Assembly: GCF_000385135.1 (NCBI RefSeq)
Contig: NZ_ARQM01000010.1
Coordinates: 1 to 64,000, forward strand
Source: Promicromonospora sukumoe 327MFSha3.1
GTDB taxonomy: Bacteria; Actinomycetota; Actinomycetes; Actinomycetales; Cellulomonadaceae
DNA length: 64,000 nt
Direction of reading: 5' to 3'
The notes beneath the pieces were generated by a model that saw nothing but the letters and a program-made list of their open reading frames with translations, did no database searches and was not told where the DNA came from. Shown here one piece after another: positions 1-64,000 of the stretch; the first letter of the stretch is position 1; each line of letters starts with the position of its first letter. The position numbers and the translations under genes are program-made.

Positions 1-112
1 TTTGTTGTGCTACGCGTCCACTATGCGGTTCCCGAGTCACGGGCACCAACCCCCACCATGCTTGCTAGGGATAGCGGGTCTGGGTGTTGTGGGTTTGCTT
101 GTTCTCGATAGT
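1..112 (+). other. 23S-5S rRNA internal spacer
   Basis: This stretch lies directly upstream of the 5S gene and has no coding potential of note. It contains a segment around 15-32 that resembles actinobacterial 23S-5S spacers as I remember them. The 23S gene itself should lie just outside the window to the left. The short ORFs here are overlap artefacts. Confidence 0.6.
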
Positions 113-231
113 GTTACGGTGGTCATAGCGTGGGGGAAACGCCCGGTCCCATTCCGAACCCGGAAGCTTAGCCTCACAGCGCCGATGGTACTGCCCTGGT
201 GACGGGGTGGGAGAGTAGGACGCCGCCGGAC
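113..231 (+). rRNA. rrf: 5S ribosomal RNA
   Basis: The sequence has the canonical 5S features: a 5' strand starting GTTACGGTGGTC that pairs with the 3' end near 222-233, the conserved core CCCATTCCGAACCCGGAAGC at about 148-167, and the GCGCCGATGGTACTGC segment at about 179-194. The length of about 119 nt is normal. The exact ends are uncertain by a few bases. It is the last gene of an rRNA operon reading rightward. Confidence 0.95.
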
Positions 232-240
232 AACCATTCC

Positions 241-296
241 CAGGAGGGGGTGGGGTTGCTAGCCCTGACGGGGTTGGTGATCCCACCCCCTACCTG
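241..296 (+). terminator. stem-loop after 5S rRNA
   Basis: The arm CAGGAGGGGGTGGG at 241-254 pairs with CCCACCCCCTACCTG at 282-296 apart from one bulged base. Smaller pairings are possible in the loop. There is no U-run, as is common for GC-rich actinobacterial terminators. Its place right after the 5S gene supports transcription termination of the rRNA operon. Confidence 0.65.
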
Positions 297-385
297 CATT
301 CCCGGACAGTTTCCGGGGAAGATTTCACACCCGAGGGCCGCGGATGCGGGAGATCGAACGCGCTCCGGCGACTAGACTTGCGGCC

Positions 386-682
386 ATGTCCACCATCTCC
401 CGCGACGAGGTCGCGCGCGTGGCTGCGCTGGCACGGATCGACCTGCGACCGGACGAGGTCGACCGCCTTGCCGGCGAGCTCGACGTGATCGTCGAGTCGG
501 TCGCTCGCATCAGCGAGGTCGCCACCGCAGACGTGCCCGCGACGAGCCACCCGCTCCCGCTGACGAACGTGTTCCGTGACGACGTCCCCGAGGCCCCGCT
601 GCCCGTGGAGGACGTCCTGGCCGGAGCCCCGCAGCAGGAGAACGGCCGGTTCGCCGTCCCGCAGATCCTTGGCGAAGAGTGA
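386..682 (+). CDS. gatC: Asp-tRNA(Asn)/Glu-tRNA(Gln) amidotransferase subunit C
   Basis: GatC is the small subunit that wraps around GatA and GatB and stabilises the tRNA-dependent amidotransferase making Gln-tRNA(Gln) (and Asn-tRNA(Asn)) in bacteria that lack the matching synthetase. The 98-residue product starts [20 protein letters not shown], which is typical for the family. The ATG at 386 was chosen over an upstream in-frame ATG at 344 because it gives the normal family length and N-terminus. The gene is followed one base later by gatA and then gatB, so the three form one operon. It sits right after the rRNA operon. Confidence 0.95.
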
Positions 683-683
683 G

Positions 684-2225
684 ATGGGTACCAGCGACAT
701 GACGAACGACATCACCCGGCTCAGCGCGTCCGACCTCGCGTCCGCCCTGAGCAAGAAGGACCTCACCAGCGTCGAGGCGACGCAGGCGCACCTGGACCGC
801 ATCGCCGCCGTCGACGGCGACCTGAACGCGTTCCTGCACGTCTCCACGCAGGAGGCGCTGGCGACCGCCGCCGACGTCGACGCGCGGCGCCAGGCCGGCG
901 AGGAGCTGCACCCGCTCGCGGGTGTGCCGATCGCGGTCAAGGACGTCGTGGTGACCAAAGGCCTGCCCACCACCGCGGGCTCCAAGATCCTCGAGGACTG
1001 GGTCCCGCCGTACGACGCGACCCTCGTGGAGCGGATCAAGGCCGCGGGCCTGCCGATCCTCGGCAAGACCAACATGGACGAGTTCGCGATGGGCTCCTCG
1101 ACGGAGCACTCCGCGTTCGGCAACACGAAGAACCCCTGGGACCTTGACCGGATCCCCGGCGGGTCCGGCGGCGGGTCCGCCGCCGCCGTGGCCGGCTTCG
1201 AGGCGCCGCTCGCGATCGGCACCGACACCGGCGGGTCCATCCGCCAGCCCGGCGCCGTGACCGGCACCGTCGGCGTGAAGCCGACCTACGGCGGCGTCTC
1301 ACGCTACGGCCTCATCGCCATGGCCTCGTCGCTCGACCAGGCCGGTCCCGTGACCCGCACCGTGCTCGACGCTGCGCTGCTGCACGAGCTGATCGGCGGG
1401 CACGACCCGCACGACTCCACGTCGATCGACGAGCCGGTCCCCGGCGTCGTCGCGGCTGCCCGCCAGGGCGCCACCGGCGACCTCAAGGGCGTGCGCGTCG
1501 GCGTCGTCAAGGAGCTCTCGGGCGAGGGCTACCAGGCCGGCGTCTCCGCCCGCTTCGAGGAGTCGCTCGAGCAGCTCCGGGCGCTGGGCGCCGAGATCGT
1601 CGAAGTCTCCTGCCCCAGCTTCGCCCACGCGCTCGACGCGTACTACCTGATCATGCCCGCCGAGGCCTCCAGCAACCTGGCCAAGTTCGACGGCATGCGG
1701 TTCGGCCTGCGCGTCGAGCCGGCCGAGGGCCCTGTCACGGCGGAGCGCGTCATGGGCGCCACCCGCGGCGCGGGCTTCGGCGACGAGGTCAAGCGCCGCG
1801 TCATCCTCGGCACCTACGCCCTGTCCGCCGGGTACTACGACGCCTACTACGGCAGCGCGCAGAAGGTCCGCACGCTGATCCAGCGTGACTTCGCGGCCGC
1901 GTTCGCGAAGGCCGACGTGCTCGTCTCGCCCACCGCGCCCACCACGGCGTTCAGGTTCGGCGAGAAGCTCGACGACCCGCTGGCCATGTACCTCAACGAC
2001 GTCGCGACGATCCCCGCGAACCTCGCGGGTGTCCCCGGCATGTCCCTGCCGAACGGCCTGTCGGACGACGGCCTCCCGGTCGGCTTCCAGATCCTGGCCC
2101 CCGCCAAGGCGGACGACCGCATGTACCGCGTCGGCGCCGCCCTCGAGGCAGCCCTCGAGAGCGGCTGGGGCGGCCCCCTCCTGAACAAGGCACCCGAACT
2201 CAAGACCACGGAGCTCGCCCGATGA
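684..2225 (+). CDS. gatA: Asp/Glu-tRNA amidotransferase subunit A (amidase)
   Basis: GatA hydrolyses glutamine to supply ammonia to GatB. The 513-residue protein shows the amidase-signature triad in the expected places: Lys86 (IAVKDVV), the cis-Ser in GGSGGGS (Ser161 or Ser165) and the nucleophile Ser185 in [10 protein letters not shown]. The spacing matches known GatA enzymes. The start at 684 follows gatC by one base and has an AAGAG upstream; a second in-frame ATG at 699 is a reasonable alternative. The 3' end overlaps gatB by 4 bases (ATGA), pointing to translational coupling. Confidence 0.96.
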
Positions 2226-3742
2226 CCGCACCGTCGACCGCCACGGCCACCAGCCTCGTCGCCTACGAGGACGCCGTCCGCCGCTACGACCCGGTGCTGG
2301 GCATCGAGGTGCACGTCGAGCTCGGCACGCTCACCAAGATGTTCTGCGCGGCCGAGGTCGCCTTCGGCGGCGAGCCCAACACCCAGGTGACGCCGGTGAG
2401 CCTCGGCCTGCCGGGCGCGCTCCCGGTGGTGAACGGCAAGGCCGTCGAGTACGCGATCCGCATCGGCCTGGCGCTCAACTGCACCATCGCGGAGAGCTGC
2501 CGCTTCGCCCGGAAGAACTACTTCTACCCGGACGTGCCGAAGAACTTCCAGACGTCGCAGTACGACGAGCCGATCGCCTACGACGGCTGGATCGACGTCG
2601 AGCTCGAGGACGGCGCCGTGTTCCGCGTCGAGATCGAGCGCGCGCACATGGAGGAGGACGCCGGCAAGAACACCCACGTGGGTGGCGCGACCGGCCGCAT
2701 CCAGGGCGCCGAGTACTCGCTGGTGGACTACAACCGCGCCGGCATCCCGCTGGTGGAGATCGTCACGCGACCCATCGAGGGCGCCGGCGACCGCGCCCCC
2801 GAGGTCGCACGGGCCTACGTGCAGACCCTCCGCGACCTGTTCCGGGCGCTCGACGTGTCCGAGGCGCGGATGGAGCGCGGCAACGTCCGCGCGGACGTGA
2901 ACCTGTCGCTGCGTCCGACGCCGGAGTCGCCCCTCGGCACGCGCACCGAGACCAAGAACGTGAACTCGTTCCGCTCGGTCGAGCGCGCCGTGCGCTACGA
3001 GGTGTCCCGTCAGGCAGGCGTGCTCGACGCCGGCCTCCCGGTCATCCAGGAGACGCGCCACTTCCACGAGGAGGACGGCACCACGTCGTCGGGCCGCGTG
3101 AAGTCGGACGCCGAGGACTACCGCTACTTCCCCGAGCCCGACCTGGTGCCAGTGGCCCCGAGCCGCGAGTGGGTCGAGGAGATCCGCGCCGCGCTGCCGG
3201 AGCTGCCGACCGCGCGCCGCCGGCGGCTCCAGGGTGAGTGGGGCTACGCCGACGCCGAGATGCGCGACGTCGTCAACGCCGGTGCCATCGACCTGATCGA
3301 GGCGACCGTCGCCGCCGGCACCAGCGCCGGGGGCGCCCGCAAGTGGTGGATGGGCGAGCTGGCCCGCCGGGCCAAGCAGGACGAGGTCTCGCTGGAGGAC
3401 CTGTCGGTCACCCCCGCGCAGATCGCGCAGCTGCAGGGCCTCGTCGAGTCCGGCCGCATCAACGACAAGATCGCTCGTCAGGTGCTTGACGGCACCCTGG
3501 CCGGCGAGGGCGACCCGGAGGCGGTCGTCGTGGCGCGCGGCCTCGAGGTCGTGTCCGACGACGGCGCCCTGCTCACCGCGATCGACGAGGCGCTGGCGGC
3601 TCAGCCGGACATCGTCGAGAAGGTCCGCGGCGGCAACCAGGGGCCCGTCGGCGCCATCATCGGCGCGGTCATGAAGGCGACCAAGGGCCAGGCCGACGCC
3701 AAGCGCGTCCGGGAGCTGGTGCTGGATCGGATCGGCCAGTGA
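2222..3742 (+). CDS. gatB: Asp/Glu-tRNA amidotransferase subunit B
   Basis: GatB activates the misacylated tRNA (Glu-tRNA(Gln) or Asp-tRNA(Asn)) by phosphorylation and amidates it with ammonia from GatA. The 506-residue protein carries the family hallmark [11 protein letters not shown] near residue 22 and the kinase/amidotransferase cradle through about residue 320. The helical and YqeY-like tRNA-binding tail follows (for example [19 protein letters not shown] near the end). The ATG overlaps the gatA stop codon. A 15-base tandem repeat follows the stop before the next gene. Confidence 0.96.
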
Positions 3743-3753
3743 TGTCGCGGGCC

Positions 3754-3799
3754 GCTGTGCCGACCCGGGCTGTGCCGACCCGGGCTGTGCCGACCCCGG
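3754..3799 (+). repeat. 15-base tandem repeat, three copies
   Basis: The unit GCTGTGCCGACCCGG occurs at 3754-3768 and 3769-3783, and a third, slightly longer copy is at 3784-3799. It lies in the gap between gatB and the next gene. It looks like replication slippage and resembles other junction repeats in this window. Confidence 0.9.
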
Positions 3800-3815
3800 C
3801 TGCGAGGCCGGGCCG

Positions 3816-4400
3816 GTGACCCGCGGGCCCCTCCTGCACGGCGACATGACCCGGTTGCGGCCCATCGAGGCTCGCGACTCGGAGCGCCTGTGGGAGGCCG
3901 TCCAGGATCCGGAGGGCACCCGCCTGACGGGTACCACGGCCGTCTTCACGCGCGACCAGATCGACGAGTGGGCGCGCACGGTCAGCGACCGGCCCGGCCG
4001 GTACGACTGGGCGATCTGCCCGGCCGCGATGCGGGACGGCAAGCCGGTCAGCGACGACATGATCGGCGAGATCGTGCTCAACGACCTCGACGAGGCCGTG
4101 GGTTCGGCGAACCTGCGGCTCCAGCTCCTGCCGAACTACCGTGGTCGCGGCTACGGCCGGGAGGCCATCGACGAGGTGCTGCGGTTCGCGTTCGAGGGCG
4201 TCGAGAGCGACCCGGGCCCGCACCTGCACCGGGTGAGCCTGGACGTGCTCAGCATCAACCCGCGTGCCGAGGCGCTCTACGAGTCGCTCGGGTTCCGGCA
4301 GGAGGGCCGGCTGCGGGACGTCTACCGCGACGGCGACACCTGGGCCGACGCGATCGTGATGAGCATCCTCGAGGACGAGTGGCGGGCTCTGCAGGACTGA
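3816..4400 (+). CDS. GNAT-family N-acetyltransferase (RimJ/RimL type)
   Basis: The 194-residue protein has the architecture of RimJ/RimL-like acetyltransferases: an N-terminal LRPIEARDSERLWEAV, the acetyl-CoA loop NYRGRGYGREAIDEVL near residue 110, and the C-terminal NPRAEALYESLGFRQEGRLRD. Family members transfer acetyl groups to protein N-termini or small amines; the substrate here is unknown. The GTG at 3816 gives the longest form; an ATG at 3846 (MTRLRPIEARD) is also plausible. It follows gatB by 73 bases and may be co-transcribed. Confidence 0.85.
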   Translation: MTRGPLLHGDMTRLRPIEARDSERLWEAVQDPEGTRLTGTTAVFTRDQIDEWARTVSDRPGRYDWAICPAAMRDGKPVSDDMIGEIVLNDLDEAVGSANLRLQLLPNYRGRGYGREAIDEVLRFAFEGVESDPGPHLHRVSLDVLSINPRAEALYESLGFRQEGRLRDVYRDGDTWADAIVMSILEDEWRALQD

Positions 4401-4418
4401 GCGGGCGGGCAGGGCTGA

Positions 4419-4442
4419 GCGGGCGGGCTACGGCCCGCCCGC
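4419..4442. terminator. short hairpin between convergent genes
   Basis: GCGGGCGGGC at 4419-4428 pairs perfectly with GCCCGCCCGC at 4433-4442 around a 4-base loop. It lies where the acetyltransferase gene and the CBS gene converge and overlaps the CBS stop codon, so it could serve both strands. Confidence 0.6.
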
Positions 4443-4862
4443 GATGTACTCCGTGAGCTGGTCCCGCTCGGCCTGCACCTCGGCGATCCGGTGCTTGACC
4501 ACGTCGCCGATGCTCACGATGCCGGCCAGCCGCGCGTCCACGAGCACGGGCACGTGCCGCACCCGGTGCTCCGTCATGACGGGCATGAGCTCGTCGAGCG
4601 TGGCGTCGGGGCCGCAGGTGTGCACGGCGGCCGTCATGATCGCCTCCACCGGGCCGTCCAGCACGCCGTCGCCGTCCGAGTGCAGCCGGCGTACCACGTC
4701 ACGCTCGCTGACGATCCCGTCGACGGCGACGCCGTCGTCGGACACGACCACCGCGCCGATCCGGTGCCGGGCCAGGAGGGCGAGCAGGTCACGCACGCTC
4801 CGGTCCCTGGAGATGGTGACCACCGAGCCGCCCTTGCGCCGCAATGCCTCTGTCACCCGCAT
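4428..4862 (-). CDS. CBS-domain pair protein
   Basis: This 144-residue protein is essentially two CBS motifs in tandem (about residues 10-65 and 75-130), which together form one nucleotide-binding Bateman module. Visible core stretches are IGAVVVSDDGVAVDGIVSERDVV and RHVPVLVDARLAGIVSIGDVV, read in two halves. Stand-alone CBS pairs usually sense adenosyl ligands such as AMP, ATP or NAD(H) and modulate partners; no partner is evident. The gene is convergent with the acetyltransferase gene and divergent from ilvD. No catalytic domain is attached. Confidence 0.88.
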   Translation of the reverse strand: MRVTEALRRKGGSVVTISRDRSVRDLLALLARHRIGAVVVSDDGVAVDGIVSERDVVRRLHSDGDGVLDGPVEAIMTAAVHTCGPDATLDELMPVMTEHRVRHVPVLVDARLAGIVSIGDVVKHRIAEVQAERDQLTEYIAGGP

Positions 4863-5077
4863 CGGATACCTCCATCGAGTGCACGGCGGGGGCCGCGTCC
4901 TTGCGACCCCCTGCTACGACGGTACGACACCGGGCGAAATTCAGACAGGGGCAAAGTTCGCGAACGAGGGTCACCCTGTGGACGCTCGCTGTCGGACCCG
5001 GGGGAGCGGAGGTAGCGTGACGAGGCCGTTCGCCCGCATCGCGCACGGCCACCCAGCATCGAAGGAGCTGAACAGTC

Positions 5078-6940
5078 ATGAGTCGTCCCCTGCGCTCCCG
5101 GACGTCCACCCACGGCCGCAACATGGCCGGAGCCCGCGCGCTCTGGCGCGCCACCGGCATGGGTTCCGAGGACTTCGGGAAGCCGATCATCGCGATCGCG
5201 AACTCGTACACGCAGTTCGTACCGGGGCACGTACACCTCAAGGACATGGGCGACCTCGTGGCCTCGGCGATCCGTGAGGCCGGCGGCGTCGCCAAGGAGT
5301 TCAACACCATCGCCGTCGACGACGGCATCGCCATGGGCCACGCCGGCATGCTCTACTCGCTGCCGAGCCGCGACCTCATCGCGGACTCCGTGGAGTACAT
5401 GGTGCAGGCGCACACCGCCGACGCGCTGGTGTGCATCTCCAACTGCGACAAGATCACGCCCGGCATGCTGAACGCTGCGCTGCGGCTGAACATCCCGGTG
5501 ATCTTCGTGTCGGGCGGGCCCATGGAGGCCGGCAAGGCCGTCGTGGCGAACGGCGTCGCGAAGACCCCGCTGAACCTGATCAACGCGATCAACTACTCGG
5601 CGGACGAGAACGTGGACGACGCCGCGCTCGGCCTGGTCGAGGAGAACGCGTGCCCCACGTGCGGCTCGTGCTCCGGCATGTTCACCGCGAACTCCATGAA
5701 CTGCCTCACCGAGGCCCTCGGCCTGTCGCTGCCGGGCAACGGCTCGACGCTGGCCACGCACGCCGCCCGCAAGGAGCTGTTCCTCGAGGCCGGCCGCACC
5801 ATCGTCGACCTGGCCCGCCGGTACTACGAGGACGAGGACGACTCGGCCGCGCCCCGCGGCATCGCCACCAAGGCCGCGTTCTCGAACGCCATGGCGCTCG
5901 ACGTCGCCATGGGTGGCTCGACCAACACGGTGCTGCACATCCTGGCCGCGGCCCAGGAGGCCGAGGTCGACTTCACGCTGGCGGACATCGAGGACATCAG
6001 CCGTCGCGTGCCGTGCCTGTCCAAGGTGGCGCCCAACCACCCGGACTACCACATGGAGGACGTGCACCGGGCGGGCGGCATCCCCGCCCTGCTGGGCGAG
6101 CTCGACCGCGGTGGCCTGCTGGACCACGACGTCACCTCGGTGCACACGCCCACGCTGCGCGCCTGGCTCGACGACTGGGACGTGCGCGGCGGCAAGGCCA
6201 CCGAGCGCGCGCTCGGCCTGTTCCACGCGGCCCCCGGCGGCGTGCGCACCACGAAGGCGTTCTCCACGAACAACCAGTGGGAGTCGCTCGACACCGACGG
6301 TGCGGGCGGCTGCATCCGCGACGTCGAGCACGCCTACACCGTCGAGGGCGGCCTGGCCGTGCTGCGCGGCAACCTCGCCGAGGACGGCGCCGTGTTCAAG
6401 ACGGCGGGCGTGGACCCCGACGTCTTCCACTTCGTGGGCAAGGCGCTGGTCTGCGAGTCGCAGGACGAGGCCGTCGAGAAGATCCTGACCAAGCAGGTCG
6501 AGCCGGGCCACGTGGTGGTCGTGCGCTACGAGGGCCCGTCGGGCGGGCCGGGCATGCAGGAGATGCTCTACCCGACCTCGTACATCAAGGGCCGCGGGCT
6601 GGGGAAGGTGGTCGCGCTGATCACCGACGGCCGGTTCTCCGGCGGCTCCAGCGGCATCTCCGTGGGGCACGTCTCCCCGGAGGCGGCGGCCGGCGGCACC
6701 ATCGGCCTGGTCGAGGACGGCGACGAGATCGAGATCGACGTCGACACCCGCAAGATCCACATCAACGTGCCGGACGAGGTGCTCGCCGAGCGGCGCGCCA
6801 AGATGGAGTCCTCGGAGCGGCCGTGGCAGCCCGTCGCCCGCGACCGCTACGTGTCGCCGGCGCTGCAGGCGTACGCGGCCCTGGCGACGTCGGCCGACCG
6901 CGGTGCGGTGCGCGACGTGGCGCGGCTGCGGCGCAGCTGA
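5078..6940 (+). CDS. ilvD: dihydroxy-acid dehydratase
   Basis: IlvD is an iron-sulfur enzyme that dehydrates dihydroxy-isovalerate and dihydroxy-methylvalerate to the 2-keto acids of valine and isoleucine synthesis. The 620-residue protein has the family signatures [16 protein letters not shown] (about residue 124) and [19 protein letters not shown] (about residue 193) with cluster-binding cysteines, and RFSGGSSG near the C-terminus. The ATG has a good ribosome site (GAAGGAGC). The 215-base upstream gap has a candidate -10 (TAGCGT, 5013-5018) and no leader peptide, unlike ilvB and cimA. A strong terminator follows, so it is probably monocistronic. Confidence 0.96.
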
Positions 6941-6961
6941 CCGGCACACCCTGCTGACGCC

Positions 6962-6996
6962 TCCGGCGGCGGACCCGACCAGGGTCCGCCGCCGGA
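6962..6996 (+). terminator. terminator after ilvD
   Basis: TCCGGCGGCGGACCC at 6962-6976 and its perfect complement at 6982-6996 form a 15-base-pair stem with a 5-base loop (GACCA) just after the ilvD stop codon. There is no U-run. Confidence 0.8.
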
Positions 6997-7115
6997 CGTG
7001 TCCTTGGTGGCGTGCTGCCGGCGGGGAGCGGTACCAGGGGCCCTATCGGCTGTCGGTGTCTCGTGCCATGGTGGGGGTACCCGGACGAGACGCTGCACGA
7101 GGGAAGGCACGACCC

Positions 7116-7787
7116 ATGAGCGACGCGATCACGCCTGCCGAGTTCACGGCGGCGGAAGGCACGGACGACTGGCGGGTGCTCAAGGACTCGGCGCTCGCGC
7201 GGTTCACCACGGGGTCGTTCGCCACCGGCCTGGTGCTGGTCGCCCGGATCGGCGAGCTCGCCGAGGCCGCGAACCACCACCCGGACGTGGACCTGCGCTA
7301 CGGGACCGTGACGGTGCGCACCTGGTCGCACGACATCGGCGGGCTGTCCGAGCGGGACCTCGGGCTCGCGCGCGCGATCTCGGCGGCCGCCCGGAACGTC
7401 GGCGTCGCGGCGAACACGACCGGGCTGCGCGAGGTCGCCATCGCCGTCGACGCCGTGGTGGGACCCGCGGTGCAGGCGTTCTGGCAGGCGGTCCTGGGGC
7501 ACGAGCCGCAGCCCTACCGGGGCGGGAACACCGCCGCGGGGCGGCTGCTCGACACGGACGGCCGGCTGCCGATGTTCTGGTTCCAGCAGAGCGACGAGCG
7601 CCGGGAGCAGCGCAACCGCATCCACGTGGACGTCTCGGTGCCGCACGACCAGGCCGAGGCCCGCGTGGCGGCGGCCGTCGCCGCGGGCGGGCGGCTCGTC
7701 ACGGACAAGTACGCCCCGTCGTGGTGGGTGCTGGCCGACGCCGAGGGCAACGAGGCGTGCGTGTGCACGTGGCAGGGCGAGTTCTGA
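7116..7787 (+). CDS. pterin-4a-carbinolamine dehydratase-like domain fused to a glyoxalase-like domain
   Basis: The 223-residue product has two parts. Residues 1-100 match the pterin-4a-carbinolamine dehydratase (PCD/DCoH) fold, with the active-site region NHHPDVDLRYGTVTVRTWSH. Residues 110-220 resemble a glyoxalase/VOC-type domain ending WWVLADAEGNEACVCTW. This fusion is common in actinobacteria and its physiological substrate is not settled; pterin recycling is only one option. The ATG at 7116 follows GAGGGAAGG at good spacing. An ilvD terminator lies upstream, so it probably has its own promoter. Confidence 0.83.
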   Translation: MSDAITPAEFTAAEGTDDWRVLKDSALARFTTGSFATGLVLVARIGELAEAANHHPDVDLRYGTVTVRTWSHDIGGLSERDLGLARAISAAARNVGVAANTTGLREVAIAVDAVVGPAVQAFWQAVLGHEPQPYRGGNTAAGRLLDTDGRLPMFWFQQSDERREQRNRIHVDVSVPHDQAEARVAAAVAAGGRLVTDKYAPSWWVLADAEGNEACVCTWQGEF

Positions 7788-7841
7788 GCCCCGCGGAAAA
7801 AAGATGTGCTCGCCTGCGTGGGCGGGTAATGTCTCGCGCTT

Positions 7842-8660
7842 GTGCGCCCGCTGACCCCACCCGCCCGGAACCCCTACTGGCGGTTCCTCGTGGCGGGCTT
7901 CCGCGGGCAGTCCGCGTACCCGCTGGCGACGCTCGCCGGGCTGGTCGCGAACGCGACGTTCGGGGTGCTCAAGGGCTCGATCATGGGCGCCGCCGTCGAG
8001 AGCTCCGGCGGTGAGCTGGCCGGGTACACGGCAGGCAGCATGGCCGCGTTCGTCTGGCTGGGACAGGGGCTGCTCGGGTCCGTGAACCTGTGGGGCGGCA
8101 GCGACCTGCAGACCCGGATCAAGTCCGGCGACGTCGCCGTCGACTTCCTGCGGCCCGTGAGCGTCCAGGCCTCCCACGTGCTGACCGACGTCGGCAAGGG
8201 CCTGTTCGGCCTGCTGCCGCGCGGGCTGCCGAGCGTGCTCATCGGGGTCGCGATCGGCGGCATGGTGCTGCCGTCCGACCCGAGCGCGTACGCGCTCGGC
8301 CTGATCAGCCTGCTGCTCGGCATCGCCATCTCGCACGCCTGCATCTACGCCGTGGGGACGGCGGGGTTCTGGCTCGTGGAGTCCCGCGGCGTCGCCGTGT
8401 TCTACATGTCGTTCTCCGGGCTGTTCGCCGGCCTGTACACGCCGATCTACCTCTTCCCGGACTGGCTGCTCACCCTCGCGCTGCTCACGCCGTTCCCGTC
8501 GATGATGCAGCTCCCGGTCGACGTGCTCTCCGGCCAGGTCACCGGGGCGGGGGCCTGGCAGCACCTCGGCGTGCAGGCGCTGTGGCTCGCGATCGTGCTC
8601 GCCGTCGGGCACCTGACCACGCGGGCGGGCCGCCGCCGGCTGGAGGTGCAGGGTGGGTGA
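7842..8660 (+). CDS. ABC-2 type exporter permease (COG4587-like)
   Basis: This 272-residue protein has about six hydrophobic segments and belongs to the ABC-2 permease type always found beside the two genes that follow. Recognisable parts are LWGGSDLQTRIKSGDVAVDF after the second segment and YTPIYLFPDWL late in the protein. It would form one half of the membrane pore; the exported substrate is unknown. The GTG start lies shortly after an AT-richer stretch. The 3' end overlaps the next permease by 8 bases. Confidence 0.85.
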   Translation: MRPLTPPARNPYWRFLVAGFRGQSAYPLATLAGLVANATFGVLKGSIMGAAVESSGGELAGYTAGSMAAFVWLGQGLLGSVNLWGGSDLQTRIKSGDVAVDFLRPVSVQASHVLTDVGKGLFGLLPRGLPSVLIGVAIGGMVLPSDPSAYALGLISLLLGIAISHACIYAVGTAGFWLVESRGVAVFYMSFSGLFAGLYTPIYLFPDWLLTLALLTPFPSMMQLPVDVLSGQVTGAGAWQHLGVQALWLAIVLAVGHLTTRAGRRRLEVQGG

Positions 8661-9489
8661 GCCGGAGGCGGGGTCCCCGGCGCGTGGCCGGCAGACCCTG
8701 CGCGCCTACCGGGCCGTCGTCGCCAGCCGGGCGCGCTCACAGGCGAGCCACCGCGCGAGCTTCCGTATGGACCTGGTCGGCGCGCTCTTCGTGGGCCTCA
8801 TCGAGTTCGGCGAGATCTGGGTGCTCTACTCGGCGACGGACCAGATCGGCGGGTTCACGCTCGCGCAGATCATGCTCGTGTTCGGCCTGTCCGACCTCGC
8901 CTTCTCCCTGGCCGACCTCGTGGCCGGGCACTGCGACAACCTCCCGGTGTACGTCCGCGCGGGCACGCTCGACGTGTTCTTCCTGCGCCCGCAGCCGGTG
9001 CTGGCACAGCTCGTCACGAGCGACCTGAGCCTGCGCCGCATCGGGCGCTGCCTGGTGGGCGCCACGTCGCTCACCGTCGGCCTGGTGCTGAACGACATCG
9101 ACTGGACCGTGGGCACCGTCGGGCTGCTGGTCCTGGCGCTGGCCTGCGGGTTCGTCATCTTCACGGCTCAGTTCGTCACCGCGGCCGGGCTTCAGTTCTT
9201 CCTGGTCAACGGCGCCGAGATGACCAACGCGTTCGTGTACGGCGGCCGGTACGCGGCCACGCAGCCCCCGAGCGTGTGGCCGCGCAGCCTGCTGGTGGTC
9301 TTCGGGGTGATCTTCCCCGTGGCGTTCGCGGCCTTCCTGCCGGTCAGCACCCTGCTCGGCGCGCCGGGAGTCGCGGGCCTGCCGGGCTGGCTCGGCTGGT
9401 GCGCACCGGTCGCGGCGCTCTGGGCGGTCGGGGTCGCGGCCCTGTCCTGGCGCTGGGGCCTACGTCACTACCGAGGAGCGGGTGGATGA
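8653..9489 (+). CDS. ABC-2 type exporter permease (COG3694-like)
   Basis: This second permease subunit has 278 residues and about six membrane segments. The N-terminal FRMDLVGALFVGLIEFGEIW and the internal NLPVYVRAGTLDVFFLRPQP are typical of this family. It pairs with the preceding protein and the following ATPase. It starts with GTG inside the preceding gene and ends in an ATGA overlap with the ATPase gene. The transported compound cannot be read from sequence. Proximity to the P450/ole-like cluster is suggestive, but the two units converge and need not be linked. Confidence 0.85.
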   Translation: MGEPEAGSPARGRQTLRAYRAVVASRARSQASHRASFRMDLVGALFVGLIEFGEIWVLYSATDQIGGFTLAQIMLVFGLSDLAFSLADLVAGHCDNLPVYVRAGTLDVFFLRPQPVLAQLVTSDLSLRRIGRCLVGATSLTVGLVLNDIDWTVGTVGLLVLALACGFVIFTAQFVTAAGLQFFLVNGAEMTNAFVYGGRYAATQPPSVWPRSLLVVFGVIFPVAFAAFLPVSTLLGAPGVAGLPGWLGWCAPVAALWAVGVAALSWRWGLRHYRGAGG

Positions 9490-10448
9490 ACGTCATCGAG
9501 ACCGAGGGCCTGACCCGGGTGTTCACCGGGCGGCCGGAGCGCGGCAACCGGCTGCGGCGCTCGCGGCACGTCGCCGTCGACGACCTCGACCTGACCGTCG
9601 AGGCGGGCGAGTCCGTGGGCTACATCGGCGCCAACGGCGCCGGGAAGTCGACCACCATCAAGATGCTGGTCGGCATCCTGGTGCCCACGAGCGGCACGGT
9701 CACGACCATGGGGCTGCACCCGCTGAAGCAGCGCCGCGTGCTCGCGCGCCGGATCGGCGTGGTGTTCGGGCAGCGCTCGCAGCTGTGGTGGGACCTGCCG
9801 GTTCGGGAGTCGTTCTCGATCCTGGCCGCGATCCACTCCCTGACCGCCGCCGACGAGCGCGCCCGGACCGCCGAGCTCGTCGAGATGCTGGAGATGGGGG
9901 AGTTCCTGGCCACGCCGGTGCGCCAGCTGTCCCTGGGGCAGCGCATGCGCGCCGAGGTCGCGGCCGCGCTGCTGCACCGCCCGGATCTCGTGATCCTCGA
10001 CGAGCCGACGATCGGCCTGGACGTGCTGTCCAAGCAGCGGCTGCGTGAGTTCCTCGTGGCCCAGCGCCGCGAGCACGGCACGACGCTGCTGCTCACGACG
10101 CACGACATGGGCGACGTCGAGCGGCTCTGCGACCGGGTCCTGGTGGTGGACCACGGCCGGCTCGCCTTCGACGGCACCCTCGACGGGCTGGCCCGCACCG
10201 TGGGCGCGCGCCGCGAGCTGGTGGTGGACCTCGCCGCCGCGAGCCCGGACCTGGTCGACGTCGACGGCGCGGAGCACGTGCGCAGCGACTCCGGTGGCCT
10301 GCGGCAGCGCCTCGCGTTCGACCCGCAGCGCACGACGGCGGCCCGGGTGCTCGCCGCGATCTCCGAGCGGGCCGAGGTGCTGGACCTGTCGATCGAGGAG
10401 CCGGACATCGAGGACGTCGTGCGCGAGATCTACCGCGCCACCCGATAG
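9486..10448 (+). CDS. ABC exporter ATP-binding protein (COG4586-like)
   Basis: The 320-residue ATPase powers the two preceding permeases. It has an intact Walker A (GANGAGKSTT, about residue 60), Q-loop region (FGQRSQLWWDLPV), signature (LSLGQRMRAEVAAALL), Walker B (LVILDEPTIGLDVLS) and H-loop (LLTTHDMGDVERLCDR). The LSLGQRMR signature is characteristic of this subfamily. A roughly 100-residue C-terminal domain follows. The ATG overlaps the upstream stop codon. The gene converges on the P450 gene 16 bases away, with no clear terminator between. Confidence 0.92.
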   Translation: MNVIETEGLTRVFTGRPERGNRLRRSRHVAVDDLDLTVEAGESVGYIGANGAGKSTTIKMLVGILVPTSGTVTTMGLHPLKQRRVLARRIGVVFGQRSQLWWDLPVRESFSILAAIHSLTAADERARTAELVEMLEMGEFLATPVRQLSLGQRMRAEVAAALLHRPDLVILDEPTIGLDVLSKQRLREFLVAQRREHGTTLLLTTHDMGDVERLCDRVLVVDHGRLAFDGTLDGLARTVGARRELVVDLAAASPDLVDVDGAEHVRSDSGGLRQRLAFDPQRTTAARVLAAISERAEVLDLSIEEPDIEDVVREIYRATR

Positions 10449-10464
10449 GGCCCGGGACCTGCGG

Positions 10465-11736
10465 TCAGGCGCGCGCCACCACCAGCTCCGAGTACGCGGG
10501 GACGAGCACCTGCCGCTGCGCGCGCCGGCGCACCACACGCAGGGGCGCGCCGTCGCCCCAGAGGGTCCGCAGCAGGGCGGCGATCTCGGCCCTGGCGAGC
10601 GCCGCGCCCAGGCACAGGTGCCGGCCTGCCCCGAACCAGAGCTGCCGGGTCTCCGGCACGTACGGCCGGTCCGCCCGGAACGGCCCCGCCGCGGCGTTCG
10701 CCGACCACACGAGGAGCATGATCCGCTCGCCGGCCCGCAGCCTCGCCCCGCCCACCTCGACGTCCTGCGCGACGCCGCGCCCGATCACCGACGCGGGGCT
10801 CGTCACCCGCAGACCCTCGCGGACCGCGTTCTCGACCGGGTCACCCTCGCCGGGCAGGAGGCTGCCCGGCGCGCCGTCGTCGACGGCCCGGGACATGCGT
10901 GCGATCAGCTTGTGCTGCTCGCTGGTGTCCACGAGCAACGCGGTGGTCCGCATCATGGCGCTCGCCGACGTCTCGGTGCCCGCCACCATGAGGAGGCTCG
11001 CGAGACCCGTCGTCTCCTGGAGGCCCAGACCCAGCTCGCGGCACCGGCCGAGCAGCCGGTCGGGCGGTGCGGTGCGCCAGCCCTCCGGGACCCCTGCGGT
11101 GAGCTCCTCGACGATCGTCCGTGCGGTGGCGATCTGGTCAGGGGAGAGCCGGGTGGAGCCCGCGGTGCCGAGCGCGACGGTGGCGAGGCGCTCCCCGGTG
11201 GCGAAGGCGTCGAGGGCGTCCTCGTCGCTCGGCCACGCGTCGCCGGCGTCGGCCGGGGCCGGCAGCCCGAGCAGCGAGATCATCATGCGGCCGACCAGCA
11301 CGCGGGCGAGCCGCGCGACGTCCACCCGCCCGCCCGCGCGCAGCGTGTCGCCCGCGTCTGCGAGGACCGGGCCCCAGGTGTTCGCGACGAGCGCGGCCGA
11401 ACCTGCCTCCGTGAACAGCTCGCGCGAGCGGGACCGCAGGGCATGGTGTCCGGGGCCGTCGAAGACGCCGGGCACCCAGTCGCCCAGGATCTGGGTCCAG
11501 AGGTCACCCACGCCGCCCTCGCCGAGGATCGTGAACGAACGATGGTCCCGCAGGACGGTGCGGGCGACGACCGGGTCGGACGTCACCCAGCCGATTCCCG
11601 GCACCTTTCGTACCGGCGAGCCCGTGGCGGGCCATCTCCGGGCCGCGGTGCCCACCAGGAGCAGCCCGGCCATCGCCGGCCGGGCGCGGTACAGCAGGCC
11701 CAGCTCGTGCCGGGTCGTCGCGAAGGTCTGGATCAC
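10465..11736 (-). CDS. cytochrome P450 (first of two)
   Basis: This 423-residue P450 shows the I-helix oxygen-activation motif AGTETSASAM (about residue 250), the K-helix ExxR within VREGLRVTSPA, and the haem loop FGAGRHLCLGAALARAE with the thiolate cysteine. It lacks a membrane anchor, like other soluble bacterial P450s, and needs separate redox partners that are not encoded here. The GTG at 11736 was chosen because AGGG lies 7 bases upstream; a GTG at 11745 is also in frame. It is transcribed divergently from the thiolase gene across a 79-base gap, suggesting shared control with the biosynthetic operon. Confidence 0.93.
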   Translation of the reverse strand: MIQTFATTRHELGLLYRARPAMAGLLLVGTAARRWPATGSPVRKVPGIGWVTSDPVVARTVLRDHRSFTILGEGGVGDLWTQILGDWVPGVFDGPGHHALRSRSRELFTEAGSAALVANTWGPVLADAGDTLRAGGRVDVARLARVLVGRMMISLLGLPAPADAGDAWPSDEDALDAFATGERLATVALGTAGSTRLSPDQIATARTIVEELTAGVPEGWRTAPPDRLLGRCRELGLGLQETTGLASLLMVAGTETSASAMMRTTALLVDTSEQHKLIARMSRAVDDGAPGSLLPGEGDPVENAVREGLRVTSPASVIGRGVAQDVEVGGARLRAGERIMLLVWSANAAAGPFRADRPYVPETRQLWFGAGRHLCLGAALARAEIAALLRTLWGDGAPLRVVRRRAQRQVLVPAYSELVVARA

Positions 11737-11815
11737 GGCCGTCACCCTATGCGTACCGGCACCCGCGGGTCCGGCCGTCACCAGCGTGAGATGTCGGGCC
11801 GCTACCGTGTGGCGC

Positions 11816-12991
11816 GTGCTTCCCGAACCGGCCGCGGTGCTGAGCCCCGCACCTGCCCGATCCGCCGAGCCTGTCCCGTCGACCCAGCAGTCGCCCGCCC
11901 CGGGCCCACGCTCCGGCCCGCGACCCGTCGCCCGCATCGCCGAGGTGGCCGTCCACCTGCCCGAGAACAGCCGCGACGTGGCCGAGGCCGAGCGCGACCT
12001 GCACCGCAGGAACCCGAAGGTCGCGCCCCGGATCCCGATGGTGTCGCGCCTGACCGGCGTGCGCCGCGTCCACGTGGCCGACGCCGACCAGCAGGCCTCC
12101 GACCTGGCCGTCGCCGCCTCCCGCACCCTGCTGGAGCGGGCGGGCCTGGGGCCCCAGGACGTCGACCTGCTGATCTTCGCGTCCGCGACCCAGGACATGA
12201 TCGAGCCCGCAACCAGCCACATCACGGCGGCCAAGCTGGGCGTCCGGGCGCCCGTGATGGACGTCAAGAACGCCTGCAACTCCGTGCTCAACGGGATCGA
12301 GGTGGCCGAGGCCCTCATCGGGACCGGCCGGTACCGGCGCGTGCTGGTCGCGTGCGGCGAGATGCCGACGCGCGGCGTCCGGTGGGACGTGCCCGACCGG
12401 GCGACGTACGCCATGTCCGCGGCTGGCTACACGATGTCCGACGGCGGGGCCGCGGTGCTGGTGGAGGCGGCCGAGGCGCCGTCCGGCTTCGAGGACGAGC
12501 TGGCCGCCGAGCTGGCTGGCCTGGTGTCGTCCGGTGACCGCCCGTCGGGGATCCTCGGCTCGGCGTTCACCGCCGAGTCGCAGCACTGGGACGTCGGCAT
12601 GCTGCCGGGCGGCGGCACCGTCAACCCGCGCGACCCGGAGCGCAGCTACTTCGAGATCGACGGCTCGCGGCTGCGCGAGGCGTTCCTCGCGCTCGGCCCC
12701 GGCCCTGTGCGGGAGGCGCTGGACCAGGCCGGCGTGACCATGGACGACGTCGCGCTCGTCGCGGTGCACCAGGTCGCCGTCGGCTACCTCGCCGACGTGC
12801 ACGCGGCGCTCGGCGTGCCGGCCGACCGGACGATCGTCACGGTGGCCGACCACGGCAACCTGGCCTCGGCCACGTTGCCGCTGCAGCTCGTGACGGCCCT
12901 GGAGTCGGGCCGGCTGCGGCGCGGTGACGTGGTGCTGCTCCTGGGGCTCGCGGGCGGCATCAGCATGGGTGCGATGGTGGTCCGGTGGTGA
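11816..12991 (+). CDS. OleA-like thiolase / 3-oxoacyl-ACP synthase III family condensing enzyme
   Basis: This 391-residue thiolase-fold protein has the nucleophile Cys154 in MDVKNACNSVLNGIE, a His in AVHQVAVGY and an Asn in HGNLASATLPLQL. It also has Glu130 in DMIEPATSHITAAKLG, 24 residues before the Cys. As I recall, such a Glu (Glu117 in Xanthomonas OleA, 26 residues before Cys143) marks OleA, which condenses two fatty acyl-CoAs head to head into a 2-alkyl-3-ketoacid. With OleC- and OleD-like genes downstream, OleA function is likelier than KAS III of fatty acid synthesis. A GTG at 11807 is an alternative start. The first 45 residues are a Pro/Ala-rich extension. The 3' end overlaps the glycosyltransferase gene. 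Confidence 0.82.
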   Translation: MLPEPAAVLSPAPARSAEPVPSTQQSPAPGPRSGPRPVARIAEVAVHLPENSRDVAEAERDLHRRNPKVAPRIPMVSRLTGVRRVHVADADQQASDLAVAASRTLLERAGLGPQDVDLLIFASATQDMIEPATSHITAAKLGVRAPVMDVKNACNSVLNGIEVAEALIGTGRYRRVLVACGEMPTRGVRWDVPDRATYAMSAAGYTMSDGGAAVLVEAAEAPSGFEDELAAELAGLVSSGDRPSGILGSAFTAESQHWDVGMLPGGGTVNPRDPERSYFEIDGSRLREAFLALGPGPVREALDQAGVTMDDVALVAVHQVAVGYLADVHAALGVPADRTIVTVADHGNLASATLPLQLVTALESGRLRRGDVVLLLGLAGGISMGAMVVRW

Positions 12992-13767
12992 ACCCGCGAG
13001 AGAGCAGAGCCCGTCTCACCGTCGTCGTGCCCGCGCTGAACGAGGCGCACGAGCACGGGATCCTGCGGACGCTCGAGGCGCTGCACGCCCAGGAGGACGA
13101 CGACTTCGACCTCGTCGTGGTGGACAACGGCTCCACGGACGGCACTCCCGACGTCGTCCGCAAGGCGATCGCCGAGTGGGGGCGGCTGCGCTGGCAGGTG
13201 GTGACCGAACCCGAGAAGGGGACCGGGGCCGCGGCCGACACGGGGATGCGGACCGCGATCGCCCAGGGCGCCGAGCTGCTGGCGCGGACCGACGCCGACT
13301 GCCTGCCGCCCCCCGGGTGGACCCGTGCGGTGCGCGCGGCATTCGCGTCGGGCGACGAGCTGGTCGCCGGGCGGCTCGTGCCACGCAGGGACGACCTGCC
13401 GGTCTCGCGGTTCCAGCAGGGCGTGCTGTCGTTCGCGCTGTGGGTCTCCAGCGCGTTCGGCAAGGTGCGGCCCGGGAACCAGGACGAGGGGTACCTGGGG
13501 CCGTACGTGATGGCGCCGGGCTGCAACATGGCGATCACGGCGTCCCTGTACGAGCGGGCGGGCGGGTTCCCGCGCACCCGGATCGAGGACGTGCACGAGG
13601 ACCGCGCCCTGGTCAACGCCGTGCGCCGGCTGACGACGCGGTACGCGGAGCACCGCGAGGTCTGGGTGCGGGCGTCGACCCGCCGCGTGCACGCGTGGGG
13701 CCTGGTGCGGACGCTCGGCTGGTACGCCGACCACCGCTACCGGCCCGAGGTCGTGGACATCCGATGA
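12988..13767 (+). CDS. family 2 glycosyltransferase
   Basis: The 259-residue protein is a GT-A fold enzyme: TVVVPALNEAHEHGILRTL at the N-terminus, the nucleotide-binding DLVVVDNGSTDGT, the metal-binding DAD in LARTDADCLPPPGW, and an ED motif in TRIEDVHEDRALV. No membrane segments are evident beyond a short hydrophobic patch. Donor and acceptor are unknown. Its place inside an ole-like operon suggests it sugar-decorates a lipid-like product, which is inference. The GTG start overlaps the thiolase stop codon (GTGA), and its own stop overlaps a P450 start. Confidence 0.88.
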   Translation: MNPRESRARLTVVVPALNEAHEHGILRTLEALHAQEDDDFDLVVVDNGSTDGTPDVVRKAIAEWGRLRWQVVTEPEKGTGAAADTGMRTAIAQGAELLARTDADCLPPPGWTRAVRAAFASGDELVAGRLVPRRDDLPVSRFQQGVLSFALWVSSAFGKVRPGNQDEGYLGPYVMAPGCNMAITASLYERAGGFPRTRIEDVHEDRALVNAVRRLTTRYAEHREVWVRASTRRVHAWGLVRTLGWYADHRYRPEVVDIR

Positions 13768-15137
13768 CCACGGACGTACCCACGGAGGGCCATCTGCCGC
13801 CCGCTGCCGGGCCGTCGTCGACCACAGCTGTTCCTGCCGGTACGGGGCCCGCTCTGGCAGGAACCGCTGTGGTCGACGGAGGCCGGGCGGGCGGGGACGC
13901 GCGGACCGGGGACCCGGGGACCGGGGCCGAGGGGGTCTGGGAGGAGCGGGTGCAGCGGGCCGCGCACCCGCTCGCGTATCCCGCGCTGCGGTCCGCGCGG
14001 AGACGCCCGGTGGTGCGGGTCCCGCGCATCGGCGTGGTGGTGAGCGACGCCGCGATCGCGCGCGAGGTGCTGCTCGACCTGGACCACTTCTCCAAGGTGG
14101 GCCCGGGAGCGCCGTCGGACCTGTGGACGCCCGTGCTGGGGCCGTCCGTTCTGCTCAACATGGAGGGCGCGGAGCATGCCGCGCTGCGGCGCGCGCTCGG
14201 GCCGTTGTTCTCACCCCGGGCGGTGCGGGAGCTGGTGTCCGGGGCGGACGTCGCTGGCGGTGCCGGGACGCCGGGCGCCGGAGCGGACGGCGGCGGCGTG
14301 CTGCCGGACCTGACGCGGCGGCTCGCCGCAGGGGAGAAGGTCGACCTGGCGGCCGCCGTGACGGCGCAGGCCGGCGCGGTGATCTGCGGGATGGTCGGCC
14401 TGCCGCCGACGGACGACGCCGTGCGCTCCGCGATGTCGGCCGCCCGGACGATCACCGGCATGGTGCGGCTGCACCGCCACGGGCTCACGCGGTCCCAGGT
14501 GGTGCGGGCGCGGGCCGTGCTGGAGCGGCTGACGGCGCCCGCCCGCGTGGCCTACCGCGCCGGGGACCCGGCGACCGTGCCGGGGCGCATGCGGGACCTC
14601 GGGCTCTCCGAGCGGGAGGCGATGGGCGCCGTCGGCGCGTTCGTGCTCACCGGTACCGAGACCATCCAGTCGCTCGTGCCGCGGCTCGTCGCTATCGCGC
14701 ACGACACCGGCTGGACCACGCGGCTGCTGGCGGACGACGCCGCGCTGCGGCGCCGGGCCGTCGAGGAAGGGCTGCGCGTGACCGTGCCGACGCCCGCGAT
14801 GCTGCGCTCGGTGCGGGCCGACGCGACGGTGGGCGGGCTGCCTGTCGCCGCCGGGGAGCGCGTGGTGATCGCCACCGTGAACTGCTGCCGGGCCGCCGGC
14901 GGCTTCGATCCCGACCGGCCCGTCGACCCCGCGGTGCGGCACCTGTGGTTCGGCGCGGGACCACACTTCTGCCTCGGCATGCCGCTCGCGATGGCGCAGG
15001 TGGACGCCGTCCTGGACGCGCTCGCGGCCGCGGCGTCGGACGGGCGCGTCCCGGTCGTGGGGCGGCGCCGGGCCGCGCGGGGCGTGCTGGTCCCGGCGTA
15101 CCGGTCGCTGGAGCTGAGCCTGGGGGAGAGCGCATGA
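13764..15137 (+). CDS. cytochrome P450 (second of two)
   Basis: The P450 core is clear: I-helix FVLTGTETIQSLV, ExxR in VEEGLRVTVPTPAM, and haem loop FGAGPHFCLGMPLAMAQ. The ATG at 13764 overlaps the preceding stop codon and gives 457 residues. The first 60 are Gly/Pro/Ala-rich and encode a long inverted repeat. A GTG at 13950 preceded by GGGAGGAG would give a more usual 395-residue enzyme that aligns better with the first P450. The true start is therefore uncertain. It overlaps the ligase gene by 4 bases. The product likely oxidises the cluster's acyl product; no redox partner is nearby. Confidence 0.9.
   Translation: MTTDVPTEGHLPPAAGPSSTTAVPAGTGPALAGTAVVDGGRAGGDARTGDPGTGAEGVWEERVQRAAHPLAYPALRSARRRPVVRVPRIGVVVSDAAIAREVLLDLDHFSKVGPGAPSDLWTPVLGPSVLLNMEGAEHAALRRALGPLFSPRAVRELVSGADVAGGAGTPGAGADGGGVLPDLTRRLAAGEKVDLAAAVTAQAGAVICGMVGLPPTDDAVRSAMSAARTITGMVRLHRHGLTRSQVVRARAVLERLTAPARVAYRAGDPATVPGRMRDLGLSEREAMGAVGAFVLTGTETIQSLVPRLVAIAHDTGWTTRLLADDAALRRRAVEEGLRVTVPTPAMLRSVRADATVGGLPVAAGERVVIATVNCCRAAGGFDPDRPVDPAVRHLWFGAGPHFCLGMPLAMAQVDAVLDALAAAASDGRVPVVGRRRAARGVLVPAYRSLELSLGESA
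13815..13879. repeat. 24-base inverted repeat near the 5' end of the second P450 gene
   Basis: The arms 13815-13838 and 13856-13879 match at 22 of 24 positions around a 17-base loop. The hairpin resembles the intergenic terminator-type hairpins elsewhere in this window, but it lies inside the longest reading of the P450 gene. If that gene really starts at 13950, the hairpin is intergenic and could act as an internal attenuator or mRNA-processing site. Confidence 0.85.
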
Positions 15138-17032
15138 CCCACTTCCTGGACGTGCTTGCGTCCCTGGCCCGGGACACGCCCGACGCCGTGGCGCTGCGCT
15201 GGTTCGGCGGCCGCGACGGCGCCCGCGTGCGCGAGGAGGTCACGTTCGCCGGGCTCGCGGAGCGCGTCGAGCGGACGGCGTCCGGGCTGCGGGCGCTGGG
15301 CATGGAGCCCGGCGACCGGGTGCTGTTCAGCATCCGGCCCCGGCCCGAGGGTGTCGTCCTGTGCCTCGCGATCCTGCGCGCGGGCGGCGCCGTCGTCTTC
15401 GTGGACCCGGGCTCGACGCCGGAGCTGTTCGCGGCCCGGATCGCGGCGGCGCGGCCGCGCTGGGCGGCGACCGAGGCGCTGCTCTACGCGGCGTCGTCGG
15501 GGCCCCTGCGCGGCATCGCCCGGTCGCGCGGGCTCCTGCTGCCCGACTACGGGCGGCTGCCCGTGCGGCACCTGTACTCCGGCAGGTGGCTGCCCGGGGT
15601 CCCGCGGGGTGCGCGGCGTGCGGCTCGGGTTCTTGCTGACGACGTTCGTCCGACGGCGGGGCTCCGGACGGCGGGGCTTCGGACGGCGGGGTTCCCGACG
15701 GCGGACGGAGGGGCCGAGGGCGGGCCCGACGGCAGGGCGGACGGCGGCGACCCGGCCCTGATCGTCTTCACGTCCGGGACCACGGCCGAGCCCAAGGCCG
15801 TGGTGCACACGGCCGGCACGCTCGGCGGCATGCTGGGTCTGTTCGCCCAGGTGGGCGGGCTGCGGACCGGCCAGCGGGCGCACACCGACCAGATGTTCCT
15901 CGGGCTCCCGGCGGTCCTGTCGGGCGGCACGTGGGAGATCCCGGCGCGCGCGCCCAAGGACGACCCCGCGGCGTTCGCGCGCGGGGTCGCGGGCGCCGAC
16001 TCGTCGTTCCTGGTGCCCGCCGACGTGACCGCGCTGCTCGACGTCCTGGAGGCTCAGGGCGCGGACGGTGATCCGGGCGGTGTTGGTGCGGGCAGTGGTG
16101 TGGACTCCGCGGCCGGCCCGGCTGCGGGCAGTGCCGTCGGCCCGGCCGTGCTCGCGGTCGGGGCCGCGCCGGTGACCGTCGCGCTGCTCGAACGCGGCCG
16201 GCGGGTCCTGCCGGGCACGCGCTGGATCGCCGTCTACGGCGCGACCGAGATCCTGCCCGCCGCGATGACCGACGCCGACGAGAAGATCGCGGCCGCCAGC
16301 GGATCCGGGACGGCCGGCGAAGCGTCGGGCGATCTCGTGGGCCGCCCGCTGGACGGCATCGGCGTGCGGATCGACACCGCCGTCGTCGGACTGGACGAGG
16401 ACCCGCCCGGGGCTGGTTCTGGGGGCGGCGCGGACGCCAGAGCCGGCGCGGACGGCGGAGCAGGGGCCCCCGGCGAGGCCCCCGTGGTGGGGGAGCTGGT
16501 GCTCACGGGGCCGTCCCTGATGGCGGGGTACCTGGCGGACCTCGACGCCGGCAAGCCCCGGGCGACCGAGCACCGCACGGGTGACCTGGCCTACCAGGAC
16601 GCGGAGGGCCGGATCGTGCTGGTGGGCCGCAACCGGGACATGATCATCCGCGGCACGGTGAACATCTACCCGGGCCTCTTCGAGCCCCGGCTGCGGGACC
16701 TGCCGGTGGTCGCCGACGCCGTCATGGTGGGCGTCCCCATGCCCGACGGCGACGAGCGGGTGGTCCTCGTGGTGACCGCCGAGGACGCTGCGCAGGGGGA
16801 CGCACCCCGGAACCAGGGCTCTCCTCGGAACCAGGGCATCCCGGAGGTGCGGGCCGGCACGGACCTGGCGCGGGCGGTCGAGGCCCAGGTGGGGCGGGTC
16901 CTGGACCACGGCGCGCTGCCGGACCTGGTGGTCGAGGCGTCGCACGTACCGCTGGCGGGCCGCTCCCGGAAACCCGACCGTCATGCCCTGGTCGACCTGG
17001 TTTCACCACTCGCGGGTACAGTGCGCGCATGA
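15134..17032 (+). CDS. OleC-like AMP-dependent ligase (possible beta-lactone synthetase)
   Basis: The 632-residue adenylate-forming enzyme has the ATP-binding loop IVFTSGTTAEPKAVVH (about residue 210), the A5 motif YGATEILPAAM, the A7/A8 stretch RTGDLAYQDAEGRIVLVGRNR and a C-terminal Lys in RSRKPDRHAL. In ole pathways OleC activates a 2-alkyl-3-hydroxyacid and closes a beta-lactone. The YGATE-LP motif is what I remember of OleC, but fatty acyl-AMP or CoA ligase activity cannot be excluded. Several Gly/Ala/Asp-rich insertions (near residues 170-200, 310-330 and 430-450) look like repeat expansion. No alpha/beta-hydrolase (OleB) domain is fused, unlike OleBC fusions known in some actinobacteria. 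ATGA overlaps on both sides. Confidence 0.8.
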   Translation: MTHFLDVLASLARDTPDAVALRWFGGRDGARVREEVTFAGLAERVERTASGLRALGMEPGDRVLFSIRPRPEGVVLCLAILRAGGAVVFVDPGSTPELFAARIAAARPRWAATEALLYAASSGPLRGIARSRGLLLPDYGRLPVRHLYSGRWLPGVPRGARRAARVLADDVRPTAGLRTAGLRTAGFPTADGGAEGGPDGRADGGDPALIVFTSGTTAEPKAVVHTAGTLGGMLGLFAQVGGLRTGQRAHTDQMFLGLPAVLSGGTWEIPARAPKDDPAAFARGVAGADSSFLVPADVTALLDVLEAQGADGDPGGVGAGSGVDSAAGPAAGSAVGPAVLAVGAAPVTVALLERGRRVLPGTRWIAVYGATEILPAAMTDADEKIAAASGSGTAGEASGDLVGRPLDGIGVRIDTAVVGLDEDPPGAGSGGGADARAGADGGAGAPGEAPVVGELVLTGPSLMAGYLADLDAGKPRATEHRTGDLAYQDAEGRIVLVGRNRDMIIRGTVNIYPGLFEPRLRDLPVVADAVMVGVPMPDGDERVVLVVTAEDAAQGDAPRNQGSPRNQGIPEVRAGTDLARAVEAQVGRVLDHGALPDLVVEASHVPLAGRSRKPDRHALVDLVSPLAGTVRA

Positions 17033-18003
17033 GGGTGGCAGTGACCGGTTCGTCGGGTTTCGTTGGTGGGGCTGTGGTGCGGGACCTCGCGGCGCACGGG
17101 CACGAGGTGATCGCGTTCTCGCGGCGCGTCCCGCGGGTGCCCGCCGAGCTCCTCGACCGGGTCGCCCACCAGTTCTGGGACCTGCGCGACGGCCCACTGC
17201 CTAAGGAGGACCGGCCCGAGGACGTCGACGTCGTGGTGCACTGCGGCGCGGCCGTCGGCGACGGCGGCAGCCACGCCCGCGCCTGGGTGGTCAACGTCGA
17301 GGGCACCCGCGCGGTCCGCGAGACGTTCCCGGACGCGCGGTTCGTCCACCTGTCGTCCGGCAGCGTGTACGACCCCCGGACGCCGAGCGTCGTCGCGACC
17401 GAGGCCGAGGCGCCCGCGCGCGGCTACGTGAACCCCTACGGCAAGACCAAGGCCGCCGCCGAGCGGTACCTCGCGGCCGACGCCGCGCGCGAGGACCGCG
17501 GCCCCGTCGTCGTGCTGCGGCCGCACGCGGTCTACGGCCCGGGCGACACCACGCTGCTGCCGCGGCTCGAGTCCGCGGCGATCGGGGCCTGGCTGCCGCT
17601 CCCCGGTGGCGGCCGGGTGCGCCAGCACCTCACGCACGTCGACACCCTGGCCCGCGCGGTGCGTGCCGCCCTGGACGTGGACGTCGAGCCGGAGATCGCC
17701 GCCGGTCGGCCGCTCGTCGCGAACGTCGCGGACGCCAGTCCCGTCGACCTCGACCAGACGCTCGAGCTGCTGATGTTCGCCCGGTTCCGTCCGGTGCAGG
17801 TGGTGGAGATCCCGCTCCGGCTGGCCAACGCGCTCGCCTGGGTGGGCGAGCGCGTGGCCCGGTGGACCGGGCGCGAGCCCCGGCTGACGCGCTACGCCAT
17901 CAGCCACCTCGCCATGGAGCGCACCTACGACCTCACGGTGCTGCGGGAACGCCTCGGCGTGGACCCCGCGCCGACGTCGCTGCACGGCGCGATGAGCTGG
18001 TAG
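17029..18003 (+). CDS. OleD-like NAD(P)-dependent 3-hydroxyacid dehydrogenase / epimerase family protein
   Basis: The 324-residue Rossmann protein starts MRVAVTGSSGFVGGAVVRDL (GxxGxxG), with a Ser-Tyr-Lys catalytic set (SSGSVYDP, then YGKTKAAAERY) as in extended SDRs. The VVLRPHAVYGPGDTTLLPRL stretch is typical of 3-beta-HSD/OleD-like reductases. In ole pathways OleD reduces the 2-alkyl-3-ketoacid made by OleA to the hydroxyacid used by OleC. It is the last gene of the five-gene chain and starts inside the ligase stop codon. A terminator hairpin follows 5 bases after its stop. Confidence 0.83.
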   Translation: MRVAVTGSSGFVGGAVVRDLAAHGHEVIAFSRRVPRVPAELLDRVAHQFWDLRDGPLPKEDRPEDVDVVVHCGAAVGDGGSHARAWVVNVEGTRAVRETFPDARFVHLSSGSVYDPRTPSVVATEAEAPARGYVNPYGKTKAAAERYLAADAAREDRGPVVVLRPHAVYGPGDTTLLPRLESAAIGAWLPLPGGGRVRQHLTHVDTLARAVRAALDVDVEPEIAAGRPLVANVADASPVDLDQTLELLMFARFRPVQVVEIPLRLANALAWVGERVARWTGREPRLTRYAISHLAMERTYDLTVLRERLGVDPAPTSLHGAMSW

Positions 18004-18007
18004 CCCC

Positions 18008-18055
18008 ACGTGTCAGACGTACAGGTCCCTCCCGTGACCTGTACGTCCGACACGT
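18008..18055 (+). terminator. terminator hairpin, ACGTGTCAGAC family
   Basis: The 19-base arms at 18008-18026 and 18037-18055 pair with a single mismatch that would be a G-U pair in RNA. It ends the biosynthetic operon. Closely related hairpins lie at 39170 and 62183, so this is also a repeat family. Confidence 0.85.
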
Positions 18056-18089
18056 TCGGCGGTTGTCCGGAATGCCCTACCCTGTGCGG

Positions 18090-20939
18090 GTGATTCCAGG
18101 GAACGGCGTCGCGATCGAGACGCTCGAGCTGCGCAAGGCGTACCGCTCGGTACGCGGCCGCGCCGTGGGCGTGGACGGCATCGACCTGCGGGTCCCGGCC
18201 GGCGGCGTGCACGCGCTCCTCGGGCTCGCGGGCTCTGGCAAGACCACCACGCTGCGCCTGCTCACCGGCCTCGCCCACGCGGACGGCGGAGCCATGCGGA
18301 TCTTCGGCACCCACGTCCCCGACGGCCTGCCCGATCTCGCGGGCCGCATCGGCGCCGTCGTCGGCGACCCCGGCTTCCAGCCCCGGCTGAGCGGCCGCCG
18401 CAACCTGGCCCTCCTCGCGAGCGCGGCCGGCGTGCCCCGCGCCCGGGTCGACGAGCTGCTCACCCGCGTGGTCCTCGCCGACCGGGCCAAGGCCGCCTAC
18501 GGCACCTACTCGCCCGACGAAGGACGCCGCCTGGCGCTCGCGGCCGCGCTGCTGCGCGATCCCGACCTCCTGGTGGTCGACGACCCCAGCGCAGGGCTCG
18601 ACGCCGTGGGCACCCGCGAGATCCGCCAGGCCCTGCGCCGCCTCGCGGACCGGGGAACCACGGTGCTGATCGCGACCGGCGTGCTCATCGAGGCCCAGCA
18701 GATCGCGGACACCGTGACCGTGCTCGACGCCGGACGGGTCCTCGCGCAGGGCGGCGTCGCCGAGCTCCTGGGCGACGCCCGGGTGAGCGTCCGCGTGGGG
18801 GTGGACGAGCCGGCGAAGGCGGCCGCGGCCCTGCGCGCCGCGGGGTTCAAGGTGCGCGCCGACGGCGAGACCCTGCACGTCGACGACGTCGCGGAGCCCG
18901 CGGAGATCTCCCGCGCGCTCGCCAAGCAGAAGCTCTTCGCGGGCGAGCTGGTGCCCCAGCGGGAGGACCTGGCCGCCGTGGTCGGACGCCTGCGCCCCGT
19001 GGTGGTGCCGACGCCCGTGCCGCCGAGCCGCGCCGAGGAACGAGCGGCCCGCAAGGCGGCCGAACGCAAGGCCGCGGAGCGGAAGAAGGCGGCCGAGCAG
19101 CGCAAGGCCGACAAGGAGGCGGCCGCCCGGCAGGCGGCCGCCGAGACGAAGGCGGCCGAGGACGCCGCGGCGAAGCAGGCGGCGGTCGACGAACGTGCCG
19201 CGGCCAAGCAGGCGGCAGTGGACGAACGGGCCGCCGCGAAGCAGGCGGCAGCGGACGAGCGTGCGGCGGCGAAGGAGGCGGCGCGGGCTGAGCGGGCCGC
19301 CGCCAAGGAGGCTCGGGGGTCGAGTCCGCAGGCGGGGGCCGGGGTGGTGGCTGCCGCGCGGGGCGCGGCGGGGGTCGTTGTCGCGAAGGGCAGCGCGATG
19401 AAGGACCGTGATGCGAAGAGTGGTGCTGAGGCGAGCGGTGTCGAGAAGGGCGGGGCTGGGAAGGCCGGGCTCGAGAAGGACGGCGCTGAGCAGGCGGCAG
19501 CGGGGAAGTTTGCCACTGCGAAGCAGGCTGCTGCGAAGCCTGGTGCTCCGAAGCCTGGCGTCGGAAGGCCGGCTGCCGGAACGCCCGCCGCCGCGAAGCC
19601 GGCCGCCGCGAAGCCGGCCGCCGCAAAGTCCGCCGGCGCTTCAACGACGACCTCGGCGGTCGAGAGCCCGGGTGCCGGGAAGTCCGCAGCGGTCAAGCCC
19701 GCCGCCGCAAAGCCCGGTGCTCGCGGGGCGAGGGCGGCAGCGCCTGCCGCGGACTCGGCGCGGGTCACCCCGAAACCGGCTCCGGCGTCCGCTCCGGGTG
19801 CGCAGGGCGAGGGAACCGAGTTCGGCGAGGTCGACGCGCCGCCGAAGCTGTCGAGGTTCGCCCAGCGGCGGGCCGAGTTCGACGCCAAGGTCGCGGAGAA
19901 GCAGGCGGCCGAGGAGGCGCGGCTCGCCGAGCGACAGGCGGCGGCGGACGCGAAGGTCGCGGCCAAGGAGGCCGCCGCCGAGACGAAGCGCGCCGCCGCA
20001 GCGGCCAGGCAGGCCGAGAAGCAGGCAGCGGAGGACGCCAAGGCCGCCGAGAAGCAGAGCAGGCTCGACGCACGGCAGGCGAAGGCGGACGCGAAGCAGG
20101 CCAGGATCGACGACCGGGCGGCACAGAAGCAGGCCGAGGTCGAGGCCAAGGAGGCGGCGTCCGCGGAGAAGGCGTCCGCGAAGGCCGCCGCGGAACAGGA
20201 GCGGGCCGACGCCCGGCAGGCGGCGCTCGACGCCAGGCAGGCCGAGTCCGATGCCCGGGCTGCCCGGGAGCAGGATGCCGCCGAGGCGAGAGCGACCCGG
20301 CTGTCGGCCCGGAAGGACGGGGCCCGGTCGCTGCTGGGCCGGCGCGCGGCGGAGACGTCCGGCGGCCAGGATGCGGCGAGCGACCCGAAGGGGCTTGAGT
20401 CGGGGGCGGCGCGGGCGGAAGATCGGGAACCGGACGACCTCGAGCTCGAACGGCTCGAGGCGGAGCGCGCCGGGCTCGAGGACCTCGACCCGGACGACAC
20501 CGACCTGGCTGACACCGAGCCGGACGACGCGGACCTGCACGACACCGATCTGGACGACTTCGATCCGGACGACTTCGATCCGGACGGCACCGCGCGGGGC
20601 GACGTCGATCCCGACCAGGACGAGTGGGGTGACGCCGAACCGGACCACACCGACCGGGACGGCAGCGACGCGCACGACGACTGGTCGGACGACCCGGACC
20701 TGGACGACTCGGAGCCGGACGATCCCGGAGCTGACGGCGGGAGACCGGACGGCGCGAGACAGAGCGGCCCGGGGCCCGGCCCCCGAGGCGGGGCGGACCA
20801 GGGACGGCCGCATCCTGGTCAGCAGGGGACGAGACAGCAGGGTTCGGGGCAGGGTTCGGGCCGGCAGGGTTCTGACCGCCAGGATTCCGGCCGGCAGGGT
20901 TCCGGCCGGGCCAAGAAGCGTTCCAAGGGGAGGCGATGA
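18090..20939 (+). CDS. degenerate ABC ATPase with very long Ala/Lys/Glu coiled-coil and Asp-rich tail
   Basis: Residues 1-225 form an ABC ATPase domain with Walker A GLAGSGKTTTL (Lys51). The signature is YSPDEGRR instead of LSGGQ, Walker B is LLVVDDPSAGLD (Asp165 instead of catalytic Glu), and the H-loop His is Gly197 (IATGVLIEA). Residues 310-410 and about 590-750 are coiled-coil repeats of Ala, Lys, Glu and Arg, including an 11-residue repeat (VDERAAAKQAA). Residues 800-880 are Asp-rich, and the tail is Gly/Gln then basic. Such a 949-residue layout is unusual for an exporter ATPase of about 310 residues. GTG at 18090 was chosen because TACCCT lies 6 bases upstream (leaderless); ATG 18072 and GTG 18084 are alternatives. 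The next gene is an ABC-2 type permease, overlapping by 4 bases. Confidence 0.75.
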   Translation: MIPGNGVAIETLELRKAYRSVRGRAVGVDGIDLRVPAGGVHALLGLAGSGKTTTLRLLTGLAHADGGAMRIFGTHVPDGLPDLAGRIGAVVGDPGFQPRLSGRRNLALLASAAGVPRARVDELLTRVVLADRAKAAYGTYSPDEGRRLALAAALLRDPDLLVVDDPSAGLDAVGTREIRQALRRLADRGTTVLIATGVLIEAQQIADTVTVLDAGRVLAQGGVAELLGDARVSVRVGVDEPAKAAAALRAAGFKVRADGETLHVDDVAEPAEISRALAKQKLFAGELVPQREDLAAVVGRLRPVVVPTPVPPSRAEERAARKAAERKAAERKKAAEQRKADKEAAARQAAAETKAAEDAAAKQAAVDERAAAKQAAVDERAAAKQAAADERAAAKEAARAERAAAKEARGSSPQAGAGVVAAARGAAGVVVAKGSAMKDRDAKSGAEASGVEKGGAGKAGLEKDGAEQAAAGKFATAKQAAAKPGAPKPGVGRPAAGTPAAAKPAAAKPAAAKSAGASTTTSAVESPGAGKSAAVKPAAAKPGARGARAAAPAADSARVTPKPAPASAPGAQGEGTEFGEVDAPPKLSRFAQRRAEFDAKVAEKQAAEEARLAERQAAADAKVAAKEAAAETKRAAAAARQAEKQAAEDAKAAEKQSRLDARQAKADAKQARIDDRAAQKQAEVEAKEAASAEKASAKAAAEQERADARQAALDARQAESDARAAREQDAAEARATRLSARKDGARSLLGRRAAETSGGQDAASDPKGLESGAARAEDREPDDLELERLEAERAGLEDLDPDDTDLADTEPDDADLHDTDLDDFDPDDFDPDGTARGDVDPDQDEWGDAEPDHTDRDGSDAHDDWSDDPDLDDSEPDDPGADGGRPDGARQSGPGPGPRGGADQGRPHPGQQGTRQQGSGQGSGRQGSDRQDSGRQGSGRAKKRSKGRR
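19171..19312 (+). repeat. 33-base coding tandem repeat
   Basis: About three near-identical 33-base units encode VDERAAAKQAA-type 11-residue repeats within the ABC ATPase tail, followed by decaying copies. Third-position differences between copies show that the protein repeat is maintained while the DNA drifts. Confidence 0.8.
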
Positions 20940-21700
20940 TGGGGCTGCTGTGGGCCGAGCTGCGCCGGTTCGCCGCGCGGCCGGCGATCCGGTGGATCGC
21001 CGTGGCGATGCTGGCGCACGTCGCGCTCGCGGTCGCCATGACGGCGTTCGAGCCGGAGGCGTCGACGCTGGCGGCGATGCTCCAGCAGGGGCAGATCTCG
21101 TTCTACGCGATGACGTCGGTGTTCCTCGCCTACGTGGCGGGTGTGCTGCTGGTGACCGGGGCGGCGGCGTCGGGCGGGACCCGGGCGGTGCTGACCGTCG
21201 AGCCCCGGCGCGGCCGCGTCTACTGGACCAAGCTGGCGGCGGCCGGGCTGGCGGTGGTGCCCGGCATCGCGGCGGCCTGTGCGGTGCTCGCGTTCGGCAT
21301 GTACTGGACGCACGAGCGCGCCGGGGTGCTGGGCGGCACGCCGTCGGACCTGGCGGAGGCGCTCGTCTGGTGCGGTGTGCGCGTGCTCGCCCTCGCGGTG
21401 TGCGCGGCGGTCAGCGGTGCGGCGCTCGGCCTGCTGGTCCGCCGCTGGTGGGTGGCGGTCGGGCTCGCGGTGGCGTGGTTCCTGGTCGAGGAGCAGGTGG
21501 TGCCGGGGGTGTCGGCCGGCGTCGGTAACTGGCTGCCGTTCAGCAACGCGGACGCCTGGGTGCGCGGCACGCGCACGGTCCCGTCCGGCGACGGTCTGCT
21601 GGCGGACCCGCTGCTGCACAGCGGGCTCCTGCTGCTGGGCATCGCGGTGGTGGTGGCCCTGCTCGGCTCCGTGGTCTTCCGACGTCGGGACGTGCGCTGA
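20936..21700 (+). CDS. ABC-2 type membrane permease
   Basis: The 254-residue protein has about six hydrophobic segments and no other domain. It starts MGLLWAELRRFAARPAIRWI, a pattern common to actinobacterial ABC-2 permeases, with a conserved TSGGTRAVLT-like loop after segment two (AASGGTRAVLTVEPRRGR). The ATG overlaps the stop codon of the degenerate ATPase gene, so the two surely work together. Substrate unknown. Confidence 0.82.
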   Translation: MMGLLWAELRRFAARPAIRWIAVAMLAHVALAVAMTAFEPEASTLAAMLQQGQISFYAMTSVFLAYVAGVLLVTGAAASGGTRAVLTVEPRRGRVYWTKLAAAGLAVVPGIAAACAVLAFGMYWTHERAGVLGGTPSDLAEALVWCGVRVLALAVCAAVSGAALGLLVRRWWVAVGLAVAWFLVEEQVVPGVSAGVGNWLPFSNADAWVRGTRTVPSGDGLLADPLLHSGLLLLGIAVVVALLGSVVFRRRDVR

Positions 21701-21833
21701 GATCACGCGCGACGTACGCCCGGACCTACGCCGAGACGTAGGCTGGGGGCAGCGGGCCGAACTCCCCGCGAGCCCCGTGATCCCCGGCCGGACGGCCGTG
21801 GTGTCTCGGATCGTGGGACCTTTGGCCCGCTGG

Positions 21834-21862
21834 GTGACACCGGCTGGTTTTCGGCGTAACGT
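21834..21862 (+). promoter_or_regulatory. candidate promoter of the ilvBNC operon
   Basis: GTGACA (21834-21839) and TAACGT (21857-21862) are 17 bases apart, close to -35 and -10 consensus elements. Transcription would start about 7 bases later, at or next to the GTG of the leader peptide, which would make the leader leaderless. Confidence 0.6.
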
Positions 21863-21869
21863 GCGTGGC

Positions 21870-21914
21870 GTGCAGACGATCATTCTCGTAGTACTTCCTG
21901 AGCGCGCGGCCTAG
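21870..21914 (+). CDS. ilvB leader peptide (attenuation)
   Basis: GTG at 21870 opens a 14-codon reading frame, [14 protein letters not shown], with a run of six branched-chain residues (Ile-Ile-Leu-Val-Val-Leu). Ribosome stalling at these codons when branched-chain aminoacyl-tRNA is scarce would prevent formation of the downstream terminator. Similar leaders precede ilvB in other actinobacteria. Confidence 0.88.
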
Positions 21915-21942
21915 GCCCAGCACAGGCATCGTCCGCGCGCTC

Positions 21943-21983
21943 ACCCTGGCAGTCCTTCTCACCAAAGGACCCGGGGTTTTTTT
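21943..21983 (+). terminator. ilvB attenuator terminator
   Basis: ACCCTGG (21943-21949) pairs with CCGGGGT (21971-21977) with one G-U pair, and inside it GTCCTT pairs with AAGGAC. A run of seven T residues ends at 21983. This is a true intrinsic terminator placed between the leader peptide and ilvB. Confidence 0.88.
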
Positions 21984-22039
21984 GTTGTCACGAACGCTCG
22001 CTTTCGCCCCAGGACGGGGCGCGACGGCAGGAGATCCGT

Positions 22040-23917
22040 ATGACCGGCACACCGACACCCGCACAGATCGCCGCGCGCGCCGAGGCGCGTGACCAGGTGC
22101 GCACCGAGCTTCGGTCCCGCGTAGGCGGCAAGGCCGAGACCGAGGTCGCCGCACCGCGCGTCGGGCCGGAGGAGGTGACGGGGGCGCAGTCGATCGTCCG
22201 CTCCCTTGAGGAGGTCGGTGCGGACGTCGTCTTCGGCATTCCCGGCGGCGCGATCCTGCCGACGTACGACCCGCTGATGGACTCCGCCAAGCTGCGGCAC
22301 ATCCTGGTGCGGCACGAGCAGGGCGGCGGCCACGCGGCGTCGGGCTACGCCCACGCGACGGGCCGCGTCGGCGTCACCATGGCGACGTCGGGCCCCGGTG
22401 CCACCAACCTGGTGACGCCCATCGCGGACGCGAACATGGACTCGATCCCGATGGTGGCGATCACGGGCCAGGTCGCGAGCGCCGCGATCGGGACCGACGC
22501 GTTCCAGGAGGCGGACATCGTCGGCATCACGATGCCGATCACCAAGCACTCCTACCTGGTCACGGACCCGGCGGAGATCCCGCGCACCATCGCCGAGGCG
22601 TTCCACATCGCCTCGACGGGCCGGCCGGGGCCGGTGCTGGTGGACATCGCGAAGTCGGCGATGCAGTCGCGCACCACGTTCTCGTGGCCGCAGGAGCTGA
22701 ACCTGCCGGGATACCACCCCGTGACCAAGCCGCACTCGAAGCAGATCCGTGAGGCCGCGAAGCTGCTGGCCACGGCCCGGCGCCCGGTCCTGTACGTGGG
22801 TGGCGGCGTGATCCGCGCCGGCGCGGCGGACCTGCTGCGCCAGCTCGTCGACCTGTCGGGCGCGCCCGTCGTCACCACGCTGATGGCGCGGGGCGCGGTG
22901 CCCGACAGCCATCCGCAGCACCTGGGCATGCCCGGTATGCACGGCACGGTGCCCGCCGTCGCGGCGCTGCAGAAGGCGGACCTCGTGTTCGCGCTCGGCG
23001 CCCGGTTCGACGACCGCGTGACCGGCAAGCTGTCCAGCTTCGCCCCGCTGGCCGCGATCATCCACGCGGACATCGACCCCGCCGAGATCGGCAAGAACCG
23101 CGAGGCGGACGTCCCGATCGTGGGCGACCTCCGCGAGGTCATCGGCGACCTCCTGCCCGAGCTGGCCAGGGAGCACGAGGCGCACGGCAAGCCGGACGTC
23201 GAGGGCTGGTGGCGCCAGCTCGACGAGTGGCGCCGCACCTACCCCCGCGGCTACAACGAGCCCGAGGACGGCCACCTCTCGCCGCAGCACGTGATCCAGC
23301 GCCTGGGCGAGATGACCGGGCCGGACGCGATCTACGTCGCGGGCGTGGGCCAGCACCAGATGTGGGCCGCCCAGTTCATCAGCTACGAGCACCCCAACAC
23401 CTGGATCAACTCCGGTGGCCTCGGCACGATGGGCTACTCCATCCCCGCCGCGATGGGCGCGAAGGTGGGCCAGCCGGACCGCACCGTGTGGGCCGTGGAC
23501 GGCGACGGCTGCTTCCAGATGACCAACCAGGAGCTCGCCACCTGCACGATCAACGACATCCCGATCAAGGTGGCGCTGATCAACAACAGCTCGCTGGGCA
23601 TGGTGCGGCAGTGGCAGACGCTCTTCTACGAGTCGCGCTACTCCAACACCGACCTGCACACCGGGCACGGCACCATGCGCGTGCCCGACTTCGTGAAGCT
23701 CGCCGACGCGTACGGCTGCGAGGGCATCCGCGTGGAGCACGCCTCCGACGTCGACGCCGCGATCAAGCGGGCCAACGAGATCGACGACCGGCCCGTGGTC
23801 GTGGACTTCACCGTCTCGCGTGACGCGATGGTGTGGCCCATGGTCGCCGCCGGCGTCAGCAACGACGACATCCAGTACGCACGCGGCATCTCGCCGGCGT
23901 GGGAGCGGGAGGACTGA
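22040..23917 (+). CDS. ilvB: acetolactate synthase (AHAS) large subunit
   Basis: IlvB is a thiamine diphosphate and FAD enzyme that joins two pyruvates, or pyruvate plus 2-ketobutyrate, in the first common step of valine, leucine and isoleucine synthesis. The 625-residue protein has the catalytic Glu93 in [19 protein letters not shown], the TPP-binding core [20 protein letters not shown] and the Trp of VRQWQTLFY that lines the herbicide site. The first 45 residues are an actinobacterial extension. The ATG follows a GGAGAT. Control is by the leader peptide and attenuator upstream. ilvN and ilvC follow on the same strand. Confidence 0.97.
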
Positions 23918-24011
23918 GCGGAGTGAAGTGGAGGGCGGGGGCCGAGGAACGAGGCACCCGTCCGGAACGGAACGCAGCTCAGGCCGACCAGAAAGCAGAG
24001 GACTGACCCCC

Positions 24012-24536
24012 ATGTCGAGGCACACCCTGTCCGTGCTCGTGGAGAACAAGCCCGGCGTGCTCACGCGCGTCGCCGGACTGTTCGCCCGTCGCGCGTTCAA
24101 CATCCACTCCCTGGCCGTCGGCCCCACGGAGCACGAGGAGATCTCGCGCATCACCGTGGTGGTCGACGTCGAGGAACACCCCCTGGAACAGGTCACGAAG
24201 CAGCTCAACAAGCTCATCCACGTGATCAAGATCGTCGAGCTCGAACCCGAGTCGTCCGTGCACCGCGAGCTCCTGCTCGTCAAGGTGCGGGCGGACGCCG
24301 CCACCCGTACCGGGGTGCTGGAAGTCGTCGAGATGTTCCGGGCGCGCGTCGTCGACGTCGTGCCGGACTCGGTGGTCATCGAGGCCACCGGACCGGCGGC
24401 GAAGCTCGACTCGCTCCTCGCGGCGCTGGAACCGTACGGCGTCCGTGAGATCGTCAAGTCCGGGACGCTGGCCATCGGCCGTGGCGCCCGGTCCATCACC
24501 GACCGTGCGTTCGAGCGCGCGGTGAGGTCCGCTTGA
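24012..24536 (+). CDS. ilvN: acetolactate synthase small (regulatory) subunit
   Basis: IlvN binds valine and confers feedback inhibition on IlvB while also stimulating its activity. The 174-residue protein has an N-terminal ACT domain (RHTLSVLVENKPGVLTRVAG, Gly-rich effector loop with FNIHSLAVGPT) and the C-terminal IlvN domain (from about residue 85). The ATG at 24012 gives the normal family start. It lies 94 bases after ilvB, with no terminator between. Confidence 0.96.
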   Translation: MSRHTLSVLVENKPGVLTRVAGLFARRAFNIHSLAVGPTEHEEISRITVVVDVEEHPLEQVTKQLNKLIHVIKIVELEPESSVHRELLLVKVRADAATRTGVLEVVEMFRARVVDVVPDSVVIEATGPAAKLDSLLAALEPYGVREIVKSGTLAIGRGARSITDRAFERAVRSA

Positions 24537-24581
24537 GCGCGCGACCCATCGATACTTCTTTCCACCCGAGTAATCAACTGA

Positions 24582-25622
<1,041 letters not shown>

Positions 25623-25641
25623 CCCGGTAGCGCGAGCGACA

Positions 25642-25685
25642 AGAGCAGCGCCCCATCCTCCGTGCGGAGGATGGGGCGCTGCTCT
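25642..25685. terminator. bidirectional terminator between ilvC and the betaine transporter genes
   Basis: Perfect arms of about 20 bases (starting AGAGCAGCGCCCC at 25642, ending GGGGCGCTGCTCT at 25685) surround a 3-5 base loop. Genes on both sides converge on it, so it can end transcripts from either direction. Confidence 0.9.
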
Positions 25686-25776
25686 GTTGCGGGAAGCGTG
25701 GTCGGCAGTCCGTCAGTTGGTCGGCAACCCGGGGTGCCGATCATGTGACGGACTACCGATCATCCGCGCTCGGGCG

Positions 25777-26670
25777 TCAGCTCTTGAGCGAGTCGACCCA
25801 GTCCTGGTTGTCCGCGAGCCAGGCCTCGACGCCGGCGGCCGGGTCGCCCTCGTGCTCGTTGACGACCTGGTCCTCCAGGCTGCCGTACTGCTCGTCGTCC
25901 AGCTTGGCCTTTCCGATCATCTCGGCGACCTCGGGGAACTCCTCGCTGAACCCGGCGGTGGCCAGCTCGTGCAGGCCCTCCGCCTCGCCGAGGGCGCCCT
26001 TCGGGTCCTCGAGGTCGCGCACCGGGAACGTGTTGTTCGCCCAGAACGGCCGCCACAGCGTGACGACGATGTCCTCCTCGGCCTGCACGGCCTCGTCGAG
26101 GGCGTTCAGCATGGCCGGCGTCGACGACGTCTGCAGCGTCCAGCCGTCCGCGTCCAGGCCGTACTCCGGGATGACCTGCTCCTGCGTGGCCTTGGTCAGG
26201 CCCGCGCCCGCCTCGATGCCGACGATCTTGCCGTCGTAGTCGGCGCTCTTGCCGATGAGGTCCTCGATGGACTGGAGCTCGGAGTACTCGGGGACGGCCA
26301 TGGTCAGCTTGGCGCCGTCGTAGTAGGTGCCGAGGTCCTCGAGGTCGTCGCCGTACTCGTCCATGTAGGCGGCGTGGGTCACCTCGGGCCACGCGGACGG
26401 GAAGATGTCGATGTCACCTTCCGCGAGCCCGGTGTACAGCGGCGCGGCGTCGTTTATCTCGGTGATCTCGACCGTGTAGCCGTCCTCCTCGAGGATGTTC
26501 TTCCACAGGTAGGCGGTGCTCAGGCCGTCGGTCCACGAGGGGATGATGCCCAGCGTGATGGTCTTGTCGCCGTCGCCGCTCTCGTCGCCCGAGCTGCATG
26601 CCGCGAGGCTCAGGCCCAGGCCGAGAGCCAGTGCGGCCGCTCCGATCCGCTTGCCGGTCGTGCCGATCAT
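25777..26670 (-). CDS. proX: glycine betaine/quaternary amine ABC transporter substrate-binding lipoprotein
   Basis: The 297-residue protein has a lipoprotein signal (LGLGLSLAACSSG, lipobox Cys near residue 25) and an OpuAC/ProX fold. Aromatic residues likely to cage a quaternary amine occur in IIPSWTDGLSTAYLW, FPSAWPEVTH and TLWRPFWANN. It binds betaine-type osmolytes outside the membrane for the ProW/ProV importer encoded just upstream. The ATG has a GGAAGG ribosome site. It is the last gene of the operon, 63 bases after the permease gene. Confidence 0.92.
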   Translation of the reverse strand: MIGTTGKRIGAAALALGLGLSLAACSSGDESGDGDKTITLGIIPSWTDGLSTAYLWKNILEEDGYTVEITEINDAAPLYTGLAEGDIDIFPSAWPEVTHAAYMDEYGDDLEDLGTYYDGAKLTMAVPEYSELQSIEDLIGKSADYDGKIVGIEAGAGLTKATQEQVIPEYGLDADGWTLQTSSTPAMLNALDEAVQAEEDIVVTLWRPFWANNTFPVRDLEDPKGALGEAEGLHELATAGFSEEFPEVAEMIGKAKLDDEQYGSLEDQVVNEHEGDPAAGVEAWLADNQDWVDSLKS

Positions 26671-26733
26671 CGGTGTCCTTCCGTTTCGTATATCTGGGGT
26701 TCGTTATGTATGGAGGTAGGTCTGGGAAAAGGG

Positions 26734-27657
26734 TCAGGAGGCGCTGGTCGCGGTCGCCGGGGTCCGGGTGAACCGGTCGCGCAGCTCGCGCAGGCGGCCG
26801 TGCCCCGGGCGCCGGGAGCCGATCGACGCCGTCAGGCGGTCCAGGAAGATCGCCAGGATCACCACGGAGATGCCGGCGTCGAAACCGCGGGCGAGGTTCA
26901 GGGTCGAGATCGCGCCGACCACCTCGTTGCCGAGGCCGCCGCCGCCGACCAGGCCCGCGATCACGGCCATCGACAGGGCCAGCATGATCACCTGGTTGAC
27001 GCCGGCCATCACGGTCGGCAGGGCCAGGGGCAGCTGGATGTCCTTGAGGATCTGCCGCGGTCCGGCGCCGAAGGCCTGCCCGGCCTCGACGACCTCGCCG
27101 TCGACCTGGCGGATGCCGAGCTCGGTGAGCCGGACGGCCGGGGGCAGCGCGAAGATCACCGTGGCGACCAGGGCACCGGCCACGCCGATGCTGAACAGCT
27201 TGAGCACCGGCAGCAGCCAGACCATGCCGGGCATGGTCTGCATGAAGTCCATGACGGGCTTGACGATGCGGCTGACCACGGGCGAGCGGGCCGCGAGGAT
27301 GCCCAGCGGGATGCCGAGGATCAGGGCCACCACGGTCGCGACCACCACGAGGGCGAGGGTCTCGACGGCGGGCTCCCACATGTCCATCCCGATGATCAGG
27401 ACGAGGCCCACCAGGGTCCCGACCCCGAGCTTCCAGTTGCGCAGGAGCCAGCCGAGCAGCGCGAGGATGATCGCGAGGACCAGCGGGTCCAGGGCCAGGA
27501 GCGGGTCGGCGATGCCGTTGATGGCGCCGGTGATGAGGTCGCCGATCACGTCGAACAGCGCGTCGAACGTCTGCTTGAACCAGGTGAAGCCGGTCTCGAG
27601 CCAGGTGCCGATCGGGATCGGCGGCACGATCGTCACGGGGGCGGCGCTCTCAGGCAC
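26734..27657 (-). CDS. proW: glycine betaine/proline ABC transporter permease
   Basis: This 307-residue inner-membrane permease has a long N-terminal region, about six membrane segments and the EAA-type coupling loop (VDGEVVEAGQAFGAGPRQILKD) that contacts the ATPase. The FMQTMPGMVWLLPVLKLF stretch is typical for ProW/OpuAB. GTG start, overlapping the 3' end of the ATPase gene by 8 bases. Confidence 0.93.
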   Translation of the reverse strand: MPESAAPVTIVPPIPIGTWLETGFTWFKQTFDALFDVIGDLITGAINGIADPLLALDPLVLAIILALLGWLLRNWKLGVGTLVGLVLIIGMDMWEPAVETLALVVVATVVALILGIPLGILAARSPVVSRIVKPVMDFMQTMPGMVWLLPVLKLFSIGVAGALVATVIFALPPAVRLTELGIRQVDGEVVEAGQAFGAGPRQILKDIQLPLALPTVMAGVNQVIMLALSMAVIAGLVGGGGLGNEVVGAISTLNLARGFDAGISVVILAIFLDRLTASIGSRRPGHGRLRELRDRFTRTPATATSAS

Positions 27658-28903
27658 GGGCGGCCTCCTTGGTCTCGTCGTCCTTGTTCTCGTGGTCGGC
27701 CGTCACGGGAGCGTCCGCGACGTCGGTCTCTGCGTGCGCGGCGAGCGCCGAGAGCAGGGTGATGCGCGGGACGACGCCGTTGAGCCGCCCGGCGTCGTCG
27801 ACCACGGCGATGGCCGGGGTCTCGGCGGCCGGGCCGAAGAGGTCGGCGAGCGAGGTGTCCGGGGACACCCGGGCGCCGTCCGGGACCGGGTGCAGCAGGC
27901 CGGTGAGGTCCTTCTGCTCCAGGTGCCGGCCGACCTCGTCCTCGGTCACGTACCCCTTGAGGGTGCGGTCGCGCCCGGTGACGAACATGGCCGGGATCTG
28001 GTGCTCGCGCATGAGCTTGTGCGCGGCGCGCGGCCCCTGCTCGGCCCCGAGGACGGCGGCCGGCTTCTCCATGACGGACGCCGCCGTCAGGACGCGGGTC
28101 CGGTCGACGTCGGCGACGAACTGCGCGACGTAGTCGTTCGCCGGGTCCGTGAGGATCTCCTCGGCGGTGCCGACCTGGACGATCCGCCCGTTGCGCATCA
28201 TGGCGATCCGGTCGCCGATGCGCATGGCCTCGTTGAGGTCGTGGGTGATGAACAGGATCGTCTTGCCGAGCTTCTGCTGCAGCTCGATCAGCTGGTCCTG
28301 CATGTCCCGGCGGATCAGCGGGTCGAGCGCGCTGAACGCCTCGTCCATCAGCAGGATGTCGGTGTCGGCGGCCAGCGCCCGGGCCAGGCCCACGCGCTGC
28401 TGCATGCCGCCCGAGAGCTCGCTCGGCAGGTGCTCGTCCCAGCCGCTCAGGCCGCACAGCTCCAGGGCCTCGTGCGCACGCGCGCGACGCTCCTCCTTGC
28501 CGACGCCCTGGGTCTCCAGGCCGTAGGCGGCGTTGTCGATGACGGAGCGGTGCGGGAACAGCGCGAAGTGCTGGAACACCATGCTGATCCGCTTGCGCCG
28601 CAGGCGGCGCAGGTCCTTGCCGGTGGCGGCGGTGATGTTCTCGCCGTAGAGCTCCACGTGCCCGGAGGTCGGGGCGTGGAGCCCGTTGATCATGCGGATC
28701 AGCGTCGACTTGCCGGACCCGGACAGGCCCATGACGACGAAGATCTCTCCCTCTTCGACGGTGAACGACGCGTCGATCACCGCGGGTGTCAGACCGGCAT
28801 CCTTCAGCTCGTCGGTGCCGGCACCGGCCTCGAGGCGTTTGACGCCCTCGCGACCCTTGCGGCCGAACACCTTGTACAGGTGGTGTGCCTCGATAGCTGG
28901 CAC
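27650..28903 (-). CDS. proV: glycine betaine/proline ABC transporter ATP-binding protein with CBS domains
   Basis: The 417-residue protein has a canonical ATPase half with Walker A (MGLSGSGKSTLIRM), signature (ELSGGMQQRVGLARAL), Walker B (ILLMDEAFSALDPLIR) and H-loop (LFITHDLNEAMRIGDR). A pair of CBS motifs follows from about residue 275 to 400. In OpuA-type importers these CBS domains sense ionic strength or nucleotides and gate uptake. The GTG at 28903 was chosen because AAGGGGG lies 5 bases upstream and the protein then starts MPAIEAHHLYKVFG like its relatives. It is the first gene of the three-gene osmoprotectant operon. Confidence 0.94.
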   Translation of the reverse strand: MPAIEAHHLYKVFGRKGREGVKRLEAGAGTDELKDAGLTPAVIDASFTVEEGEIFVVMGLSGSGKSTLIRMINGLHAPTSGHVELYGENITAATGKDLRRLRRKRISMVFQHFALFPHRSVIDNAAYGLETQGVGKEERRARAHEALELCGLSGWDEHLPSELSGGMQQRVGLARALAADTDILLMDEAFSALDPLIRRDMQDQLIELQQKLGKTILFITHDLNEAMRIGDRIAMMRNGRIVQVGTAEEILTDPANDYVAQFVADVDRTRVLTAASVMEKPAAVLGAEQGPRAAHKLMREHQIPAMFVTGRDRTLKGYVTEDEVGRHLEQKDLTGLLHPVPDGARVSPDTSLADLFGPAAETPAIAVVDDAGRLNGVVPRITLLSALAAHAETDVADAPVTADHENKDDETKEAARA

Positions 28904-29107
28904 GAAGCCCCCTTGTCTTGGCGGGAAATTGGTCTGGTGGCAGGAAAATTGCAGGAAAATATGTCGGTACAACGTGAACCGCCCTTCACCAGACCATGTC
29001 CAGTCACACACATGCAAATTAGGTAAGCGTTCGTTATCGGATCGTTCAGTGTTCGTTACGGCCCGCCGGACCTCGTCGGGCACGGGCCGTTAGGGCAAGA
29101 TGTCCCC
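28904..29107. promoter_or_regulatory. AT-rich divergent intergenic region upstream of proV
   Basis: This 204-base gap between two divergent genes is clearly richer in A and T than its surroundings, with A-rich stretches around 28925-28960 and 29010-29050. It must hold the promoters for the betaine operon (minus) and for the ASCH gene (plus). A separated inverted repeat GGTCTGGT (about 28932) and ACCAGACC (about 28989) may be regulatory. No small gene is seen. Confidence 0.5.
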
Positions 29108-29866
29108 GTGACCAACGACGCGAATCCGCAGGCCGCGGACGACAACGAGCAGACCGCCGCCGCCGGGGCGGAGTCCCGCGACAGCGCGGAGCGTGAGCCT
29201 GCCGAGGCTGAGCCGGCTGTGACGGAGTCCGCTGCGGCCGGGTCTGCTGCGGCCGGGTCCGCTGCGGCAGAGTCTGCTGCGGCCGGGTCTGCTGCGGAGC
29301 CGGAGGAGTTCGACCCGGCGACGTTCGATCCCGCGACGTTCGACCCCGAGTCGGTTCCGGTGGAGGACGCCGAGCTCGCCGCCGAGGTGCTCGACTTCTG
29401 GGGCGCGACGCGCCAGTACGCCGGCATGGCCAAGGCGAGCATCGTCGTCGGGCACACCGTGAGCGAGACAGTGCCGCCGCCCGCCTGGTCGTTCGGCGAC
29501 GAGCCCGAGCTGGCGGAGACGCTCCTCGCGGCGGTCCTGGCGGGGGACAAGACGGCGACGTCGTCGGCCCTGTGGGACTACGACGACGAGGGCGCGCCGC
29601 TCCCCGTGGTCGGCGAGCTGTCGATCCTGCTGGACGGCGAGCGGCACCCGCGCGCGCTGATCCGCACCACGAGCGTCGAGACCACCACGTTCGACGAGGT
29701 CGACGACGACTTCGCGGCCGCAGAGGGCGAGGGCGACCGCACGCTGGAGTCATGGCGGGCCGGGCACGAGGCGTACTTCCGCCGCACCCTGGGCGAGGGC
29801 CGCGAGTTCTCGGCGGACATGCCGGTCGTGTGCGAGCGCTTCGAGCTCCTCTACCCCAAGCGCTGA
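29108..29866 (+). CDS. ASCH-domain protein with Ala/Ser/Gly-rich N-terminus
   Basis: Residues about 95-250 form an ASCH domain of the COG4405 type, recognised by WSFGDEPELAETLLAAVLAGDKTATSSALW and the C-terminal CERFELLYPK. ASCH domains are RNA-binding or RNA-acting folds; some members are nucleoside or acyl-nucleoside hydrolases, so the role is open. Residues 1-80 are low complexity: repeats of SAAAGSAAAES type encoded by 15-base DNA repeats (about 29229-29295), then a doubled DPATF. The GTG start lies 6-8 bases after an AT-rich hexamer, so it may be leaderless. Confidence 0.8.
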   Translation: MTNDANPQAADDNEQTAAAGAESRDSAEREPAEAEPAVTESAAAGSAAAGSAAAESAAAGSAAEPEEFDPATFDPATFDPESVPVEDAELAAEVLDFWGATRQYAGMAKASIVVGHTVSETVPPPAWSFGDEPELAETLLAAVLAGDKTATSSALWDYDDEGAPLPVVGELSILLDGERHPRALIRTTSVETTTFDEVDDDFAAAEGEGDRTLESWRAGHEAYFRRTLGEGREFSADMPVVCERFELLYPKR

Positions 29867-29898
29867 CTCAACCCTGCCCACTGCACCCGGGTAGAGCC

Positions 29899-29958
29899 GT
29901 CGAACGTAGGCTTCGTCGGCGCAAGGAGGCTCTTGCGCCGACGAAGCCTACGTTCGAC
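29899..29958 (+). terminator. perfect 27-base-pair hairpin
   Basis: The arms 29899-29925 and 29932-29958 are perfect complements with a 6-base loop. It lies between two genes on the same strand, so it probably ends the ASCH transcript. The stem is unusually long for a terminator and there is no T-run. Confidence 0.8.
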
Positions 29959-30039
29959 CACGGTGCTCGGGAGGGGCCCAGGGAGTGTCAGTGGGTCCGT
30001 CTAGCGTGGGGGCATCGGTCTCGACGAGAGGTGAAGGCG

Positions 30040-30438
30040 ATGGCGCTGCGCTGGTACTCGAACGTGGTGGAGTCCACGGACCACCGGAAGCTGGCCCGCT
30101 GGTGGGCCGAGGCCCTGGGCTGGGAGGTCGTCTTCGACCTGGACTCGGAGGTGGTCGTGGTGCCGCCGTGGGCGCTCGAGCTCTCCGGCAAGCTGGACTT
30201 CCACCAGGTGCCGCCGGGCATGGTGTTCGTCCCGGTCGACCACGAGAAGTCCGGCAAGAACCGGCTGCACTGGGACTTCGCGCCGCACACGAGCGACGAC
30301 CGGGACGCGGAGATCGCGCGGCTGGTCGAGCTGGGCGCCACGGTGATCGACGTCGGCCAGCCGGCCGAGGCGACCTGGACCGTGCTGGCCGACCCGGACG
30401 GCAACGAGTTCTGCGTGCTGTCGGCCCGGGACCAGTAG
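30040..30438 (+). CDS. VOC-family (glyoxalase-like) protein
   Basis: This small 132-residue protein fits a single glyoxalase-like (Glyoxalase_6) domain: LRWYSNVVESTDHRKLARWW at the start, LHWDFAPHTSDDRDAEIARL in the middle and VLADPDGNEFCVL at the end. VOC proteins use a metal for diverse chemistry on small molecules; the substrate is unknown. ATG at 30040 has GAGAGG upstream. It is flanked by a hairpin and a short repeat-rich gap (CAGCGGTCCGGA doubled near 30475-30500). Confidence 0.85.
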   Translation: MALRWYSNVVESTDHRKLARWWAEALGWEVVFDLDSEVVVVPPWALELSGKLDFHQVPPGMVFVPVDHEKSGKNRLHWDFAPHTSDDRDAEIARLVELGATVIDVGQPAEATWTVLADPDGNEFCVLSARDQ

Positions 30439-30554
30439 TCCGGGACCGGTAACCCGGGACCAGTAGCCCAGGGGCAGCGGTCCGGATCAGCGGTCCGGAG
30501 CAGCAGGCGTGCGGCCGCCGATGAGTTCTTGCCGCCGGGTCGGTCGGCCAGGGT

Positions 30555-31085
30555 ATGAAGACCAAGAATCTCGCGACCCTCTATGACCTGCCGACCCTGG
30601 ACTGGGCGCCCGTGGCGGCCAACCTGGACCGGCTCACGCAGGCTCCGGGCACCGGCGGCCCGGACCGGCACTCGCACTGGCTCACCACGGTCAACGCGGA
30701 CGGGAGCCCGCACGTCACCGGCATCGGCGCCATCTGGTTCGACGGCGCCTACTGGGTGGTGTCCGGCCGCAGCGCGCTCAAGGCCCGGAACCTGGAGCGC
30801 GACCCGAGGTGCGCCGTCGCGGTGGCGACGGCCGACTACGACACGGTCGTGGACGGCACGGCGCGCCTGGTCACGGACCGGGAGGAGGTGGCCGAGGTGT
30901 CCCGGCGGCTCAACGAGGGCGGCTGGCCGTGCGAGCCGGACGCGTCCGGCACGGCGCTCACCGCCCCGTACAGCGCGCCGTCCGCGGGGCCGGCGCCGTG
31001 GCACGTCTACCGCGTGACGCCCACCCGGGCGACGGCGCTCTACGTGCGGGAGGAGGGCGGCGCGACGTCGTTCGAGTTCGACTGA
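30555..31085 (+). CDS. pyridoxamine 5'-phosphate oxidase-fold protein (FMN or F420 dependent)
   Basis: The 176-residue split-barrel protein has WLTTVNADGSPHVTGIGAIWFDGAYWVV near residue 41 and SGRSALKARNLERDPRCAVAV shortly after, both common in actinobacterial PPOX-class flavin- or F420-binding proteins. Such enzymes reduce various substrates or act as general reductases. Cofactor choice cannot be settled by eye. Its neighbours give no pathway. Confidence 0.82.
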   Translation: MKTKNLATLYDLPTLDWAPVAANLDRLTQAPGTGGPDRHSHWLTTVNADGSPHVTGIGAIWFDGAYWVVSGRSALKARNLERDPRCAVAVATADYDTVVDGTARLVTDREEVAEVSRRLNEGGWPCEPDASGTALTAPYSAPSAGPAPWHVYRVTPTRATALYVREEGGATSFEFD

Positions 31086-31137
31086 ACCGAGCCAGCCCCT
31101 CCGCCCGCCCGACCGGCCCCAGGTTTCGTCCATACCG

Positions 31138-31177
31138 TGAGACCCGCGTCTCAGCGGGGTGATCGCACGCGTAGGCT
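31138..31177 (+). promoter_or_regulatory. leuB promoter with palindromic operator candidate
   Basis: TGAGAC and GTCTCA (31138-31143 and 31148-31153) form a perfect inverted repeat with a 4-base spacer. It covers the expected -35 position of a promoter whose -10 would be TAGGCT (31172-31177). Transcription would start at or near the leuB ATG, making it leaderless. A repressor bound here would block the promoter. Confidence 0.5.
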
Positions 31178-31183
31178 CCGGAC

Positions 31184-32242
31184 ATGGCACAGGTGGCTAC
31201 TACAGACGGCATCAATCTCGCGGTGGTCGCGGGTGACGGCATCGGTACCGAGGTCGTGGAGCAGGGTCTCTCCGTCCTCGAGGCGGCGCTGGCGCCGTCG
31301 GGTACCAAGCTCTCCACCACCGAGTTCGACCTCGGTGCGCGGCGCTGGCACGCGACCGGCGAGACCCTCACCGACGAGGACCTCGCGCGGATCAAGACCC
31401 AGGACGCGATCCTGCTCGGCGCGATCGGCGACCCGTCGGTCCCCAGCGGTGTGTTGGAGCGCGGGCTGCTGCTCAAGCTGCGCTTCGCGCTGGACCACTA
31501 CGTGAACCTGCGCCCGACCAAGCTCTACGAGGGCGTCTCCAGCCCGCTCGCGAACCCGGGCGAGATCGACTTCGTGGTGGTCCGCGAGGGCACCGAGGGC
31601 CCGTACGTGGGCAACGGCGGCGCGCTGCGCGTCGGCACCCCCGCCGAGATCGCCACCGAGGTCAGCGTCAACACCGCGTTCGGCGTCGAGCGCGTGGTCC
31701 GGGACGCCTTCGCGCGCGCCGCGGCCCGTCCCCGCAAGCACCTCACGCTGGTGCACAAGCACAACGTGCTGGTGCACGCCGGCCACCTGTGGCGCCGCAC
31801 GGTCGAGGCGGTCAACGCCGAGTTCCCCGACGTCACCACCGACTACGCGCACGTCGACGCCGCGACCATCTACCTGACGACCAACCCGAGCCGGTTCGAC
31901 GTCATCGTCACCGACAACCTGTTCGGCGACATCCTCACCGACCAGGCCGCCGCGATCTCGGGCGGCATCGGGCTGGCGGCGTCGGCCAACATCAACCCGG
32001 ACCGCACCGCCCCGTCGATGTTCGAGCCGGTGCACGGCTCCGCGCCCGACATCGCCGGCCAGGGCAAGGCCGACCCCACCGCGACGATCCTCTCCGTCGC
32101 CCTGCTGCTCGACCACCTGGGTTTCGCGGCCGAGTCCGCGCGCGTCCAGGACGCCGTCGCCGCCGACCTCGCGGCGCGCGGCGACGTAGTACGCACGACC
32201 GACCAGGTAGGCCGCGACATCGCGGCCCGCGTGATCGGGTAG
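31184..32242 (+). CDS. leuB: 3-isopropylmalate dehydrogenase
   Basis: LeuB oxidatively decarboxylates 3-isopropylmalate in leucine synthesis, and in organisms using citramalate it also acts on 3-methylmalate for isoleucine. The 352-residue protein has the dehydrogenase family motifs [17 protein letters not shown], the catalytic Lys/Tyr regions ([10 protein letters not shown]), and the NAD- and metal-binding [17 protein letters not shown] and [14 protein letters not shown]. It sits before ilvE, with a terminator between. leuC, leuD and leuA are not in this window. Confidence 0.94.
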
Positions 32243-32256
32243 CACGCTTCACGAAG

Positions 32257-32295
32257 GCGGCGCCCGGGTCTCGCAGACCGATCCCCGGGCGCCGC
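32257..32295 (+). terminator. terminator after leuB
   Basis: GCGGCGCCCGGG at 32257-32268 pairs perfectly with 32284-32295 around a 15-base loop. It separates leuB from ilvE, so ilvE likely has its own promoter in the 100 bases after it. Confidence 0.82.
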
Positions 32296-32399
32296 TCTCG
32301 TATGTCGGGAGCCGTCCGGGCAGACGTCCGGCTCGGATCGCTCCGCCGCCTTGCCGGGCGTGGAAGACTGACAGCAGCATTCCGGTGAAAGGCATCGAC

Positions 32400-33530
32400 A
32401 TGACAACTACGACGGACCCCATCCTCCCGACCAGGCTCGAAGACCTGGTGGCGCTCTTCGACGTGCGGCCCACCGACGCGCCGACGTCGGACGAGGACCG
32501 CGTCGAGGCGCTCCGCGCCCCGAAGTTCGGGACCAAGTTCTCCGACCACATGGCGCGCATCTCCTGGAGCAGCGCCGACGGGTGGAAGGACCGGCGGATC
32601 GAGAAGTACGGTCCGCTGCTGCTCGACCCGGCCACCGCCGTCCTGCACTACGCGCAGGAGATCTTCGAGGGCCTCAAGGCCTACAAGCACGCCGACGGCT
32701 CGGTCTGGACGTTCCGCCCGGACCAGAACGCCGCGCGCTTCGCCCGGTCGGCGCACCGCCTCGCGCTGCCGTCGCTGAGCGTGGACGACTTCATCGGCTC
32801 GCTGGCCGCCCTGGTCCGCACCGACATCGACTGGGTGCCCGACGGCGAGGACTCCTCCCTCTACCTGCGGCCCTTCATGTACGCGTCCGAGGCGTTCCTC
32901 GGCGTGCGCCCGTCGCTCGAGGTCGAGTACCTGGTGATCGCCTCGCCCGTGGGCCCGTACTTCGCGGGCGGCGTCCGGCCCGTGTCGATCTACGTGTCCC
33001 AGGAGTACCACCGGGCGGGCCCGCCCGGAGGCACCGGCGACGCGAAGTTCGGCGGCAACTACGCCGCGAGCCTCCTGCCGCAGCTCGAGGCCCAGAAGGA
33101 GGGCTTCGACCAGGTGTGCTTCCTGGACGCAGCCACCAACACCTACCTCGAAGAGCTCGGCGGCATGAACGTCTTCGTGGTGATGGAGGACGGCACGCTG
33201 CACACGCCTGAGCTCGGCTCCATCCTGGAGGGCATCACGCGCGGCTCCGTGCTACAGCTCGCCGCCGACCGCGGCTACGACGTGGTGGAGCGGCGCATCC
33301 CGCTCGCCGAGGTCGTCGCGGGCCTCGAGTCGGGCGCCGTCAAGGAGTTCTTCGCGTGCGGCACCGCAGCCGTCGTGACGCCGGTGGGGCGGCTCGCCGG
33401 CTCGACGTTCGACCACGAGGTCAACGGCGGCGAGCCGGGCGAGCTGACCATGGCGATCCGCCAGGAGCTCACCGACATCCAGTACGGCCGCGCCGAGGAC
33501 CGGCACGGCTGGATGCGCCGCCTTGCCTGA
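32400..33530 (+). CDS. ilvE: branched-chain amino acid aminotransferase
   Basis: IlvE is a PLP class IV aminotransferase that performs the last step of valine, leucine and isoleucine synthesis with glutamate as donor. The 376-residue protein has the PLP lysine in GDAKFGGNYAASLLPQ and the class IV signature around EELGGMNVFVVMEDGTLHTPEL. The C-terminal EFFACGTAAVVTPVG is typical for branched-chain enzymes. The ATG at 32400 has GAAAGG 7 bases upstream; a GTG at 32385 is also in frame. It converges on the GAP-family gene. Confidence 0.95.
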   Translation: MTTTTDPILPTRLEDLVALFDVRPTDAPTSDEDRVEALRAPKFGTKFSDHMARISWSSADGWKDRRIEKYGPLLLDPATAVLHYAQEIFEGLKAYKHADGSVWTFRPDQNAARFARSAHRLALPSLSVDDFIGSLAALVRTDIDWVPDGEDSSLYLRPFMYASEAFLGVRPSLEVEYLVIASPVGPYFAGGVRPVSIYVSQEYHRAGPPGGTGDAKFGGNYAASLLPQLEAQKEGFDQVCFLDAATNTYLEELGGMNVFVVMEDGTLHTPELGSILEGITRGSVLQLAADRGYDVVERRIPLAEVVAGLESGAVKEFFACGTAAVVTPVGRLAGSTFDHEVNGGEPGELTMAIRQELTDIQYGRAEDRHGWMRRLA

Positions 33531-33565
33531 TCGCTGTCGGCCCTGATCACTGTCGGCGCGGTCGG

Positions 33566-34384
33566 TCAGCCCCAGAGGCGGCCGATCGCGTCGCGGGCCA
33601 CGAGGAACCCGACGATGCCGACGACCCACGCCGTCGTGCTCGCCGCGTTCCGTGTCAGCCAGCCGTCCAGGCGGCCGAGCGGCCGCTCCACCAGCCGCGA
33701 CGCGAACACCCGCGCGGCGGTCAGCACGAGGGCCGGCAGGATCATGACCAGGCAGTACCCCAGGACCCAGAGGCCCGACGTCGGCCACCCCGGACCCTGC
33801 GTGCCGATCAGGCCCAGCGCGGCGAGGTAGGGCAGCATCGACGCGACCTCGACCAGGCCGGCCCCGACCGCCAGCCCGGCCAGCGCCGGCCAGCTGCCGG
33901 ACTCGCTGCCGAGCGCGCGCTCGCGCCAGCGGTTCAACCTGCCCGGGCGCGCCGGGAGAGTCGCGCCGGACGCGGCGTCCGCGGTCCCGGCTGCCGGGGT
34001 GGCGGTGCCTGCTCTCGCTCCGCCCGCCTGCGCCGCCGCCTCCTCGGCCTTGCGCTCCTTGGACGGCTCCAGCTTGAAGCTCCACACGAACAGGCCGACG
34101 CCGACCAGGAGCTGCGCGATCAGGAACGGCCGCGAGCCCGACAGGGACGTGAGCGTGTCGCTCAGCGCGCCCGCCCCCAGCAGGATCGCCAGCCCGACCA
34201 GGGCGTAGAAGCCCGCGATCGAGCCGAGGTAGACGATCATCCGGCCCACGCGCACCCGCCCGGGCGACATGAGCAGCCACACGGGGATGAGCAGGGTGCC
34301 GAAGCTCGTCGAGTCGATGAGCGCGAGCACGGCCAGCGCACCGATCAGCGCGGCACCCGTGAGCTCGCCGGAGATGAGGTCCAT
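33566..34384 (-). CDS. GAP-family (sulfolipid-1-addressing-like) membrane protein
   Basis: This 272-residue membrane protein has about six hydrophobic segments, starting LTGAALIGALAVLALIDSTS and a second block VGRMIVYLGSIAGFYALVGLA, as in the Sap/GAP family named for mycobacterial sulfolipid addressing. A cytoplasmic Ala/Gly/Pro linker (about residues 108-150) splits the two halves. Family members are thought to help lipid or glycolipid export. The start at 34384 is preceded by other in-frame options (GTG 34393). It is divergent from the sensor kinase gene. Confidence 0.8.
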   Translation of the reverse strand: MDLISGELTGAALIGALAVLALIDSTSFGTLLIPVWLLMSPGRVRVGRMIVYLGSIAGFYALVGLAILLGAGALSDTLTSLSGSRPFLIAQLLVGVGLFVWSFKLEPSKERKAEEAAAQAGGARAGTATPAAGTADAASGATLPARPGRLNRWRERALGSESGSWPALAGLAVGAGLVEVASMLPYLAALGLIGTQGPGWPTSGLWVLGYCLVMILPALVLTAARVFASRLVERPLGRLDGWLTRNAASTTAWVVGIVGFLVARDAIGRLWG

Positions 34385-34492
34385 GCCGTCCACCCTGGTG
34401 CCCGCGGCGCACGAGCACATCCGCCGAACCGCCGAGACCCCGTACATCCTTCGGATGACCCGTCGCGCGCCGCGTCGTGCTGAGATGGACGC

Positions 34493-35890
34493 ATGCCCCG
34501 CCTGTCCGAGCTGATCGCACCCGTCGTCAAGGTCGTCACGGCCGAGGACCGGCGCGGCGACATGATCACGGCGGGCGGAATCCTGGTCACCGCCCTCGCG
34601 CTCGACGCGCTCGGCCTGATCCGGACCTCCTGGAGCGGCCTGCCCGACGTCCCGTCCTGGTGGTTCGCGATCCCGGCCGCCATCGGCTGCACCGCGCTGA
34701 TCTGGCGCCGGATCCACCCGCTCGCCGTGCTCGGCGTCGCCACTGTCGCCTTCGTGCTCGACGTCGTGCTCGGCGGGAGCGTCGGCCTCATCGTCGTGCT
34801 CTGGGAGGCGCTGTACGCCGTCCACCTGCACGGCACCCGGACCGCACGGCGGGTCAGCATCGTCGGGGTCACGATCCTGACCGCCGCGCTGATGACCGTC
34901 ATCGCCGTCGTCACGGGCGGGCTCCGGCCGACGGTCCTCGTCGGGCTCCAGGCCCTGACCCTGCTGGTCATGCCCATGTGGTGGGGCACCAACGTGCGAC
35001 AGGGCCGCGAGCTCACCGCCGCCGCCCGCGAGCGGGAACGGCTCGAGCGCGAGCGCGGCGCCGCGCTGCTCCGCCTCGCCGAGGCCTCGCGGCACGACGC
35101 CGTCCGCGCCGAGCGGGCCACCGTCGCCCGCGACCTGCACGACGTCGTCGCCTCGCACCTCTCCGCCATCGCCATCACCTCAGGCGGGGCGCTCGCGGGC
35201 GCCGCCGAGCCGGACCGGGACCGGGCCGCGCTGCGCAGCATCCGCGCCGAGAGCCTGGCCTCGCTGCAGGACATGCAGGCGATGATCCGCGTGCTGCGGG
35301 CCGACGACGTGGGGCCGGAGGACGTGGCGCCGTCGCGGGCCGCGCAGCTCGCCCCGGTGATCGAGCAGGCGCGGCTGGCCGGCCTGGACCTGGCGGTCTC
35401 CGACCCCGACGGAGTGCTGACGGGCGCGACGCCCCTGCCCGCCGCGGTGGACCACGCGGTGTACCGGGTGGTCCGGGAGGCGCTGACGAACGTCCACCGG
35501 CACGGCGGCGCCCGCGCCGACCTGAGCTTCGCCGCCGGCGGGCGGCTCGAGATCGGGGTGCGCGACGTGGGGACGGGCCACGTGCCGGGATCCCACGTCG
35601 CGGGGGACGTCGGCGAGGGGACCGGGATCGGCCTGGTGTCGATGCGGGAGCGCGTCGAGTCCCTCGGCGGGTCGTTCTGGGCGGGTCCGGAACACGCCGG
35701 CCCCGACGAACCGCCGTCGTCCCGTGCCACGCCCGGGTCGGGGTGGCTGGTGCGCGCCGTCCTGCCGCTTCCTGACCGGGCGGGCGCGGGCTCGGTCCCG
35801 GAGGAGCCCTCACAGCAGCAGCCGGCACCGCAGCACCCGTCACCGCAGCACCCGTCACCGCAGCAGCCGTCACCGGAGGTCCACGCGTGA
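34493..35890 (+). CDS. two-component sensor histidine kinase (NarL-type partner)
   Basis: The 465-residue kinase has 4-5 N-terminal membrane segments (to about residue 160) with no obvious extracellular domain. A coiled coil follows, then a HisKA_3 dimerisation domain with the phospho-acceptor His in ERATVARDLHDVVASHLSAI, and an ATPase domain with N-box VVREALTNVHRHG and G-box GIGLVSMRERV. The C-terminus ends in a Pro/Gln/His repeat (PQHPSP units) encoded by 15-base DNA repeats near 35826-35872. Its stop overlaps the response regulator start (GTGA). The signal is unknown. Confidence 0.93.
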   Translation: MPRLSELIAPVVKVVTAEDRRGDMITAGGILVTALALDALGLIRTSWSGLPDVPSWWFAIPAAIGCTALIWRRIHPLAVLGVATVAFVLDVVLGGSVGLIVVLWEALYAVHLHGTRTARRVSIVGVTILTAALMTVIAVVTGGLRPTVLVGLQALTLLVMPMWWGTNVRQGRELTAAARERERLERERGAALLRLAEASRHDAVRAERATVARDLHDVVASHLSAIAITSGGALAGAAEPDRDRAALRSIRAESLASLQDMQAMIRVLRADDVGPEDVAPSRAAQLAPVIEQARLAGLDLAVSDPDGVLTGATPLPAAVDHAVYRVVREALTNVHRHGGARADLSFAAGGRLEIGVRDVGTGHVPGSHVAGDVGEGTGIGLVSMRERVESLGGSFWAGPEHAGPDEPPSSRATPGSGWLVRAVLPLPDRAGAGSVPEEPSQQQPAPQHPSPQHPSPQQPSPEVHA

Positions 35891-36600
35891 TCCGGGTCCT
35901 GCTCGCCGACGACCACGCGGCGATCCGGGCGGGCCTGCGCATGCTGCTCGCCACGGCCGGCGACATCGAGGTGATCGGTGAGGCGGGCGACGGCGCCGTC
36001 GCGGTCACGAACGCCCGCGCGCTGCGCCCCGACGTGGTGCTGATGGACGTGCGCATGCCGGGGACCGACGGCGTCACCGCGACCCGGCAGATCGTCGACG
36101 AGGGGCTGGCCGAGGTCCTGGTGCTCACGACCTTCGACCTGGACGAGTACGTGTTCGGCGCCCTCCGGGCCGGTGCCGCGGGCTTCCTGCTGAAGACCGC
36201 CGAGGCGTCCGCGCTGGTGGACGCCGTCCGGCACGTCGCGGCGGGGGACGGCGTCGTGGCGCCGGAGGTCACCAGGAGGATCATCGCGGAGCTGTCCGCG
36301 CCCCGGGCCCGCCCCGGTGACCGGAACGGTGTCGTCGGCCCGAACGGCGTCGGCCGGGGAGTTAGGGGCTGGGGGAACGGCGACGGCGCCGGTGCGGCGA
36401 GCCTGCCCGCCGACCTGACCCCGCGGGAACGAGACGTGCTCGCGGGCCTCGGCTCGGGCCTGTCGAACGCGGAGCTCGCCGCGGCGCTGACCATCAGCGA
36501 GGCGACGGCCAAGACCCACGTGTCGCGGGTGCTCGCCAAGCTCGGCGTGACCTCCCGCGTCCAGGCGGCGATCGCCGCCCGGGACGCGGGCCTGGCCTGA
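35887..36600 (+). CDS. two-component response regulator, NarL/FixJ family
   Basis: The 237-residue regulator has a receiver domain (IRVLLADDHAAIRAGLRMLL at the start; phospho-acceptor Asp in DVVLMDVRMPG; conserved Thr and Lys in VLTTFDLDEY and GFLLKTAEA). It ends in a LuxR-type HTH (LTPRERDVLAGLGSGLSNAE, EATAKTHVSRVLAKLGV). The linker has a Gly/Asn-rich insert (about residues 140-170). It is coupled to the kinase gene by a 4-base overlap. Confidence 0.95.
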   Translation: MIRVLLADDHAAIRAGLRMLLATAGDIEVIGEAGDGAVAVTNARALRPDVVLMDVRMPGTDGVTATRQIVDEGLAEVLVLTTFDLDEYVFGALRAGAAGFLLKTAEASALVDAVRHVAAGDGVVAPEVTRRIIAELSAPRARPGDRNGVVGPNGVGRGVRGWGNGDGAGAASLPADLTPRERDVLAGLGSGLSNAELAAALTISEATAKTHVSRVLAKLGVTSRVQAAIAARDAGLA

Positions 36601-36612
36601 CCCGCGCCCGCC

Positions 36613-36643
36613 CTGACCCGCACTGGGAGCCGGGGCGGGTCAG
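36613..36643. terminator. hairpin between convergent genes
   Basis: CTGACCCGC at 36613-36621 and GCGGGTCAG at 36635-36643 are perfect complements around a 13-base loop. Genes on both strands end next to it. Confidence 0.65.
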
Positions 36644-36647
36644 CGGA

Positions 36648-37226
36648 TCAGGTGCGCTGCACCACCGTGCGGCTCAGCGTCCCCGTGAGCAGGGAGTACA
36701 CGGCCGAGCCGATGATGATCCAGACCACGGCTGCGAGGATCGCCGGCACCAGGTCGGCGCGCCCGGCGAACGGCACGGCAGCGAGGATCACCGTGGCGAG
36801 GGCGACCACCCAGCCGAAGAACGACCGGGGGCGCGGTGTGCTCAGCACCAGCAGCCAGAGCACGAGCGCGGCGAGCAGTGCGAAGAGCGCGCCCGCGACC
36901 ACCCAGGCCATGGTGTCGGAGCCGGTGCCGAGCAGGTCGGCCTGCGGCTGCACGTCGAGGCCCAGCACCTCCTCGAGGATGAAGCTCGCGGCCAGGCCGA
37001 TGAGCGCGGCCACCAGCATGGTCGCCAGGGCGCCGGCCCAGTAGCGGCCGACCTCCAGGGCGAGGCGCGGGTTCTCGGTGCCGGTCGTGACGGGCTGGGC
37101 CCGCGCGTCGGCGGGCGGCTGGCCCACGGGCTGCGTCGGGACACCGGGCGTCTGGGCAGGCGGCGGGTAGGCCGGCGGCGGCTGCTCGCCGTAGTCGGGG
37201 TCGTAGGGGCGGTTCGGGTCGCTCAT
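36648..37226 (-). CDS. membrane protein with Pro-rich N-terminus, function unknown
   Basis: The 192-residue protein starts with a cytoplasmic Pro/Gln/Tyr-rich stretch (about residues 1-55) followed by four membrane segments: VGRYWAGALATMLVAALIGL, a second around MAWVVAGALFALLAALVLWL, a third at SFFGWVVALATVILAAV and a fourth near AAVVWIIIGSAVYSLL. This layout is common in actinobacteria and not linked to a known function. The ATG at 37226 was chosen for its GGGAGG 7 bases upstream. It is divergent from the WXG gene. Confidence 0.75.
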   Translation of the reverse strand: MSDPNRPYDPDYGEQPPPAYPPPAQTPGVPTQPVGQPPADARAQPVTTGTENPRLALEVGRYWAGALATMLVAALIGLAASFILEEVLGLDVQPQADLLGTGSDTMAWVVAGALFALLAALVLWLLVLSTPRPRSFFGWVVALATVILAAVPFAGRADLVPAILAAVVWIIIGSAVYSLLTGTLSRTVVQRT

Positions 37227-37475
37227 AGCGTTACCTCCCGGTTTGGGTAGCCCTATCTCCACTAGACCACGGATCGGACGACGCTGCACGGTCTACGGTC
37301 TCCAGGTGCGCCGGCGCGCCACGCCGCCGGGGTGGGGAGTGGTGCCCATGGTGTCCGGACGGCCCGATGGCTATCGTCTGAGCAGGCATGACGCGTATCG
37401 AGTGGCCTTGAAACAGACAGGCACGGGCTCGACAGGCACGGGCATCGGCAGGCACGGCGGCGACAGGGGCGGGCA

Positions 37476-38627
37476 GTGGACGGGTTTGTCGGTGCTGACA
37501 TCGAGCAGCTGCGGGACATGGCCACGTCGTTGGACGGCGAGGCAGAGCGCCTGTCGAGCGCGCTGGAGATCGTGACCCGCCAGGTCGGCGAGGTGCCGTG
37601 GTTCGGGCCGTCGTCCGAGATGTTCCAGGACGAGTGGCACGAACGGCACCGCCCGGCGGCCGTGCTGGCGGCGGCGGCGCTCTCCGACCTGGCCGAGAAG
37701 CTGCGGGCCAACGCCGACGCCCAGGAGCGGACGAGTGCCGACCTCGGGGGAGCCGCGGTCGGGGGAGCCGCGGTCGGCGGGACCGTCGCGGGCGTCTCGG
37801 CGGCGACGGCCACGGGTCAGCCGGGCTATCAGCTGGCCGCGGCGAGCACCGACGCGGGCCGGGACCGCGGCGACGACACCGCGGACGCTCCGGCGCCCGC
37901 GCCGCCGCCGATGGGGCCGTTCGCCCCCGGGGCTCGGCCGGGCGAGGCGGGCGGACCCGGCTACGTGATCGGGCCGCCCACGAAGCCCGACATCACGTGG
38001 GACGACGACTTCGAGTACGGCTCCGCGGACCCGGGCTTCGGCGACTACGTGGACTGGAACACCTGGGGCCTGAAGGAGAAGGCGGCACACCTGCACCCGG
38101 GTCTGCAGGACGCCGCGGACTTCTACAGCCACTACCGCGACAACACCGGGCTGCCCAAGGAGTTCGACTACGAGGAGGCGTACGGCGACGACGACAACGT
38201 GCGACAGCTCGTGGACAACGAGATCGCCCGGACCCAGCAGGGCGTCGACGAGCTCATCGCCTCCGGCGCGAACGGGGAGTTCTCCGTGACCGGGGACGCG
38301 CACGCGACGTCGGACGACAACCTCTACCCTTCCACGGAGAACTGGCAGAAGACGATCGGCGGCTACCAGCAGTGGAGCAGCGCCGACGTCAAGGTCGAGG
38401 GGAACCAGGCGACCATGACGGTGACGGTGCACGCCGAGGACTACTACAACTTCAACGCCGGCGACGAGGACATCGCGAGCGGCACGCCGGACACGGTCAA
38501 CGGGCGGTTCACGGAGCTGGGGTGGGCCAAGCCGTTCGAGAGCCACGGCCAGGTCACGCGCGTGGTCACGTGGACCGTGGGCGACCCGGGCAGCGTGCAG
38601 GTCGCCGAGCCGGAAGGAGGTCGGTGA
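37476..38627 (+). CDS. WXG100-like type VII secretion substrate with C-terminal domain
   Basis: The 383-residue protein begins with an ESAT-6/WXG100-like helical hairpin: ADIEQLRDMATSLDGEAERL, a WFG motif at Trp42 in VGEVPWFGPSSEMFQDEW, then a second helix to about residue 85. A Gly/Ala/Pro linker follows to about residue 165. The C-terminal part (about 180-383) is acidic and carries FNAGDEDIASGTPD and FTELGWAKPFESHGQVTR. I recall the latter motifs from proteins of polymorphic-toxin loci, so this may be a secreted effector; catalytic residues are not recognisable. GTG start with GGGGCGGG upstream. The next gene encodes a lipoprotein and abuts this one. Confidence 0.7.
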   Translation: MDGFVGADIEQLRDMATSLDGEAERLSSALEIVTRQVGEVPWFGPSSEMFQDEWHERHRPAAVLAAAALSDLAEKLRANADAQERTSADLGGAAVGGAAVGGTVAGVSAATATGQPGYQLAAASTDAGRDRGDDTADAPAPAPPPMGPFAPGARPGEAGGPGYVIGPPTKPDITWDDDFEYGSADPGFGDYVDWNTWGLKEKAAHLHPGLQDAADFYSHYRDNTGLPKEFDYEEAYGDDDNVRQLVDNEIARTQQGVDELIASGANGEFSVTGDAHATSDDNLYPSTENWQKTIGGYQQWSSADVKVEGNQATMTVTVHAEDYYNFNAGDEDIASGTPDTVNGRFTELGWAKPFESHGQVTRVVTWTVGDPGSVQVAEPEGGR

Positions 38628-39154
38628 TGACGACAGGTCGTGGCATGGCCGGCAGGGCGCTGGTCGCTGGGGTCGGAGCCGTCGTGCTCCTCCTCACCGC
38701 CTGCGGCGGGCCGGACGGGACGAGCGGTACGGGTGGACGAGGAGGAGGCGGCATGTCCGAGGAGTCGACGATGGGTGAGAAGATCGGCGACGGTGAGCTG
38801 CGGACGGACCTGGAACCGCTGACCAAGCGGTTCCCGGCCCTGGGCACGCCGGTCGGCGCCGAGTGGATGGGCGGCACCCTGGGTGACGCCCCCGGGCCCA
38901 GCACGTACTGGATCGACGCCGTGGTCGAGGTGGATCCCGCGGTCGCCGACGAGCTGCGCGCCACCTATCTCCCTGAGGAGGTGAGTACCCCGCCCGACGT
39001 CGTGAGCGCCATCGAGGAGCGGATCCCCGACGGCACCTGGCTGTCGTCGGACGAGCTCGACGCGGCGGTGTCCGGGGGCGGGTACAGCACCGACGTCTAC
39101 GTGGCGCAGGACGAGCCGTTCGTCGTGCTCACCGCGATCGGCTCGTCGAGCTGA
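38627..39154 (+). CDS. putative lipoprotein, possible partner of the WXG protein
   Basis: The 175-residue protein has a short lipoprotein signal, LVAGVGAVVLLLTACGGPDG, with the lipobox Cys near residue 26. A Gly/Thr linker and a small mixed domain without recognised homology follow. Its ATG shares a base with the stop codon of the WXG gene (TGATG), so the pair is translated together. A surface lipoprotein paired with a secreted effector could be an immunity protein, which is inference from position only. Confidence 0.68.
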   Translation: MTTGRGMAGRALVAGVGAVVLLLTACGGPDGTSGTGGRGGGGMSEESTMGEKIGDGELRTDLEPLTKRFPALGTPVGAEWMGGTLGDAPGPSTYWIDAVVEVDPAVADELRATYLPEEVSTPPDVVSAIEERIPDGTWLSSDELDAAVSGGGYSTDVYVAQDEPFVVLTAIGSSS

Positions 39155-39169
39155 GCTAGCACCCGGACC

Positions 39170-39219
39170 GACGTGTCAGACCCACAGGTCACCAGAGGGA
39201 TCTGTGGGTCTGACACGTC
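39170..39219. terminator. terminator hairpin, ACGTGTCAGAC family
   Basis: The 18-base arms 39170-39187 and 39202-39219 are perfect complements. The outer half, ACGTGTCAGAC, and the ACAGGTCACC next to the loop match the hairpins at 18008 and 62183. It lies between convergent genes. Confidence 0.85.
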
Positions 39220-39278
39220 AGTGCAGGAGTCAGTGCAGGAGTCAGTGCAGGAGTCAGCGCAGGAGTCAGCGCAAGCCC
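39219..39278. repeat. 12-base tandem repeat, five copies
   Basis: The unit CAGTGCAGGAGT occurs three times from 39219, then twice with CAGCGCA changes to about 39278. The stop codon of the minus-strand EboF-like gene lies inside the fourth copy, so copy number could change the last residues of that protein. Confidence 0.88.
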
Positions 39279-40666
39279 TGGAGGTCCAGCACCAGGCCTT
39301 TCACCGCCGACGCCGGCACCTGGCCCGCGTCGGCCTCGACCCAGTCGGCGACCGACGTCGGCACCTGGCCGTCCGAGCACAGGACCAGCGGCGTGTCCTC
39401 GGACGAGTCCGGCAGGCGGCCGTGCGTGCCGCGCACGTACGAGGCGTCGAGCGGGGTGGTGCCCATCGCGTACCGCAGGCCCAGCTTCTTGCGCACCAGG
39501 TTGAGGCCGGCCTTGGCCTTGGCGAGCGGGTCGGCCGGGTTGAAGAACAGCTCGGCGGGGTCGTAGCCCGGCTTGCGGTGGATGTCGACGCCGCGGGCGT
39601 ACTCGGGCGCACGGTCGTCGTCGAGCCAGAAGTAGTAGGTGAACCAGGCGCCCGGCTCCGCCACGACCACCAGCTCACCGGCGCGCTCGTGGTCCAGGCC
39701 GTACTTGGCCTGCGCCTCGCGGTCCAGCACCTCGTCGACGCCGGGCACCTCGCGCAGCAGGCTCGCCACGCGGGCCAGGTCCGCGGCGTCGTCCACGTAG
39801 ACGTGCGCCACCTGGTGGTCCGCGACGGCGAACGCGCGCGACGTCCACGGGTCGAGCTGCTCGCGCCCGTCCTGCACGTAGACCTCCAGCAGGCCCTCGC
39901 GGCGCAGGACCCGGTTGATGTCCACCGGCCGGTCCGCCGGCCCGATGCCGTACTCCGAGACGGCGACGACGGTGACGCCCGCGGCCTCGGCGTCGTCGAG
40001 CAGGGGCGCGAGCGCGGCGTCCAGCTCGGCCGCCGCCCGGTCGGCCTGGGGCGACTGCGGCCCGAACCGCTGCAGGTCGTAGTCCAGGTGCGGCAGGTAC
40101 GCCGTCGTGAGGTTGGACGTCCGGGTGCGCAGCAGGTGCCGCGTCACGTCCACGATCCAGCGGGTCGACGCGATCGACGCCGTCGGACCCCAGTACTGGA
40201 ACAGCGGGAAGTCGCCGAACCGGCCCACCAGCTCGTCGTGCAGCTCGGGCGGCCGCACGTACCCGTCCGGCGACTTGCGGCCGTCGGCGTGGTAGATCGG
40301 GCGCGGCGTGATCGTGACGTCGGTGGACATGCCCATCGCGTACCACCAGCACACGTTGTCGGCCTGGTAGCCCGGGGCCTGCCTCCGGGCGGCCTCCCAC
40401 ACGTTCTCGCCGCCGACGAGCCGGTTGTGCTGCCGCCACAGGTAGACGTCGCCCAGCTCGCGGAAGTACCAGCCGTTGCCGACGACGCCGTGCTCCGCCG
40501 GCATCAGGCCGGTGAGCATCGTCGACTGCACGCTGCAGGTCACCGCGGGCAGCACCGTGGCCAGCTCGGAGTGCCAGCCGGACTCCGCCAGCCGCCGCAG
40601 CCGCGGCATGTGCGCCAGGGCGCGGGCGGTCAGCCCGACGACGTCGAGCAGCAGGACGGGCCTCAT
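39266..40666 (-). CDS. eboF: EboF-like alkaline phosphatase/nucleotide pyrophosphatase family protein
   Basis: The 466-residue protein has the type I phosphodiesterase/alkaline phosphatase fold, with the nucleophile Thr in LPAVTCSVQSTMLTGLMPAEHG near residue 42, YLPHLDYDLQRFGPQS in the middle and later ADHQVAHVY. The usual metal-binding S-D-H-G is replaced by SEYGIGP, so metal binding may differ or activity may be lost. No signal peptide is seen. In Ebo clusters this is the last gene, EboF. Its ATG overlaps the EboE stop codon, and its ribosome site is the final copy of a 21-base repeat. Confidence 0.82.
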   Translation of the reverse strand: MRPVLLLDVVGLTARALAHMPRLRRLAESGWHSELATVLPAVTCSVQSTMLTGLMPAEHGVVGNGWYFRELGDVYLWRQHNRLVGGENVWEAARRQAPGYQADNVCWWYAMGMSTDVTITPRPIYHADGRKSPDGYVRPPELHDELVGRFGDFPLFQYWGPTASIASTRWIVDVTRHLLRTRTSNLTTAYLPHLDYDLQRFGPQSPQADRAAAELDAALAPLLDDAEAAGVTVVAVSEYGIGPADRPVDINRVLRREGLLEVYVQDGREQLDPWTSRAFAVADHQVAHVYVDDAADLARVASLLREVPGVDEVLDREAQAKYGLDHERAGELVVVAEPGAWFTYYFWLDDDRAPEYARGVDIHRKPGYDPAELFFNPADPLAKAKAGLNLVRKKLGLRYAMGTTPLDASYVRGTHGRLPDSSEDTPLVLCSDGQVPTSVADWVEADAGQVPASAVKGLVLDLQGLR

Positions 40667-41895
40667 GCGTTGACTCCTTCGGTGACGGTGCTGACTCCTT
40701 CGGCGACGCTGCTGACTCCTTCGGTCAGCAGGTGCTCGCCGGCCCAGCGCAGCTCGGCCGCGATCCCCGCGACGAGCTCGTCCGCGCCGTCGGGCCGCTG
40801 CGTGGGGAGAGCATCGGGCGGCAGGACCGACCAGGTGTACGTCTCGACGTCGAGGTGCGCCTCGGCACCGTGCGGCGCCTCCCGCACCGCGGCGACGGCG
40901 TCGCGCAGCACGTCGGTGGTCGCGGCCAGCGGGGCCGCGGGCTCGTGGTGCAGCGGCACGTGGAAGTGCACCCGCCACGGCCCGTCGCCCGGCAGTCCGG
41001 GCCGCCGGTCCTCGTTGCCCAGCGCCACGGGCAGGTCGTCCGAGGCCAGCACGTCGCCCGCCGCCGTCAGCTCGCGCACCTGGTGCAGGTACCGCTGCTC
41101 GACGAACCGGCCGACGGCGTCCCGCGCGCCGGGGGCGGACGGGTCCGCGACCTCCAGCGCCGCCGACGCCTGCACCTTGACCACCCGCAGGCCCGCGTCC
41201 GTGATCCTCCGGACGGCGCCCGCCGGGTCAGCGAACGACACCGCCAGGTGGCACGTGTCCAGGCAGACGCCCACGTGCTCGGGGTCGATGCGCCGGTCGT
41301 CCGGGAACTCGGCGCCGGTCCGCGGCGCCAGCCACGCGACGACGTCCTCGACGGTGTCCAGCACGCAGCCCGGCTCCGGCTCGACGGCGACCCGCACCGT
41401 GCGGCCCGTGCGCCGTGCCAGCTCGCGCAGCTCGGCGGACAGGGTGGCGAACGCGCGCGTGGCCTCGTCGTCGTCGGCACGGGTCCAGGGCGCGCGCCAC
41501 GCGAGCGGCAGGGTCGAGATCGACCCGGCGACGCCCTCGGGCAGCAGGTCGGCCAGCACCCGCGCGCACGCGAGCACGTACTCCAGCCGCGCCCGCTCGG
41601 CCCAGGTGGGGGAGTACACCGCGAGCTTGACGACCTCGCGGTGGAACCCGCCGTACGGGAACGCGTTCAGCGTGTGCACCTGGAGCCGGTGCTCGGCGAG
41701 CGCCGCGCGCAGGCGCTCGCGGTCCGCGGCAGACGTGTCCAGGCGGTGCGCCAGCTCCGCGGGCAGCCACAGCCCGACGCCGAGGGTGTCCAGGCCGGCG
41801 GCCTCGCGGACGGGCCCGGCGTACCGGGCGAGCTGGTCGATCACCCCGTCGAGGTCCTCGGCAGGATGCACGTTGGTGCAGTAGGAGAGCAGCAT
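40663..41895 (-). CDS. eboE: EboE-like metabolite traffic protein (xylose isomerase-like TIM barrel)
   Basis: The 410-residue protein starts LLSYCTNVHPAEDLDGVIDQ, which is the EboE N-terminus as I remember it. It continues as an AP endonuclease/xylose isomerase-type TIM barrel with likely metal ligands in VAVEPEPGCVLDT, CLDTCHLAVSF and FHVPLHHEP. The reaction is unknown; in cyanobacteria the ebo genes are needed to move a scytonemin precursor to the periplasm. The last 20 residues are a repeat (AEGVSTVTEGVNA) encoded by three 21-base DNA copies. Start ATG with AGAAGGG upstream, 34 bases after the TatD-like gene. Confidence 0.85.
   Translation of the reverse strand: MLLSYCTNVHPAEDLDGVIDQLARYAGPVREAAGLDTLGVGLWLPAELAHRLDTSAADRERLRAALAEHRLQVHTLNAFPYGGFHREVVKLAVYSPTWAERARLEYVLACARVLADLLPEGVAGSISTLPLAWRAPWTRADDDEATRAFATLSAELRELARRTGRTVRVAVEPEPGCVLDTVEDVVAWLAPRTGAEFPDDRRIDPEHVGVCLDTCHLAVSFADPAGAVRRITDAGLRVVKVQASAALEVADPSAPGARDAVGRFVEQRYLHQVRELTAAGDVLASDDLPVALGNEDRRPGLPGDGPWRVHFHVPLHHEPAAPLAATTDVLRDAVAAVREAPHGAEAHLDVETYTWSVLPPDALPTQRPDGADELVAGIAAELRWAGEHLLTEGVSSVAEGVSTVTEGVNA
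40671..40732. repeat. 21-base tandem repeat carrying a ribosome-binding site
   Basis: Three copies at 40671-40691, 40692-40712 and 40713-40732 read on the minus strand as units with GAAGGAGTCA. They encode the C-terminal repeat of the EboE-like protein, and the last copy places GAAGGAG just before the eboF start codon. Confidence 0.88.
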
Positions 41896-41929
41896 CGGGA
41901 AATCCCTTCTCAGGTTCGCTCAGGTCCGC

Positions 41930-42814
41930 TCAGGCCCGCGCGCCGCGCAGCACGGACGATCCCTCGAACTCGACGCCCGGCGTCGGCGGTTCGCCCGCGC
42001 TGAACCCGGGCACCGGGTCGAGCACGAGGTTGCCCGACTGGTCGTAGAAGGCGACGGGGTTGCGCCACAGCACCTGGTCGACGTCGTCGTCGGAGAAGCC
42101 GGCCGCCAGCATCTCCTGGCCCGTACGGACCGTCTTGAGCGGGTCCGAGCGGCCCCAGTCCGCCGCGGAGTTCACGATCATCCGGTCGGTCCCGTGCTCC
42201 TGCAGCAGGGCGACCATGCGGTGCTCGTCCATCTTGGTGTCGGGGTAGATCGAGAACCCGGCCCACGCGCCGGCGTCGCGCACCAGGGCGACGTTGGTCT
42301 CGTTGAGGTGGTCGACCAGCACCAGCTCCGGCGCGATCCCGGACTCGCGGACGACGTCGAGCGTGCGGCGCGTGCCGGCGAGCTTGTCGCGGTGCGGGGT
42401 GTGCACCAGCACGGGCAGCCCGGCCTCCTTGGCCATCTCGAGCTGGGCGGCGAAGACCTCGTCCTCCTCGGGCGTCATCGAGTCGTAGCCCACCTCGCCG
42501 ACGGCCACCACGCCGTCCTTCAGCAGGTAGCGCCGCACCTCGGCGAGCACCTCACGGCACCGCGGGTCGTTCGCCTCCTTGGGGTTGAGCGCGATCGTCG
42601 CGTGGTGCCGGACGCCGAACTGCGCCGCCCGGAACCGTTCCCAGCCCAGCAGGGAGTCGAAGTAGTCGGTGAACGAGCCCACGCTGGTGCGCGGCTGCCC
42701 CAGCCAGAAGGCGGGTTCGACGACGACCCGGACGCCCGCGGCGTACAGGGCCTCGTAGTCGTCGGTGGTGCGGCTCGTCATGTGGATGTGCGGGTCGAGG
42801 ATGCGCAACGTCAC
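41930..42814 (-). CDS. eboB: EboB-like TatD-family metal-dependent hydrolase
   Basis: The 294-residue amidohydrolase-fold protein begins LRILDPHIHMTSRTTDDYEAL (DxHxH metal site) and continues with VAVGEVGYDS (Glu ligand), LPVLVHTPHRDK (His) and MIVNSAADWGRSDPL (Asp). TatD relatives are nucleases or hydrolases; in Ebo clusters the EboB substrate is unknown. The GTG start overlaps the EboA stop codon. Confidence 0.86.
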   Translation of the reverse strand: MTLRILDPHIHMTSRTTDDYEALYAAGVRVVVEPAFWLGQPRTSVGSFTDYFDSLLGWERFRAAQFGVRHHATIALNPKEANDPRCREVLAEVRRYLLKDGVVAVGEVGYDSMTPEEDEVFAAQLEMAKEAGLPVLVHTPHRDKLAGTRRTLDVVRESGIAPELVLVDHLNETNVALVRDAGAWAGFSIYPDTKMDEHRMVALLQEHGTDRMIVNSAADWGRSDPLKTVRTGQEMLAAGFSDDDVDQVLWRNPVAFYDQSGNLVLDPVPGFSAGEPPTPGVEFEGSSVLRGARA

Positions 42815-43596
42815 TCCTTCGTGGTGCTGAGCCGGGTGTCCGTGGTGGCCGTGACCGTCGGCCGGGCGTCTGCCTGCCGGGCGTTCGTGGGCCGGGTGGC
42901 CGTGAGGCGGTCGAGGTCGTCCGGGACGGACCGGCCCGCCGCCCGGCGTTCCGCGGCGAAGTCGCGGGCCATGCGGGCCAGCTCCTCGTCGGCCCGGCGC
43001 TCCAGGTCGCTCGCGGCGGCCAGGCTCGTGCCCTGGAAGACGAGCTTGAGGATCGCGTGCCGCCAGGTGTGCTGGTCCAGGTACCGCGCCCCGAACGGGC
43101 CGACGGCGGCCGCGACCAGGCTGGGGTCGTTCGCCCGCAGCGCGTCGGCGGCGAGCTCCAGCCCGGCGGTGACGAGCGTGGTGGGCTCGGCGCCCGGGTG
43201 GAGGTCGCCCAGGGTGGTGAGCGCGTCCAGCCCCCGCAGCACGCCGCGCCGCTCGGCGCCGTCGCCCTGCCGGTACAGGAGCACCAGGCGGTCGGCGCAG
43301 TCCTGGTCCGCGACGGCGCCTACGGCCGTGCCCACGCCCATGCCGACACCCACGGCGTCGGCGAGGGCGACGACGAGCGCGGCGCGCGCGGCGTCGTCCA
43401 CCGTCCCGTGCACGACGCCGTTCGGGTCGGTCTCCGGGTGCAGCGGCGCGCGCCCCACCCGGCGGGCCGCGAACGCGAAGGCGCGGGTCACGCTGTCGGG
43501 ATCACGGGCGACCTCGGCGCGCGCCTCGTCCAACCAGGCGGCCCCGGGGGAGTTGCCCACGATGCTGTCCGGACCTGCGGTGGTGTCGACGTTCAT
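42811..43596 (-). CDS. eboA: EboA-domain protein
   Basis: The 261-residue protein has no known fold by eye but matches the EboA family as I remember it: WLDEARAEVARDPDSVTRAF near the start, LYRQGDGAERRGVLRGL in the middle and RYLDQHTWRHAILKLVFQG near residue 185. The role is unknown. The ATG at 43596 was chosen for GAGGGGG about 7 bases upstream. The C-terminal 40 residues are Thr/Ala-rich and probably unstructured. ATGA overlap with the upstream gene and GTGA overlap with the downstream gene. Confidence 0.85.
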   Translation of the reverse strand: MNVDTTAGPDSIVGNSPGAAWLDEARAEVARDPDSVTRAFAFAARRVGRAPLHPETDPNGVVHGTVDDAARAALVVALADAVGVGMGVGTAVGAVADQDCADRLVLLYRQGDGAERRGVLRGLDALTTLGDLHPGAEPTTLVTAGLELAADALRANDPSLVAAAVGPFGARYLDQHTWRHAILKLVFQGTSLAAASDLERRADEELARMARDFAAERRAAGRSVPDDLDRLTATRPTNARQADARPTVTATTDTRLSTTKE

Positions 43597-44516
43597 GACA
43601 GGGCCCCCTCGCTGCTGATGGCGTCTGTGCTGCTGGCGTCGTTGCTGGTCGTGCCGGTGCTGCTCGCCTGCGCCCACGCCCGCATCAGGGCGGCGCGGCT
43701 GTCCCGGGCGAGCCGGGGCGCGTCATGGGAGTGCCGGGGCAGCTCGACGGCGGCCACCCCCGTGTAGCCGATGTCGGCGAGCGTCGCGAGCACCAGCGGC
43801 AGGTCGATGTCGCCCTCGCCGAACGGCCGGTGCTCGTGGTGCGTCGTCGGCATGTCGTCGAGCTGCACGTTGCTCAGGTACGGCGCGGCGGCGCGCAGCG
43901 CCCCCTCGACCCCGCCGGGCTCCACCACGAGGCAGTGCCCCACGTCGACGGTGATGCCCAGCTCGGGCGGCGTGCCCAGGTCGCCGAGGAGCCGGAGCGC
44001 GTCGTCGACCGTCTCGACGAGCATGCCCGGCTCGGGTTCGAGCGAGAGCCGCACACCGCGCTCCCCGGCGAACTCGACGAGCTCACCGACGCGCTCGCTG
44101 AGCCGGGACCAGCCGTCGGCGGCGCTCGCGTCGTCGGGCAGGATGCCGGAGAAGAACGAGACGCACCGGGCGTCGAGGTCCGCCGCGATCTCGACCGCGC
44201 GCTCCAGGTACCGCATGCGCAGGGTCGCGTCCCGGTCCACGAGCGTGGGCCGGTGCTTGTGCAGCGGGTCGAGCAGGTACCGGGTGCCCGTCTCCACGAC
44301 CGCGGCGGCCCCGGTGCCCCCGCGCATCCGCCGCAGGTGAGCGCGCAGCGCGGTGACGTCGTCGCCGGCCAGGGGCGCGAACGGGTCCAGGTGCGGAAAG
44401 CCGAGCGTGACCGCGACGGCGTCGTACCCGACGTCGTCGAGCACGTCCAGGGCAGCACGGAGCGGGTGGTCCCCGAAGCCGTTCGTGCCGTAACCGAGCA
44501 GGAACGGGGGCCTCAC
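43593..44516 (-). CDS. sugar phosphate isomerase/epimerase-like TIM barrel protein
   Basis: The 307-residue protein begins RPPFLLGYGTNGFGDHPLRA and has the AP_endonuc_2/xylose isomerase-like barrel with metal ligands expected in LSLEPEPGMLVET, ITVDVGHCL and QLDDMPTTHHEH. It differs from the EboE-like barrel, so the operon has two such enzymes. It may act on a sugar or cyclitol phosphate, which is inference. The C-terminus is a Ser/Thr/Asp repeat (SSTGTTSNDASSTD). GTG start overlapping the prenyltransferase stop codon. Confidence 0.84.
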   Translation of the reverse strand: MRPPFLLGYGTNGFGDHPLRAALDVLDDVGYDAVAVTLGFPHLDPFAPLAGDDVTALRAHLRRMRGGTGAAAVVETGTRYLLDPLHKHRPTLVDRDATLRMRYLERAVEIAADLDARCVSFFSGILPDDASAADGWSRLSERVGELVEFAGERGVRLSLEPEPGMLVETVDDALRLLGDLGTPPELGITVDVGHCLVVEPGGVEGALRAAAPYLSNVQLDDMPTTHHEHRPFGEGDIDLPLVLATLADIGYTGVAAVELPRHSHDAPRLARDSRAALMRAWAQASSTGTTSNDASSTDAISSEGALS

Positions 44517-45496
44517 GTGATGCTCACCCCGGCCCGACCGCGCCGGCGGCCCAGCAGGCGCAGCCCGTGGCCGGCCGCCGCGACGCCGGCCAGGAGCGCG
44601 GTGGTGCCGAGGCCCCCGGCGCGGGCCGCCCACGCTGCCTGCAGCGGGACCATCGCCTGGATCCCGGCCCGGGTCGCGGTCCGCGCGTTGGCGGCCGTGG
44701 GCCGGGCCGTGGCCCGGACCTGCCCCGGCAGCGTGGCCGCGGCATAGGCCCCCGCGGCAGCGGCCGTGATCCAGCGGGCGGTGGTCGAGCGGGCAGTGGT
44801 CGAGCGGGCGGCAGTGCCGAACGCGGCGCCCGCGCCCGGACGAGCGGCCGCCACGGCGATCGCGCCCGCCACCGTCCCGGCGGCCACCCCGCCCGCGACC
44901 TGCGGCGTGGTGCCGTGCACCTCGCCGCGCGAGAGCACGGTCACCCCGAGGGTGTGCGCCGTCAGGCCCGCCGCGGCCGGGAGGGCCGACCGCAGGCGGC
45001 CGGGCGTGGCGCCCAGCAGCACGTCGAGCCCGCGGCACGCTGCCATGACGACGGGTCCGGCCGGCCGGTCCTTGGCGACCAGGTCGTAGGTCCAGACGCA
45101 CGCGGCCAGCGGCACGGCGACGGCCAGCGCGCGCCGTCCGCCCGCGAGGCCCGCCGCCGCGATGCCGCCCGCGGTGAGCGTCGCGCCGATCGCCAGCGCG
45201 GCCCGCGGCGTGACCCGGCCCGAGGGGATGGGCCGCTCGGGCCGCTCGACGGCGTCGACGTGCCGGTCGCCGTAGTCGTTCAGCGCCATGCCGCCCAGGT
45301 AGAGGCAGGCGGAGGCGACGGGCAGCAGGGCGTGCCGGGCGCGGAGCGGTGTCGGTACCCCGGACGCGGCGTGCGCACCGGCCCGGCCGGCGGCGAGACC
45401 GGCCAGGGTGTCGCCGACGACGCTGAGCGCGGCGGGGGCGCGGACCAGCTCGGCGACGTCGGCGAGGCCGGGCCTGCCCGTCGGCCGGGGGCTCAT
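44513..45496 (-). CDS. eboC: EboC-like UbiA-family prenyltransferase (SCO3242 type)
   Basis: The 327-residue membrane protein has several hydrophobic segments and the UbiA signature NDYGDRHVDAVERPERPIPSG near residue 75, whose Asp residues bind magnesium diphosphate. UbiA enzymes transfer a prenyl group from a polyprenyl diphosphate to an aromatic or other acceptor within the membrane. EboC is required for export of the scytonemin monomer in cyanobacteria. The second Asp motif is less clear (TYDLVAKDRPAG at about residue 150). ATGA overlap with the synthase gene upstream. Confidence 0.88.
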   Translation of the reverse strand: MSPRPTGRPGLADVAELVRAPAALSVVGDTLAGLAAGRAGAHAASGVPTPLRARHALLPVASACLYLGGMALNDYGDRHVDAVERPERPIPSGRVTPRAALAIGATLTAGGIAAAGLAGGRRALAVAVPLAACVWTYDLVAKDRPAGPVVMAACRGLDVLLGATPGRLRSALPAAAGLTAHTLGVTVLSRGEVHGTTPQVAGGVAAGTVAGAIAVAAARPGAGAAFGTAARSTTARSTTARWITAAAAGAYAAATLPGQVRATARPTAANARTATRAGIQAMVPLQAAWAARAGGLGTTALLAGVAAAGHGLRLLGRRRGRAGVSIT

Positions 45497-46722
45497 CGGC
45501 CGACCTGTGCCGCGGTGCCGCGCACCCACTCCTCGACGGCCCGGGCCTGGTCGGCGGCGTCGTGCACGTCGGAGCCCCAGGGATCCTTGAAGAAGAAGCC
45601 CAGCTCCGGCACCGGACCGCTGATCCCGGCGGCGTGCGCGAGCGCGAGCAGGCGAGCCAGGTCGAGCACGAGCGGCGCGGCGAGCATCGAGTCGTGCGCG
45701 CTCCACGTGGTCTGCAGCGTGAGCCGCGACCCGAGGAAACCCTCGACGTGCACGTGGTCCCAGGCCACCTTCGTGTCGCCCAGGTCGGGCACGTTGTCGA
45801 TGTGCAGGGGAGTGGTGTCGCTGCCGGTCAGCGCCGTCAGGCCGCGGTTCTTGCTGGCCAGCTTGCTGCGCACGGTGTCCGGGTCGGCCAGGGTGGCGCC
45901 GTCGCCCCCGCCCAGCAGGTTGGTGCCGGCCCACGAGAGCACCTTGAGGCCACGGGCGGCGAAGGCGGGCGCCAGCACGGTGCGCAGCCAGGTCTGCCCA
46001 GTCTTGCCGTCCTGCCCGGCCACGGGGATGCCGCGCTCGCGGGCGAGCCGGGTCAGCGCGGGCAGGCCCATGCCCGCCGACGGCGTGAACGCGGCGTACG
46101 CGGCTCCGGCAAGGATCGCCGCGTACGCCGAGACGGAGGACGCCGGCAGCACCGCGCGCGCCGGGTCGGCCAGGGCCGCGAGCAGCGCGTCGACGTCGTC
46201 GTGCTCGGGCGCCGGGACCACGGGCGGCTCGGTCGACGACAGGTCGATGACGACGACGCGCGCGAGGTCGTGCCGCTCCTGGAACGACGTGATGTCGGCG
46301 GCGAGCCGCTCGGCGGCGGCCTGCTGGGACTCGGCCCGGGCGCCGTCGGCGGGCGAGCCGGAAGTCTGCGAGCCGTGCGGGTCGTAGCCGGGGCGCACCT
46401 CGGCGTCCGCCCGCTCGAGAGCGTCGTGGGTGGCGGCGAACAGGCGCGGCCCGATCATGCCGGTCTCGACCAGGCACTCCGCGCGCTTGGTCATGGTGAC
46501 CGAGGAGATGTCGTGCCCGCCCACCACGAGGTCGGCGAACGCCGGGAGGCCGGCCGAGGCGAACGGCTCCCGCGCGGTGACGCAGCCCGTCGGTGGTGCC
46601 TGACCGTCGGCGATGGCCGCGAGTCCTACGGTGGCGGTGCTCGCCACCGATCCGCGGGCCCCGACGAACCAGATACCGGTTCGTGCGGTTGCTTTGTGGC
46701 GTGCAGAGGCGTGGTGCATCAT
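45493..46722 (-). CDS. inositol-3-phosphate synthase-like protein heading the Ebo-type operon
   Basis: The 409-residue protein matches myo-inositol-1-phosphate synthase family features: a Rossmann motif (GIWFVGARGSVASTATVGL), the catalytic core AGTNLLGGGDGATL and SKLASKNRGLTALTG, the lysine-containing LGDTKVAWDHVHVEGFLG, and DSMLAAPLVLDLARLL. The N-terminus differs from the usual actinobacterial Ino1, so it is a separate subfamily. Standard Ino1 makes inositol phosphate from glucose-6-phosphate. Canonical Ebo clusters have a sugar phosphate cyclase, EboD, in this operon. ATG at 46722 or 46719; GGGGAG favours the latter slightly. Confidence 0.84.
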   Translation of the reverse strand: MMHHASARHKATARTGIWFVGARGSVASTATVGLAAIADGQAPPTGCVTAREPFASAGLPAFADLVVGGHDISSVTMTKRAECLVETGMIGPRLFAATHDALERADAEVRPGYDPHGSQTSGSPADGARAESQQAAAERLAADITSFQERHDLARVVVIDLSSTEPPVVPAPEHDDVDALLAALADPARAVLPASSVSAYAAILAGAAYAAFTPSAGMGLPALTRLARERGIPVAGQDGKTGQTWLRTVLAPAFAARGLKVLSWAGTNLLGGGDGATLADPDTVRSKLASKNRGLTALTGSDTTPLHIDNVPDLGDTKVAWDHVHVEGFLGSRLTLQTTWSAHDSMLAAPLVLDLARLLALAHAAGISGPVPELGFFFKDPWGSDVHDAADQARAVEEWVRGTAAQVGR

Positions 46723-46943
46723 CGCTCCCCAGTCCGACGGCGTCGTCGCGAGCACGCTAGTCCCACTTATGGCGATTAGCAAACAAAAGTTCAAAGTCGT
46801 TCGCGATAAGCGAGATTCCCGACATCGGCGGGATCTCCCCGGTGCCTCGGCCAAGGGCGAGGAGGCGTGCCTCCCTGGACGGTCGCCGCCCGGCAGGTGG
46901 TCACCGCTACCGGGCCCCGCCACGCTGTGGCACTATGACCCGC
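46723..46943. promoter_or_regulatory. divergent promoter region between the Ebo-like operon and cimA
   Basis: The stretch 46765-46815 is markedly AT-richer than its surroundings and should hold the minus-strand promoter; TTGAAC followed 17 bases later by CATAAG is one candidate. On the plus strand, CACTAT at 46931-46936 is a candidate -10 for the cimA leader transcript. No small gene other than the leader is seen. Confidence 0.45.
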
Positions 46944-47000
46944 ATGAATCAGTGCCTCACCCCGAGCTCCACCCTGCGACAGGTGATCATCATTTCGTAG
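46944..47000 (+). CDS. cimA leader peptide (isoleucine attenuation)
   Basis: ATG at 46944 opens an 18-codon frame, MNQCLTPSSTLRQVIIIS, ending in Val and three consecutive Ile codons just before the stop. It is immediately followed by a hairpin and a U-tailed terminator, so translation of the Ile codons should decide whether cimA is transcribed. An upstream in-frame ATG at 46935 is possible but overlaps the likely -10. Confidence 0.85.
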   Translation: MNQCLTPSSTLRQVIIIS

Positions 47001-47060
47001 CGCGTCCGGCGAGAACCGCACCGGACGCGCAGACCTTCCACACCCTGGAGGGTCTTTTTT
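47001..47060 (+). terminator. cimA attenuator: pause hairpin and intrinsic terminator
   Basis: CGCGTCCGG (47001-47009) and CCGGACGCG (47021-47029) form a perfect stem starting right after the leader stop codon. AGACCTTCCA (47031-47040) then pairs with TGGAGGGTCT (ending 47055) with one G-U pair and is followed by a run of T. The layout is that of a classical amino-acid attenuator. Confidence 0.87.
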
Positions 47061-47117
47061 GTTGGCCTGAAGATCTGACCTCAGCCACGCAAGCCAGACA
47101 CATCGTTGGGAGCATCG

Positions 47118-48749
47118 ATGACCACCGCCTCGTTCCAGGTGTACGACACGACGCTGCGTGACGGCGCGCAGCAGGAGGGTATGAACCTCTCCGTCTCCGA
47201 CAAGCTCGCGATCGCGGCGCTGCTCGACGAGCTCGGCGTCGGCTACATCGAGGGCGGCTGGCCGGGGGCCGTACCCAAGGACACCGACTTCTTCGCCCGG
47301 GCCGCCACCGAGCTGACCCTGAAGAACGCGGTGCTCGCGGCCTTCGGCGCCACCCGGCGGGCGGGCGTCCGCGCGGGCGACGACCCGCAGGTGCGCGCGC
47401 TGCTCGACGCGGCGACCCCCGTGGTGACCCTCGTCGCCAAGTCCGACGTGCGGCACGTGGAGCGCGCGCTGAAGACGACGCGCGCCGAGAACCTCGCGAT
47501 GATCGGCGACACCGTCAGCTTCCTCGTGGGCGAGGGACGCCGCGTGGTGCTGGACGCCGAGCACTTCTTCGACGGCTACCGGTTCGACCGGGACTACGCG
47601 ACCAGCGCCGTCAGCACCGCGTTCGAGGCCGGGGCCGAGGTGGTCACGCTCTGCGACACCAACGGCGGCATGCTGCCCACCTGGGTCGGCGAGATCGTGA
47701 GCGAGCTGCGGGCCGGCACCGGCGTCGGGCCGGAGCAGATGCTCGGCGTGCACGCGCACAACGACACGGGCTGCGCCGTCGCGAACTCGCTCGCCGCCGT
47801 CGAGGCGGGCGCCACGCACGTGCAGGGCACGGTCAACGGCTACGGCGAGCGCACCGGCAACGCCGACCTCGTCACGGTCGTGGCGAACCTCGAGCTCAAG
47901 GCCGGCATGACCCTCCTGGCGGACGGCGGCCTGCGCGAGGCCGCCCGGATCTCGCACGCCATCAGCGAGATCACGAACATCTCGCCGTTCGCGCGCCAGC
48001 CGTACGTCGGGGCGAGCGCGTTCGCGCACAAGGGCGGCCTGCACGCCAGCGCCATCCGGGTCGACCCCGACATGTACCAGCACACCGACCCCACGCTGGT
48101 CGGCAACGACATGCGGATGCTGGTCTCCGACATGGCGGGCCGCGCCTCGATCGAGCTCAAGGGCCGCGAGCTGGGCTTCGACCTGGCCGGCCAGGGCGAG
48201 CTGCTCTCCCGCGTCACGAACCGCGTGAAGGACGACGAGGCCGCCGGCTACACCTACGAGGCCGCCGACGCGTCGTTCGAGCTGCTGCTGCGGTCCGAGC
48301 TGGGGCAGCGGCCGGACTTCTTCACCGTCGAGTCGTGGCGCACCATCGTCGAGACCGTCCCCGCGGGCGCGGCCCCGCCGTCGGTCCACGCGCCGGACGC
48401 CGTCGCGGTGGCCGAGGCGACCGTCAAGCTCCGCGCCGGCGGCGAGCGGATCGTGACGACGGGGGAGGGCAACGGCCCCGTCAACGCGCTGGACCAGGCG
48501 CTGCGCACCGCGCTCTCGCGGGTCTACCCGGAGCTGGCCCGGTTCGAGCTCATCGACTTCAAGGTGCGGCTGCTGGACACCGAGCTCGGCACCGACGCGA
48601 TCACGCGGGTGCTGACCGAGACCAGCGACGGCGAGCGGTCGTGGTCGACGGTGGGCGTGGGGCCGAACGTGGTCGAGGCCGCGTGGGAGGCCGTGACGGA
48701 GGCGTACGTGTACGGCCTGCTGAAGTCGGGCGTGGACCCGCGGCCCTGA
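47118..48749 (+). CDS. cimA: (R)-citramalate synthase
   Basis: CimA condenses pyruvate with acetyl-CoA to citramalate, entering isoleucine synthesis without threonine. The 543-residue protein has the HMG-CoA lyase-like barrel (YDTTLRDGAQQEGMNLSVSD at the start, metal-binding HAHNDTGCAVANSLAAVEAG near residue 215) and a C-terminal LeuA-type allosteric dimerisation domain (from about residue 400). The length and the DGAQQEGMNLS variant fit the CimA group rather than LeuA. The isoleucine leader upstream independently supports the assignment. ATG at 47118 has GGGAGC upstream. Confidence 0.92.
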   Translation: MTTASFQVYDTTLRDGAQQEGMNLSVSDKLAIAALLDELGVGYIEGGWPGAVPKDTDFFARAATELTLKNAVLAAFGATRRAGVRAGDDPQVRALLDAATPVVTLVAKSDVRHVERALKTTRAENLAMIGDTVSFLVGEGRRVVLDAEHFFDGYRFDRDYATSAVSTAFEAGAEVVTLCDTNGGMLPTWVGEIVSELRAGTGVGPEQMLGVHAHNDTGCAVANSLAAVEAGATHVQGTVNGYGERTGNADLVTVVANLELKAGMTLLADGGLREAARISHAISEITNISPFARQPYVGASAFAHKGGLHASAIRVDPDMYQHTDPTLVGNDMRMLVSDMAGRASIELKGRELGFDLAGQGELLSRVTNRVKDDEAAGYTYEAADASFELLLRSELGQRPDFFTVESWRTIVETVPAGAAPPSVHAPDAVAVAEATVKLRAGGERIVTTGEGNGPVNALDQALRTALSRVYPELARFELIDFKVRLLDTELGTDAITRVLTETSDGERSWSTVGVGPNVVEAAWEAVTEAYVYGLLKSGVDPRP

Positions 48750-48755
48750 ACCCAT

Positions 48756-48842
48756 CCTGCCGAAGTAGAACTGGGGCGAGATAGAACTGCAGCAGTTCTA
48801 TCTCGCCCCAGTTCTATCTCGCCCTGGTTCTACTTCGGCAGG
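48756..48842. terminator. long composite hairpin between cimA and the RpiR gene
   Basis: CCTGCCGAAGTAGAAC at the left end pairs with GTTCTACTTCGGCAGG at the right end. An inner hairpin pairs GGGGCGAGATAGAACTG with its complement. The right side has an extra 15-base copy of AGTTCTATCTCGCCC in tandem, so two alternative foldings exist. It lies between convergent genes. Confidence 0.85.
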
Positions 48843-48861
48843 GTGAGTTCGGCGGGGTGGG

Positions 48862-49773
48862 TCAGGCGACCGGGGCCGCCGGACGCTGCTCGGCCTTGGT
48901 CGTCCCGAAGTCCAGGCGCTGGTCGCGCACCGCGTCGTACGTCGCCTTGATCGCGATCGACGAGCGGTCGTAGGTGCGCTGCGCGACGCGGACGAACAGG
49001 TAGTCCACGACGGTGAGCTGCGCGATGCGGCTCGACATGGCGCCCACGCGGAACTGCGTCTCGCGGGCCGTGGTGGCCAGCACGACGTCGGACACCAGGC
49101 CGATCGGGGCGTCCGGGAAGTTCGTGATCGCCGCGGTCAGCGCGCCGCGCTTGCGGGCGATCTCCAGGGCCTGGTTGGTCTCGCGGGTCTGGCCCGAGTG
49201 CGAGACGGCCACGGCCACGTTGCCCGGCTCGAGCAGCGCCGACGAGGCGAGCTGCTGGTGCGGGTCGGGCGAGCTGAACACGAAGACGCCGATGCGCTGC
49301 AGCTTCATCGCGAGGTCGGCGGCGGCGAGGTTGGACGACCCGACGCCGTAGACGTCGACCCGCTTGGCCTCGGAGATCGCCGTGGCGACCCGCTCGATCG
49401 CCTCGGTGTCGATCATGCGCGCGGTCTCCTCGATGGTGCGCGCCTCGTGGAACGCGATCTTGGAGACGACGGCCTCGATGTCGTCGGTCTGGTTGATCTC
49501 GCCCTCGGCGATGCCCGACCGCTCCATCTCGACCTCGCGGCGGCTGGTCGCCTGCGCCAGGTCGATGCGGAACTCGGGGTAGCCGGCGTAGCCGACGGCG
49601 CGGCAGAAGCGCACCACGGTGGCCTGTGACGTGTCCGCGTGCCCGGCGAGCTCCGTGATGGTCGAGGCGACGACGGTGTTCGGGTCGTCGAGGACCGTCT
49701 GCGCCACTCGCGCCTCTGCGGGTCGCAGGGTCGGCAGTGCGCGCCTGAGTCGGACGAGGACGTCACCTGTCAT
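48862..49773 (-). CDS. MurR/RpiR-family transcriptional regulator
   Basis: The 303-residue regulator has an N-terminal HTH_6 domain (RPAEARVAQTVLDDP, then TSQATVVRFCRAVGYAGYPE) and a C-terminal SIS domain (VYGVGSSNLAAADLAMKLQ, VAVSHSGQTRETNQALEIA) that binds phosphosugars. RpiR proteins often control amino-sugar or MurNAc genes, which fits the kinase, importer, nagZ and murQ nearby. ATG at 49773 has GGGAGA 7 bases upstream. It follows the kinase gene on the same strand. Confidence 0.93.
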   Translation of the reverse strand: MTGDVLVRLRRALPTLRPAEARVAQTVLDDPNTVVASTITELAGHADTSQATVVRFCRAVGYAGYPEFRIDLAQATSRREVEMERSGIAEGEINQTDDIEAVVSKIAFHEARTIEETARMIDTEAIERVATAISEAKRVDVYGVGSSNLAAADLAMKLQRIGVFVFSSPDPHQQLASSALLEPGNVAVAVSHSGQTRETNQALEIARKRGALTAAITNFPDAPIGLVSDVVLATTARETQFRVGAMSSRIAQLTVVDYLFVRVAQRTYDRSSIAIKATYDAVRDQRLDFGTTKAEQRPAAPVA

Positions 49774-49848
49774 GTCGCATCTCCCGGGATGGTGTGGTGA
49801 GGCTGGGTCGAGAACATACACCCGTACCGGGGATCCGGGCACAGCACG

Positions 49849-49888
49849 TCAGTGAAGGACCATGCGGGTGACTGCCGTCGTTCACTGA
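49849..49888 (-). terminator. inverted repeat between kinase and regulator genes
   Basis: TCAGTGAA (49849-49856) and TTCACTGA (49881-49888) are perfect complements 24 bases apart and overlap the kinase stop codon. It may be a weak terminator or a regulator operator in front of the RpiR gene. Confidence 0.4.
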
Positions 49889-51021
49889 AGCTCGTCACCG
49901 GGCAGGTCGGTGGCCGACAGCTGAGCGGTGAGCACGTCGGCGGCGCCCACGTCCTCCGGCGTGTCGCGGCTGGTGTGGTGGCCGTCCACGCGGATGGTGA
50001 GCCACGGGCGGAACCCGGTCACCGAGTGGGGCGCCTCGCGCAGCCGGCGGGCCAGGTGGAGCGCGCCGTCGAGCGGCGAGCCCTGGCTCGGCACCAGCGA
50101 GACGTCGGGGCGGTCCTCGGAGAGGTGCTTGGTGAGCGACACCGTGAGCGGCGACTCCTCCTGGACCAGGCGACCGGTCGTGGAGGCCAGCGGCGGGATG
50201 TCACGGCCCAGCGCGCTCGCGAGCGTGTCGGCGAGGTGCCGGCCGGCCTCCTCGAGGATGCGGATCGACGTGCTGTCGCCCTCGGCGGCCGCGATCATCA
50301 CCTCGGGAGCCATCGACGCGAGCTGCTTGGCGCGCTCGGCGTTCTTGTAGAACTGGTTGGGCCAGCTCTCGATGAGGCCGAACTTGGCGACGGCCGCCTC
50401 GAGCAGGCGCTTCGATGCGCCACGGCTCGCGCCGTCGTGGTAGCGACCGGCGGCGCGCAGCGCCTCGCCACCGACCCAGACACCCGCACCGAGGTCACCG
50501 AGCAGGTGGCCCCAGCCGTCGGCGCGGCGCCAGCGGTTCACGCCGTCGTAGCCGAACGCCACGGCGCCGGTACCGACGGACAGCACCGCACCGGCGCGTC
50601 CGCGCAGGGCGCCGAGGTGGGCGGTGAGCGCGTCACCGGCGACGGCGGTGCGGTTGGTCCGCAGCTCGCGCGCCAGGATGTCGTGGATGTCGAGCGGCTT
50701 CTCGACCAGGGAGGTCAGCCCGGTCACGCCGACGGCGGCCGAGGAGACGGGCGCGGTGCTGCCGTCGCTCATGCCGTGGTGGCCCATGCGGGCGGCCCAC
50801 GCGTTGAACGACTGGCACAGGGAGGCCACGACTGCCGAGGCGTCGCTGCCGTGGTGGTTCACCTTGACGGCGCGCCCGCTCAGGCTGATGCGCTCGGGGT
50901 TCACGGAGTTGCCGAATTCGGCGACCAGGCGCGAGCCGCTACCGCCTACGTCGAGAGCGACGACCCAGGCGTCAACGGCCTCGACCGCCACTCCATCAAT
51001 GCCCTGTGAGAGTTCCGACAC
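49882..51021 (-). CDS. BadF/BadG-family amino-sugar kinase (GlcNAc/MurNAc kinase-like)
   Basis: The 379-residue ASKHA-fold protein has the phosphate-1 motif ALDVGGSGSRLVAEF and the adenosine and phosphate-2 region VLSVGTGAVAFGYDGVNRWR, followed by GWGHLLGDLGAGVWVG, typical of N-acetylglucosamine kinases of the BadF family. MurK-type members also phosphorylate MurNAc. With MurQ and NagZ nearby it probably makes GlcNAc-6-phosphate or MurNAc-6-phosphate. The GTG at 51021 lies 6 bases after CAGAAT, so it may be leaderless. It is divergent from lplA. Confidence 0.85.
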   Translation of the reverse strand: MSELSQGIDGVAVEAVDAWVVALDVGGSGSRLVAEFGNSVNPERISLSGRAVKVNHHGSDASAVVASLCQSFNAWAARMGHHGMSDGSTAPVSSAAVGVTGLTSLVEKPLDIHDILARELRTNRTAVAGDALTAHLGALRGRAGAVLSVGTGAVAFGYDGVNRWRRADGWGHLLGDLGAGVWVGGEALRAAGRYHDGASRGASKRLLEAAVAKFGLIESWPNQFYKNAERAKQLASMAPEVMIAAAEGDSTSIRILEEAGRHLADTLASALGRDIPPLASTTGRLVQEESPLTVSLTKHLSEDRPDVSLVPSQGSPLDGALHLARRLREAPHSVTGFRPWLTIRVDGHHTSRDTPEDVGAADVLTAQLSATDLPGDELQ

Positions 51022-51114
51022 CAGGTCATTCTGACACGAAACCAGGGCAAGGTTGTCTAAAGAGAAGAGGAAATTCTGGTCTGTTCTGCTGCGCCTTCTC
51101 GCCAAATATCGGAC

Positions 51115-51169
51115 GTGCCCGACGTCGGCGCCTGCCTTCCGTACCTAAGGCGGCTCCGACGTCGGACAC
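51115..51169. repeat. inverted repeat in the divergent kinase-lplA gap
   Basis: Arms 51115-51132 and 51152-51169 match at 16 of 18 positions, each centred on CCGACGTCGG. It is like the terminator hairpins of this window but lies between divergent promoters, about 20 bases upstream of the lplA -10 (TAGTGT at about 51189). Confidence 0.75.
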
Positions 51170-51197
51170 CACAGGCACCGTCGCCTAGTGTGAACAC

Positions 51198-52259
51198 GTG
51201 CGAGGAGAGTTCAAGGTTCCACTCGGAAAGCTGGTTCGTGTCGAGACCGAGGTGGACTCGGCGGCGGGACCACCCGGCCGTCTGGTGGGCACGCGGGTCA
51301 GCGGGGACTTCTTCCTGGAGCCCGACGAGGCCCTGGAGGCCATGGGCGAGGCCCTCGACGGGATGCCCGCCGACGCCTCCAAGGCGCAGCTCGCGGAGGC
51401 GGTGCGGACCGCCCTGGACGGCGCCACCGCCGTCGGCTTCGACGCCGACGCCGTGGCCGTCGCCACCCGGCGCGCGCTCGGCCACGCGACGGCCTGGGAC
51501 GACCACGAGTTCGAGGTGATCCGCACCCCCGCCGTCTCGCCGCTGCTCAACGTGGCGCTCGACCAGGTGCTCACCGAGGAGCTGGGCGCGGGGCGCCGCG
51601 GGCCGACCCTGCGGTTCTGGGAGTGGGACGAGTCCGCCGTCATCATCGGGTCGTTCCAGTCGCTGCGCAACGAGGTCGACTCGGAGGGTGCCGCACGGCA
51701 CGGCGCCCGCGTGATCAGGCGGATCTCGGGGGGTGGGGCCATGTTCATGGAGCCCGGCAACACCATCTCCTACTCCCTGTACGTGCCGGGCTCGCTCGTG
51801 GACGGGCTGAGCTTCGAGCGGTCCTACGCGTTCCTCGACGACTGGGTGATCGGCGCCCTGCACGGGCTCGGGATCGACGCCACCTACGTGCCCCTGAACG
51901 ACATCGCCTCGCCCGCCGGGAAGATCGCCGGCGCCGCCCAGAAGCGGCTCGCCGGGGGCGCCGTCCTGCACCACGCGACCATGGCCTACGACATGGACGC
52001 CGACAAGATGACGGACGTGCTGCGGATCGGCCGCGAGAAGCTCAGCGACAAGGGGACCCGCAGCGCGAACAAGCGCGTGGACCCACTGCGGTCGCAGACG
52101 GGGCTCACCCGTGCCGAGGTGCTCGACGCGCTGGAGGCCTCGTTCCGCGAGCGGTACCGGACCGTGCCGGGCGAGGTCACGGCCGACGAGTGGCGGCGGG
52201 CCCAGGCCCTGGTGGATTCGAAGTTCGGCACACCGGAATGGACCGCGCGCGTGCCTTAG
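51198..52259 (+). CDS. lplA: lipoate-protein ligase A with N-terminal accessory domain
   Basis: LplA attaches lipoate to lipoyl domains using ATP. In this 353-residue protein residues 1-100 resemble the lipoate-ligase accessory domain (usually C-terminal or separate). Residues 110-350 form the catalytic domain with FWEWDESAVIIGSFQSLRNEV, the binding loop RRISGGGAMFMEPGNTISYS and the catalytic Lys region PAGKIAGAAQKRLAGG. The accessory domain first is a circular permutation compared with E. coli LplA. GTG start 6 bases after TAGTGT, so apparently leaderless. Confidence 0.9.
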   Translation: MRGEFKVPLGKLVRVETEVDSAAGPPGRLVGTRVSGDFFLEPDEALEAMGEALDGMPADASKAQLAEAVRTALDGATAVGFDADAVAVATRRALGHATAWDDHEFEVIRTPAVSPLLNVALDQVLTEELGAGRRGPTLRFWEWDESAVIIGSFQSLRNEVDSEGAARHGARVIRRISGGGAMFMEPGNTISYSLYVPGSLVDGLSFERSYAFLDDWVIGALHGLGIDATYVPLNDIASPAGKIAGAAQKRLAGGAVLHHATMAYDMDADKMTDVLRIGREKLSDKGTRSANKRVDPLRSQTGLTRAEVLDALEASFRERYRTVPGEVTADEWRRAQALVDSKFGTPEWTARVP

Positions 52260-52370
52260 CAGCGGGCGAAAAGGGGGCGTGCCATGATGGGCAATCACGG
52301 TTTGGTAACACCCCTAGCAGATACTTCACCCGGTCAGTAATCTCCACGCAATGCCGCGTATTGGGAATTT

Positions 52371-52385
52371 CATTTCTTGGAAATG
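52371..52385 (+). promoter_or_regulatory. palindromic operator candidate upstream of the sugar ABC operon
   Basis: CATTTC (52371-52376) and GAAATG (52380-52385) form a perfect inverted repeat with a 3-base spacer in the only AT-rich part of the 228-base gap before the ABC operon. A further GGAATTTC overlaps it on the left. The RpiR-family regulator encoded at 48862 is an obvious candidate to bind it, though this is inference. Confidence 0.45.
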
Positions 52386-52425
52386 TGACCTGGCTACTCT
52401 CGCGGCTCTCGGCGCAAGGCCCCTC

Positions 52426-52467
52426 AAGACCCAGCGCAGGACCCACCGCAAGACCCAGCGCAGGACC
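52426..52467 (+). repeat. 24-base tandem repeat upstream of the sugar ABC operon
   Basis: The 18-base stretch AAGACCCAGCGCAGGACC occurs at 52426-52443 and again at 52450-52467. It lies between the candidate operator and the ribosome site of the binding-protein gene. Confidence 0.85.
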
Positions 52468-52487
52468 AGCGGAAGGAAGCCCAGACG

Positions 52488-53780
52488 ATGACCCGAGCGA
52501 TGCGACGTTCCCTGGCGGCGGCAACCGGAGCACTGCTTGTCGCGGCCACGACGGCGGCCTGCGGCGGTGGTGGTAGCGGTGACAGCGAGGGTGACGGCAC
52601 CCTCAGCGTCTGGATCATGCAGGGCACCAACCCCGACGCGGAAGACTTCTTCGCCGACGTCTCCACGGCGTTCGAGGAGGAGACGGGCGCGACGCTCGAC
52701 GTCGAGTTCGTCGAGTGGGGCGACGCCCACGACCGGTTCGTCACCTCCATCGCGGGCGGGACCACCCCCGACGTCGCCGAGACCGGCACCACCTGGACCC
52801 CCGAGTTCGCCGACGCGGGCGCGCTCGCGCCCCTCGACGAGTACGTGGACGGCGCCGGTGTCACCGACGACCTGGTCGAGGGCCTCGTCGAGGCGGGCAC
52901 CTACGACGAGCAGCTCTACGGCATGCCCTGGTACGCCGGCGTGCGCTCGCTCGTCTACAACACGGAGATGTTCGAGCAGGCCGGCGTCGAGCCGCCCACC
53001 ACGTGGGCCGAGCTGGAGGACGCCGCGGCCGCGCTGAAGAAGGAGTTCCCCGACAAGGTCGCCGTCGCGGTCCCCGGGGACGCCGAGTTCACGGTCTACC
53101 CGTGGGTGTGGGCGGCCGGCGGAGAGGTCGCCACGCTGGACGGCGACACCTGGACCTCGGGCCTCGACAGCCCGGAGGCGCAGGAGGGCATCGGGTTCTG
53201 GACGGGCCTGGCCACCGAGGGCGGGTACTCCTCCAGCGGCGCCACCACCTGGCGCGAGACCGACGTGCTCGACTCGTTCGCCGCGGGCGACGTGGGCATG
53301 GCCGTCATGGGGTCGTGGACCCCGGGCGCGATCGTCGAGGCCAACCCCGACATGGAGGGCAAGTTCGCCGCCGTGCCGATCCCCGGCCAGGACGGCGGCA
53401 TCGCCCCGTCCGTGCTCGGCGGGTCGCACCTGAGCATGTTCGAGACGGCCGACGACAAGGACCTCGCCTGGACGTTCGTCGAGATGATGACGACCGGTGA
53501 GTTCGCGCAGCAGTGGGCCGAGCAGTCCGGGTACTTCCCGGGGCAGGTGTCGCTGCTGGACGAGACCCTGGCCAGCACCGACCCGCTGGTGGCCCCCTTC
53601 GCCGAGCAGTTCGTCGACGGCGGCGCGTCCGTCCCGGCAGCGCCCACCTACGGCGCGGTGCAGGCCAAGCTCACCACCAGCACGATGATGCAGTCGATCC
53701 TCTCGGGTGACGCCGACGTCGCCACGGCGTCGACCGCCGCCGCCGAGGAGATGACGAGCATCCTGAACGGCGCTGGATGA
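52488..53780 (+). CDS. carbohydrate ABC transporter substrate-binding lipoprotein
   Basis: The 430-residue protein has a lipoprotein signal (LLVAATTAACGGGG, Cys near residue 25) and the type 1 sugar-binding fold: LSVWIMQGTNPDAEDFFADV, DVEFVEWGDAHDRFVTSIAGG, YGMPWYAGVRSLVYNTEMFE. By context it binds a cell-wall amino sugar, perhaps GlcNAc-MurNAc or a chitobiose, because nagZ and murQ follow. ATG with GGAAGGAAG upstream. It overlaps the first permease gene by 4 bases. Confidence 0.92.
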   Translation: MTRAMRRSLAAATGALLVAATTAACGGGGSGDSEGDGTLSVWIMQGTNPDAEDFFADVSTAFEEETGATLDVEFVEWGDAHDRFVTSIAGGTTPDVAETGTTWTPEFADAGALAPLDEYVDGAGVTDDLVEGLVEAGTYDEQLYGMPWYAGVRSLVYNTEMFEQAGVEPPTTWAELEDAAAALKKEFPDKVAVAVPGDAEFTVYPWVWAAGGEVATLDGDTWTSGLDSPEAQEGIGFWTGLATEGGYSSSGATTWRETDVLDSFAAGDVGMAVMGSWTPGAIVEANPDMEGKFAAVPIPGQDGGIAPSVLGGSHLSMFETADDKDLAWTFVEMMTTGEFAQQWAEQSGYFPGQVSLLDETLASTDPLVAPFAEQFVDGGASVPAAPTYGAVQAKLTTSTMMQSILSGDADVATASTAAAEEMTSILNGAG

Positions 53781-54778
53781 CGGCGCCCGCCCCGCCCACG
53801 CCCTCGACGCCCATGCCCTCGACGCGCGCAGCGGCCCCCGACGGGGCCGGTGCGGCCGGCGGGGTGGCCGGCGGATGGGCGGGACGGGCCCGGGCCGCCG
53901 CCGTGCGGCCCTGGCTGCTGCTCGCGCCCGCGCTGCTGGTCCTGGCGGTCCTGCTGCTGTGGCCGCTGGTGCGGGTGGGCCTGTTCTCGCTGCAGGACTA
54001 CGGCCTGCGCGAGATCACCACGGGTGAGCCCAACTGGATCGGCCTGGAGAACTACCGCGAGATCCTGGCGACGCCCGAGCTGTGGACGGTGGTGCTGCCC
54101 AACACCGTCGGGTTCGCCGTGCTGTCCGTGGTCGGCACCGTCGCCTTCGGCACCGCGGTCGCGGTGCTGCTCGCGTCGCTCGGCACCTTCTGGCGCACCG
54201 TCACCTCCAGCGCGATCATGGCGGCCTGGGCCATGCCCGCCGTCACCGGCACGTACGTGTGGGTGTGGATCTTCGACGCCGACCGTGGCGTCTTCAACGA
54301 CGTCCTGATGAACCTCGGGCTGCTGGACGACCCGACCAACTGGTTCACCAACCGGTGGACGTTCTACGCGATCGTGCTGCTCAACGTGATCCACCACGGC
54401 TTCCCGTTCGTGGCCGTGACCGTGCTCGCGGGGCTGCTCGGCGTGCCGAAGGAGATGCTGGAGGCCGCCGAGATGGACGGCGCCGGCTCGTTCCGGCGGT
54501 TCTTCTCGATCGTCGTGCCGCAGCTGCGGCAGGTGTTCGCCGTCGTGATCATCCTGTCGACCATCTGGGACTTCAAGGTGTTCGCGCAGGTCTACCTCAT
54601 GCCTGGCGGCGCGGGCTCCAACAGGTCCGTGCTCAACCTGGGCGTGTGGTCCTACGTCGAGTCGTTCGGGCAGAACCGGTACGGCTTCGGCTCGGCGATC
54701 GCCGTGCTGCTGACCCTGCTGCTGCTCGCCATCACCGCGGTCTACGTGCGGACCGTCCTGGCGGAGGAGGAACGATGA
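53777..54778 (+). CDS. carbohydrate ABC transporter permease 1
   Basis: The 333-residue permease has six membrane segments and the EAA loop KEMLEAAEMDGAGSFRRFFSIV near residue 225 that docks the ATPase. A Pro/Ala-rich cytoplasmic N-terminus of about 40 residues precedes the first segment. It shares ATGA overlaps with both neighbours. No ATPase gene lies in the operon, so a shared MsiK-type ATPase encoded elsewhere is expected, as is usual in actinobacteria. Confidence 0.93.
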   Translation: MTAPAPPTPSTPMPSTRAAAPDGAGAAGGVAGGWAGRARAAAVRPWLLLAPALLVLAVLLLWPLVRVGLFSLQDYGLREITTGEPNWIGLENYREILATPELWTVVLPNTVGFAVLSVVGTVAFGTAVAVLLASLGTFWRTVTSSAIMAAWAMPAVTGTYVWVWIFDADRGVFNDVLMNLGLLDDPTNWFTNRWTFYAIVLLNVIHHGFPFVAVTVLAGLLGVPKEMLEAAEMDGAGSFRRFFSIVVPQLRQVFAVVIILSTIWDFKVFAQVYLMPGGAGSNRSVLNLGVWSYVESFGQNRYGFGSAIAVLLTLLLLAITAVYVRTVLAEEER

Positions 54779-55671
54779 GCGCCACCCGCACGCCCCCGCG
54801 CGCGGTGAGCCGCACCCGGCCGGGCCCGCAGGTGCTGCGGCGCGGCGGGCGCCGGTCGCCCCTGCGGCAGCTCGGCAAGGGCGTGCTCGTGGCGCTGCTG
54901 CTCGTGTTCACGCTGTTCCCCGTCTACTGGATGCTGAACAGCTCGCTCGACGCGCAGGCCGGGCACACCAGCAGCTTCTGGCCCGCAGAGCCCACGCTCG
55001 AGCACTACGTGTTCGTGCTCACGGAGGGCGGGTTCGGCACCTTCCTGCGCAACTCCCTGCTCGTCGCGCTCGGCACCGTGGTCATCTCCTCGGCGCTCGC
55101 GCTGCTCGCGTCGGTGGCGGTGGCCCGCTTCCGGTTCCGGATGCGCACCCAGATCCTGATGCTGGTGCTCATCGTGCAGATGGTGCCGCTCGAGGCGCTC
55201 GTGATCCCGCTGTTCGTGCAGGTCCGCGACCTCCAGCTCCTGGAGACCCTGACCGGCCTGATCGTCGTGTACGTCGCGCTCGCCCTGCCGTTCGGCATCT
55301 GGATGCTCCGCGGGTTCGTGGCGGCAGTGCCGGTCGAGCTGGAGGAGGCCGCCTACCTCGACGGCGCGAGCTGGGGCCGCATGTTCTGGTCCGTGCTGCT
55401 GCCCCTGGTGGCACCCGGGCTGGTCGCCACCAGCATCTTCGGCTTCATCACCGCGTGGAACGAGTTCATCTTCGCGATGACGATGCTCGGCGGGGCGACC
55501 GAGAACTACACGGTGGCGATCGGGCTGCGCTCGTTCTTCGGCGTCCACTCCAACGACTGGGGCGCCATCATGGCGGCCTCCACGATCATCACGGTGCCGG
55601 TGATGATCTTCTTCATCCTGGTCCAGCGCCGGCTCGCCTCGGGTCTGACGGCGGGGGCCGTGAAGGAATGA
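54775..55671 (+). CDS. carbohydrate ABC transporter permease 2
   Basis: The 298-residue permease has six membrane segments and the EAA loop VELEEAAYLDGASWGRMFWSV near residue 190. It pairs with permease 1. ATG start overlaps the upstream stop codon. Downstream, a 17-base tandem duplication separates it from nagZ. Confidence 0.93.
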   Translation: MSATRTPPRAVSRTRPGPQVLRRGGRRSPLRQLGKGVLVALLLVFTLFPVYWMLNSSLDAQAGHTSSFWPAEPTLEHYVFVLTEGGFGTFLRNSLLVALGTVVISSALALLASVAVARFRFRMRTQILMLVLIVQMVPLEALVIPLFVQVRDLQLLETLTGLIVVYVALALPFGIWMLRGFVAAVPVELEEAAYLDGASWGRMFWSVLLPLVAPGLVATSIFGFITAWNEFIFAMTMLGGATENYTVAIGLRSFFGVHSNDWGAIMAASTIITVPVMIFFILVQRRLASGLTAGAVKE

Positions 55672-55709
55672 CCGGGGCTGAGGAATGACCGGGGCGGGGG
55701 AATGACCGA
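55666..55709 (+). repeat. 17-base tandem repeat duplicating an ATGACC start
   Basis: GGAATGACCGGGGC-type units begin near 55666, 55683 and 55700, so ATGACC occurs at 55668, 55685 and 55702. Only the last is in frame with nagZ. The first overlaps the permease stop codon just like the ATGA junctions elsewhere. Confidence 0.88.
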
Positions 55710-57549
55710 CGCGCCGGCGGGGCCGACCCGGACGGAGCGGGCCGTCAACGGCGTGCTCCTGCCGGGGTTCGAGAGCTCTGTCGGTGGCCCCGGCGGCTCC
55801 GGTGGCTCCGGCGGCTCCGGTGGTTCCGGCGGTCTCGGGGGCGCGGTCCCCGCCTGGCTGGCCGACGCCGCCCGGGCCGGGCTGGCCGGCGTCGTCTACT
55901 TCGCGCGGAACACGCCGGACGTCCCGACGACGGCGGCGCTCTCGGCTGCCCTGCACGCGATCTCGCCGGACCTGGTGATCGCCGTCGACGAGGAGGGCGG
56001 CGACGTGTCGCGGCTGGAGGCGGCCGACGGCTCGTCCCTGCCCGGGGCGGCCGCGCTCGGCGAGCTGCCGAGCACCATCTCGCTGGACGCCGGGCGGGCC
56101 CTCGGCCGCGTGCTCGCCGCGACCGGCATCGACCTGCTGCTCGGCCCGGTGCTCGACGTCGTCTCCGCCCCCGACAACCCCGTGATCGGGGTACGCGCGT
56201 TCGGCACCACGCCCGACGCCGTCGCGCGGCACGGGATCGCGTTCGCCCGCGGCGTGCGCAGCGCCGGCGTGGGCGTGTGCGGCAAGCACTTCCCCGGGCA
56301 CGGCGCCACCACGGTGGACTCGCACGTGGGCCTGCCCGTGGTGGACGAGCCGCTCGACGTGGTCCGGGAGCGTGACCTCGTGCCGTTCGCGCGGGCGCTG
56401 TGCCCCGAGGGGCGGGCTGGGCTGGACCGGGCTGGGCTGGACCGGTCTCGTGTTGATCAGTCGCGGCTCGACCAGTCTCGGCTCGACCAGTCGCGGCTCG
56501 ATGCGGTGATGACCGCGCACGTGCTCTTCCCCGCCGTCGGGCCGGCGCCCGCGTCCGTGGAGCCGGCGGCGACGCGCCTGCTGCGCGACCTCGGCCACGA
56601 CGGCCCGATCATCACCGACGCCCTGGACATGGGCGCGCTGCGCCAGCTCACCGGCTCGGTCGGCGAGGCCGCCGTCCGCGCGATCGAGGCCGGGGCCGAC
56701 CTGCTCTGCCTGGGCCTCGACCCCGGCCTGTACACCGAGTCGTACGACGCGCTGAGCCGGGCCGTCGCCGCCGGGCGTCTGCGTGTCGAGCGGCTCGAGG
56801 AGTCCGGGGCACGCACGCGCGCGATGGTCGCGGCGGTCCGCGACCGGCGGGCCGCCGCGGGAGCGGTGACGGACGCCGCGGTCGCGCGCCAGGCGCTCGC
56901 GGACCTGGCCGAGCTGGGGGCGGGCATCGCCGACGCCGTCGTGCACGTCTCGGGTGCGGGTCTGGTGCCGCTCGGGCCTGACGCCGCGCCCGACGTCGTC
57001 GACCTGCGGGTCCGGCTGGACCACGCCGCCGGACGCACGGCCCGGCACGTCCAGACCGCGATCGCCGCGCAGTGGCCCGGAGCCAGGATGTACCCGGAGA
57101 CGGACCCGCCCGGGGGGTCGTCCCAGGGGCCCGGACTGGACGATGATGGACTTCCAGTGCTTATTGCCCGATTCACCCGGTACGGTGTATCGGCGGATCT
57201 CGACAGGATCGGTACCGAACGTGGTGCAGAATTTCATGGAGGGCCTCCCGCGGAGGACCCTGCAGGTGCTCCGCGTCGTGCCGAACCGCTCGTCGTGATC
57301 ACCCGGGACCCCGTCCCGGGGTCGGCGGAACGCGCCCGGCTGGAGCGGCTGTGGGCCGTCCGACCGGACCTGGTGGTGGTGCACACGGGACTCCCGGGGC
57401 CGGTCGGGGACTGGTTCGGGACGCTGAGCGGTGGAGGCCCCGCGGTCGTGGTGGCGTGCGGGACCGGGCGGGCCAACGCGGCGGCTGCGGTGGCGCGCTT
57501 GAGCGGTCGCGGTCGCGGTCGAGCAGGAGCAGTCGAGAAATCGCAGTAG
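55702..57549 (+). CDS. nagZ: beta-N-acetylhexosaminidase (GH3, NagZ type)
   Basis: NagZ cleaves GlcNAc from muropeptides or GlcNAc-MurNAc. The 615-residue protein has the NagZ hallmark GKHFPGHGATTVDSHVGLP (about residue 195, with the catalytic His-Asp) and the nucleophile Asp in IITDALDMGALRQ. A C-terminal extension (from about residue 410) ends like the Gram-positive two-domain form. No signal peptide is seen, so the enzyme is likely cytoplasmic. Two low-complexity inserts are present: GGSGGSGG (about residues 28-47) and a DRSRVDQSRLDQ repeat (about 238-268). A stretch at 57130-57240 is AT-richer than the rest. Confidence 0.92.
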   Translation: MTDAPAGPTRTERAVNGVLLPGFESSVGGPGGSGGSGGSGGSGGLGGAVPAWLADAARAGLAGVVYFARNTPDVPTTAALSAALHAISPDLVIAVDEEGGDVSRLEAADGSSLPGAAALGELPSTISLDAGRALGRVLAATGIDLLLGPVLDVVSAPDNPVIGVRAFGTTPDAVARHGIAFARGVRSAGVGVCGKHFPGHGATTVDSHVGLPVVDEPLDVVRERDLVPFARALCPEGRAGLDRAGLDRSRVDQSRLDQSRLDQSRLDAVMTAHVLFPAVGPAPASVEPAATRLLRDLGHDGPIITDALDMGALRQLTGSVGEAAVRAIEAGADLLCLGLDPGLYTESYDALSRAVAAGRLRVERLEESGARTRAMVAAVRDRRAAAGAVTDAAVARQALADLAELGAGIADAVVHVSGAGLVPLGPDAAPDVVDLRVRLDHAAGRTARHVQTAIAAQWPGARMYPETDPPGGSSQGPGLDDDGLPVLIARFTRYGVSADLDRIGTERGAEFHGGPPAEDPAGAPRRAEPLVVITRDPVPGSAERARLERLWAVRPDLVVVHTGLPGPVGDWFGTLSGGGPAVVVACGTGRANAAAAVARLSGRGRGRAGAVEKSQ

Positions 57550-57583
57550 AGCAGTCCCGGTAGAGCAGTCCGGTAGAGCAGTC
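57546..57583 (+). repeat. 13-14 base tandem repeat between nagZ and murQ
   Basis: GTAGAGCAGTC occurs at 57546-57556, 57560-57570 and 57573-57583, starting inside the nagZ stop codon. It lies in the 93-base gap before murQ. Confidence 0.88.
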
Positions 57584-57642
57584 ATGTACGAAGAGCACGA
57601 AGTCCAAGAGCACAGAGCAAGAAGAACGAAGGGGGCTCACCG

Positions 57643-58602
57643 ATGATCGCGGAGGCGGGATTCGAACGGCACGCACAGTCGGCGCCGCGCCCGGTCTCAC
57701 CCACCGAGGAGCGCAACCCGCGCACCCGTGACATCGACGTGGTCTCCACGGCGGACATGGTGCGCATGATCACCGACGAGGACGCCGCCGTCATCGCCGC
57801 GGTGCGCGCGGCACACCCGCGCATCGTCGAGGCGATCGACCTGGCGGTGGAGGGGATCCGCGCCGGGGGTCGGGTGCACTACGTCGGTTCGGGCACGTCC
57901 GGCCGCATGGGCCTGCTCGACGCGGCCGAGCTCCTGCCCACCTACGGCGTGGGCGAGGAGATGTTCGTGCCGCACCTGGCCGGTGGCCTGGGCGCCTTCA
58001 AGAAGGCGGCCGAGGGCGCGGAGGACGACGTCGAGGCGGGCGCCGCGCTCGTGTCCGACGTCGGGCCCGCCGACGTCGTGTTCGGCATCGCGGCCAGCGG
58101 GAACACCCCGTACGTCGGGGGAGCGCTCGACATGGGCCGCTCGCGCGGGGCGGGCACCGTGCTGCTCGCGTCCAACCCCTTCGCCGCCCTGGCGCCGAAG
58201 GCCGACGTGCCGATCCTGGTGAACACGGGGCCGGAGGCCATCACGGGGTCCACCCGCATGAAGGCCGGCACCGCCCAGAAGATGGTGCTGAACACCTTCT
58301 CGACGGCCGTCATGGTGCGGCTCGGGAAGACCTACTCCAACCTCATGGTCGAGGTGCTCGCCACCAACGAGAAGCTGCGCAAGCGGCTGGTGCGCCTGCT
58401 CACGCAGGCCACGGACCTGGAGGCCGACGTGTGCGAGAACGCGCTCGCGGCGACCGACGGCGACCTGCGGGCCGCGCTCGTGATGCTCGTCGCGGGCGTC
58501 GACCGGTCCGCGGCGGTGGCGGCGCTCGCCGTCGAGCCCGGCGGGTTCGGCGGGCCGTCGGTCCGCGAGGCGCTGGCGCGGCTGGGCATCGAGCCGGCCT
58601 GA
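57643..58602 (+). CDS. murQ: N-acetylmuramic acid 6-phosphate etherase
   Basis: MurQ removes D-lactate from MurNAc-6-phosphate to give GlcNAc-6-phosphate. The 319-residue protein has the SIS-type core RVHYVGSGTSGRMGLLDAAEL near residue 78, the catalytic Glu in DAAELLPTYG, VVFGIAASGNTPYVGGALD and the signature GSTRMKAGTAQKMVLNTFST. ATG with AAGGGGG 7 bases upstream. Together with NagZ, the kinase and the RpiR regulator it completes a peptidoglycan amino-sugar salvage route. Confidence 0.95.
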   Translation: MIAEAGFERHAQSAPRPVSPTEERNPRTRDIDVVSTADMVRMITDEDAAVIAAVRAAHPRIVEAIDLAVEGIRAGGRVHYVGSGTSGRMGLLDAAELLPTYGVGEEMFVPHLAGGLGAFKKAAEGAEDDVEAGAALVSDVGPADVVFGIAASGNTPYVGGALDMGRSRGAGTVLLASNPFAALAPKADVPILVNTGPEAITGSTRMKAGTAQKMVLNTFSTAVMVRLGKTYSNLMVEVLATNEKLRKRLVRLLTQATDLEADVCENALAATDGDLRAALVMLVAGVDRSAAVAALAVEPGGFGGPSVREALARLGIEPA

Positions 58603-58646
58603 CTCGGGCGTCCGGCGGCAAGCCGCGTTCGGTATTAGGCAGCGAC

Positions 58647-58706
58647 GTCGGTAGTTCGCCTCGAGATCGGCACGGGCCTGTGCCGATCTCGAGGCGAACT
58701 ACCGAC
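58647..58706. terminator. 26-base-pair perfect hairpin between convergent genes
   Basis: Arms 58647-58672 and 58681-58706 are perfect complements and the pairing continues into the loop. murQ and the acetyltransferase gene converge here. Confidence 0.88.
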
Positions 58707-58733
58707 CCTGCTGGTCTTGCTGGTGGGGCTGGG

Positions 58734-59276
58734 TCAGGCCGCGGCGGGGGTCGGGCGCGTGCCCGCGTCGCGGACGTCCGCCGCGAGCTTGGCGACCAGG
58801 ATGTCGCCACCCTTGGTGAGCTGCTGCCCGCGCTCCGAGAAGCCGAGGCGGCCGTGGAAGCGCATCGACCCGGGGTTCGGCGGGTTCAGGTTGACCTCGC
58901 AGGTGACGACGTCGTGGCCCGCGGTGCGGGCGGCGTCGAACACGGCGTCGTAGAAGAGCTGGCCGATGCCGCGGCCACGGGCGCCCTCGCCCACCACGAT
59001 GCGGTCCACGTACAGGTGGTCCAGGCCGCGCTCCTCGAACCAGGCGTAGTTCTCGCCGGCCCAGTCCTCGCCGCCCTCGAGCGCGACGACGAAGCCGAGG
59101 GGGTCCGTGGGCGCCTCCGGGTCGACCGCGACCAGGGCGAGCGACGAGGCGTCGAGCAGCTCGGACATGTCGTCGGCCGGGGTGTCGGGTACGGCGGGCA
59201 CGGAGGCGTTGTTCAGCGTCACCAGGTGCGAGATGTCGGCGTCGGTCGCGGGGCGCAGGACGGTGGCCGTGGACAT
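58734..59276 (-). CDS. GNAT-family N-acetyltransferase
   Basis: The 180-residue protein has an N-terminal LRPATDADISHLVTLNNASV and the acetyl-CoA loop VVGEGARGRGIGQLFYDAVF near residue 100, followed by VTCEVNLNPPNPGSMRFHGRLGF. The NPPNPGSMRFH stretch is typical of a small-molecule GNAT group of unknown substrate. ATG at 59276 with TTGGAG upstream. It converges on murQ. Confidence 0.87.
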   Translation of the reverse strand: MSTATVLRPATDADISHLVTLNNASVPAVPDTPADDMSELLDASSLALVAVDPEAPTDPLGFVVALEGGEDWAGENYAWFEERGLDHLYVDRIVVGEGARGRGIGQLFYDAVFDAARTAGHDVVTCEVNLNPPNPGSMRFHGRLGFSERGQQLTKGGDILVAKLAADVRDAGTRPTPAAA

Positions 59277-59354
59277 GGCTCGATCACTCCAAGGAGTCGG
59301 CAGGGGAACCCGAAGACACTAGCCGCCGGGCCCCTCGCACGTCTGTGACCTGCG

Positions 59355-60161
59355 TCAAAGAGTGGTGGCGGTCACGCGCGGGCCGAAGACCGCCGTCCCC
59401 ACGCGCACGATCGTCGCCCCCTCCGCGACCGCGAGCTCCAGGTCGCCGGTCATGCCCATCGAGAGCTCCGTCGCGGAGCCCGTGCCCGGGGCACCCGACG
59501 CGAGCACGTCGTCCCGGATCGCGCGCAGCCGCGCGAACCCGGCCCGGACGGTCTGCTCGGCCTCGCCTTCCTGGCCTCCTTGGCCCTCGGCACCCGCGAG
59601 GCGCGCGCCGATCGTCATGAACCCGGTCAGGCGCAGGCCGGGCAGTGCGGCGACGGCGGTGGCGAGCGCGGCGGCGTCCTGCGGCTCGACGCCGGACTTG
59701 CTCTCCTCGCCGGTGACGTTGACCTGCACCATCACGTCCAGGGCCTGGTCGCCGGTGCGGTCGTCGCGCACGCAGCGGTCCGAGATCGCGCGGGCCAGCT
59801 CCAGCGAGTCCAGCGTCTCCAGGCCCGTGGCCGTCGCCAGCACCTGGTTGATCTTGTTGCGCTGCAGGTGACCGATCATGTGCACCTGCAGCGCGCCGTC
59901 GGCGACCCGGTCGGCCACGGCCGGCGCCTTCGCGACGAGCTCCTGCACGCGGTTCTCGCCGATCAGGTCGACACCCGCGGCCAGCGCCTCCAGCACGGCG
60001 TCCGCCGTCTGCGTCTTGGTCGCGACCAGGAGCCGCACCTCGTCCGGGCGGCGCCCGGCGGCGTCGGCGGCCGTGGCGATGCGCTCGCGGACGACGGCGA
60101 GCCGCCCGGCGACCGTGCCGGGCGACTGCTGGGCGGGGGTGAGCTGGGGCTGGTCGGACAC
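59355..60161 (-). CDS. yggS: pyridoxal phosphate homeostasis protein (YggS/PLPBP family)
   Basis: This 268-residue PLP-binding alanine racemase-like barrel has the PLP lysine in VRLLVATKTQTADAV (about residue 49), IGENRVQELVAKAP, VHMIGHLQRNKINQVL and ELSMGMTGDLELAVAEGAT. It keeps free PLP at safe levels and affects amino acid metabolism. GTG at 60161 lies 6 bases after TAGACT on the minus strand, so it is probably leaderless. It stands alone here rather than next to sepF or ftsZ, where actinobacterial homologues often lie. Confidence 0.92.
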   Translation of the reverse strand: MSDQPQLTPAQQSPGTVAGRLAVVRERIATAADAAGRRPDEVRLLVATKTQTADAVLEALAAGVDLIGENRVQELVAKAPAVADRVADGALQVHMIGHLQRNKINQVLATATGLETLDSLELARAISDRCVRDDRTGDQALDVMVQVNVTGEESKSGVEPQDAAALATAVAALPGLRLTGFMTIGARLAGAEGQGGQEGEAEQTVRAGFARLRAIRDDVLASGAPGTGSATELSMGMTGDLELAVAEGATIVRVGTAVFGPRVTATTL

Positions 60162-60300
60162 GGGGTGAGTCTATTTCGGCGTGCCGGGGCCGACGGACGT
60201 CGGCAGACTGGACGGGAGGTCACGGTGGGACGACGGCTCAGGGTCGGATCAGGGGGGTGCCTGGTTCCCTGACCTGCTGCTCTACGGAAGGATGGGTCCC

Positions 60301-60714
60301 ATGAGAACGCTGCTGAACATCATCTGGGTCATCTTCGCGGGGTTCGGGCTGTGGCTCGGGTACATGCTCGCGGGGATCATCTGCTGCCTGCTCATCGTCA
60401 CCATCCCGTTCGGCGTCGCGTCCTTCCGCATCGCGGGGTACGCCCTCTGGCCGTTCGGGCGCGAGGTCATCGAGAGCCCCCGCTCCGGCATCTTCTCGCT
60501 GATCGGAAACGTCATCTGGGTGATCGTCGCCGGCTGGTGGCTCGCGCTGGGCCACGTCATCACCGCGATCCCGCTGGTGATCTCCATCATCGGCATCCCG
60601 ATGGCCTGGGCGAACCTCAAGCTCATCCCGGTCTCGCTCATGCCGCTCGGCAAGCAGATCGTCCCGAGCGACGCCCTGCTGCCGACCTACCGCAAGCAGG
60701 TCGCCGCGGCCTGA
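60301..60714 (+). CDS. yccF: YccF-domain membrane protein
   Basis: The 137-residue protein consists of two copies of a YccF unit, each with paired membrane segments: NIIWVIFAGFGLWLGYMLAG then IPFGVASFRIAGYALWPFGR, and NVIWVIVAGWWLALGHVIT then IPMAWANLKLIPVSLMPLGK. Function is unknown; YccF proteins are inner-membrane. ATG at 60301 has GGAAGG at workable spacing, whereas ATG 60292 is too close to it. Confidence 0.9.
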   Translation: MRTLLNIIWVIFAGFGLWLGYMLAGIICCLLIVTIPFGVASFRIAGYALWPFGREVIESPRSGIFSLIGNVIWVIVAGWWLALGHVITAIPLVISIIGIPMAWANLKLIPVSLMPLGKQIVPSDALLPTYRKQVAAA

Positions 60715-60729
60715 CCGGCGCTGCGCTTC

Positions 60730-61236
60730 CTAGTCGCGGGCGATCGGGGCCGTGGTCCCGTTCGTGAGCTTCAGCAGGTCGGCCGGTGCGAGGCCCACGT
60801 CGAGCCCGCGCCGGCCGCCCGACACGTAGACGACGTCGAACGCCTCGGCGGACTCGTCCAGCACCGTCGCGTGCCGGGTCTTCTGCCCCAGCGGCGAGAT
60901 GCCGCCCACCACGTAGCCGGTGGCACGCTCGGCCGCCGCCGGGTCGGCCATCGCGGCCTTCTTGCCGCCCGCCGCGCGGGCCAGGGCCTTGAGGTCCAGC
61001 TTGCGGTCCACGGGCACGATGCCCACCACGAGCTTCCCGTCGACGTCGGCCAGCAGGGTCTTGAACACCTGCGGCGCGTCGACGCCGATCGCCTCCGCCG
61101 CCTCCATGCCGTAGCTGAGCTCGCTCGACGGGTCGTGCTCGTAGGGGTGCAGCGTGTGCGGCACGCCCGACTTCTCCAGGGTCACGACGGCAGGCGTCCC
61201 GTGGCTGGCGCGGGCGGACTTCGAGTTCTTGGCCAC
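60730..61236 (-). CDS. ybaK: Cys-tRNA(Pro)/Cys-tRNA(Cys) deacylase (YbaK type)
   Basis: YbaK hydrolyses mischarged Cys-tRNA(Pro). The 168-residue protein has the INS-superfamily core: EAAEAIGVDAPQVFKTLLAD with the key Lys, DLKALARAAGGKKAAMADP and GYVVGGISPLGQK. The GTG at 61236 lies 6 bases after CACAAT on the minus strand, suggesting a leaderless mRNA. It converges on yccF with a 15-base gap. Confidence 0.93.
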   Translation of the reverse strand: MAKNSKSARASHGTPAVVTLEKSGVPHTLHPYEHDPSSELSYGMEAAEAIGVDAPQVFKTLLADVDGKLVVGIVPVDRKLDLKALARAAGGKKAAMADPAAAERATGYVVGGISPLGQKTRHATVLDESAEAFDVVYVSGGRRGLDVGLAPADLLKLTNGTTAPIARD

Positions 61237-61403
61237 GACGTGATTGTGCCGTGCGGGCCGCGCGGCGGCGCAGCGATTTTGCGGTACGGACGACGCCGTC
61301 GGATCTGGGTGCTGGATCTGGGCACGGGCCCGGGTGCCGGCCGGGGTGTCGGGCGCGAATCCCCTGGAGTCCGGTCGGAAACTGCGTGGCTAGCGTAGGG
61401 GGA

Positions 61404-62159
61404 GTGCTCGCCCTCCTCCTTCTCGCCATCCTCGTCGGGGGCTCCCTGCAACGCGTGGCGGGAATGGGCTTCGGGCTCGTCGCCGGGCCGTTCATCGTGC
61501 TCCTCATCGGCCCGATCGAGGGCGTCATGTTCGTCAACCTCGTGGGCGCGCTGATGGCGCTGCTCGTGCTCGGACGCACCATCCGCCACGTGAACTGGCG
61601 CCGCTACGGCTGGCTGGTGAGCGCGTCCGTGGCGGTCAGCGTGCCGGCGGCGCTGGTCATCCGGGAGGCGAGCGCGTCGGCCCTGGAGATCGGGGTGGGC
61701 GCCGTCGTCGTGGTGGCCATGACGCTCGCGCTGGTGACCTCGCGGCTGCGAGGCGCGGAGCGGCCCTTCGCGCCGGAGGCACGCCTGCCGCTGCTGGTCA
61801 CGGGTGCCGCGGCCGGGTTCGGCAGCGTCGCCGCCGGGATCGGCGGGCCGCCCATCGCGGTCTACTCCGTGCTCGACCGGTGGGACCCGCGCGACTTCGC
61901 GGCGACGGCCCAGCCGATCTTCCTCACCAACGCGCTCGCCGCGATGACGGCCAAGCTCCTGGTCGCCGACGTCACGTTCCCCGGGTTTGCCGTCTGGGAG
62001 TGGGTGGCCGTCGGCGTCGCGCTCGTGGCGTCGATCGGGCTGGGCGAGCTGCTCGTCGGGCGGATCTCGGCGAGCGCGACGCGCAAGGTGCTCGTGACGC
62101 TCGCCTACATCGGTGGGTTCGCGACCCTCGGCCGAGGACTGCTGGGGCTGTTCGCCTGA
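61404..62159 (+). CDS. sulfite exporter TauE/SafE family protein
   Basis: The 251-residue membrane protein has about eight hydrophobic segments and the duplicated TauE/SafE pattern, with FVNLVGALMALLVLGRTIRH in the first half and ITNALAAMTAK-like FLTNALAAMTAKLL in the second. The family moves sulfite or organosulfur anions across the membrane; the substrate here is unknown. GTG at 61404 lies 7 bases after TAGCGT, and GGGGGA is directly upstream. The gap to ybaK (167 bases) holds divergent promoters. Confidence 0.88.
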   Translation: MLALLLLAILVGGSLQRVAGMGFGLVAGPFIVLLIGPIEGVMFVNLVGALMALLVLGRTIRHVNWRRYGWLVSASVAVSVPAALVIREASASALEIGVGAVVVVAMTLALVTSRLRGAERPFAPEARLPLLVTGAAAGFGSVAAGIGGPPIAVYSVLDRWDPRDFAATAQPIFLTNALAAMTAKLLVADVTFPGFAVWEWVAVGVALVASIGLGELLVGRISASATRKVLVTLAYIGGFATLGRGLLGLFA

Positions 62160-62182
62160 CCCGCCCCCTGATCCCTCCCGGA

Positions 62183-62228
62183 CATGTCAGGCGTACAGAT
62201 CACCGGGGTGACCTGTACGTCTGACACG
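62183..62228. terminator. terminator hairpin, ACGTGTCAGAC family
   Basis: Arms 62183-62204 and 62207-62228 match at 19 of 22 positions; the three mismatches can be G-U pairs on one strand. The right arm is nearly the same as the left-arm complement of the hairpin at 18008. It separates convergent genes. Confidence 0.85.
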
Positions 62229-62242
62229 ACTCCTTGTTGGGG

Positions 62243-63586
62243 CTACTCGAGCGGTCCCAGGACCATCGACGGCTCGCCCGACGGCGTGAGCTTTGCCGCC
62301 CCGAGGTTGCCGACGGTGCAGCTCCCGCTGCGCGGGCTCCCCGCGTTCCAGACCTGGCGCAGGCAGTTGCGCATCGCGAGCTGCCCCCAGTAGCTCGGGT
62401 GCAGCGACTCCTGGACGTAGTACGGCGAGTCGCCGATGGTGGAGACCGTCCGGATCTGGTTGACCCACTCGGTCCGGTCGACCGCGCCGGCCGACTGCCA
62501 GCTGGGCAGACCCACCTCCTCGTACAGCCCGACGCCGTTCTCGCACAGCCGCTTGCCGTCGAACGCGTGCGTCATGTCGAGGGTGCGGACGTTCGGCAGT
62601 CCGACGTCGGCGGCGGCACCCAGCAGCGCGCCGTTGATGGTGGGCAGGGCCGTGGAGTTGGCCCAGTCGGCGTCCCGGTTCCAGAGGCCGCAGCCGCCCG
62701 TGGACTGGCGGGTGTACCCGGACTCGGAGTAGCGGATGCCGGAACCGTTCGGCACGGGCGACGGGTAGGTCTGGACCACGAGGGTCCACTGGCTGGTGCT
62801 GTACCCGGCGTTGCTCATCGCGGTCGCTACGTTGTCGAGCGCGCCCACCACCCGCGCCCGGACGTCGGCGACGCTCGAGGCGGTGAAGTTGGCCGCGACC
62901 GAGCTGTCGTCGTGGCAGTAGTTCTTCCACCAGGTGGGCGAGGTGAGGAAGTTGACGACGCAGGACTGCACGACGCTCGCGAACTCGAAGTCGTTCCCGC
63001 CGATCGAGACGACGACCATGCGCACGTTCCTGGTGGCGGCGGCCTCCTGGAGCATGCGGGCCTGGCCCTTGCCGGCCGAGCCCTCGTAGAAGTCGATGCC
63101 CGGCTTGAAGTTCGTGCCGGTCGAGGTGGCGGTCGTGGCCCCGCTGCACGCGAGGTTGAGACCCTCGACACCGCCGCCGATGTAGGCCTCGGCGGAGGAC
63201 GCGCGATGGCAGCGCGGGATGGTCTCGCCCGTGCCGGAGGCGTTGTCGAAGTAGGCGGTCGGGCCGAGGGCGTCGGCCCGGTCCGAGTCGCTGTTGGAGG
63301 CGCCCGCCCAGCGTCCGGCCTCCCCGGAGATGTAGGAGTCGCCGAGGGTCACGACCCACGGCGTGCCGACGCCGGGGCCGTCGGCGGGCAGGGGAGCCGC
63401 GGTCGCAGGGGCGGCTCCCGGCACCGCGGCCGCGAGGGCCGTGACCGTGGCGAGGGAGACGGCGAAGGAGACGGCGAGGCAGCCGGTCAGGTAGCTGCTG
63501 AGGGGGCGGCGGGCGTTCCAGGGGCGGCGGGTTCGTCTGGTTCGTCGGGGGCCGGAGCGGTCGGGAGAGGGCAGGTGCGTCGTCAT
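62243..63586 (-). CDS. secreted SGNH/GDSL-family esterase or lipase
   Basis: The 447-residue protein has an Arg-rich N-terminus, a signal peptide around residues 25-65 (YLTGCLAVSFAVSLATVTAL, then an Ala cleavage region) and an SGNH domain. The catalytic Ser lies in VVTLGDSYISGEAGRW, with block III VVSIGGNDFEFAS and the His in ESLHPSYWGQLAMRN. Paired cysteines suit an extracellular enzyme. Substrate could be acylglycerols or an acylated polysaccharide. ATG at 63586 was chosen for AGGAGTG 6 bases upstream. Upstream 63587-63700 is AT-rich and should hold its promoter. Confidence 0.9.
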   Translation of the reverse strand: MTTHLPSPDRSGPRRTRRTRRPWNARRPLSSYLTGCLAVSFAVSLATVTALAAAVPGAAPATAAPLPADGPGVGTPWVVTLGDSYISGEAGRWAGASNSDSDRADALGPTAYFDNASGTGETIPRCHRASSAEAYIGGGVEGLNLACSGATTATSTGTNFKPGIDFYEGSAGKGQARMLQEAAATRNVRMVVVSIGGNDFEFASVVQSCVVNFLTSPTWWKNYCHDDSSVAANFTASSVADVRARVVGALDNVATAMSNAGYSTSQWTLVVQTYPSPVPNGSGIRYSESGYTRQSTGGCGLWNRDADWANSTALPTINGALLGAAADVGLPNVRTLDMTHAFDGKRLCENGVGLYEEVGLPSWQSAGAVDRTEWVNQIRTVSTIGDSPYYVQESLHPSYWGQLAMRNCLRQVWNAGSPRSGSCTVGNLGAAKLTPSGEPSMVLGPLE

Positions 63587-63707
63587 TGGCACTCCTGTGT
63601 CCAGGCAGCGCCCGAGCGGCGCTGCTGACCATATCTTCAATACCGGAGTTTATGCCACGGCCGAACTTGGGTAAATAGACGGTAAATCACCCGGGAAATG
63701 TTCTTCC

Positions 63708-63742
63708 GGGCGACGGGCGACGGGCGACGGGCGACGGGCGAC
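63708..63742. repeat. 7-base tandem repeat, five copies
   Basis: GGGCGAC is repeated five times without a mismatch from 63708 to 63742, in the gap between two minus-strand genes. Polymerase slippage is the likely origin. Confidence 0.92.
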
Positions 63743-63781
63743 GACGCCGGCTGCCGGGCCGGGCCCGGCCCGGCGGCCGGC

Positions 63782-64000
63782 CTAGATCTGGCCCACGGAC
63801 AGCACGGTCAGCACGACCTCGCCGGCCTCGTCGCTCGCCGCCAGATCGATGAGCGCGGTGATCGCCCAGTCGCGGTTCCGGTCGGCGTCGTCGAGCACCT
63901 GCCGTACCCACCAGGTGCCGGGCTCGACGCGGCCGGTCACGCCGTCCTGCTCGCCGGCGCTGCCGGGTAGCTCGGCGCCCGGCTCGAGGATCGTCAGCAG
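63782..64000 (-). CDS. C-terminal fragment, possibly a DUF3516-type DEAD/DEAH helicase
   Basis: The last 72 residues of a minus-strand gene run off the right edge. The readable end, TWWVRQVLDDADRNRDW followed by AITALIDLAASDEAGE and VVLTVLSVGQI, resembles the C-terminus of actinobacterial helicases with a DUF3516 tail, as I remember it. No helicase motif is inside the window, so the assignment is tentative. TAG stop at 63782-63784. Confidence 0.5.
   Translation of the reverse strand: MLTILEPGAELPGSAGEQDGVTGRVEPGTWWVRQVLDDADRNRDWAITALIDLAASDEAGEVVLTVLSVGQI

Follow-up and report, generated by a model that had tools for sequence, protein, structure and literature searches.

A variant ebo-type operon of Actinomycetota with a myo-inositol-1-phosphate synthase in the place of EboD

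The ebo gene clusters are found across many bacterial phyla and also in the plastids of some algae, and ring formation in them usually falls to EboD, a cyclase with the dehydroquinate-synthase fold. The clusters most closely related to the operon considered here comprise (i) the EboA-type clusters, common in Bacteroidota and Cyanobacteriota, which likewise bring together EboA, EboB, a UbiA enzyme, EboE and EboF (PMC5133447), and (ii) the EboG-type clusters of Deinococcus, Herpetosiphon, some Acidobacteriota and one actinobacterial genome (G381), which have EboB, EboE, the UbiA enzyme and EboF in common with it. An isoprenoid-cyclitol product was already proposed for ebo in 2016 (PMC5133447), and metabolite transfer into the periplasm, on which the 'metabolite traffic' of the first-pass annotation rests, is known from Nostoc genetics only (PMC6282210). 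The ebo cluster itself is not new; what is described here is an actinobacterial variant with a myo-inositol-1-phosphate synthase (MIPS) for EboD. Our literature search found no published description of such a swap and, passages on Streptomyces coelicolor SCO3242/SCO3243 excepted, no paper on the actinobacterial operon.

The analysed window is a stretch of 64,000 nucleotides of contig NZ_ARQM01000010.1 from Promicromonospora sukumoe 327MFSha3.1, to which all coordinates refer. Seven genes, all on the minus strand, span positions 46722 to 39266 and are physically clustered, with 4-base overlaps at five of the six junctions (MIPS/UbiA, UbiA/TIM2, TIM2/EboA, EboA/EboB and EboE/EboF, by coordinates) and a 34-base gap at the EboB/EboE junction (41896-41929), confirming the seven coupled genes of the first-pass annotation. 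Past gene 7, an inverted repeat with 18-base arms (39170..39219), read from the sequence, resembles a terminator hairpin without a T-run and folds with its flanks at -58.2 kcal/mol (z -6.21); repeats upstream of gene 1 were also examined and led nowhere.

Enzymes of the MIPS family use glucose 6-phosphate as substrate and yield inositol phosphate. Gene 1 (45493..46722), left unnamed in the first-pass annotation, which thus missed the key fact, displays both Pfam domains of this family (PF07994, 177.3 bits; PF01658, 104.7 bits) together with the four lysines, presumably catalytic, that align with those of its best solved relative of the same fold, Archaeoglobus fulgidus Ino1 (1u1i, 4.5e-60), and are kept in 44/44 ebo-MIPS. 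Against the ebo-MIPS profile, 1u1i scores 319.5 bits and the actinobacterial ebo-MIPS 480-627 bits, with the same alignment. Gene 1 reaches only 38.7 bits with the mycothiol INO1 model TIGR03450 (cut-off 638), which a second MIPS encoded elsewhere in the genome, the mycothiol Ino1, passes with 707.4 bits. A product other than inositol phosphate is conceivable, since a remote relative, 6k96, is by name a five-membered-cyclitol-phosphate synthase. No EboD match was found in the window, and the best match to the EboD profile in the genome scores 144.3 bits versus 631.7 for the true EboD of G381. Judged from sequence, EboD is absent and its place is taken by a dedicated, predicted MIPS with conserved lysines and a companion TIM barrel; the locus is therefore a variant ebo cluster and not a standard member.

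The remaining six genes had been read as Ebo proteins or their companions, and the profile matches agree. Gene 2 (44513..45496) is indeed a UbiA-superfamily prenyltransferase (PF01040, 68.8 bits), with the first Asp-rich motif kept in 131/131, but this EboC counterpart fails the EboC equivalog model NF035940 (142.5 bits, cut-off 250) and passes that of the sister family SCO3242 (NF045897, 308.9 bits, cut-off 260). The EboC model is narrow, because it recognises the Aureibacter EboC (342.5 bits) but also fails the Salipiger control (92.7 bits). Gene 3 (43593..44516, GTG start) encodes a xylose-isomerase-like TIM barrel, TIM2 (PF01261, 131.6 bits), which scores too low with the EboE model (15.9 bits, cut-off 250) to be another EboE. 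Gene 4 (42811..43596) supplies the EboA of the expected EboA-or-EboG pair through its EboA domain (NF035938, 132.5 bits, cut-off 50); it falls below the narrower EboA_family model (59.2 bits, cut-off 320), as does the EboD-type control from Aureibacter (171.1 bits). Gene 6 (40663..41895) is EboE (NF035939, 436.4 bits, cut-off 250). Gene 5 (41930..42814, GTG start), a TatD-like metal hydrolase (PF01026, 51 bits) whose metal-ligand positions are kept in 140/140, and gene 7 (39266..40666), phosphodiesterase-like with an altered metal-site motif (PF01663, 211.4 bits), matched none of the NCBIfam models and were assigned to EboB and EboF by Pfam folds that agree with the published description (PMC5133447) and by tree placement. 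In quick trees calculated without bootstrap, gene 5 groups with EboA-type EboB, the branch joining the two having an SH-aLRT of 96, gene 7 groups with bacterial EboF, and TIM2 from outside ebo fall among the ebo TIM2. The EboE and EboA-domain matches and the position of EboB thus uphold the assignment to ebo. Compared to the EboA-type clusters, the operon displays MIPS for EboD, an extra TIM2, a SCO3242-family UbiA enzyme and another gene order; the EboG-type clusters, unlike it, carry EboD and an EboG-like gene, and MIPS, TIM2 and EboA were not found in the EboG-type locus L028.

The neighbourhood survey supports the earlier expectation that these genes stay together in relatives: tblastn shows the same seven-gene order in 15 of the 19 other Actinomycetota EboE loci fetched, including one (L040) in which TIM2 and EboA form a single protein, and EboE has MIPS nearby in 17/24 further loci of the same order. 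In L035, an 18-gene set at the edge of the fetched region, the last part of MIPS is in place. An apparent EboF fusion in L039 proved spurious, the match having continued through a stop codon. Ebo-MIPS was detected in 17/396 and 22/198 genomes of two samples, amounting to 37 distinct genomes, all actinobacterial and all (37/37) with EboE, and at the same score in no other genome of these samples; among 19 EboE genomes the sole EboD-level match is that of G381, which lacks ebo-MIPS. The 152 fetched loci, many of them from congeners and hence not independent (L225 and L045 are apparently one record), include 93 with EboD only, 43 with ebo-MIPS only, none with both and 16 with neither. One contributing search, whose query alignment had an EboD-type EboE as its first sequence, covered the best 80 of 580 relatives and favours the EboD type; the samples that include the two genome sets (396 and 198) are less biased. 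TIM2 accompanies MIPS outside ebo too, in 7/7 second-tier loci. Two exceptions are genome G610 (locus L201), which keeps the other six genes and has no ebo-MIPS, and L025, a second copy that also lacks it. The profiles for EboD, EboG, Idi2, polyprenyl synthetase, ThuA, GSDH, ScyE and others were single-sequence HMMs.

The replacement extends beyond Actinomycetota. Haloarchaeal plasmid loci (Halobaculum, Halocatena and Natronococcus) carry MIPS, EboB, a UbiA enzyme, EboF and TIM barrels, as here, but the latter are two barrels of their own kind, one between EboB and UbiA and one after UbiA; in these stretches neither EboD nor EboA gave a match, and EboE did not score above 60 bits. In Gemmatirosa (L246), an EboG-like gene occurs together with MIPS and TIM2, and in the EboB tree ebo-MIPS is found on both EboA-type and EboG-type backbones. 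A tree of 24 of the 44 ebo-MIPS with 10 further MIPS sets the ebo-MIPS of actinobacteria, haloarchaea and Gemmatirosa apart by a branch with 100/100 support; as the 10 all come from Actinomycetota, MIPS of other origin might still group with the ebo-MIPS. An earlier tree with the distant mycothiol Ino1 supported the actinobacterial ebo-MIPS at only 85/82. Because the same MIPS clade appears in haloarchaeal ebo-like loci and in the EboG-type Gemmatirosa, EboD has probably been replaced more than once.

We regard the operon as a probable inositol-type ebo cluster in which MIPS and TIM2 would supply a cyclitol and the UbiA enzyme would prenylate it, a reading with which the prenylated cyclitol suggested by the first-pass annotation agrees. 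From glucose 6-phosphate, MIPS would form an inositol phosphate or the corresponding keto compound; TIM2, in cooperation with EboA and possibly also EboE, would isomerise, epimerise or dehydrate the inositol-derived ring; the membrane prenyltransferase would join an isoprenoid chain to it; and EboB and EboF may process the prenylated product, a cyclitol acting at or across the membrane. The chain is more likely to be attached to oxygen, since the nearest solved relatives of gene 2 (6m31 and 9sas) are digeranylgeranylglyceryl phosphate synthase and chlorophyll synthase. This reading is based on (i) the identity of gene 1 as a MIPS in a genome with a separate mycothiol Ino1, (ii) the confinement of ebo-MIPS to EboE genomes in the two samples, the lack of any overlap with EboD among the 152 loci, the 100/100 branch of the MIPS tree and the occurrence of ebo-MIPS on both backbone types, and (iii) the association of MIPS with TIM2 outside ebo and the enrichment of polyprenyl synthetase, found within 15 kb of the operon in 7/35 operon genomes (0.72 expected). 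It is weakened by the absence of ebo-MIPS in G610 and L025, by the lack of a polyprenyl synthetase near the operon of the window, and by the lipid-conjugated scytonemin monomer not seen in Nostoc (PMC6282210). It is also weakened by the in vitro activity of ebo UbiA proteins: according to PMC9235831, these farnesylated 6/14 aromatic acceptors, with quinolines the preferred ones and modified on the ring, and neither phenols nor catechols reacted; the account names no cyclitol among the acceptors.

That gene 1 simply provides inositol for making mycothiol and phosphatidylinositol, and stands in the operon by chance, would fit its family name and fold, but is rejected as extremely improbable given the genome's own mycothiol Ino1 and the separate tree group of ebo-MIPS, found in 37 EboE genomes and at that score in no other genome of the two samples. 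A contribution to the breakdown of inositol or 3-keto sugars is suggested by the ThuA, 3-keto-disaccharide hydrolase, GSDH and further TIM-barrel genes close to many loci; none of them was found at the window, a MIPS makes the ring rather than degrading it and the prenyltransferase belongs to nearly all complete sets, so that we hold a catabolic role to be very unlikely. A prenylated aromatic or quinone, formed if the TIM barrels dehydrated the inositol-derived ring to a polyhydroxybenzene and the UbiA enzyme then attached the prenyl group to one of its carbons, is unlikely: TIM2 resembles the inosose dehydratase IolE (20.0 bits) and the EboE profile IolI (22.2 bits), but these similarities are weak and common to the whole fold, TIM2 also weakly resembling other sugar isomerases, and the nearest solved relatives of gene 2 presumably do not prenylate an aromatic carbon. 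The results of PMC9235831 cut both ways here, the quinolines being prenylated on the ring and the phenols and catechols giving no product.

By analogy with the proposal for Nostoc, where the scytonemin monomer stays cytoplasmic in every ebo mutant made (PMC6282210), the operon might build a membrane lipid that carries another metabolite out of the cytoplasm, a tentative possibility that is compatible with a prenylated cyclitol and would be one purpose of it. A ScyD/ScyE family gene lies directly upstream of the operon on 3/5 annotated Streptomyces plasmids opened, among 20 plasmid records hand-picked for breadth from 51 found (PLSDB gene tables are incomplete), but an HMM from one ScyE-family protein matched nothing in the window, in line with the earlier remark that no scytonemin genes were in view, or in 43 actinobacterial genome-sample loci; ScyE is thus rejected as a general neighbour, and the shared-family listing disclosed no recurrent cargo or dedicated exporter gene beside actinobacterial loci.

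The neighbours also bear on whether the prenylated cyclitol derivative could be a new small cofactor or electron carrier for oxidoreductases outside the cytoplasm, which we consider unlikely. A GSDH-type secreted sugar dehydrogenase occurs within 15 kb in 19/35 operon genomes (0.92 expected), a PQQ-type sugar dehydrogenase adjoins the haloarchaeal Natronococcus locus, a PQQ-dependent dehydrogenase follows the EboD-type Salipiger locus, three Streptomyces plasmids have ScyE-family proteins and multicopper oxidases encoded next to the operon, and the Nostoc ebo genes serve a pathway ending at the periplasmic ScyE. The reading is weakened by the GSDH genes of the present genome, which are not near the operon, and by the presence of GSDH near only 3/80, mostly EboD-type, loci, where GSDH is therefore rejected as a neighbour. 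PqqC, a marker of PQQ synthesis, was found in only 6/35 genomes. The set of 35 comprises G610, which lacks ebo-MIPS, and 34 of the 37 ebo-MIPS genomes, G566, G581 and G595 being omitted because contig ends break their operon; without G610, a hit for both, the counts are 18/34 for GSDH and 6/34 for polyprenyl synthetase, the 15-kb limit having been set after the loci were seen, distances hand-read from partly incomplete match lists, and probabilities ignoring kinship. Ketogulonicigenium has, some 5 kb from EboB, a 'dehydrogenase' accompanied by a c-type cytochrome; it was discarded as a quinoprotein neighbour when the HMM of the Salipiger enzyme failed to match it.

In S. coelicolor, SCO3242 and SCO3243 are counted among the CDA cluster genes, and the passages of PMC3610822 concerned number a putative transferase beside a myo-inositol phosphate synthase, as genes 2 and 1 here; the NCBIfam model matched by gene 2 carries the name SCO3242. 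These numbers and names suggest that the two CDA-cluster genes belong to an ebo operon, the rest of which may lie beside them. The present loci also extend ebo-like gene sets to haloarchaea. If MIPS stands in for EboD on at least two backbones, ring-making from a sugar phosphate would be the step that the clusters have in common, the ring would become a definite compound to follow, and the swap would hint at what ebo clusters build.

The operon comprises seven minus-strand genes running from 46722 down to 39266, whose products of 409, 327, 307, 261, 294, 410 and 466 residues are, in order, a myo-inositol-1-phosphate synthase (MIPS), a UbiA enzyme, a second TIM barrel (TIM2), an EboA-domain protein, EboB, EboE and EboF; five of its six junctions are 4-base overlaps and the remaining one is a 34-base gap. 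Profile searches identify gene 6 as EboE (436.4 bits, cut-off 250), disclose an EboA domain in gene 4 (132.5 bits, cut-off 50) and assign gene 2 to the UbiA superfamily, above the cut-off of the SCO3242 model (308.9 versus 260) and under that of the EboC model (142.5 versus 250). Pfam assigns gene 5 to the TatD-like proteins and gene 7 to PF01663, the folds given for EboB and EboF in PMC5133447. TIM2 is a xylose-isomerase-like TIM barrel, scoring 15.9 bits to EboE. Gene 1 displays both MIPS domains in Pfam (PF07994, 177.3 bits; PF01658, 104.7 bits), matches 1u1i at 4.5e-60 and reaches 38.7 bits against the mycothiol INO1 model (cut-off 638), to which the other MIPS of the genome, on a separate contig, scores 707.4 bits.

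Inspection of the sequence shows an inverted repeat between the ends of EboF and a convergent gene, its two perfect 18-base arms occupying 39170-39187 and 39202-39219; the stretch containing it, 3' of gene 7, folds into a strong hairpin (-58.2 kcal/mol, z -6.21) devoid of a T-run. By eye, short near-repeats occur at the EboF stop (39217-39272) and the EboE tail (40672-40729), and the divergent gene upstream of the operon (47106-48749) resembles a citramalate or isopropylmalate synthase.

The operon is ebo by most of its features, and it is a variant of the ebo cluster because EboD, a member of the dehydroquinate-synthase superfamily in known clusters (PMC5133447), was searched for and is absent. 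The replacement of EboD by MIPS is well supported. EboE occurs in 19 of 396 Actinomycetota genomes and in 25 of 198 genomes of the order to which Promicromonospora belongs, and the ebo-type MIPS in 17 (541-627 bits; next match, 322) and 22 (480-617 bits; one further match, 324), respectively; since G000 and G268 are positive in both samples, the distinct ebo-MIPS genomes number 37, all of which encode EboE. Five EboE genomes are devoid of ebo-MIPS, namely (i) G279, with a decayed locus; (ii) G381, of the EboD type; (iii) G610, which keeps the other six genes; and (iv) G620 and G717, with EboE alone. When EboD was searched for in the 19 Actinomycetota genomes with EboE, G381 gave a match of 631.7 bits; no other genome exceeded 178.1, and G318 had no match. 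In six genomes with EboD-type ebo, MIPS of other kinds score at most 256.4 bits, two of the six having none. EboE also occurs in Chloroflexota (5 of 151 genomes) and Acidobacteriota (6 of 149 genomes, one of them under the cut-off), and the nine loci fetched from these phyla contain EboD in eight cases and neither cyclase in one (L230).

Altogether, 93 of 152 fetched loci contain only EboD, 43 only ebo-MIPS, none both and 16 neither. The latter comprise (i) three short contigs (L206, L215, L216) from genomes with ebo-MIPS on another contig; (ii) L035, where the fetched stretch ends before a MIPS that comes directly after; (iii) L209, L212 and L213, with EboE alone; (iv) the decayed L042; (v) L025, one of two ebo copies in its genome, the other of which includes MIPS; (vi) L201, without MIPS; and (vii) L051, L070, L071 and L101, all from the best 80 of 580 EboE relatives, together with L230 and the haloarchaeal L239, with neither cyclase within the stretch examined.

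The EboE proteins of L209, L212 and L213 exceed the cut-off (391-405 bits), with no other ebo genes within the stretch. The decayed locus of G279 (L042, 6684-11628) shows a fragmented UbiA and an EboE minus its middle part, and this genome carries a MIPS-TIM2 pair on a separate contig (L155, 7249-9336). The MIPS-free second copy of G128 (L025, 13912-15333) has an FAD oxidoreductase-like gene upstream of UbiA, and the EboD-type cluster of G381 is followed by a gene (L028, 12622-13662) resembling type 2 isopentenyl diphosphate isomerase by eye and matching FMN_dh in Pfam. L230, a 7.4-kb Acidobacteriota contig, encodes TIM, EboB, TIM and UbiA (793-4496), close to the haloarchaeal set, with no EboD, EboF or MIPS match on the contig.

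MIPS and TIM2 go together. Second-tier MIPS proteins (309-322 bits) occur in seven genomes, and all seven loci (L153-L159) contain a TIM2 relative, scoring 342-371 bits in six and 189.8 bits in L159, where the gene is cut off; the two genes adjoin in L155, and no Ebo match besides MIPS and TIM2 was found in these loci. L153 (601-9581) and its relatives L154 and L156-L159 display a non-ebo set with both genes, that of L153 also including YcaO, Gfo/Idh, methyltransferase and glycosyltransferase genes. Of 16 loci in which TIM2 and EboA are distinct genes, 9 show a 4-base overlap between the two, given script-chosen starts; in L040 (7211-8632) and L248 they form a single open frame. Fusions of this type in Actinobacteria were already noted in 2016 (PMC5133447).

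The first Asp-rich motif of UbiA is invariant in 131 of 131 sequences. Four lysines of gene 1 (287, 291, 318 and 379) are conserved in all 44 ebo-MIPS proteins; by alignment with Archaeoglobus Ino1 (1u1i) they would correspond to its catalytic lysines. Nine presumed metal-binding or neighbouring positions of EboB are invariant in 140 of 140 proteins, the first Asp in 133. EboF (39266-40666) and 142 relatives preserve the Thr throughout their alignment, with Gln replacing the His of the pyrophosphatase motif in 140 of 143 and SEYG replacing SDHG (Glu in 141, Tyr in 143), both motifs presumably contributing metal ligands. Judged from these residues, EboF may be other than an ordinary two-zinc phosphodiesterase.

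The replacement extends beyond Actinomycetota and probably took place more than once. Four haloarchaeal loci occur among 20 plasmid records, hand-picked for breadth from 51 with an EboB match; three of the four (L238, L244, L245) contain MIPS, EboB, UbiA, EboF and two TIM barrels, and an unannotated Gemmatirosa locus (L246) contains EboE, an EboG-like gene, EboB, EboF, UbiA, MIPS and TIM2; no EboD match was found in these four loci. Actinobacterial, haloarchaeal and Gemmatirosa ebo-MIPS are separated from ten other actinobacterial MIPS by a branch with 100/100 support. In the EboB tree, Gemmatirosa falls within the EboD/EboG group (SH-aLRT 100) and the actinobacterial loci join the EboD/EboA group (SH-aLRT 96), with haloarchaea apart; the two trees thus place the dedicated MIPS on at least two ebo backbones. 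Genes have probably been exchanged between ebo clusters, since the EboF tree mixes the EboA and EboG groups and places Gemmatirosa with proteobacterial EboF.

Neighbours were counted in 35 genomes, 34 with ebo-MIPS plus G610. Within 15 kb of EboE, a limit set after seeing the loci, 19 of them encode a PF07995 sugar dehydrogenase (expected 0.92; P 4e-22, kinship ignored) and 7 encode a PF00348 polyprenyl synthetase (expected 0.72; P 6e-6, kinship ignored). Against a general rule, the dehydrogenase is nearby in only 3 of the best 80 of 580 EboE relatives, and all six such genes of the Promicromonospora genome lie away from the operon. PqqC occurs in 6 of the 35 genomes and was not found in that of Promicromonospora. 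ThuA and 3-keto-disaccharide hydrolase domains are present at L030, an ebo locus, and the neighbours of the haloarchaeal loci include ThuA, DUF1080 and a sugar dehydrogenase dependent on PQQ; an EboD-type Salipiger locus is followed by a PQQ-dependent dehydrogenase. Three Streptomyces plasmids display a ScyD/ScyE gene directly upstream of the operon and a multicopper oxidase downstream. On the plasmid of Streptomyces sp. NBC_00376 (L233, 1-20798), a non-ribosomal peptide synthetase lies a few genes from the operon, comparable to SCO3242/SCO3243, counted in the CDA cluster.

We found no account of MIPS in ebo in a search of open-access literature, and the word inositol is absent from the three papers that one query yielded and from PMC6092422. 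The idea of an isoprenoid-cyclitol goes back to 2016 (PMC5133447) and the lipid-carrier model to 2018 (PMC6282210), ebo UbiA enzymes of marine Bacteroidota farnesylate 8-hydroxyquinoline-2-carboxylic acid (PMC9235831), and the Pseudomonas EDB cluster is the topic of Zhou et al. 2022 (via the review PMC9655573). The nearest solved relatives of the UbiA enzyme are digeranylgeranylglyceryl phosphate synthase and chlorophyll synthase. Beyond the observed gene set, swap and conserved residues, the most likely chemistry predicted from sequence is that MIPS would produce an inositol phosphate or the keto form of one, TIM2 would reshape the MIPS-made ring, the UbiA enzyme would attach a prenyl chain to it, and EboB and EboF would process the product.
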